Assembly: GCA_018824725.1 (NCBI GenBank)
Contig: JAHJGB010000022.1
Location: 1 to 34,111 of the forward strand
Direction of reading: 5' to 3'
From: Candidatus Omnitrophota bacterium
GTDB lineage: Bacteria; Omnitrophota; Gorgyraeia; Gorgyraeales; Gorgyraeaceae
DNA: 34,111 nt
Numbering within the stretch: the stretch's first letter is position 1; each line of letters starts with the position of its first letter. The notes beneath the pieces are model-generated. The model was not told the origin of the DNA. It saw only the letters and a list, made by a program, of their open reading frames with translations, and searched no databases. This document shows, piece after piece, positions 1 through 34,111 of the stretch. The position numbers were made by a program, and so were the translations under genes.

Positions 1-164
1 ACCATTTTTAAATATAGTTTCTACAACAGAAATTTTCAAAGACTTTTGCCCCCTGGGGAGGGGGACAAGAAAACAACTAGAAAATTGACATTGTTGAATT
101 TCTAGTTTTTCAAAAATTTAGTGCTTGAAATAGGCTGGTGGGTGATGTATATTAGTAAAGCACT

Positions 165-246
<82 letters not shown>

Positions 247-302
247 AATTTTTCACAGTTGACAGTTAGCTCTGAAGACTATATACTTATTAATTATCAT
301 TG

Positions 303-379
303 GGGGACGTAGTTCAGCTGGATAGAATAATTGATTGTCGATCAATAGGTCGCGGGTTCGAATCCCGTCGTCCCCGCCA
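303..379 (+). tRNA. tRNA-Asp (anticodon GTC), CCA encoded
   Basis: Acceptor stem GGGGACG/CGTCCCC, anticodon arm ATTGA-TTGTCGA-TCAAT, T-arm GCGGGTTCGAATCCCGT, terminal GCCA. Confidence 0.95.
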
Positions 380-383
380 ATTT

Positions 384-848
384 TTACTGCACCTTTCCTA
401 TCGCCATCAGGGTGAACACCATTGTAAAAATAGCGACTGTTTCAATAATACCGAGGACCATAAGATAGTTTCCGAAGCCTTTACCTGTCTCCCCCATTGC
501 GTCGCTTGCTGAGGCAGCTGCTTTTCCCTGATACCACGCTGAAAAACCTATTGCAACGCCTGCCAGCATACCCAAAGCGCTTAATATTCCCAGATTCTGC
601 ACTTTTTTACTCGCCTCTATCAAGGCATTCATCACTATCATTCCATATATAGTCTGCGTGAGCGGAGCTCCCACAAACGCCAGAAATATAAATGGCGCCG
701 GTTTATTCTGGGCAAAACACTTTTTCCATGCCCCTATAGCTGCCATGCCTGCCACGCCTGTGCCTGCTGCAGAACCAACTGCTGAAAAAGCAAGCGCTGC
801 GCCTGCTATCCCAATATCCTTAAACTGAACTACTGCATTTGCATCCAT
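384..848 (-). CDS. V-type ATPase subunit K (proteolipid, four-helix, Na+-type ligand set)
   Basis: Two hairpins: ...APLTQTIYG... and ...YQGKAAA.../...IIETVAIF.... The ORF track starts at TTG 860; ATG at 848 preceded by GGGAGGA is the better start. Confidence 0.92.
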   Translation of the reverse strand: MDANAVVQFKDIGIAGAALAFSAVGSAAGTGVAGMAAIGAWKKCFAQNKPAPFIFLAFVGAPLTQTIYGMIVMNALIEASKKVQNLGILSALGMLAGVAIGFSAWYQGKAAASASDAMGETGKGFGNYLMVLGIIETVAIFTMVFTLMAIGKVQ

Positions 849-857
849 ATATCCTCC

Positions 858-880
858 CAAATTTTACGAAGTAAAATTTG
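858..880. repeat. Perfect hairpin CAAATTTTAC-GAA-GTAAAATTTG just upstream of the K (operon 1) ribosome-binding site
   Basis: 10-bp stem, 3-nt loop read directly; a second, imperfect hairpin (ATCCCGAGTGACCGGCA...TGCTGTCGCGAGGGACC) follows at ~881-923. Confidence 0.75.
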
Positions 881-927
881 ATCCCGAGTGACCGGCATTT
901 TACTATGCTGTCGCGAGGGACCTTGTT

Positions 928-2667
928 TTATTTAACGCTTTTAAAAGGCGAATATTTAACGCCTGACCATTCCATATCCAGATGGCTTGAAAATTCAAGG
1001 ACGTTCAGCCTTACCCCGTGAACCAATATCGCCAGTATACCCATTACAAGATTCAGCGTATGGCCTGCGAAAAGCACAAACACGCTCAATAAAACGTTTA
1101 AAACACTGCCTGCTCCTATGCTGCCTGCTATTTGGTTAAACGCATCCGCTATTGTCACTGCTGCAAGCCCTACTGCAAATAACCTTATATAAGACACTAT
1201 ATCCGCAAAGCTATTTACAACTTTCAATAAAAAATCCCCCAAACCGGTTCCGATGCCGACAAAAATATTTTTTACCGGATTTGTAAATAAAATAACAAGC
1301 GCTGAACCAATTATAAAAATCCATTTTCCAAAACCCGGAAATTCAAAACTTAATATCAGTGTCTTTGCCAGAAAATACACCGACCATAAAATACATATCC
1401 AGCCCACGTCGCTCAGCGCCTTTAAAGAAGGTATTTTCTTTAAAAATTTCCAGATATGCGCTATGCTCAACTGTATAGCCCCTATCAGGAAACAAAACGC
1501 CTGCACGTTTGTGATATCAGCGAAATAAGGCGCTATGGGTTTCAGCCACGCGTGCGACCCGAAAAACACACCTGTCATAAGTCCCCAGATAATAGCGCAG
1601 CTGCTCAAGACATAGGTTAAAAAGAATATAGACTTATCCTTTAACTGTTTGAATTTTCTCTGCATCGCGAGGCCCGCGATAAAATACACCAAGCCATAGC
1701 CTGCGTCGCCTATGAGCATTCCGAAAAATATTGAAAAAAATATCAGAAAATGCGGGCTTATATCTATCTCCCTGTATCCGGGTATGGTATTTATGATATT
1801 GAACATCGGCTCTATTATCCTGACCCATTTTGGATTTCTTATTAATGTCGGAGGCGCTTCGTTTTCATCCGGATCGCTTACCAGGATTGCCCATTTTTCT
1901 TTTAAGGCGGCCTTATCGATAACGCCAGCCTTATCTATAGGGCAATAGCCTTTTATATAGGAAAGTTTTTCAAACCTGCCGGCTCCTTCGGCTATTTCAT
2001 TAAATTCTATCGCTGAATTTAAATATTTTTCGTACTGCCCCAGCGCATTTTTATATACAGCCGTCTCCAAAAACCTTTTTTCTATTTCCTTTATCCTGAA
2101 TCCATGTCTTTTCTCTTCAGCGATCATCTGTTTGAGGCTCATTTCAGGCAATGCAAGAGTTTCAAAAGGCAGTGTAATTTCTTTTTCTGAAATCGCAGCG
2201 CAATAAATAATATTCTTTTTTCTAAACAGCTCTTCCAGGATAACGCCCTCAGGGATATTTTTCTTTTCCCGGAGCGTAATTTTGCACAGCTTTACCCAGA
2301 CCCTGCTATCCGACATTTGTTCAATGATTTCCGGGTCAAAATCACCCCAGTCTTCCCACATCATTATTTCGTGTTTTATTCTGTGAAGTTTTTCTATCAG
2401 AGTTTCTTTTTCATCCATCAAATCCAGAATTCTAGCTACGATATCCCCCTCACCTCCATTCAAAAATCTCTGATTTTCTATATCTGGTAGAATCGCCATA
2501 GCTTTTATTGCGCGGAGCCTGTCTTCTTTCATCTTTGCTATATTTTCGCCTAGCGGCAGGTTCTCATGCTCCACGTGCAAAAGCCCGAGATTCCTTAAGG
2601 ATTCAAGCGTGACGCCCATATCCTTTGACTGCGTCACCAGAATTATCTTTTTCATTTTAACTATCAT
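928..2667 (-). CDS. V-type ATPase subunit I
   Basis: 579 aa with N-terminal coiled coil and C-terminal multi-TM; IVSYIRLFAVGLAAVTIADAFN motif; operon context. Confidence 0.92.
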   Translation of the reverse strand: MIVKMKKIILVTQSKDMGVTLESLRNLGLLHVEHENLPLGENIAKMKEDRLRAIKAMAILPDIENQRFLNGGEGDIVARILDLMDEKETLIEKLHRIKHEIMMWEDWGDFDPEIIEQMSDSRVWVKLCKITLREKKNIPEGVILEELFRKKNIIYCAAISEKEITLPFETLALPEMSLKQMIAEEKRHGFRIKEIEKRFLETAVYKNALGQYEKYLNSAIEFNEIAEGAGRFEKLSYIKGYCPIDKAGVIDKAALKEKWAILVSDPDENEAPPTLIRNPKWVRIIEPMFNIINTIPGYREIDISPHFLIFFSIFFGMLIGDAGYGLVYFIAGLAMQRKFKQLKDKSIFFLTYVLSSCAIIWGLMTGVFFGSHAWLKPIAPYFADITNVQAFCFLIGAIQLSIAHIWKFLKKIPSLKALSDVGWICILWSVYFLAKTLILSFEFPGFGKWIFIIGSALVILFTNPVKNIFVGIGTGLGDFLLKVVNSFADIVSYIRLFAVGLAAVTIADAFNQIAGSIGAGSVLNVLLSVFVLFAGHTLNLVMGILAILVHGVRLNVLEFSSHLDMEWSGVKYSPFKSVK

Positions 2668-3281
2668 GCCAGAACTGCCTCCAAGCTCATCCTTTCGATC
2701 TTCTTCTTCGCTATCTTGGATCTGCCCACTGCGCTTGCCTGCTGGTCGCCCAGGTAAATCCTTATGCGCCTTATGTTTTCAACGCACTCCGGGATCTTTA
2801 CTTTTTCAAAAAGGTTTACCCTCTGGTTTGTTATCCTGAGCTCCTTAGTCAATGTTTCCAGCTGTTTATTCAATACCTTTTTCTCCTCCAGAAGCCCTAT
2901 AAATTTCCTTAACGCTATAATAGCCGTATCCACCCATAGAGGCGTTAGAAATAAATCATATTCCGCTTCTTCAAAATCAACTCTTTCGAATACCGGAATA
3001 TCCACGCCCGCGATATTAAGGCCGGATGTAACAATATTTTTCGGCTTTATCCAATTTGCCACATAATCGCCCGGCTCTTCCAGAAGGCCTGCCCATTCGC
3101 TTATATCATTTTCTAGATTATCCAGCTCTTCTATCTTCTGATTTAACCTCTGACGAGCACGCTGTATCTCAAGCTGCATCTGCTGTTTCTTTAATTGCAA
3201 TATGGGCAGATAACGCTCAAATCTTTTTAATGCGTCACGCTGTTTTTTTAATTCGCCTTTTGTGAATTTAATCTTCGCCAA
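2664..3281 (-). CDS. V-type ATPase subunit D
   Basis: 205 aa coiled coil, FTKGELKKQRDALKRFERYLPILQLKKQQMQ; position after A-B. Confidence 0.9.
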   Translation of the reverse strand: MAKIKFTKGELKKQRDALKRFERYLPILQLKKQQMQLEIQRARQRLNQKIEELDNLENDISEWAGLLEEPGDYVANWIKPKNIVTSGLNIAGVDIPVFERVDFEEAEYDLFLTPLWVDTAIIALRKFIGLLEEKKVLNKQLETLTKELRITNQRVNLFEKVKIPECVENIRRIRIYLGDQQASAVGRSKIAKKKIERMSLEAVLA

Positions 3282-3297
3282 TGTTTAGTCACCGTTG

Positions 3298-3331
3298 AAT
3301 TTTGCAAATTGCAACAGCAATTTGCAAAATT
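3298..3331. repeat. Perfect 15-bp hairpin AATTTTGCAAATTGC-AACA-GCAATTTGCAAAATT in the B-D intergenic gap
   Basis: Read directly. Confidence 0.8.
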
Positions 3332-3369
3332 GGTTAAGGAATTAATGATTTATTTTAACATCCTCCAAT

Positions 3370-4677
3370 CTACGCAATGGAGGAGGTTTTCGGCCAGAAT
3401 TCTTTTACAAGCTCTGTCTTGATGCCTGTCTCAGCCGGTTCGAAGTTTTCAGCCAGGATCTGCCATCCAAGGTCAAGGGCCTTTTCAAGAGGTATATCCA
3501 CAGAAAGGTTCATCATTTTTTCTTCGAACGCCTTTCCGTATTTAAGGAGTTTTTTGTCCCATTCGCTCATATGAAAACCCATTGCCTGTTTTTCAAGGGC
3601 CTCTCTGTAATCGCTGAATAATTGAATCATCCTGTCCATGATAGTCCGGTGATCTTTCCTGGTTTTTCCGTTCACGAGCTGCTTTAAGCGGCTGAGTGAC
3701 CCGAAAGGCTCTATGAATTTATTCCTGAGATAAAACTGGCCTTCTGTGATATAGCCTGTGTTGTCAGGCACAGGGTGCGTAACATCGTCTCCCGGCATCG
3801 TGGTAACAGCCAGGATTGTTATAGACCCTGCTGAATCAAAATCAACTGCCTTTTCGTAGCGGCTTGCGAGCTGGCTGTATAAATCTCCCGGATATCCTCT
3901 ATTGGAAGGGATATGTTCCATGGTAATAGAGATCTCTTTCAAAGCATCGCAGAAATTCGTCATGTCTGTCAATAGCACGAGCACTCTTTTACCTTGTAAA
4001 GCAAACTGCTCTGCCACTGCGAGGCTCAAATCAGGCACCAAAAGGCACTCTACGGTCGGGTCCTGCGCGGTATGAACAAAAAATATGGCCCTGGATAATG
4101 ACCCGTTTTTCTCAAGTGTATCTCTGAAGAAAAGATAATCGTCGTATTTAAGGCCCATGCCGCCGAGGATTATCAGGTCAATCTCTGCCTGCATTGCAAT
4201 GCGCGCCAATAACTCATTATAAGGCTCTCCTGGCACTGAAAATATCGGAAGCTTCTGCGATTCTACTAAAGAATTGAATATATCTATCATCGGGATTCCG
4301 GTACGTATCATTTTCCTTGGGATAATCCTTTTGGCTGGATTTACCGAAGGCCCGCCTATCTCTATCATGTTTTCTTCCAGGGTTGGGCCGTTATCCCTTG
4401 GAAGGCCAGCGCCGTTAAATAAACGGCCTAAAAGATTTTCCGTAAAGGATACTTTCATCGGATGGCCCAAGAATCTCACCTTGTCCCCTGTTGAAATCCC
4501 GCGGCTTCCGCTAAAGACCTGAAGATAAACCTTTTCCCCGTCTATCCTTATCACCTGAGCCAGGGACTTACCTGCCCTGGAAGAGATTTCAGCCAGGTTG
4601 CCGTAGCCCACGTCCTTTGCCTCAACAGTGATGACATTTCCCGCTATCTGGATTATGCGATTATATGTTTTTTGCAT
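3370..4677 (-). CDS. V-type ATPase subunit B
   Basis: 435 aa; non-catalytic nucleotide-binding subunit motifs ([57 protein letters not shown]). Confidence 0.95.
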
Positions 4678-6386
4678 TTTTCTTTTATCAGGTTTTCTTG
4701 TTTTTTGAAATTTTCAGCCTGCCATTCGGATGAATTCCATTCGATAAACACCTGCCTTAATCCCTGGAAAAATTTCCTGGCGCTATCTTTATTTTCAAAA
4801 TTAAACTCTGAGCCTATAATTTCATGCAATACATGAAAAACGTATTTTTGCCTTTCCTCGATTGTAGCGGCATCCACCTCGTCAAACGCGTTCTGCTGCA
4901 GATATACATCGTCTATGAACTCGCCTTTAAGGTAAGCCATGAAGTCAGAGAGAGACGTGCCCTCTTCTCCCACCACCTTCATCATCTGTTTCGCTTCATA
5001 GCTTCTTTTTAAAACAGCCTGGGCCAGATTCACCTCTTTTGAGTCTATAAAACTGGTATATTTACTCCAGCTTTCAAGGGGATCTATTGCAGGGTATCTT
5101 CTGGCATCAGACCTTTCCCGCGAAAGCCCGTGAAACGCCCCTACCACTTTTAACGTAGCCTGTGTAACAGGCTCTTCAAAATTTCCTCCTGCAGGGCTCA
5201 CTGTGCCGCCTATTGTCACAGACCCGAAACTTCCGTCGTGCAGCCTCACCAACCCTGCCCTTTCATAAAATGATGCGATCCTGTTTTCAAGATACGCCGG
5301 GAATGCCTCTTCTCCCGGGATTTCTTCCAGCCTTCCTGACATCTCGCGCATTGCCTGCGCCCACCTGGAAGTGGAATCAGCCAATAAGAGCACATTCAAG
5401 CCCATCTGGCGGTAATACTCAGCGATTGTAACAGCTGTATAAACGCTTGATTCTCTCGCGCTAACAGGCATAGAACTCGTGTTGCAAATGATAACTGTGC
5501 GTTCTATCAGGCTCTTCTTTGTTCTGGGATCTACAAGATGCGGAAATTCCCTTAGCGTCTCGACAACCTCTCCTGCCCTTTCTCCGCACGCTGCTATAAT
5601 CACGATATCTATTTCCGCATGCTTACTGATAAGCTGCTGCAGGACAGTTTTGCCTGAACCAAAAGGCCCTGGCACACAGTAAGTTCCTCCGAGCGCCACA
5701 GGTATCAATGTATCTATGATCCTTATCTTGGTTATAACAGGTTTTGAGGGTTTTAATTTTTCAGCAAAACTCGCGATAGGCACTTTCACTGGCCAGGTTT
5801 GAGACATAGCGACAAGACAGGTGTTTCCGCGCTCATCTTTTAATTCCGCCACCGTATGTTTTATATTATATTTACCCTTATTTGCTATTTTTACCACTGT
5901 GGCTGCGCCTTTTAAACCAAACGGCGCCATTATCCAGTGTTCAAAAATACCTTCATTTGTAAAACCTATCTTCTCGCCCGGTTTTACGCCCTGCCCGACC
6001 TTGGCAACAGGCGTAAATTCCCATTCCAATTTATCGTCCAAGGCTTCCAGATATAAACCTCTTTTTAAGAAAAATCCTGATTTTTCTGCCAGTTTCGGCA
6101 ATGGATTCTGCAGGCCGTCGAATATCTGGCCCAATAGCCCTGGCCCGAGCTCCACCGATAGAAGCTCCCCCGTAAATTCCACTTTTTCTCCAAGCCTCAG
6201 GCCTTTTGTATCTTCGTAAATCTGGAGCTCTGCGATATTGCCTGTGACGCGTATTACCTCTGATTTAAGCCGCTCTTCATTATGCAATATAAACGCCACC
6301 TCATTCTGCATGACATAGTCTTTAAATTCAACTCTTGCCATGTTGCCGTTTATGCCGGTCAGTATCCCAAATCTTTCTGCGCTCAT
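4653..6386 (-). CDS. V-type ATPase catalytic subunit A
   Basis: 577 aa; Walker [43 protein letters not shown]. Confidence 0.97.
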
Positions 6387-6937
6387 ATCTTTTCCGTCAA
6401 TCCTTCCAGAACCTTTAAGCCGTCTAGTGAATGAATCCTGTGCCAGCGCTCCAATATCTTAAGCTGAAGTCCATATGCCGCAAGATATTCCATGTCAAAG
6501 TAATGGCCCTCTTTAATCTCTTCTATCTTTTCCCATCTAACTCTATCCAGGTATAATTCCGCTTCCATGGGAGAATCCTGACTAACTGCCCAGTGCGTCA
6601 AAGGCGCAATAAAAGGATCTGCCCCGTTATCCCCGCGTAAATATTTATTCGGGTCTTTGCCTTTTTTAACAGCCCTTGTCCTTACTAACTCGTTTGCAAG
6701 GCTCTTATTGAACCTCTTCCACTCCTTTAATAAAGCGCTATGGGAGCCCGACTCCTTATAGGAGTCGGGCTCCCATAGCGCTGAAGGCTCTATTGATAAA
6801 TTTACCAGAATATCCATATCATCCTGATTTAACTCAGGACTGCACGCCTCAAGAAAATCAGGATAAGAAAGCGGCGGCTTCATCCCAAAATGAAGCATAG
6901 GCAGGCTTGCAATTATATAATAATAAGAATTTTTCAT
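6383..6937 (-). CDS. DUF2764 family V-type ATPase-associated protein
   Basis: 184 aa; MKNSYYYIIASLPMLHFGMKPPLSYPDFLEAC and AVKKGKDPNKYLRGD; sits between E and A as in Chlamydia/spirochaete/Bacteroidetes-type V-ATPase operons. Confidence 0.8.
   Translation of the reverse strand: MKNSYYYIIASLPMLHFGMKPPLSYPDFLEACSPELNQDDMDILVNLSIEPSALWEPDSYKESGSHSALLKEWKRFNKSLANELVRTRAVKKGKDPNKYLRGDNGADPFIAPLTHWAVSQDSPMEAELYLDRVRWEKIEEIKEGHYFDMEYLAAYGLQLKILERWHRIHSLDGLKVLEGLTEKI
6734..6782. repeat. Perfect 22-bp inverted repeat (5-nt loop) inside the DUF2764 coding sequence
   Basis: AGCGCTATGGGAGCCCGACTCC-TTATA-GGAGTCGGGCTCCCATAGCGCT; encodes residues 52-68 (SALWEPDSYKESGSHSA). Confidence 0.95.
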
Positions 6938-7536
6938 TTTATCATCTTTGCCAGTTCAGGGTTAAGATAGACGCACAATGTCTCCAATAATCCTTCGTCG
7001 CTAAAATCAAAATACGATTTACCTTTATCAAAGCTTATAGAAAAACCCGCGTTTATATTCTGCGACGGCCTGAATTCCACTCCAGCGCTGATCTTATCTT
7101 TTAATTTGGAAATAACCATGTTTTTTATTTTTTCCAGGTCAACTTTATTTACCAATATTTTTATATCGTCTGTTTTGCCGTTTTTATCGGCGCATTTTTC
7201 TATTAAATTTGCTAATATGTCTGCTATCTCTTCGCTGGACATGGATTTTGCTATCTCGATGGACATGATCTTATTCAGCGTCTTTCTTATATCTTCTTTC
7301 AGGCCGAGTAAAAGGTCTCTTGAAGCCTGTTTTACGCTGAGATTGGCGCTTACCCTGGTTTTCTCAGTCTCGAGCCTTGCCTTCTGGACAATTTCATCGG
7401 CTAGTTTCTTGGCATCTACCAGGATTTTTTCAGCGTCTTTTTTAGCCTTGCCTTCTATCAGCATGGCCTTTTCCTCCCCAGACTTTATTCCTTCCTGATT
7501 TATTTTTTCAAGAAGCCCTTTTAAGTTTTCTGACAT
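6934..7536 (-). CDS. V-type ATPase subunit E (operon 1)
   Basis: 200 aa; N-terminal coiled coil (EKAMLIEGKAKKDAEKILVDAKKLADEIVQKARLETEKTR), first gene of the operon. Confidence 0.82.
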   Translation of the reverse strand: MSENLKGLLEKINQEGIKSGEEKAMLIEGKAKKDAEKILVDAKKLADEIVQKARLETEKTRVSANLSVKQASRDLLLGLKEDIRKTLNKIMSIEIAKSMSSEEIADILANLIEKCADKNGKTDDIKILVNKVDLEKIKNMVISKLKDKISAGVEFRPSQNINAGFSISFDKGKSYFDFSDEGLLETLCVYLNPELAKMIK

Positions 7537-7589
7537 GACTCACCTCATATAATAATTAAAAAGGTTGCAGGAGGTTACTATGAAACCTG

Positions 7590-7626
7590 CGGAAGCCCGA
7601 CTCCCTATTAAGGGGTCGGGCTTCCG
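7590..7626. repeat. Intergenic palindrome related to the 6734-6782 element
   Basis: CGGAAGCCCGACTCC-CTATTAA-GGGGTCGGGCTTCCG; 15-bp stem with one G-T pair; shares core GAAGCCCGACTCC/GGAGCCCGACTCC. Confidence 0.88.
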
Positions 7627-7657
7627 TATTTATCAAGCTGGCCCGGGCCTTGCTGTA

Positions 7658-8146
7658 TTACTGCAATTCATTATATAACCTTTCTACTTCTGACCTGCCT
7701 AAAATAGGGTTCTTTACCACTACCACTGGGCACGTAGATTCTCTGAAGATCCTTTCGCCCTCGCTGTAAAGCGCCTCCTGCCAGGACAAAACCTCTTTCA
7801 AATCGCCCATGACAAGTAAATCTGCCCCAAGCTCTTTTGCCTTATCGACTACTTCGCTGTGAATTTCTCCTTTTAAAATCAAGGTTTCGCATTCCACTTT
7901 TTTATTTTCCGCGAGCGCCTTTACCCTCTGCATAAAAAGTTTCGATTGCTGATCCATATCTATTTCGTATTCTTTTGCCTCTATTTCTACAAATACGCGG
8001 CTCTTTAATAGCTCCTGTATGGCTTTTTCGTCTATAACACAAATAGCTATAAGCTTTACCTGTAAAAGTTTCGCAAGATAGATAGCGTATTTAGCCGTAA
8101 TGATAGAAGGTGCTCCACCAGCAAGCGCCACAACTATGCTTTTCAT
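7658..8146 (-). CDS. Universal stress protein (UspA family)
   Basis: 162 aa; [13 protein letters not shown]...ADLLVMGDLK...FRESTCPVVVVKNP. Confidence 0.88.
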   Translation of the reverse strand: MKSIVVALAGGAPSIITAKYAIYLAKLLQVKLIAICVIDEKAIQELLKSRVFVEIEAKEYEIDMDQQSKLFMQRVKALAENKKVECETLILKGEIHSEVVDKAKELGADLLVMGDLKEVLSWQEALYSEGERIFRESTCPVVVVKNPILGRSEVERLYNELQ

Positions 8147-8760
8147 CCCCTTATCCTTTCCTTTATAAGCTTTAGCATTGAAAACGCTTCTCTTGAATCT
8201 TCGTCAAGCCTGTCAGTTATATATTTTACGCTGTCTTCATAAAAAGGCAGGTATATCTTTTCAAGGGCGTTTACCTTTCTTATTGTCTTCTGGACCTCTT
8301 TGGCAATCCTTATAAGAGCAATTTTCTTCTCCGCAAGCTGCGTTATCAATTTAAGGGCGTCTTTGAACTTTATTGAAACCTCATCTACATAAAAACTTAC
8401 TTCGCGCGGGCTATAGTATGGCGGATTTTCTTTTATATGTATATCTATTATAGGTAAGCCTACCCCCATAATCCTTTTTTCGGAAATAGTAAGACGCGTT
8501 TTTATATCTATCGAAAACCCCAGCTCCTCCAGTCTCTTTCTGCCCATTATAACTAGTGCCTTATCTACAAGACCGTACGCCTCTTGCATAGCAATGTCTA
8601 CTTTACGCTGAAATCCGTCAACAATATGAACAACAGAATTTAACTCATTTACAAGAATCCTTCTTTTCTCGTCCAGTAGCGCATGGCCTTCCTGTGTAAG
8701 AAATAACAGCTTCTTGGACTTTAAAAGATTGGTTTTTGTGGCTGCAATGTTTATCTTCAC
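8143..8760 (-). CDS. V-type ATPase subunit D (operon 2)
   Basis: 205 aa; [34 protein letters not shown] is typical subunit D N-terminus. Confidence 0.95.
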
Positions 8761-10139
8761 GATTTTTTCTTATAGTGTTTCTTCAGGTCTTCTTCGCGTA
8801 TCCTGACCAGTTCTTCTGCAGGAAGCAACGATATGACATCCCACCCCAGGTCCAGGCCTTCTTCAAGGGTCCTTCTTTCTGTATATCCCTGGCTCAGGAA
8901 TTTTTTCTCAAAGTCTTCTCCGAATTTCAGATACAGTTTATCAAGCGCTGAAAGCTCTTCTTCTCCTATGATCGATGCCAGCGCTCTTGCATCTTTTACA
9001 TGGGCATAACACGCGAATAACTGCGAGGCCAGAGACGGATGATCATCCCTGGTGAGGCCCTTGCCTATATTATCTTTCATAAGCCTTGAGAGCGACGGGA
9101 GTCCTGCTATAGGAGGGTATATCCCTCTATTGTACATTTCTCTTTCAAGCACAATCTGGCCTTCAGTAATATAACCTGTAAGGTCAGGAATCGGATGGGT
9201 AATATCATCATTAGGCATTGTGAGAATCGGAAGCTGGGTTATAGAGCCTTTGATGCCTTTTATCATTCCCGCCCTTTCGTATATGCTGGCAAGATCGCTA
9301 TAAAGATATCCCGGGTAGCCTTTTCTAGCAGGAATCTCTCCCCTTATTGTAGAAACTTCTCTGAGCGCTTCGCAATAGTTTGACATGTCTGTCATGATCA
9401 CAAGGACGTGCATATTTTTCTTAAACGCCAGATATTCCGCGCAGCTAAGAGCGATCCTGGGAGTCAGCAGTCTTTCTATTGACGGGCTGTCAGCCAGGCT
9501 CAGGAATATCGCGACCCTTTCAAGAACCCCTGATTCTTCAAAACTCTTCTGGAAAAATCTCGCTGTATCATATTTAACGCCCATAGCCACAAAGATTACG
9601 CAGAAATTCTCGCCTTTAACCTGCGACTGCCTTGCGATCTGGGTCCCTATCAGGTCATGCGGCAGCCCGCTTCCTGAAAATATCGGAAGTTTCTGTCCTC
9701 TGACAAGTGTATTCATCACATCTATTGAAGAAATCCCTGTCTCAATAATATTTTCCGGGTAATCCCTTGATACAGGATTTATGGCAAGGCCGTTTACGTT
9801 AATCATCTCATCGTAAACAGGCCTCGGCATGCCGTCCAGAGGATTGCCCAGGCCGTCAAAAACCCTTCCGAGCACCTCTTCAGAAACCCCCATCATAAGA
9901 GGTTTTTCTTTAAATTTTACCTTGCAGTTTTTTATAGCCAGCCCGCTTGTGCCGCCAAGTACCTCTACTACTGCAAAACCTTTTCCCACCTCGAGCGTTA
10001 CCCCGACCCTGGATTTACCGTCTTCATCCGTTATTTCCACAATCTCGTTATACCCGACATTGTGGATGTTGCGTATGATAAAAATAGGGCCTGTTATTTC
10101 TTCTAGCCCAACATATTCTCTCAGGTTATATTCTCTCAT
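8757..10139 (-). CDS. V-type ATPase subunit B (operon 2)
   Basis: 460 aa; [55 protein letters not shown]. Confidence 0.97.
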
Positions 10140-11903
10140 CTAAAACTCCAGTTCTGCGAGCGAACGTTCTACTTCAGAAGGAAGCCCTTCCAATTTATCC
10201 ATGTCTTCTTTTGACTCTGAATATTTAAACCTCATCCTAGTAAGTTCCTGGTAAATAGGGTTTTCTTTTATCTCGCTTACATTAATGCCTTTTTTGATAA
10301 GCTCGTCGCTTTTTTCGTAAAACTTAATTATGGCTTTCAACATCAGGAACTGCTTGCGGCTCGAGGAGTACGTATCAATATCATCAAAAGCGCTCTGCTG
10401 TAAAAATGTATTTTTAAAAATGCTGCATGTTTCAAGTATCAACCTCTGGCGGTGCGGCAATACATCAGGCCCTACAAGTTTCACAACCTGCAGGAGCCTT
10501 TGTTCTTTCTGCAAAAGTTCCATTATGGCGTATCTGGCGGACAGCCAATCCTTATCCACATTTTTATGCCACCAGTCTTTCACGTCATCTATGTATTCAG
10601 AATAACTGTCTATCCAGCTTATGGACGGATAATGCCTTGCGTTAGCGAGGTCTCTGTCCAGCGCCCAGAAACATCTGATAAATCTTTTTGTGTGGGACGT
10701 AACAGGCTCTGAAAAATCTCCGCCGGGCGGAGAAACAGAGGCAATGATTGTGATGGAGCCGTTATCGTTATTAAGGGTTTTGATGCGCCCTGCCCTTTCG
10801 TAAAATTCCGCAAGCCTTGAAGGAAGGTACGCCGGGAATCCTTCTTCCAGCGGCATTTCTTCCAGCCTGCCCGAAAGCTCTCTTAATGCCTCTGCCCATC
10901 TTGAAGTGGAATCTGCCATAAGCGCCACATTGTATCCCATATCGCGGTAATACTCAGCCAGAGTAACGCCTGTATAGATGCTGGCCTCTCGGGCCGCGAC
11001 AGGCATATTGGAAGTATTCGCGATGAAAATCGTCCTTTCCATAATAGGCCTTTTAGTGGCAGGGTCTATGAGCTTCGGGAAATTAAGGAGGATGTCTGTC
11101 ATCTCGTTTCCTCTTTCACCGCATCCGACATATATCACTATATCCGCGTTGCTCCACTTGGCAATCTGATGTTGTATTACGGTCTTACCTGTGCCAAATC
11201 CTCCGGGCACAACAACGCATCCTCCTTTACCTACAGGGAATAACGTATCAATAACCCTCTGGCCCGTGATAAGAGGTTCTGTTATCGGAATCCTTTCTTT
11301 GCAAGGCCTAGGACGTCTGACAGGCCATTTTTGATACATTAAAACTTCTTTTTCAGAATCTTTTTCCGCCAATATCGCGATTTTTTCGTCTAAAGAATAT
11401 TCGCCATCTTTAGCTATCCATTTGATTTTGCCGTGAGCGTCCGGAGGCACCAGAATCCTGTGTTTTATTAAGGCTGTTTCCTGGACCTCTCCTATGATTT
11501 CGCCTCCTTTTATATAATCGCTTTCTTTTTTCAAAGGCGCGAAATGCCATTTCTTCTTCCTGTCCAGGGCTGTTACATGCACGCCTCTATTGATATAAAA
11601 TCCTTCTTTTTCTCTTAGCACCTCAAGGGGTCTCTGAATGCCGTCGTAAATATTTCCTAAAAGCCCGGGGCCCAGTTCAACATAAAGCGGAAATCCTTGG
11701 GTATAGATAAGGTCCCCTGCTTTTAGCGAAGTGGTGTCTTCGTAGACCTGGATATATGCCTTATCCTCTTTTAACCTTACGACCTCTCCTATAAGATGCT
11801 CTTCGCCCACTTCCACCATGTCCAGCATCCTTAAAAAAGATACCTCTTCCGCTTCAACAACAGGCCCCATTATTCTGAATACCTTGCCGCAAGCCTTTAG
11901 CAT
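10140..11903 (-). CDS. V-type ATPase catalytic subunit A (operon 2)
   Basis: 587 aa; Walker [43 protein letters not shown]. Confidence 0.97.
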   Translation of the reverse strand: MLKACGKVFRIMGPVVEAEEVSFLRMLDMVEVGEEHLIGEVVRLKEDKAYIQVYEDTTSLKAGDLIYTQGFPLYVELGPGLLGNIYDGIQRPLEVLREKEGFYINRGVHVTALDRKKKWHFAPLKKESDYIKGGEIIGEVQETALIKHRILVPPDAHGKIKWIAKDGEYSLDEKIAILAEKDSEKEVLMYQKWPVRRPRPCKERIPITEPLITGQRVIDTLFPVGKGGCVVVPGGFGTGKTVIQHQIAKWSNADIVIYVGCGERGNEMTDILLNFPKLIDPATKRPIMERTIFIANTSNMPVAAREASIYTGVTLAEYYRDMGYNVALMADSTSRWAEALRELSGRLEEMPLEEGFPAYLPSRLAEFYERAGRIKTLNNDNGSITIIASVSPPGGDFSEPVTSHTKRFIRCFWALDRDLANARHYPSISWIDSYSEYIDDVKDWWHKNVDKDWLSARYAIMELLQKEQRLLQVVKLVGPDVLPHRQRLILETCSIFKNTFLQQSAFDDIDTYSSSRKQFLMLKAIIKFYEKSDELIKKGINVSEIKENPIYQELTRMRFKYSESKEDMDKLEGLPSEVERSLAELEF

Positions 11904-12506
11904 CTAGAATACTCCCTTCAGTAAATCCATGTATATATCTTCATGCATCCTCTTGAACCTGGCAGAAAATGTATTGTCAAAAATAAGCCTTGAATCATTT
12001 GACTGCACAATAATTCCCATATCTTTGAAATCGCTTTTTTTAAATCTGGCTTTGGCTATGTTTATATCTTTTATTATTTTTTCATCCAGAGCCGAATATA
12101 AGACTTCTACCTCTTCCTCTGCCACAACCTTGCTACCTTCCAGAATTGCTTTTTCCAGAAACTCTTTATAGCCCGGGTCTTTTCTAAATTCCATTGCCAG
12201 AAGCTTGACCTTTTCAAGTATGCTTTCTATGAACCTGCTTTTTTCTTCCAGGAAAAGTTTTTTCTTTTCCAGGTTTAGGGTAGAAAAGATTTTTTGTTTC
12301 ATCTTTTCTATTTCAATCTCGCTTTTTTTCAGGATCTCTTTCTTCCTGAATTCAGCCTCTTGATTGGCTTCTTCAAGAATCCTAGAACTTTCTTTTTTGG
12401 CGGAGACGAGCAGAGAATCTGCCTGAGAAGAGGCGTCTTCTATTATTCTCCTAGTGATCTCTTCCGCGTCTTCTATCCTTACCTTTGAATAAAGGGATTT
12501 ATCCAT
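11904..12506 (-). CDS. V-type ATPase subunit E (operon 2)
   Basis: Coiled-coil stalk protein; ATG at 12506 overlaps the subunit F stop (TAATG), a better start than the ORF-track 12539. Confidence 0.85.
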   Translation of the reverse strand: MDKSLYSKVRIEDAEEITRRIIEDASSQADSLLVSAKKESSRILEEANQEAEFRKKEILKKSEIEIEKMKQKIFSTLNLEKKKLFLEEKSRFIESILEKVKLLAMEFRKDPGYKEFLEKAILEGSKVVAEEEVEVLYSALDEKIIKDINIAKARFKKSDFKDMGIIVQSNDSRLIFDNTFSARFKRMHEDIYMDLLKGVF

Positions 12507-12814
12507 TAGGCGCTCACCCCTATTATGTCCTTCAGACAATCTCCCACGCTCCGCCTTTTTGCAGCTTCTCCTCTTGATGGCAGCTCTAGTATAAGAGGCT
12601 TTTGATTCTTGTACATCAGATTATTCAGTTCTGCCCTCAAAAAAGAAGCTGCTTTTTCAGTCACCAGTAAAACCCCTGCGTCCTCTGTGGCCAAGGCCAC
12701 CTTCAAAGCCTCCAGGGCGTCTGATCTAGTGGATACCTCTCTGGTTTCTACGCCTGCAAGCCTGAAACCCAGGCTTGATTCTTTATCAGCGATACAAAAG
12801 AAAGTCATTGCCAT
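12506..12814 (-). CDS. V-type ATPase subunit F
   Basis: 102 aa; FFCIADKESSLGFRLAGVETREV, GVLLVTEKAA, PLILELPS. Confidence 0.9.
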   Translation of the reverse strand: MAMTFFCIADKESSLGFRLAGVETREVSTRSDALEALKVALATEDAGVLLVTEKAASFLRAELNNLMYKNQKPLILELPSRGEAAKRRSVGDCLKDIIGVSA

Positions 12815-12830
12815 TACCCTTTACGTTAAC

Positions 12831-12943
12831 TCAAAAGTAAAAACGCAAAAATCAAAACTACAATTAAAAATTCAAAACTTTGTTCTTTTGCATCTATTTT
12901 TAATTTTAACTTTTGAGTTTTGGTTTTACCTTTTTACTTTTGA
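12831..12943. repeat. Imperfect A/T-rich inverted repeat between K and F of operon 2
   Basis: Left arm TCAAAAGTAAAAACGCAAAAATCAAAACTACAATTAAAAATTC; reverse complement of right arm TCAAAAGTAAAAAGGTAAAACCAAAACTCAAAAGTTAAAATTAAAAATAG. Confidence 0.7.
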
Positions 12944-12964
12944 CTTTTTACTTTTGACTTTAAA

Positions 12965-13291
12965 TTATATCTTCCCCAATATCATTATCGCTATAATAAG
13001 CCCGTATATCGCGATACCTTCAGCAAGGCCTACGTATATAAGCGCTTTGCCTGCCATCTCGGGTTTCTCGCTTATCGCGCCCACAGCTGCTGCCCCGACA
13101 TGAGCCACTGCTATACCTGCCGCAATCGCGCTGAGGCCTGTCGCTATAGAGGCGGCTAAAAATGCCCATCCTACTATTGCAGGATCGGTTGTAGTCTGCG
13201 CCCACGCTGAATCGCAAAAAGAGATAAACAGAAAAATAATGCTGAACTTCACTATGTTCCATGACCACTTAATAATGCGCTTCATATGCAT
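12965..13291 (-). CDS. V-type ATPase subunit K (two-helix form with signal-like N-terminus)
   Basis: 108 aa; N-terminal hydrophobic segment ending SAWAQ, then GIAVAHVGAAAVGAISEKPEMAGKALIYVGLAEGIAIYGLIIAIMI. Confidence 0.92.
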   Translation of the reverse strand: MHMKRIIKWSWNIVKFSIIFLFISFCDSAWAQTTTDPAIVGWAFLAASIATGLSAIAAGIAVAHVGAAAVGAISEKPEMAGKALIYVGLAEGIAIYGLIIAIMILGKI

Positions 13292-13301
13292 TTCTCCTTT
13301 C

Positions 13302-15203
13302 TTATATCTTGACCGGTTTATAAGTTTCCCTGCCTAATATGAAAAATTTTGAGAAGAACTCATAATAATTAAGCCTCAAAGATTGTATGCTCACCACAAG
13401 CCCCTCTAGAAAAATTATAAGTATATTTCCCAAAATAACAACTAAAAAAGATAAAAACGCTCCGCCTGCTTCATTTACTATGCGCGACATCTCAAATATG
13501 GCAATAAATAATCCTGCGTGCGCAAGCGCAAACGCGGCTATGCGTATAAAGGATACTGTGTTCGCCAGATAGCTCATTCCTATTTCCAGTATATCTATGG
13601 CGCTCTCCATAAGAGCTGTGAAAATATTATGCCTCTCTTTTTTAAAAACAGCCTCTATAAAAGGTTTCAAAAAAAGCAGCGCGAACCCGGCTGATATTAT
13701 AATAAAATAAACATTCAATCCCTGGGTTTTTGACATGAGTATCTTGGTAAAAATCCCTATGGCTGACCAGTAAATAAGGCCTCCTATAAGGCCTGCTTTA
13801 TCAAAGAGCGCCTTCAGGTAATCTTTATCCCTCAGGCTGTTTATTATATTTATCAATATTCCCAGGCTTATACAACCCATGCCGAATATAATACTAACCT
13901 TGAAAATTTCCAGGATATTGTCTATGGGCTTTATCCATAAAGAACGAAACCCTATTCCGAAAAAACTGCCGTAAAGAACCCCGAATATGATTGAGCTTAT
14001 CCCGCAATAGAGCATAAGAGCAAATGCCTGCCTGACTTTTTCATTCTTGCTAATTTTTAAGAACAGGCTGCCGATGGCAAGCGCAAGCCCGTGCCCTATG
14101 TCCCCGAACATGGCGCCGAACATTATCAGAAAACTTATTGCCACGAATATTGTAGGGTCTATTGTGCCGTAACGCGGTATGCCGTATGAATCTATCAGTA
14201 ATTCAAATGGCTTGAAAAACGCGGTATTTTTGAGTTTCACGGGTATCTCATCTTTTGGTATATTTACCTCTCTTGCGTCTTTTGTTTCAATATAACATCC
14301 TGCATCTATCTTTTTGATCTCTTTTATGGCGTTTTCTTTTTCTTCCTTCGGGACCCAGCCCGATAGAAGCACGGTCTTATCTGTCATGCACGAATATTTT
14401 TTTGCCTCTAATAAAGATTTCTTAAGCCCGACCAATGACTGCGCCCCGGATAAATCTACCTGATAGGTTTCTCCTATTCTTTTTATCCCGTCCTTTACGT
14501 CCTGCATCTTCTTTTTTATAGCCTCTATCTCTTCTGATATTTTCCCTTCAACATCCTTTGAAATATTTTCAGCCTGTTTCGGGTATTCCACCTTTTCCCA
14601 TGATATATCTTTTAAAACCCTGTCTATGAACACCCTGTCCCGCCTGAGGCCTATAAACAAAGCTGTAATCCTGTCGCCGTCTTTTTTAAAAGGATATAAT
14701 ACGTACGGGATATCCTTTAAGCTTTTTTCCAGGACTAAAATATTTTTCTCAACCACCTTCCCCAGCGTTACCTCTAAAAAACTATAAACTGATTCTCTTT
14801 TTAAAGAAAATAAAGGGTAGGATTTCAGCTGGGTAAAGATTGATTTTTTTGTCTCTAGCTCCGAATCCAGTTCCTCTTTCTGGGAAAGGAAAGGGGCAAG
14901 GCTATGGTCTACCTTTGTAAGCATATTTTTAATTTCGTCGTAAGAAAATGCCTTTATGTCTTTGGATGGCGCAAAAGAGATGCCCAGCCTCCTTAAATCA
15001 TCCCTCAGCCTGACATCCAGCTCGTCCCATTGGGCATATTCCTTGTCTATCTCATAAGGCGACAGGTCTTTTAATTCGTCTTCTATATGCCTGATATCAA
15101 CAGGGTGGAATATGCCCAGCTTTAAAAGATAGTATGTTATGTCCTCTATCTTTTCTTTCAGGACCACTATATTCAATAATTCCATACTCGAGGAGGTCAG
15201 CAT
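13302..15203 (-). CDS. V-type ATPase subunit I (operon 2)
   Basis: 633 aa; coiled-coil N-terminus and multi-TM C-terminus with NTVSFIRIAAFALAHAGLFIAIFEM. Confidence 0.94.
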   Translation of the reverse strand: MLTSSSMELLNIVVLKEKIEDITYYLLKLGIFHPVDIRHIEDELKDLSPYEIDKEYAQWDELDVRLRDDLRRLGISFAPSKDIKAFSYDEIKNMLTKVDHSLAPFLSQKEELDSELETKKSIFTQLKSYPLFSLKRESVYSFLEVTLGKVVEKNILVLEKSLKDIPYVLYPFKKDGDRITALFIGLRRDRVFIDRVLKDISWEKVEYPKQAENISKDVEGKISEEIEAIKKKMQDVKDGIKRIGETYQVDLSGAQSLVGLKKSLLEAKKYSCMTDKTVLLSGWVPKEEKENAIKEIKKIDAGCYIETKDAREVNIPKDEIPVKLKNTAFFKPFELLIDSYGIPRYGTIDPTIFVAISFLIMFGAMFGDIGHGLALAIGSLFLKISKNEKVRQAFALMLYCGISSIIFGVLYGSFFGIGFRSLWIKPIDNILEIFKVSIIFGMGCISLGILINIINSLRDKDYLKALFDKAGLIGGLIYWSAIGIFTKILMSKTQGLNVYFIIISAGFALLFLKPFIEAVFKKERHNIFTALMESAIDILEIGMSYLANTVSFIRIAAFALAHAGLFIAIFEMSRIVNEAGGAFLSFLVVILGNILIIFLEGLVVSIQSLRLNYYEFFSKFFILGRETYKPVKI

Positions 15204-16243
15204 ATATTTAACAGGGCGCTGGTTTCATCTTTTTTCCAGCCAAGTTTTTTTGCGTATAAAAGAGAGACTATATTTTTCGTCTCGTTCCTTTTTAATACGA
15301 TATAACCCAGGATAACAGCCACTGTAAAAGGATATCCCGAAAGCGCTCTTTTGATTTCTTTCAGCAAAATCTCGTGCAAAAAATTTTCTATTAATGATAT
15401 ATTTTCTTCTATCATGTCTTTTATCCTGGCGTATGGGCCGAGGGCAACGCTATCCACCATCTTTGTAAGCCCGTCAGTTGTATAAAAACTTATTATATTT
15501 TCTTTATCGATCCTCGCGCCGCCCGGAATTACCCATTCCAGGATATCGCCCGCTGCCAGGCCGTAATACTTCCTCATCCGGATAAGCCAGTTTATATTTT
15601 CCGTGTCTATTTCTATGCCTATGACCCTTTTGGCTATCTCCTGGTCACGGCCGGACAAGAGTTCCACGCAGGAAAGAAGCCTCTGGTAATAATCCATATC
15701 CAGGCCGGCTTCCAGGTAAAACGCAGAGCCTTTTTCTTTGAATTTTCCCCTGGCGCTTAAAACAGGTTTTCTGTATGGCGTATCATCCAGAAGAAGTATT
15801 ATCTCCTCTATATTCGGTGCATATATTATTTTTTTGTAGCCTATGTCAAAACTTATCTTCTCCCCTAAAATAAATTCATCCACATTAACAGGGGCCTTTT
15901 TATTCCATATCCTCAATGCCACCTTTAACTGCTCCAGCTCATATTTTTCTATAAAAAGGCCCATGAGGCCTTTTTCTGTTTTGCCGGGTATGGATTTGTA
16001 TATTTTCCTGTAAATATCCAGATCATTTTTTATAAATTGTTTTTCAATGACCCGCAGATCTGTTATTTCTTTAGGAATGTTTTCTATCGCGCCCTTATGA
16101 TAAGGCGATTCCTTCAGTATCTCCAGGGCCTTATAAAAATCCTCTGCCTCCAGCATCCTGGAAAATAAAGCAGGGCTTACCAGAAATGACATCATAGCCC
16201 TTATTTTAGCGTTGATAAAAGAATATGTGGCAAGTTCGCGCAT
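15197..16243 (-). CDS. V-type ATPase subunit C (operon 2)
   Basis: 348 aa; YSFINAKIRAMMSFLVS, INWLIRMRKYYGL; position G/H-C-I-K. Confidence 0.88.
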   Translation of the reverse strand: MRELATYSFINAKIRAMMSFLVSPALFSRMLEAEDFYKALEILKESPYHKGAIENIPKEITDLRVIEKQFIKNDLDIYRKIYKSIPGKTEKGLMGLFIEKYELEQLKVALRIWNKKAPVNVDEFILGEKISFDIGYKKIIYAPNIEEIILLLDDTPYRKPVLSARGKFKEKGSAFYLEAGLDMDYYQRLLSCVELLSGRDQEIAKRVIGIEIDTENINWLIRMRKYYGLAAGDILEWVIPGGARIDKENIISFYTTDGLTKMVDSVALGPYARIKDMIEENISLIENFLHEILLKEIKRALSGYPFTVAVILGYIVLKRNETKNIVSLLYAKKLGWKKDETSALLNIC

Positions 16244-16245
16244 AC

Positions 16246-16563
16246 CTAGTCTTTGATGGCTATTATTTGATAGAAAACTTTTTTAGAAATCTCGGATATA
16301 TCTTTGTCTTTCTTCTCTCTTATGGCAAGTATTTCTTTCCTTGCCTCCTGAAGGACCTTTTCTTTTTCTGACATGAACCTTTTTTCAGAAGCCTCTTTCT
16401 GCTTATGGCTGGAATCATCTGCCTCAGCTATTGCCCGGGTTACGATATTTTCTTTTTCTTTCTTGACCTCTCTGGCAATTCGCTCGGATTCTTCCTTTGC
16501 GCCCTGAAGGATCTTCGAGGCGCGCTTTTCTTCCTTGAGAATCTTTTCAACGACGTCTTTCAT
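16246..16563 (-). CDS. V-type ATPase subunit G/H-like coiled coil
   Basis: 105 aa charged coiled coil at the 5' end of the ATPase operon. Confidence 0.75.
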   Translation of the reverse strand: MKDVVEKILKEEKRASKILQGAKEESERIAREVKKEKENIVTRAIAEADDSSHKQKEASEKRFMSEKEKVLQEARKEILAIREKKDKDISEISKKVFYQIIAIKD

Positions 16564-16566
16564 GAT

Positions 16567-17133
16567 TTAACGGCTCCCTGGTTTTCTTATCTCTATCCCC
16601 TTTTTGCATAAAGGGCATTCTTCAGGCTTATAGGTGGGAAAATCCAGCTTGACCAGACTTTTTAATTTTACACCAAAATCTAATTCTTTTCCACTTCTAT
16701 CTACTATACAGCCTACACCTATGATTTTGGCGCCTGTTGACTTTACTGCCTCCAAAACCTCGCCTGTGGAGAGCCCTGTGGTTATAACATCTTCAACCAC
16801 CAGGACCCTGTCTTCTTTTTTTATCTCAAATCCCCGTCTTAAGACCATCTTGCCTTCCACCCGCTCTGTGAACAAAGACTTTACCCCGAGAGCCCTTGCG
16901 GTTTCGTAAGAAACTATCACCCCGCCCAAGGCAGGTGCCACCACGCACGTAGGCTTATCATCTTTAAAATACCCGGCTAATTGTTTGCACATCTTCTCCG
17001 CTATATCCGGGTTCTGCAATAAAAGCGCGCACTGAAAATAATTCCTGCTATGCAACCCGCTCGAAAGCCTGAAATGCCCGCTTAAAAGCGCTTCGGTCTG
17101 CCTAAATAGTTTTAAAATTTCCTGTTCTTTCAT
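16567..17133 (-). CDS. pyrE: Orotate phosphoribosyltransferase
   Basis: PRTase motif VLVVEDVITTGLSTGEVLEAV; in the pyr cluster. Confidence 0.93.
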   Translation of the reverse strand: MKEQEILKLFRQTEALLSGHFRLSSGLHSRNYFQCALLLQNPDIAEKMCKQLAGYFKDDKPTCVVAPALGGVIVSYETARALGVKSLFTERVEGKMVLRRGFEIKKEDRVLVVEDVITTGLSTGEVLEAVKSTGAKIIGVGCIVDRSGKELDFGVKLKSLVKLDFPTYKPEECPLCKKGIEIRKPGSR

Positions 17134-17157
17134 TTTCTTCCATTCTTATCTTACATG

Positions 17158-17856
17158 TCATCCTACTATCGATTTAATGACTGCAACCGGATCTTTTGCC
17201 TTAGTAACAGGCCTTCCGATTACAATATAATCCGCGCCTCTTTGAAATGCCTCTTTTGGAGTAGCTACTCTTTTCTGATCTTCAGCGTCGCTACCTTCAG
17301 GCCTGACCCCAGGAGTAACTATTAAAAAATCTTTCCCAATGGCTTTTCTTATCGCGCTTATCTCTTCAGGCGACGCTACTGCTCCATCCAAACCAGCATC
17401 CTTAGCCAGCCTGGCTAAATTCAAAACCTGCCCTTCTGGTGATTTATTTATGCCTATTTTTTTCAAAGCCTCGCTATCCATGCTGGTAAGAACTGTCACC
17501 CCGAGGATCTTCGGCCTTGATATACCAAGTTTTTCGCTCTCTTCTTCCGCGCCTTCCACTGCCTTCTGCATCATATTTATGCCGCCTGATGCATGCACGT
17601 TGAACATAAACACTCCGAATCTTACGGCTGTCTTGCTTGCAGCATAAACCGTGTTTGGGATATCGTGGAATTTAAAGTCCAGAAAAATATCTCTGTCATA
17701 TTTTTTGACAAGTTCAATTGCCTTTAAGCCGCAGGAATAGAATAGCTCTATGCCTATCTTAAAAACCTGCACATGCGGGCTTAAGATATTCAGCAATCTC
17801 TCTTCTTCTTTAAGCGTATTAACATCCAGCGCTATAATAATATTATTTTTTATCAT
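17158..17856 (-). CDS. pyrF: Orotidine 5'-phosphate decarboxylase
   Basis: IALDV, DLFLDFKFHDIPNTV-type motif (DIFLDFKFHDIPNTVYAA), IVIGRPVTKAKDP. Confidence 0.96.
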   Translation of the reverse strand: MIKNNIIIALDVNTLKEEERLLNILSPHVQVFKIGIELFYSCGLKAIELVKKYDRDIFLDFKFHDIPNTVYAASKTAVRFGVFMFNVHASGGINMMQKAVEGAEEESEKLGISRPKILGVTVLTSMDSEALKKIGINKSPEGQVLNLARLAKDAGLDGAVASPEEISAIRKAIGKDFLIVTPGVRPEGSDAEDQKRVATPKEAFQRGADYIVIGRPVTKAKDPVAVIKSIVG

Positions 17857-18751
17857 CGATGCTGCCTGCGATATCTTGAATTCTTTCTATTTTATGTTTT
17901 TTCAGATAAGCCTCTATGCCTTTTATTATCTTTCCCGAAACACCTGGTTCTATAAAATTAGCCGTGCCAACCTGAATTGCAGTCGCGCCTGCCAGCATAA
18001 ATTCAATTGCGTCATCAGCGTTCATTATACCGCCCATGCCTATCACCGGGATATCAATATTCCTTGAGGCTTCATAAACCATTCTTAGGGCTATGGGTTT
18101 TATGCAAGGACCGCTCAAGCCGCCTGTAATATTGCCGAGCTTGGATTTTCCTGTTTCCACATCTATTGCCATTCCAAGAAATGTGTTTACCAGGCTAACT
18201 GCATCTGAGCCGGCATCCTCTGCCGCCTTGGCAATCTCTGTTATATCCGTTACATTCGGGGAAAGCTTTGTAATAACCGTTTTATTTGTTGTCTTTCTCA
18301 CAGCTTTAACGACTTCATATGTTTCTTTTTTATCCTGCGCTACCAAACCTTTGCACTTAATATTCGGACACGATATATTCAGCTCTATACCGCTTATTGC
18401 TTTTATCTTATTAAGCCTTCTTGTAAGAATAAAAAACTCATCGATATTATTTCCGGATATGCTTATTATAATAGGCACGCCTATTTTAGAAAGATACGGC
18501 ATCTTTTCTTTTATAAAATTATCAATCCCTTCATTCTGAAGACCTATAGCGTTAAGCATGCCGCTTGCAGTTTCGCATATCCTGGGCATAGGATTGCCCT
18601 GCCGCGGGTTCAGAGTGATGGTTTTTGTAATAATAGCTCCTATATGCTTCGGGTTGACTAATTTCTCAAACTCCTTGGCGTAACCAAAGGTGCCGGATGC
18701 TACCATCACCGGATTTTCTAATTTAATTTTCCCTATTTTAACCTTTACCAT
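17843..18751 (-). CDS. pyrD: Dihydroorotate dehydrogenase B, catalytic subunit
   Basis: NPVMVASGTFGY, ELNISCPN, GMGGIMNADDAIEFMLAGATAIQVGTANF. Confidence 0.96.
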   Translation of the reverse strand: MVKVKIGKIKLENPVMVASGTFGYAKEFEKLVNPKHIGAIITKTITLNPRQGNPMPRICETASGMLNAIGLQNEGIDNFIKEKMPYLSKIGVPIIISISGNNIDEFFILTRRLNKIKAISGIELNISCPNIKCKGLVAQDKKETYEVVKAVRKTTNKTVITKLSPNVTDITEIAKAAEDAGSDAVSLVNTFLGMAIDVETGKSKLGNITGGLSGPCIKPIALRMVYEASRNIDIPVIGMGGIMNADDAIEFMLAGATAIQVGTANFIEPGVSGKIIKGIEAYLKKHKIERIQDIAGSIDDKK

Positions 18752-19578
18752 ATTAGTTCGCCGGCGTTGAAGACAGGGCCGTCTTTACAGGCAAGTTTAT
18801 TGCCTGATTTTGTATGCACTGCGCAGCCCAGGCACGCCCCCATGCCGCATGCCATCTTTTCTTCCAAAGACACCTGGCATTCGAAACCGCGCTCTCGGCA
18901 TATCTCAGCAATACATTTTAACATCCCATGAGGACCACAGACATATACAATAGTCTCAAACTTGCTTTCAGCTGTTTTCAAAATATTATGGAACAATCTG
19001 GATACAAACCCGTGGCAGCCGTAAGTCCCATCGTCAGTAGAGATATAAACTTCCCGGGTAATTTTTTCAAAATCCTTCTCGCATAAAATAACATCTTTTG
19101 TTTTAGCGCCTATCAACACAATTGTTTTTATCTTGTTTTTTTTCAATCCTTCAGCGAGATATACTAGTGGGGCAGCGCCTATGCCACCTGCGATTATTAT
19201 GGCTCTAGGCTCTAGGCTCGACCCCAAACCACTTACTCTGTTCGGGTTCGGGGCATGGGCTCGAGGCAAAGAAAAACCTGTGCCGAGCGGGCCCAAAACA
19301 TCTACAAAATCCCCTTCTTTTTTCCCGGCTAAAATTTCCGTGCCTTTACCTACAACTTCGTATAGAATTTCTATCTCCTTCACCCTTGACCCTTCACCCT
19401 TCACCCTGTGTATACTGAACGGCCTTCTTAAAAATGGCTCGAGGCCATCGCTGCATTTAATCTGCACAAACTGCCCTGGCTTTGCTGTCCTTGCAATATA
19501 AGGGGTATCAAGAGCCATCTTATAATAAGCGCGCCCGACTTTTTTATTTGATAAAATTTTGGCTCTTATATCTTTCAT
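18745..19578 (-). CDS. pyrK: Dihydroorotate dehydrogenase B, electron transfer subunit
   Basis: FLRRPFSIH, AGGIGAAPLVYLAE, 2Fe-2S cysteines CGMGACLGC...C. Contains two low-complexity in-frame inserts. Confidence 0.94.
   Translation of the reverse strand: MKDIRAKILSNKKVGRAYYKMALDTPYIARTAKPGQFVQIKCSDGLEPFLRRPFSIHRVKGEGSRVKEIEILYEVVGKGTEILAGKKEGDFVDVLGPLGTGFSLPRAHAPNPNRVSGLGSSLEPRAIIIAGGIGAAPLVYLAEGLKKNKIKTIVLIGAKTKDVILCEKDFEKITREVYISTDDGTYGCHGFVSRLFHNILKTAESKFETIVYVCGPHGMLKCIAEICRERGFECQVSLEEKMACGMGACLGCAVHTKSGNKLACKDGPVFNAGELIW
19201..19267. repeat. Inserted repeat segment in pyrK with heptanucleotide GGCTCTA/GGCTCTA/GGCTCGA and internal inverted repeat
   Basis: Read directly; encodes RAHAPNPNRVSGLGSSLEP between GTGFSLP and RAIIIAGGIG. 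Confidence 0.75.
19379..19406. repeat. Four-unit heptanucleotide tandem repeat (TTCACCC; GGGTGAA on the coding strand) in pyrK
   Basis: TTCACCC-TTGACCC-TTCACCC-TTCACCC; encodes RVKGEGSRVKE. Confidence 0.92.
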
Positions 19579-19581
19579 ATC

Positions 19582-20814
19582 TCAGAATAAATTTAACTGT
19601 TTCTCAGTTGCAGCGTCTTTTTCTTTTAATATTTCTATTGTACCATATTCTCCGTCAAAACCAGGCAATATATTCACATCGCCTTTTCTCACATTTATAA
19701 TCGCCTTTGCGATTTTTACAGGCAACTCTTTCAAAAGTTTATCCTCGCTGACTTCTGTCAGCACTTCAAGTTCCGTACCTAGCCTGGGGATTATTGCGCG
19801 GTATTCCGCATTAACTGCTTTAGATGCGTCTCCGACCCCCCGTGTATCTGCGATTATTTCCGCAAGCGGGATCATCCTTTTAAAAGGTATGCTGTTCTCC
19901 GGCACAAACCCTTCAGGCCTGTCCGCCAGTTCCGACACTCTGTTCATAACGCCTATTGTAAGAGGCTTCCCGCACTTGGGGCAAATATTTTTATTAATTT
20001 TACTTTCCTGGGGGCTGAATCTTATATTACACAGCCTGTGGCCGTCATAATGATACTTACCCTCTTCAGGAAAAAACTCAATTGTGTAGAGAAATTTCTT
20101 TTTATCTTTTTTCTTCAAGGCGTCCAGAATAGCTTTATAACTGATTTCAGTATCAAACACATTCGCTTCTCTGCCTATCTTCTGCGGGCTGTGCGAATCA
20201 GAATTTGAAATCAAACTGAACCTGTCCAACTTGCTCCACTGCCAGTTCATTGCAGGGTCAGAAGAAAGCCCTGTCTCCAGTGCGTATATATCTTTTGTAT
20301 ATTCCTCAAAACATTCTTCTATTGAATCAAAGCCTGACTTGGAGCCGAAAAGCGAGAACCACGGGGTCCATATATGCCCTGGCACCAGAAATATATCCTT
20401 GCTGATCCCGAATAAAACCTCTGCCAGATTTTTTGCGTCAATACCTATAATAGGCCTGCCGTCATAAGCAATATTCCCATAGCCTGAAAGCGCTGAGTCT
20501 ATTTTATCCGCAATATCAAAACTAGGCGCAAAAATGACATTGTGGATTTTTCTGACCTTGCCGTTTTTAGAATATATGTTTGAGATCTCGCCTGTGAGCA
20601 TAAAATTCACGCCGTTATATTCGAACAAACCATTCCCGGAGTCCTTTAAAGTGTTTTTTAATTCTTCAAGCCAAAGATAGTGGGTAAAGTCGCCTGTGCC
20701 CAGCAAAGATATGCCTTTAAGCTTTGCATATTCCGAGAGAGTCTTTATATTCATATTCGGGCTTGTGGCGCGGCTATATTTTGAATGTATGTGAAAATCC
20801 GCTATAAATTTCAT
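19582..20814 (-). CDS. Endonuclease Q-like PHP-domain protein
   Basis: 410 aa; DFHIHSKYSRATS, GTGDFTH, PGHIWTPWFSLFGSKSGFDSIEEC, SNSDSHSP, zinc-type NICPKCGKPLTIGVMNRVSELADRPEG. Confidence 0.85.
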   Translation of the reverse strand: MKFIADFHIHSKYSRATSPNMNIKTLSEYAKLKGISLLGTGDFTHYLWLEELKNTLKDSGNGLFEYNGVNFMLTGEISNIYSKNGKVRKIHNVIFAPSFDIADKIDSALSGYGNIAYDGRPIIGIDAKNLAEVLFGISKDIFLVPGHIWTPWFSLFGSKSGFDSIEECFEEYTKDIYALETGLSSDPAMNWQWSKLDRFSLISNSDSHSPQKIGREANVFDTEISYKAILDALKKKDKKKFLYTIEFFPEEGKYHYDGHRLCNIRFSPQESKINKNICPKCGKPLTIGVMNRVSELADRPEGFVPENSIPFKRMIPLAEIIADTRGVGDASKAVNAEYRAIIPRLGTELEVLTEVSEDKLLKELPVKIAKAIINVRKGDVNILPGFDGEYGTIEILKEKDAATEKQLNLF

Positions 20815-22085
20815 GCTTTATATATAACCTTTCCCTTGTAAATCGTATATTCCACAGCGCCTTTTAATTTTCTCCCGATAAAAGCTGAGTTTTTGGACTT
20901 GGATACAAGATTTTCTTTTCTGACAATCCATTCTTTGTCCGGAGAAACTATTGTAATATCCGCGTCTTTATTTACTCCTAGCGTGCCCTTATCTATGCCC
21001 AAGGCCATTGCAGAATCAAGCGACATCTTTCTTATAAGTTCCGGCCAGGTCAATACCCCGGGGCCTATAAGCTCTGTTATGCTTACTGCCAATTCTGTTT
21101 CCAGGCCGATGTTTCCGAATTCCGCATATTCAAATTCTATCTCTTTTTCATTCTCGGTATGAGGCGCGTGGTCAGATGCGATAATATCTATTGTCCCGTC
21201 TTTTAATCCCTGTTTTATAGCCAGGATATCGTCTTTTGTGCGTAACGGCGGGTTGATTTTCATATTCGTATTGTAGTCCAGAAGATCTTCTTCGCTTAAA
21301 CTGAAATAATGCGGCGCTGTTTCCGCTGTCACCCTGATTAATTTTTTCTTCGCCTTTCTTATGATTTCAACCGACTCAGCGCAGCTTACATGAGCGATAT
21401 GCGCAGTTGCCCCGGATTCTTCTGCAAGTTTTATATCGCGGCCTATTCTTTTATATTCAGACTCTTTTGGAATACCCCTTAAGCCCAGCCTGGTGGAAGT
21501 AAAGCCCCGATTAACCAAGCCTTTGCCGAAAAGCGCTTTATCCTCTGAGTGGCATATTACAAGAATCTTTTCTTTTTTTGCTTCTTTTAGCGCCTTTAGC
21601 ATTAATTCATCGCTATCAACTGACGCGCCGTCATCTGAAATTGCGATAATACCTTCTTTTTTCAGGCCGCTTATATTTATCAATTCCTTTCCTGCCCTTC
21701 CTACTGTGATCGCCCCGCATATAAATACATCCACATTTGCCGTCTTTTTAATAATATCATTGAGGGTTTTAATAATATTTATTGAATCAAGGCTTGGTAA
21801 TGTATTAGGCATACAGAGAACGCTCGTAACCCCGCCTTTTGCAGCAGCCATTGTGCCGCTAAAAACAGTTTCTTTATCTTCTCTGCCGGGCTCTCTTAAG
21901 TGGACATGCATATCGACAATTCCAGGCATTACGATTTTTCCCGCAGCATCAATAACTGTTTCTGCCCTGGCGTCGACAGACTTACCTACCTTGGATATTT
22001 TCCCGCCCTCTATGAGAATATCCAGGCTATCGTCTATTTTATTAGCAGGGTCTATTACGCGGCCATTTTTAATGAGTAATTTCAT
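20811..22085 (-). CDS. pyrC: Dihydroorotase
   Basis: DMHVHLREPGREDKETVFSGT, ICHSED, HIAHVSC, ASDHAPHT. Confidence 0.97.
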   Translation of the reverse strand: MKLLIKNGRVIDPANKIDDSLDILIEGGKISKVGKSVDARAETVIDAAGKIVMPGIVDMHVHLREPGREDKETVFSGTMAAAKGGVTSVLCMPNTLPSLDSINIIKTLNDIIKKTANVDVFICGAITVGRAGKELINISGLKKEGIIAISDDGASVDSDELMLKALKEAKKEKILVICHSEDKALFGKGLVNRGFTSTRLGLRGIPKESEYKRIGRDIKLAEESGATAHIAHVSCAESVEIIRKAKKKLIRVTAETAPHYFSLSEEDLLDYNTNMKINPPLRTKDDILAIKQGLKDGTIDIIASDHAPHTENEKEIEFEYAEFGNIGLETELAVSITELIGPGVLTWPELIRKMSLDSAMALGIDKGTLGVNKDADITIVSPDKEWIVRKENLVSKSKNSAFIGRKLKGAVEYTIYKGKVIYKA

Positions 22086-23037
22086 TTTTCATATCCTTAT
22101 CTCTTGCCTGCGACACCCAGAATAAGACCGCCATCCTGACGGCGATCCCGTTTGTAACCTGCTCGAGTATCACGGAATTCGCTCCGTCAGCTACTTGGCT
22201 TGATATCTCCACGCCCCTGTTGATCGGGCCCGGATGCATGACAATAATATTCTTTTTCGCCTTTTTAAGCCTGTCTTCTGTTATGCCGAAGTTTTTGAAA
22301 TATTCCAATTGGGTCGGAAATGCCTTCATATCGTCCCGTTCAAACTGCATCCTTAGAACATTAATGGCATCAGCCTCGCTCAATGCCTCATCTATGTTAT
22401 CAGTGACCTTAATCCCCATTTTCTCTATCTCAGGAGGAATTAAAATCTTCGGTGCGCATACAGTTACCTTGGCCCCGAATTTAGTCAGCCCCCAGATATT
22501 TGAACGCGCTACTCTGGAATGAGCGATGTCTCCTACGATACTGACATTTAACCCCTCGAGTTTTCCAAGCTTTTTTCTCAAAGTAAACATATCCAGAAGA
22601 GCCTGCGTAGGATGTTCGTGCCATCCATCCCCTGCGTTTATCACGCTTATATTCACATTCCGCGCCAGCATAGTAGCGGCGCCTGAGCAATTATGCCTGA
22701 CCACAAGAATATCCGCCTTCAGCGCCTCTATGTTTCTGCCTGTATCATTCAAGGTCTCGCCTTTTTTTACGCTTGAAGACTCCACCGCGATATTTATAAC
22801 ATCAGCTGACAGCCTTTTGGCAGCCACTTCAAAAGACACCCTGGTCCTCGTTGACGGTTCATAAAACAGATTCACCACTGTCTTGCCGCGCAAAGCCGGA
22901 ACCTTTTTAATCTTCCTGTCCAATATCTCCCTGAAAGATTCCGCCGTATCAAGCAGAAGCTCTATGTCTTCTTTTGAAAGATACTCCAGCCCCAGAAGGT
23001 CTTTATGAACCCATTTTGCTGTCTTTTTCTTTGTCAT
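22069..23037 (-). CDS. pyrB: Aspartate carbamoyltransferase catalytic subunit
   Basis: [41 protein letters not shown]. Confidence 0.97.
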
Positions 23038-23587
23038 CCCCTGTTTCCTCTATAGTAACGCTGTCTTCATTATCTATCTCCTGGAATTTCACCTGCACTA
23101 ACTCTTTTTGCGACGTGGGCAGGTTTTTCCCTACATAATCAGCTCTTATAGGAAGTTCCCTGTGGCCCCTGTCAACCAGAACAGCCAGTTGTATGGTCCT
23201 AGGCCTGCCGAAATCTATAAGGGCGTCCAAGGCGCACCTAATAGTGCGGCCTGTATAAAGCACATCGTCCACCAGCACTATATTTTTATTCTCTATATCA
23301 AAATCTATCTCTGTATTGTGAATCACAGGCTGTTCTGCTACCAGGCTTAGGTCGTCCCTGTAAAATGTTATGTCCAGCGCGCCTACATCCAGTTTCGTGC
23401 CGTATAGATTACTTATCACCTTTGCGATACGCTCTGCCAGGACATACCCCCTAGTCCTTATGCCCACTATGGCAAGGCCTTTGACGCCTTTATTGTTTTC
23501 TATAATCTCGTGGCTGATTCTTGTAATGGCGCGTTCGATCTCTTCTTTTGTAAATACCTGTTTCAATGGCATGTTAACCTCTCGCAA
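23003..23587 (-). CDS. pyrR: Bifunctional pyr operon regulator / uracil phosphoribosyltransferase
   Basis: [59 protein letters not shown]. Confidence 0.97.
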
Positions 23588-23640
23588 TTAGATCCTTCGG
23601 ATACTCCTATTTGTCGCATCCTCAGGATTAATTCGCACTT

Positions 23641-23673
23641 ATCACTTACGCTCCTTTCAGTCGCGTAAGTGAT
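23641..23673 (-). promoter_or_regulatory. Additional leader hairpin between the attenuator and pyrR
   Basis: ATCACTTACGC...GCGTAAGTGAT perfect 11-bp stem, extended by GCAC/GTGC. Confidence 0.6.
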
Positions 23674-23682
23674 GTGCTTATT

Positions 23683-23720
23683 AAAATAAAAAAGGGCTTT
23701 AACCATTTCTGATTAAGCCC
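23683..23720 (-). terminator. Intrinsic terminator in the pyrR leader (attenuator)
   Basis: Minus strand GGGCTTAATCAGAAATGGTTAAAGCCCTTTTTTATTTT. Confidence 0.88.
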
Positions 23721-23760
23721 ATTATATACCAAAATTACAAACTCCGCTATATTCACTTTT

Positions 23761-23793
23761 AGCTCCCTTTTCAGCCTCTCTGTGCTGATTTAA
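23761..23793 (-). promoter_or_regulatory. PyrR-binding hairpin of the pyr attenuator
   Basis: Minus strand TCAGC-ACAGAGAG-GCTGA within CCTTT...AAAGG; contains the conserved CAGAGAGGCT loop motif. Confidence 0.85.
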
Positions 23794-23812
23794 AGGTATC
23801 TGTTAATATTAA

Positions 23813-23840
23813 ATTATAGCATCTTTTATCATTATGTCAA
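23813..23840 (-). promoter_or_regulatory. Consensus sigma70 promoter for the pyr operon
   Basis: Minus strand TTGACA-N16-TATAAT, exact match to both hexamers. Confidence 0.88.
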
Positions 23841-23843
23841 GCC

Positions 23844-24974
23844 CTATAGGAAATCGTAAGAAAAATACGCTATGCCATCCGGATTTAAGGATTCTACTAT
23901 TCTTTCCTGTTCGGAAAGAAGCTTGGGGTCATCTTTCATCAGAAAATTGCCTATACCTATATAAACCTTGCCGTTGCCGCGGTGCGCCAGAGCGGATTTT
24001 GTAATCTCTTTCGCCAGCTGGTTATTCTTTGTGTAATTCATAAGCACCACATAATCCACAATCCCGTTTTCAAGCCATCCGGGCCAGTCCTGGAACGCCA
24101 CTGAAAAAGCTGTTTCAGTAGACGCGATTACCGCGCAGGAAATAACCATTCCGGGTGATTTATTTTTTACGGCCATTGCCAGCTTCCCAACAAGTTCTGT
24201 AACCTGACCCCTTTTCCAATTATCCCACAAAAGGGAATTTTCGTTATCATAATTCATTGATAAAGGGTCTAAGCCTGTCTTTTCTTTAAATCTATTGATA
24301 TTTTCCTTGGCATATCCGTATGTAAGCCCGAATTTATTAAAACTGGAGCGCGGTATAAAAGGCACCGGATACGGATAGCGCACATAATCAAGATGAGCGC
24401 CTGATAAGTCAGGATATCTGGTTATGATTTCATCTATTATAGATACCACGTATTCTGCCACCCTAGGGTCGCCGGGCTCCAGGAAAAGCTGCTCGTCCCT
24501 TAGATAATATTTATCTGATTCATTTATATCCTCTGTCCTCATAGGAGACCTGAGATACTGGTCTTTTGTTAGAATATCTTCTCCGAACCTTTCCACTATA
24601 TCCGTTTTCCTGGTCTTCCCTACGCTCAGCACATTTATCCACGCAAAAACCTCTATATTGCATCTTTTTGCCTCTTTTAAAATCACGTCGATTGTATCGC
24701 CGTTCGCTGACTTCAGCATCCCCTCATAACTTGCTTTGCCATTTATTTTTGTATCATAATAAGATTTCCCGATCCTGTAAAGCTGGAGATATATCTCATT
24801 TATTTCGGATTTTTTGCAGAATTTTATTAATTCAAATGCTGACTTTTTAGAATAAAGCACCTTCTTTTCAGAAAAACACGTAACCCATACGCCTTTTACA
24901 GGAGTAAATTTATCTTTCGCATGCGCGGATAAAGGCATTATTAAAAAAATAATAATAGAAAATGAAGCCCGCAT
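23844..24974 (-). CDS. Secreted glycoside-hydrolase-like protein (GHL10/DUF187-type TIM barrel)
   Basis: Signal peptide MRASFSIIIFLIMPLSAHA, then VKGVWVTCFSEKKV, EVFAWINVLSVG, GAHLDYVRYPYP. The ORF-track start at 25070 runs through a repeat element; 24974 is preferred. Confidence 0.75.
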   Translation of the reverse strand: MRASFSIIIFLIMPLSAHAKDKFTPVKGVWVTCFSEKKVLYSKKSAFELIKFCKKSEINEIYLQLYRIGKSYYDTKINGKASYEGMLKSANGDTIDVILKEAKRCNIEVFAWINVLSVGKTRKTDIVERFGEDILTKDQYLRSPMRTEDINESDKYYLRDEQLFLEPGDPRVAEYVVSIIDEIITRYPDLSGAHLDYVRYPYPVPFIPRSSFNKFGLTYGYAKENINRFKEKTGLDPLSMNYDNENSLLWDNWKRGQVTELVGKLAMAVKNKSPGMVISCAVIASTETAFSVAFQDWPGWLENGIVDYVVLMNYTKNNQLAKEITKSALAHRGNGKVYIGIGNFLMKDDPKLLSEQERIVESLNPDGIAYFSYDFL

Positions 24975-24996
24975 GAGCTGAAGCCAGTGGTTCCTT

Positions 24997-25045
24997 GGGC
25001 GGAATACTGAGCCCGCCATTGGTTTCTGTGGCGGGCGAATGTATA
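24997..25045 (-). repeat. 49-nt hairpin repeat element, copy 1
   Basis: Minus strand TATACATTCGCCCGCC-ACAGAAACCAAT-GGCGGGCTCAGTATTCCGCCC. Confidence 0.9.
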
Positions 25046-25066
25046 AAAACGCTCTTCTTATAGAAA

Positions 25067-25741
25067 TCATTCTGCTCCTTTTATGACCACAATAAATTCT
25101 CCGCGGGGTTCGTTTTTAGTAAAATGCTCTACAGTTTCTGAAACCCTGGCCCGTATAACCTCTTCGAAAACCTTTGTAACTTCGCGGCTAATAGCTATAT
25201 CCCTATCTCCCATTATATCCAATATATCCTTTAAAGTCTTTAAAAGCCTGTGAGGCGATTCATAAATTACAATAGTTCTTTTTTCCTGGCATAAAATCTT
25301 CAATTCATTTCGCCTTTTGCCTGGTTTCTGCGCCAGAAACCCCTCGAACACAAAACTATCCGTAGGCATGCCTGATAAAACAAGGCCGGAGATAATAGCG
25401 CTTGGGCCAGGGATAATGGTAACCGGAATATTATTTTCAATCGCAAGCCTCACTATATTAAATCCCGGATCGCTTATCCCGGGAGTGCCGCTATCAGAAA
25501 CAAGCGCAATATCTTTTCCTTCTTTTAAAAGTTTCAAAAGATATTCGCCTTTCTGGATTTTATTGTATTCAAAATAACTAGTGGTAGGAGTATTTATCCC
25601 GTAATGCGAAAGGAGTTTTTTTGTGTGCCTCGTATCTTCGCACGCAATAAGGCTGACTGACTTCAGCGTCTCAATCGCGCGAAACGTTATATCCTTGAGA
25701 TTTCCTATAGGAGTAGAAACTACAAAAAGTTTTCCTGTCAT
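25067..25741 (-). CDS. rsmI: 16S rRNA (cytidine-2'-O)-methyltransferase
   Basis: GKLFVVSTPIGNLKDITFRAIETLK, CEDTRHTKKLLSHYGI, SDSGTPGISDPG, YESPHRLLKTL. Confidence 0.96.
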   Translation of the reverse strand: MTGKLFVVSTPIGNLKDITFRAIETLKSVSLIACEDTRHTKKLLSHYGINTPTTSYFEYNKIQKGEYLLKLLKEGKDIALVSDSGTPGISDPGFNIVRLAIENNIPVTIIPGPSAIISGLVLSGMPTDSFVFEGFLAQKPGKRRNELKILCQEKRTIVIYESPHRLLKTLKDILDIMGDRDIAISREVTKVFEEVIRARVSETVEHFTKNEPRGEFIVVIKGAE

Positions 25742-25776
25742 ATGCGTTATTATAACACATTTTGTTACATCACATA

Positions 25777-26016
25777 TCATTTAATCGAAGAATACTGCGC
25801 AGCATATCTATCTACAAGCTCACGTATCATTTTCTGATACTTTGTATGGCATTCCTGCGCTTTGTGTTTGAAAAAATCCACGCTTGATCTTTTCAGGGCA
25901 ATTGTGATCTTTACAGTTTCTTCAGGCATAATCAATTCTTCAGGCCTGGGTAAAAAGTCATTAACCCTGGTCATTTTTCCTATAGGCTTATTTGAATACA
26001 TTATCTTTCCTTTCAT
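25777..26016 (-). CDS. brnA: BrnA-family antitoxin
   Basis: PEETVKITIALKRSSVDFFKHKAQECHTKYQKMIRELVDRYA; follows the BrnT-like gene. Start chosen at MKGKIMYSNKP. Confidence 0.72.
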   Translation of the reverse strand: MKGKIMYSNKPIGKMTRVNDFLPRPEELIMPEETVKITIALKRSSVDFFKHKAQECHTKYQKMIRELVDRYAAQYSSIK

Positions 26017-26285
26017 AGCATAGCTCTCCTTTCCTCCAGTAACCTGCTCCAAATATCCTGATCTTATGGCTGCGACAGGTAAATCTAACTGTTAAAAACC
26101 CTATCTCCAACCTTTCCTATGCAATAAAGCCTTTCCTCCTCCTTACTATGATTAGAATCAATATAAATCTTTCTTCTAGAATCCTTAAATGCATTACAAG
26201 CTGGAGTAAAATCCACCTTGTGTTTCCGGATATTATTTAATTCCTTCTCTAAATCCCATACAAAGCTTCCGCATTCTATTTCCAT
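25988..26285 (-). pseudogene. brnT: BrnT-family toxin, interrupted by a +1 frameshift
   Basis: MEIECGSFVWDLEKELNNIRKHKVDF...GKVGDRV continues in another frame as LTVRFTCRSHKIRIFGAGYWRKGELCYERKDNVFK once one T is removed from a T5 run near 26092-26096. Confidence 0.8.
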
Positions 26286-26289
26286 ATTA

Positions 26290-26318
26290 AATGTATCATA
26301 AATCTGGTTATTTGTCAA
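26290..26318 (-). promoter_or_regulatory. Promoter of the brnTA locus
   Basis: Minus strand TTGACA-N17-TACATT; overlaps the TTG start called by the ORF track. Confidence 0.65.
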
Positions 26319-26322
26319 TATA

Positions 26323-26346
26323 ATTATACATACTATTATACATACT
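26323..26346. repeat. Perfect 12-nt tandem direct repeat upstream of the brnTA promoter (possible operator)
   Basis: ATTATACATACT x2, directly adjacent to the -35 hexamer. Confidence 0.75.
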
Positions 26347-26446
26347 TATTTCCGGGCAGATTTATCCTCCTCTCTACTATATATGACACATCTGAAGGCA
26401 AAATTCTTTCAAATAAAATTTGCCGACTGGCATTTATTTTTTGCTT

Positions 26447-26472
26447 GATTCCGAAAAGACTTTTTCGGAATC
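26447..26472. repeat. Hairpin GATTCCGAAAA-GACT-TTTTCGGAATC
   Basis: Perfect inverted repeat, 11-bp stem. Confidence 0.75.
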
Positions 26473-26483
26473 TCAAAAATCTG

Positions 26484-26521
26484 CAAAATAAAACCGCGTC
26501 CAGAAACTTCGGAACGCGGTT
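26484..26521 (-). terminator. Intrinsic terminator (minus strand)
   Basis: AACCGCGT...ACGCGGTTTTATTTT on the minus strand. Confidence 0.65.
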
Positions 26522-26529
26522 AGTGTAAT

Positions 26530-26575
26530 CCAAGCTTGAACCCCGGTCGTCAGATCGAAAATCTGATGTCCTATG
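26530..26575 (-). pseudogene. Partial tRNA-Glu(TTC)-like remnant
   Basis: Minus strand CATAGGACATCAGATTTTCGATCTGACGACCGGGGTTCAAGCTTGG: D-arm 3' side, anticodon arm TCAGA-TTTTCGA-TCTGA and T-arm-like segment; acceptor stem and 5' half absent. Confidence 0.5.
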
Positions 26576-26671
26576 AAAATTACTATCTTGCTATTTATTA
26601 TTTTACAAGGAGTTGCAACAAATAGCAACTTTAAACTTTATCGCTGGTGTCCAAATAGCGTCCATTTGGTT

Positions 26672-27313
26672 TTACTGTTTTCTCCAAAAATATGGAAGAC
26701 TAAGCACAAGTCCTATTATCACGCCGCCCATATTGTTAACAATATCATATATGCTAATTGTTCTAATAGGGAAAAAGGTTGATAATTTATTTAACTGACA
26801 TAATAAGTTTTGAATGCCTAATTCATTTACAAAAAGTATAATGAACCACGCTATAAATATTAACCAAAATTCTCTACTGATTACCTTAACTAAACTACTA
26901 TAAAGAATACGGCCAGAGAAAAATGCTAACACAAAATAAAAAAAGACCTCTATACCTTCTGCGTCTAAAAATCTAGGTACACCAAACTGAAAAGGATGAT
27001 AAAGCATTTTCACATTTTGAGGAAAACGAAATAAACAGACTATAAAAACCCACAGCATAAGTAAAAGTAACCAGATAGTACTCCGAATGGTCTTTGTTAA
27101 TATCGATCCAGAACCATTTTCCCTAAGAATCCGTATCTGAGTAATTAAATACCCGACGACGAATAAAATATACAAAAAAATAGCAACCTGCATAATTCTA
27201 TAATGACTAAAGTAGTCCACTACCCTTATATAAATTTTATATCCCCATAACGAAAAACTCCATGTAAAAACTGCCAGAATAAAAAATATTTGAAAGAATT
27301 TTCTGTGATTCAT
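26672..27313 (-). CDS. Membrane protein, VanZ-like
   Basis: 213 aa, multiple hydrophobic segments, C-terminal YDIVNNMGGVIIGLVLSL resembling the VanZ D-x-x-x-N-x-x-G motif. Confidence 0.5.
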   Translation of the reverse strand: MNHRKFFQIFFILAVFTWSFSLWGYKIYIRVVDYFSHYRIMQVAIFLYILFVVGYLITQIRILRENGSGSILTKTIRSTIWLLLLMLWVFIVCLFRFPQNVKMLYHPFQFGVPRFLDAEGIEVFFYFVLAFFSGRILYSSLVKVISREFWLIFIAWFIILFVNELGIQNLLCQLNKLSTFFPIRTISIYDIVNNMGGVIIGLVLSLPYFWRKQ

Positions 27314-27317
27314 AATT

Positions 27318-27935
27318 TTATTTAAATATGTTTAATCCTTTTGTAAATATGTGAATAGGTAAAATAATAGTTTCTTTTAACAAAATATAATTTATCCAAC
27401 CCCAAACGACCAATGTTAATATTGAAATAAACGTTATTGTAAAAAACCGTGCAAGCCTCTTTAATCGTAATCCTAATACAATAAATATTAAACTTACTAT
27501 CTGTAAACAAATATTCCCTATAAATGGATGCCACACTTTTGCATTACCTACATTTGGACCAGTCAGGCAATGAACATCTAGGAGAGATATCATTGCTATA
27601 AAGATACTATTAAACAATATAAGTAAAGGACACGCCCATAATTTAAAACATAAGCTTGATTTTTTTCTAATTATTCTGACTAATGCATAAGTAGTATAAA
27701 CCACCAAACACAAAAAAATGAATATTAGTAAAAAAACTATGGAACGGGCGCTATCTCTTATTGCAGTTAAAAATGCCTTTAATAATTCATCGCAACCTGT
27801 TACTTTATAGTTCTCAGTATGCGTTCTAACCGAGTCTCCGAAAGAAAGATTAAAAAATACTATTGTAATGGCTGTAAAAACATACGCTATATGTCTAAAC
27901 CATCTTCTAACAATTTTCTTAACCGACTTGTCCAT
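27318..27935 (-). CDS. Hypothetical multi-pass membrane protein
   Basis: 205 aa ORF with several hydrophobic segments, AT-rich, 4 bp from the next gene. Confidence 0.5.
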   Translation of the reverse strand: MDKSVKKIVRRWFRHIAYVFTAITIVFFNLSFGDSVRTHTENYKVTGCDELLKAFLTAIRDSARSIVFLLIFIFLCLVVYTTYALVRIIRKKSSLCFKLWACPLLILFNSIFIAMISLLDVHCLTGPNVGNAKVWHPFIGNICLQIVSLIFIVLGLRLKRLARFFTITFISILTLVVWGWINYILLKETIILPIHIFTKGLNIFK

Positions 27936-27998
27936 GTCTTCCTCCTGAGACCTCAGATGAATAGTCTGATATCCTTTAATAAAACCAAAAATAACTAT

Positions 27999-29828
27999 CT
28001 ATTCCACTGTAACGCTTTTGGCTAAGTTTCTGGGCTGGTCTACGTCGCAGCCGCGTTTTACTGCAATATAATACGCCAGGAGTTGCAGCGGCACTACTGT
28101 AACAATAGGTGAGAAAATTTCATCTATCTTGGGTATATAAATTATTTCTTTTGTAAAATTTTCTATACCTTTATCGCCTTCTGTGGCAATAGCGATTACT
28201 TTTCCTTTTCTGGCGCATATCTCTTCTATATTTGAGACCATCTTTTCATACACAAACGATTCCGGCGCAATACACACAACAGCCCTGTATTCGTCTATAA
28301 GCGCTATAGGCCCATGCTTCATTTCTCCTGCAGCATAGCCTTCCGCAGGTATATAGGAAATTTCTTTCAGTTTCAGCGCGCCTTCAAGCGCTGTGGGATA
28401 ATTAAGATTTCTCCCCAGGTACAAAAATGAGCCGAAATTTAAGTGCTTTGCTGCGACTTTTTGTATGCGGTTTTTCTTACCCAGAATGCTTTCTATTATT
28501 TCCGGTATATTTTTAAACCCTTCTAATAAAGATTTTTTCGAATCGCTTTTTAATAACCCTTTTTTATCCGCGATATAAAAAGCCAGTAAATAAAGAATCG
28601 CCAGCTGTGCTGTGTACGCCTTTGTGGACGCTACTCCTATCTCAGGCCCGGCATAGGTATATAAAACGCCGTCTGATGCCCTTACAAGGCTTGAACCCAC
28701 AACATTACATATGGATAAAATCTTTGCCCCCTTAGCCTTTGCCTCTTTAACAGCAGCCAGGGTATCTGCTGTCTCGCCTGACTGGCTTATCGCGACTACA
28801 AGCGTATTTTTATTTACAATCGGCGATCGGTACCTGAATTCCGACGAGAGGTCTGCCCACACAGGTATATTTGTAAATCTTTCAAGTATATATTTTCCCA
28901 CTAGCCCTGCGTGATACGCTGTGCCGCACGCGATTATAATAATATCTGAGATGCCTTTTATGCTTTCATCCGTGATATTCAAGCCTTCCAGATTAAGCCC
29001 AGAACCGTCTTTTATCCTTGAAGATACGATTTGTTTTAAAACCTTCGGCTGTTCGTGAATCTCCTTCAGCATAAAATGGCTGAATCCTGATTTTTGTGCA
29101 GAATCAAGGCTCCATTTTATGACATCTATATTTTTATTCCTGGCATTTCCGTCTGAATCAAACACCTCTACCTTGTCTTTTGTGAGAAGCGCAACTTCCC
29201 CGTCTTCCAGATAAATCACCTTTTTTGTATATTTCAATATCGCAGGCACATCTGAGGCGATAAAATTCTCGCCTTCGCCTATCCCAATTATTAAAGGGCT
29301 TTCTTTTCTCGCAGCGATAATCCTGTCAGGCTTATTTTTAGATATTACCCCCAGTGCAAAAGACCCTTTAAGGTCTTTAACAGTCTTTAATACTGCCTCT
29401 TTTAGGCATCCCTTATAATATTTCTCCACAAGATGGCTGATGACTTCTGTATCTGTCTGAGACTTGAATTTATGGCCTTCTTCAATAAGCTGTTTTTTAA
29501 GCTCGTTAAAATTTTCTATGATGCCATTATGGACCACTGCTATATCGCCTGAGCAATCCTTATGCGGGTGGGCATTGATATTTGTGGGAGCTCCGTGCGT
29601 TGCCCACCTGTTATGCGAAATGCCTATATGGCTCTCGGAGATATCTTTACCTTTAAGAGATGTCTCCAAGTCTTTCATCTTGCCTTTACATTTTTTTATA
29701 ATAATCCTGTCCCTAGGTATAATGGCTATCCCTACAGAGTCATAGCCTCTATATTCCAGCCTTTTAAGGCCTTCTACCAGAATAGGCAAAGCATCTTTAT
29801 TTCCTATATAACCGACAATCCCGCACAT
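27999..29828 (-). CDS. glmS: Glutamine--fructose-6-phosphate aminotransferase (isomerizing)
   Basis: MCGIVGYIGNKDALPILVEGLKRLEYRGYDS, SQSGETADTLAA, C-terminal LAKSVTVE. Confidence 0.98.
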   Translation of the reverse strand: MCGIVGYIGNKDALPILVEGLKRLEYRGYDSVGIAIIPRDRIIIKKCKGKMKDLETSLKGKDISESHIGISHNRWATHGAPTNINAHPHKDCSGDIAVVHNGIIENFNELKKQLIEEGHKFKSQTDTEVISHLVEKYYKGCLKEAVLKTVKDLKGSFALGVISKNKPDRIIAARKESPLIIGIGEGENFIASDVPAILKYTKKVIYLEDGEVALLTKDKVEVFDSDGNARNKNIDVIKWSLDSAQKSGFSHFMLKEIHEQPKVLKQIVSSRIKDGSGLNLEGLNITDESIKGISDIIIIACGTAYHAGLVGKYILERFTNIPVWADLSSEFRYRSPIVNKNTLVVAISQSGETADTLAAVKEAKAKGAKILSICNVVGSSLVRASDGVLYTYAGPEIGVASTKAYTAQLAILYLLAFYIADKKGLLKSDSKKSLLEGFKNIPEIIESILGKKNRIQKVAAKHLNFGSFLYLGRNLNYPTALEGALKLKEISYIPAEGYAAGEMKHGPIALIDEYRAVVCIAPESFVYEKMVSNIEEICARKGKVIAIATEGDKGIENFTKEIIYIPKIDEIFSPIVTVVPLQLLAYYIAVKRGCDVDQPRNLAKSVTVE

Positions 29829-29903
29829 ATACTCTCCTTCCGGACTATTATATATTATCTGCTCACTTGTGCCAATAGAAAAAATATGCTAAACTTATGA
29901 ATA

Positions 29904-32177
29904 ATGAAAACTATGCTTAAATTAAAGACCAGCGCTTTCATCCTAGGCCTCACTTCAATGATAGGCCAGATAATAATCATAAGGGAACTTCTTGTCGTAT
30001 TTTACGGTAATGAGCTTTCTCTGGGCATAATTCTCGCTTCGTGGCTTTTCTGGGTTGCTTTCGGAAGCATGGTCCTGGGCAGACTGGTAGACCTGATTCA
30101 TTCCAAGGAAAAATTCCTATCTTATATACAGCTTGCGATATCCATTATTCTGCCGCTTAACATATTCTTCATACGCTTTATAAAGTCTATATTAAAAATT
30201 CAGGCCGGCCAGATTATAGGATTCACGCAAATGCTGAGTGTTTCTTTTGTATCTCTTTCTGTTATCTGTATATTGTTGGGCCTGAGTTTTATCCTGATAA
30301 CCAGGATTGCTGCAAAGGATAATAATCCCCCCGCCAAACAGGTAGCAAAGATTTATTTTTTTGAAAGCCTGGGAGCGTCTATCGGCGGACTTTTATACAC
30401 ATTCCTCCTGATAAAAACGTACACGCCTTTTCAAAACGCGCTTATTTTAGGAAATCTTAACTTAATAGTATCCATACTATTCAACAGGAATATGGTCCAG
30501 CTGGCGTATCTGGTGATATTTTCGACTACAATAATATTTAACTGGCCAAAGCACCTGGATGGGTTTACAAGATCGCTCCAATCCAAACCCATGAAACTCA
30601 TAGAAAACGTGGATTCCATATACGGTAATATTGCTGTAACAAAACTGGGCAACGATTACAGTTTCTACGAAAACGGCACCTTGATGTTTACCGGAGGGGA
30701 TATAGCTACAAGCGAGGAATCCGTGCATTATGCAATGCTGGAACATCTTTCTCCTAAAAAAATACTTCTTATAGGAGGCGGTACAGGAGGCTCTATAGCC
30801 CAGATCTTAAAATATAAAATAGACAGGCTCGATTACGTGGAATTAGACCCTATGATAATAAGCCTTTCCCAGAAATACCTGCCACCCGTAACAGATGACA
30901 AAGTGAATATTATACACATGGATGGAAGGCTGTTTGTAAAAGAGGCTTCTACGATAGGCAGCTTGAAAACGCCTTATAAATATGACGTGGTGATATTGAA
31001 CCTTCCTGACCCTTATACCGCAAGCCTGAACAGATTTTATTCTTTGGAATTTTTTCAAGAAGTAAAAAAGATCCTGGGGCCTAAAGGCATATTTTCATTC
31101 GGGCTTCTTTCTTCGGAAAATTACATAAGCCCTGAACATGCTGTCTATTTAAGCTGTATCTACAACACCCTCAAAAAAGAATTCTTTGATATAAAAATAC
31201 TCCCCGGTAATACAATGACATTTGTAGCCTCCGATGAACCCGGTATGCTAACTTATGACTTTAATACCGTTATAAAAAGACTTAAAGATAGGTCTATTAA
31301 AACCAAATTTGTAAGAGAATACTACATCCCTTTTAAATTAGACCCGCTGAGAATTAAGTATGTGGAAAGCGCTATCGCTAAATTTAAAAACACGCAGATA
31401 AATACTGATTTTAAACCCATAGGATACCTTTATCATGCGATATTATGGGTAAGTTTTTTTGATGCCACAAGAAACCTCTTGCCTTATATTGATAAAATAA
31501 ATATGGGGATTTTTATTCTGGCAGGCTTTGCTTTTTTAATAATAGCGCTATTGGCGCAGAAGCTAACAAGGGCGTCTTTAAAATTTCCGATTTTGGTGTC
31601 TATCGGAGCGACCGGCATGAGCCAGATATGTTTTCAGGTGATTATATTATTGGCGTTCCAATTCATATATGGCTATATGTATCATCAGATAGGCCTTATC
31701 CTTGCTTCATTCATGATAGGATTGACTCTCGGAAGTTTTCTGATAACAAATATTATGGAAAAAATAGAGGATGAAAAAGCTGTTTATATTAAAAGTCAGG
31801 CGTGGTTATGTATTTATCCATTAATACTTATAGCAGCGCTTTTAGGGATTTCAAAAATAAATCAGTTAAGCCTCAGTATGGGTAATGCGCTCCAGATAGC
31901 TTTTGTAATAATGCCTGTGATAGCTGGTTTTATAGGCGGATTTCAGTTCCCTCTCGCTAATAAAATATGGCTTGAAGGTTCAAAAGATGTATCCAAAACC
32001 ACAAGCCTTTTATATGGCGTAGATTTGCTTGGATCCTGTATAGGCGGAATAGCAATAGGCGCGATACTGATTCCCATACTCGGGATTATTCAGACCTGTG
32101 TATTGTTAAGCGTTATAAATATATTTATTTTTATACTAATTTCCAATTCCAGGCCTTGTTTTATCCAGAAAATGTGA
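29904..32177 (+). CDS. Membrane-embedded spermidine-synthase-like protein
   Basis: 757 aa; N-terminal TM helices, central YGNIAV...ILLIGGGTGGSIAQILKYKIDRLDYVELDP...MDGRLFV, C-terminal TM helices. Confidence 0.8.
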   Translation: MKTMLKLKTSAFILGLTSMIGQIIIIRELLVVFYGNELSLGIILASWLFWVAFGSMVLGRLVDLIHSKEKFLSYIQLAISIILPLNIFFIRFIKSILKIQAGQIIGFTQMLSVSFVSLSVICILLGLSFILITRIAAKDNNPPAKQVAKIYFFESLGASIGGLLYTFLLIKTYTPFQNALILGNLNLIVSILFNRNMVQLAYLVIFSTTIIFNWPKHLDGFTRSLQSKPMKLIENVDSIYGNIAVTKLGNDYSFYENGTLMFTGGDIATSEESVHYAMLEHLSPKKILLIGGGTGGSIAQILKYKIDRLDYVELDPMIISLSQKYLPPVTDDKVNIIHMDGRLFVKEASTIGSLKTPYKYDVVILNLPDPYTASLNRFYSLEFFQEVKKILGPKGIFSFGLLSSENYISPEHAVYLSCIYNTLKKEFFDIKILPGNTMTFVASDEPGMLTYDFNTVIKRLKDRSIKTKFVREYYIPFKLDPLRIKYVESAIAKFKNTQINTDFKPIGYLYHAILWVSFFDATRNLLPYIDKINMGIFILAGFAFLIIALLAQKLTRASLKFPILVSIGATGMSQICFQVIILLAFQFIYGYMYHQIGLILASFMIGLTLGSFLITNIMEKIEDEKAVYIKSQAWLCIYPLILIAALLGISKINQLSLSMGNALQIAFVIMPVIAGFIGGFQFPLANKIWLEGSKDVSKTTSLLYGVDLLGSCIGGIAIGAILIPILGIIQTCVLLSVINIFIFILISNSRPCFIQKM

Positions 32178-32249
32178 TATAGTATTTACAGAAGGTCAAT
32201 TAAACAAGGAGGCGTGGAATAGCGGTAAGCTTCTAGGTTTATAGCCTAT

Positions 32250-32279
32250 AAAAAAAGCCCTTAAATAAGGGCTTTTTTT
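32250..32279. terminator. Bidirectional intrinsic terminator
   Basis: AAAAAAGCCCTTAAATAAGGGCTTTTTTT. Confidence 0.92.
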
Positions 32280-32327
32280 ATACATTCGCCCGCCGAATAA
32301 ACGACAGGCGGGCTCAGTATTCCGCCC
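32279..32327 (+). repeat. 49-nt hairpin repeat element, copy 2
   Basis: TATACATTCGCCCGCC-GAATAAACGACA-GGCGGGCTCAGTATTCCGCCC; followed by a second hairpin CCCTCAGAAGCC-TTG-GGCTTCAGGGGG to ~32351. Confidence 0.92.
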
Positions 32328-32359
32328 TCAGAAGCCTTGGGCTTCAGGGGGCTACATTG

Positions 32360-33829
32360 CTATTTGTTTTCTTCGCCAAATACTTCTGCGCTGAAGATGT
32401 ATATTTCTGTGGATTTATCTTTCCAGGCGTCTTGAGACAAGCCTGCTTTTCTGCAGGTTTCTTTAAGAAATGTCTCCCTGTCCCAGTTATATTCTGTTGC
32501 CACTTGAGGCAAAAGAAGCCCTGAGTTAAAACCATTTTTCATAACAAGGCCATGCTTACCGACCTCTATTTCATTTATATCCTTTATTTTCTTTAAAGGC
32601 GTTAGCACTGATATTTCATATTCTAATTTATCGAGTTCATCCTGGGTCACTGGATTAAACCTGTAATCATTAACCGCTGCTGATTTTGCGACATCAATCA
32701 CTGTCTGGTAAAGAGGCTTTACTCCCTGGATATACCCTATGCACCCCCTTAACCGGCCGTCTTCTTTCAGCGTCACAAATGCCCCGCAGTTTTCCTTGAG
32801 CCGCTCTTCTGTAACATTCGGCAAAAACTGCCTTTTTCCTGTTACAGCTTCTGCGACAGAAAGTTTTACAATCTCCATAAGTTTCTTCTTCTCTTCTTTA
32901 TTCAGATATTCATCATTCATTATCATCTCCCCCTTTTTCTCAGGGTTACCGGGTACATATATGACAATGCTCGAATAGCCTACAACCCTTGATTTATCGC
33001 CCGTTACATCCCCTGAATTGGCGTATTTTATAAGTTCTGCCTTTGCGCCGTACCTATTTGCAAACAAAATAGCGCCAAGCACTGCCACAGGTGCGTCTAT
33101 TTCAGTGGATCCGCTATTAATCTTTTGAACTAAATCACTTGCGTCAAGTTTTTCAATCGCGTTTAAGCCGCTTGTATCGAGCTCCACTGCCTTATCATAA
33201 GGATAATAATGCGAAAGGTCCACGCTTATGACAAGAAGCGTATCCTTATCTATAACATCATAAAGCGCGTCGCTTAAAATCCCGGCATCGTCCGAAGACG
33301 GAGTCCCCATAGCAATAGGCACTATCCTGAAATCCTTATCCTTATACACACGCTGTAAAAATGGAAGCTCAATCTCAATCGCATGTTCTTTTAAATGCGC
33401 TTCTGGATAAAAAATAAACCGTTTATTTTTCTGGATTATTTTATTGGCAAGCTCTTCGTCCACTTTAATAAGCCCGAGCGGAGTTTCAAACAATCCCTTA
33501 TTATAAACAGACATCCCGTCAAAACTGACATAATGGCTTGGCGAGATGATAATGATTTTCTTGAAATCCGCGCCTTCCAATTGCTTGAAGCTGTGCGCCG
33601 CGACCTGGCCAGAGTAAACATAGCCCGCATGCGGCACGACTATTGCCAGAAGCCTTCCTTTATCTATTTTTTTGGCATTGGCTAAAAATTCATCTACTTG
33701 TTTTGTAAGCTCGGCTTTGTCAGCAGGATAAAACGCCCCTGCCACAGCCGGTTTTCTAATATCTTCGGAATAAGACCTGGCGCATGAACAAAGCAATAAA
33801 GCTATTAGTAGTATAAATATTTTTTTCAT
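32360..33829 (-). CDS. Memo-AMMECR1 fusion lipoprotein (AmmeMemoRadiSam system)
   Basis: 489 aa; signal MKKIFILLIALLLCSC, Memo domain (RKPAVAGAFYP, VPHAGYVYSGQVAAHSF, DLSHYYPYDKA), AMMECR1 domain (GAFVTLKEDGRLRGCIGYIQ, LEYEISVLTPL). Confidence 0.92.
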   Translation of the reverse strand: MKKIFILLIALLLCSCARSYSEDIRKPAVAGAFYPADKAELTKQVDEFLANAKKIDKGRLLAIVVPHAGYVYSGQVAAHSFKQLEGADFKKIIIISPSHYVSFDGMSVYNKGLFETPLGLIKVDEELANKIIQKNKRFIFYPEAHLKEHAIEIELPFLQRVYKDKDFRIVPIAMGTPSSDDAGILSDALYDVIDKDTLLVISVDLSHYYPYDKAVELDTSGLNAIEKLDASDLVQKINSGSTEIDAPVAVLGAILFANRYGAKAELIKYANSGDVTGDKSRVVGYSSIVIYVPGNPEKKGEMIMNDEYLNKEEKKKLMEIVKLSVAEAVTGKRQFLPNVTEERLKENCGAFVTLKEDGRLRGCIGYIQGVKPLYQTVIDVAKSAAVNDYRFNPVTQDELDKLEYEISVLTPLKKIKDINEIEVGKHGLVMKNGFNSGLLLPQVATEYNWDRETFLKETCRKAGLSQDAWKDKSTEIYIFSAEVFGEENK

Positions 33830-33832
33830 ATC

Positions 33833-33982
33833 TTACCCTGCCAGTTTTTTATAATATTTCGCCTCTTTATACGGCTTTCTCAATAAATTTAATTTTTTCA
33901 GGCCAGGCAGAAGAAAAACCGTAAATATCGCAAGCCCTGTCATCTTAAAAAACTCTTTACGCGTAATTTTATCTTTCAACAT
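33833..33982 (-). CDS. 49-aa small protein between the radical SAM and Memo-AMMECR1 genes
   Basis: MLKDKITRKEFFKMTGLAIFTVFLLPGLKKLNLLRKPYKEAKYYKKLAG; Tat-like RKEFFK plus one hydrophobic helix; AGAGGGGAACGT upstream. Absent from the ORF track because it is short. Confidence 0.7.
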   Translation of the reverse strand: MLKDKITRKEFFKMTGLAIFTVFLLPGLKKLNLLRKPYKEAKYYKKLAG

Positions 33983-33995
33983 ACGTTCCCCTCTA

Positions 33996-34111
33996 TTAGT
34001 CCCAGCGGCCCGGGATTTTCGCGCTGCAGAACTTGCAATTTCCGCCGGTTATATAATTTTGCGTAACTGTATAACCTAACCGCTCAATAAGAAGCTTTTT
34101 ACAAGCAGGAC
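33996..34111 (-). CDS. AmmeMemoRadiSam radical SAM protein, C-terminal end (truncated by the window)
   Basis: Minus strand translation PACKKLLIERLGYTVTQNYITGGNCKFCSAKIPGRWD-stop. Confidence 0.82.
   Translation of the reverse strand, partial: PACKKLLIERLGYTVTQNYITGGNCKFCSAKIPGRWD

Follow-up and report, generated by a model that had tools for sequence, protein, structure and literature searches.

The stretch of DNA analysed here (hereafter the window; 34,111 nucleotides) comes from a metagenome assembly of 1.66 Mb that is 93% complete, and it contains two complete, different V/A-type rotary ATPase operons lying head to tail. On the minus strand, to which all coordinates below refer unless otherwise stated, the order of transcription is pyrF, pyrE, operon 2, operon 1 and the end of the contig. 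Operon 1 has the gene order E-DUF2764-A-B-D-I-K. It comprises subunit E (6934–7536; NF002424, under its cut-off), the DUF2764 protein of the short V-ATPase operon (6383–6937; PF10962), catalytic subunit A with the P-loop GPFGSGKT (4653–6386; NF003220), subunit B (3370–4677; assigned from its sequence and from conserved synteny), subunit D (2664–3281; Pfam PF01813), the stator a-like subunit I (928–2667; Pfam PF01496), with arginine residues in SYIRLFAVGLA and HGVRLNVLEF, and the c-ring subunit K, hereafter K1, of the four-helix NtpK type with a full Na+ ligand set (384–848; NCBIfam NF005174, above cut-off). Two tRNA genes on the plus strand (169–243 and 303–376) converge on the 3′ end of this operon.

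Operon 2 is read in the order G, C, I, K, F, E, A, B, D and universal stress protein. Its genes encode the peripheral stalk subunit G/H (16246–16563; a weak NF006256 match and its position), subunit C (15197–16243; TIGR02923, AhaC, under its cut-off), subunit I (13302–15203; a profile match and sequence), with arginine residues in SFIRIAAFALA and QSLRLNYYEF, the two-helix subunit K, hereafter K2, in which E91 is kept and the Na+ ligands are not (12965–13291; alignment to NtpK), subunit F (12506–12814; PF01990), subunit E (11904–12539; PF01991), an archaeal-type catalytic subunit A (10140–11903; NF003220 above cut-off, with TIGR01043 giving the best E-value under its own cut-off), subunits B (8757–10139) and D (8143–8760), both assigned from sequence and synteny, and the universal stress protein (7658–8146; PF00582 and synteny). 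Genes for subunits A, B, D, E, I and K are thus common to the two operons. Because the arginine residues of subunit I and the P-loops of subunit A, which we take to be the motifs expected of these families, are kept in both, both operons look functional. Elsewhere in the window, a match to the PyrR binding site (23686–23800) sits upstream of a pyrR-like gene that heads a pyrimidine cluster; at 48.5 bits against a cut-off of 54, it is below threshold.

The earlier note on this DNA had proposed, from an alignment made by eye, that K1 carries the Na+ ligands of Enterococcus hirae NtpK within the motifs APLTQTIYG, YQGKAAA and IIETVAI. All three motifs are present in the K1 reading frame, which encodes 154 amino acids from its ATG codon, or 158 from an upstream TTG at position 860, and whose closest named matches belong to Candidatus Omnitrophota. 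A single-sequence phmmer search of K1 against the PDB missed NtpK, but a profile built from 37 K1 homologues matched a single PDB sequence, and this was NtpK (2bl2, E=6.7e-4). In the profile alignment, PLTQTIYG of K1 falls on P62-G-T64-Q65-G-L-Y68-G69 of NtpK, QGK falls on Q110-G-K112, and IIETVA falls on M-V-E139-T. T64, Q65, Q107 and E136 of K1 therefore match the NtpK ligands T64, Q65, Q110 and E139, and Y68 is likewise matched. The alignment made by eye was right, although its proof came from the profile, the single-sequence search being insufficient. K1 also has, as had been stated, one membrane carboxylate per four helices, namely E136 in the last helix. In an AlphaFold2 model (mean pLDDT 87, pTM 0.80), the helices span residues 3–46, 54–80, 86–121 and 125–153, and when this model was compared with PDB structures using Foldseek, 2bl2 ranked first (E=5e-4, TM 0.68). 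P62, Q65, Y68 and E136 are invariant over 118 aligned K1-type sequences; position 64 is occupied by T in 84 of them and by S in 34, and the position of Q107 by Q in 113 and by K in 5. This conservation spans Omnitrophota, Spirochaetes and PVC bacteria, and the ligand residues of K1 are, to judge from the alignment, not there by chance.

K2 was expected to be a two-helix form devoid of the Na+ ligand set, and both expectations were borne out. The protein has 108 amino acids, with two helices after a signal-like N-terminal segment. When K2 is aligned to hairpin 2 of NtpK, V62 takes the place of Q110 and E91 that of E139; when it is aligned to hairpin 1, G92 and I93 take the places of T64 and Q65, and Y96 matches Y68. 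With G, I and V at the positions of T64, Q65 and Q110, three of the four side-chain Na+ ligands are missing and the carboxylate E91 alone is retained. Residues V62, E91, G92, I93 and Y96 are invariant in the K2 alignment (n=7, Omnitrophota). A like loss is seen in the citrus c subunit, from a eukaryotic proton ring, which in the alignment has V, L and I at the same three positions. Among PDB entries, profile A3 also matches bacterial subunit K chains of the two-helix form (5gar and 6qum), which are presumably those of Thermus.

Which ions might these two rings carry? Mulkidjanian and colleagues described a common Na+ site of rotary ATPase rings and pointed out that in proton rings the position of Q65 is aliphatic and at least some of the ligands are absent. 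According to the rule used by ProAD (PMC11738941), a complete motif indicates Na+ and the absence of one residue indicates H+. When this published rule is applied to the ligand sets of K1 and K2, operon 1 is very probably of the Na+ type and operon 2 of the H+ type. The coexistence of a Na+ and an H+ rotary enzyme, which the earlier note had predicted, is thus supported as a prediction by the profile alignment, the fold search and the conservation of the residues. The word 'pump', which that note used for the Na+ enzyme, presupposes a direction, and either enzyme could synthesize ATP. We infer the ion identity of both operons; what is observed are the sequences and their alignments, the fold, the conservation of residues and the order of the genes. 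Operon 1 encodes a short-operon (DUF2764-type) V-ATPase, and we propose that each subunit of its ring holds Na+ by means of T64 and Q65 on helix 2, Q107 on helix 3 and E136 on helix 4, in the manner of E. hirae NtpK; one Na+ per four-helix subunit would then be carried as the ring turns past the arginine residues of subunit I. Operon 2 encodes an archaeal-type A-ATPase, and because its two-helix rotor retains the carboxylate E91 alone in an aliphatic pocket, the ion carried would be H+.

It might be argued that the ring of operon 1 is promiscuous and carries mainly H+ in the cell, either because its Na+ binding is too weak or because Na+ is scarce in the habitat, and that the ligands are an ancestral relic. 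Na+ enzymes can indeed move protons in the absence of Na+, as Mulkidjanian and colleagues described, and the names of several related metagenome-assembled genomes hint at freshwater or groundwater. A relic would be expected to decay, however, yet among the 118 sequences, which come from several phyla, Q65, the glutamate and Y68 are invariant and T or S is always found at position 64. The genome also has two other systems that speak against this reading, which we regard as unlikely. A complete Rnf operon is located on contig C138, its genes B, A, E, G, D and C having been named from their sequences, with profile backing for two members of the Rnf-Nqr family alone. A membrane pyrophosphatase has the motif GNTTAATGKG, with the alanine of K+-dependent enzymes, and in helix 6 the residues D-L-Y-E-S (D-x-x-E-S), the D6.50/E6.53/S6.54 pattern of the Thermotoga maritima Na+ site. 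Rnf in some species can use H+, and the helix-6 glutamate E6.53 is found in some H+-pyrophosphatases too; Rnf and this Na+-compatible pyrophosphatase therefore appear consistent with a Na+ circuit, and neither is proof of one. Operon 2 could, for its part, also bind Na+ through non-classical residues such as His64, which lies two residues past V62, at a position where aligned relatives have a polar His or Tyr. We consider this very improbable, as the position of His64 corresponds to K112 of NtpK, which is no ligand, and the Ile at the position of Q65 is the published aliphatic signature of H+ rings.

The preferred reading, a Na+-type operon 1 beside an H+-type operon 2, treats the two as separate enzymes. 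ORF and family-profile searches of the window recognised no gene for subunit C, F or G in operon 1, and all three lie next door in operon 2, so that a single mixed enzyme, in which operon 1 borrows these subunits from its neighbour, might be imagined. This idea was rejected, and we regard it as extremely unlikely, because the sister genomes L068 and L071 have operon 1 without operon 2 and with its gene order unchanged, and operon 1 also stands alone in several other phyla. Since two sister genomes lack operon 2 altogether, operon 1 does not depend on any subunit of its neighbour, C, F and G included. As a separate matter, the DUF2764 protein was considered as a possible shortened subunit C, which was not supported: when its profile was compared with one of 12 C subunits, E was 0.12 and the probability 0.5%, and one of 44 DUF2764 members matched Pfam AC39 (E=0.028). 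The AlphaFold2 model of the DUF2764 protein is confident (pLDDT 88), and a search of the PDB returned no fold match.

How might the two operons have come to adjoin? Of 191 Omnitrophota genomes, 77 gave a match to operon 1-type K, which was weak in two, and the gene order of operon 1 is common to Omnitrophota, Spirochaetes, PVC bacteria and others. Ten of the 191 genomes have a subunit C of the operon 2 type, with at least 31% identity in seven; six of these seven also have K1 (G000, G092, G112, G150, G162 and G181; not G124). Outside the clade of the window, the two operons are on different contigs (G112, G150, G162 and G181), and they touch only within this clade, where operon 2 directly precedes operon 1 in L067 (genome G092), L072, L073 and the window itself. 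In L165, also of G092, pyrF, pyrE, operon 2 and operon 1 are all legible in this order on one contig, and a universal stress protein gene likewise closes operon 2 in L160, L161, L163 and L164. In L068 and L071, pyrE is directly joined to operon 1, operon 2 is absent, and a whole-genome scan detected a single c-type subunit in each, with no second one. G168 and G016, two genomes of the same genus that agree with L068 and L071 in contig numbers and coordinates, likewise have no operon 2-type subunit C. In a tree of operon 1 proteins, L068 is placed beside the window (support 0.41), L071 is basal to the group, and L072 and L073 form an outer pair. The simplest reading of this pattern is one arrival of operon 2 followed by at least two losses, but with a weak node and assemblies that are incomplete, the history may have been a different one. 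There was no sign of a recent foreign origin of operon 2, its GC and GC3 values overlapping with those of operon 1. At a single fixed site, operon 2 occurs in some close relatives and is lacking in others, so that nature itself provides a comparison from which the contribution of a second, proton-type ATPase to a cell already equipped with a sodium-type enzyme might be read. We also considered that the adjacent pair might act as a matched set, with one enzyme using the first ion to make ATP and the other spending ATP on moving the second ion. We think that this is improbable; if it were true, the two together would exchange Na+ for H+ over the membrane by way of the ATP pool, and operon 2 would be a removable module.

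The operon of E. hirae contains the full set of genes, including those for C, F and G, whereas operon 1 is of the short DUF2764 type. Its rotor resembles NtpK (PDB 2BL2) in having four helices, one carboxylate and matched residues at T64, Q65, Q110, E139 and Y68, and differs from it in overall sequence (about 22% identity); the systems also differ in that no Rfam match to a Na+ riboswitch was obtained within the window upstream of operon 1. Operon 1 belongs to the short V-ATPase type of Spirochaetes, PVC bacteria and Bacteroides, and the spirochaete and PVC loci have an identical gene order. For the short V-ATPase of Bacteroides fragilis, which has DUF2764, the authors aligned subunit K to NtpK and found all of the Na+ residues present, identified the operon as a strong fitness factor in deoxycholate, and called the enzyme not functionally characterised (PMC10197588). 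Our literature search found no report of measured ion specificity for a DUF2764-type V-ATPase, and this, like the lack of a riboswitch match, counts against the Na+ assignment of operon 1. The partner enzyme in B. fragilis is an F-type H+ ATPase, whereas here it is an archaeal-type A-ATPase. Operon 2 shares the G-C-I-K-F-E-A-B-D set with the A-ATPases of Thermus and archaea, its subunit A has its best E-value to TIGR01043, and the K2 profile aligns with the subunit K chains attributed to Thermus; it differs in closing with a universal stress protein gene and in its patchy occurrence in Omnitrophota. In the ProAD catalogue, two A-type ATPases per genome are recorded for 222 bacterial genera, and Na+ and H+ types are mixed in 1,137 of 1,388 multi-ATPase bacterial genera; adjacency of two operons, the feature found here, is not treated in the available part of that work (PMC11738941). 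In view of the B. fragilis analysis and these counts, neither the Na+ ligand set nor the coexistence of Na+ and H+ types is new. The local additions are that the operons adjoin in this clade only and that two sister genomes lack operon 2; with this pair, the known sharing of one genome by Na+ and H+ rotary ATPases gains an example from Omnitrophota.

A third rotary complex is encoded in the genome by an F-type cluster on contig C176, in the order of a very long secreted-looking protein, epsilon, c, b/delta, alpha, gamma, beta and type IV pilus genes. A 'symbiotic' type 2/3 F-ATPase, typically beside type 4a pilus genes, has been described in Omnitrophota (PMC10066038). In the c subunit of this cluster (C176 of G000, 16393–16608; also L197, L003 and L004), Gln replaces the ion-binding carboxylate. 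The c sequence was matched in 103 of 191 Omnitrophota genomes, although the weakest matches may be ordinary F-type c subunits, and in an alignment of 31 rows, which includes the query twice, Glu occupies the position in 13 and Q, A, V, T or F in the remainder. The gene was not found in the same-genus genomes G016, G092 and G168, so that transfer or mis-binning of C176 is possible.

Further variation on the operon 1 type was observed elsewhere. A second, tandem K gene is present in L115, L118, L121, L126 (around 9860–10935) and L129 (2425–3431), which are loci of the Lentisphaerae/Kiritimatiellia/Verrucomicrobia type. In each pair, the Na+ set of the first K is complete; the second retains T, Q65, Y and E, with Lys at the position of Gln110, and these second genes are the five K cases among the 118 sequences. 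Such tandem genes suggest a mixed ring, some of whose sites would contain a cation of their own. Finally, in L141 and L100, which come from metagenome-assembled genomes of Methanoregula and Methanolinea, a bacterial-type operon 1 lies near an archaeal A-ATPase operon on one contig, and close relatives of K1, with 57–64% identity, occur in 13 of 150 genomes of the archaeal order to which these genera belong.
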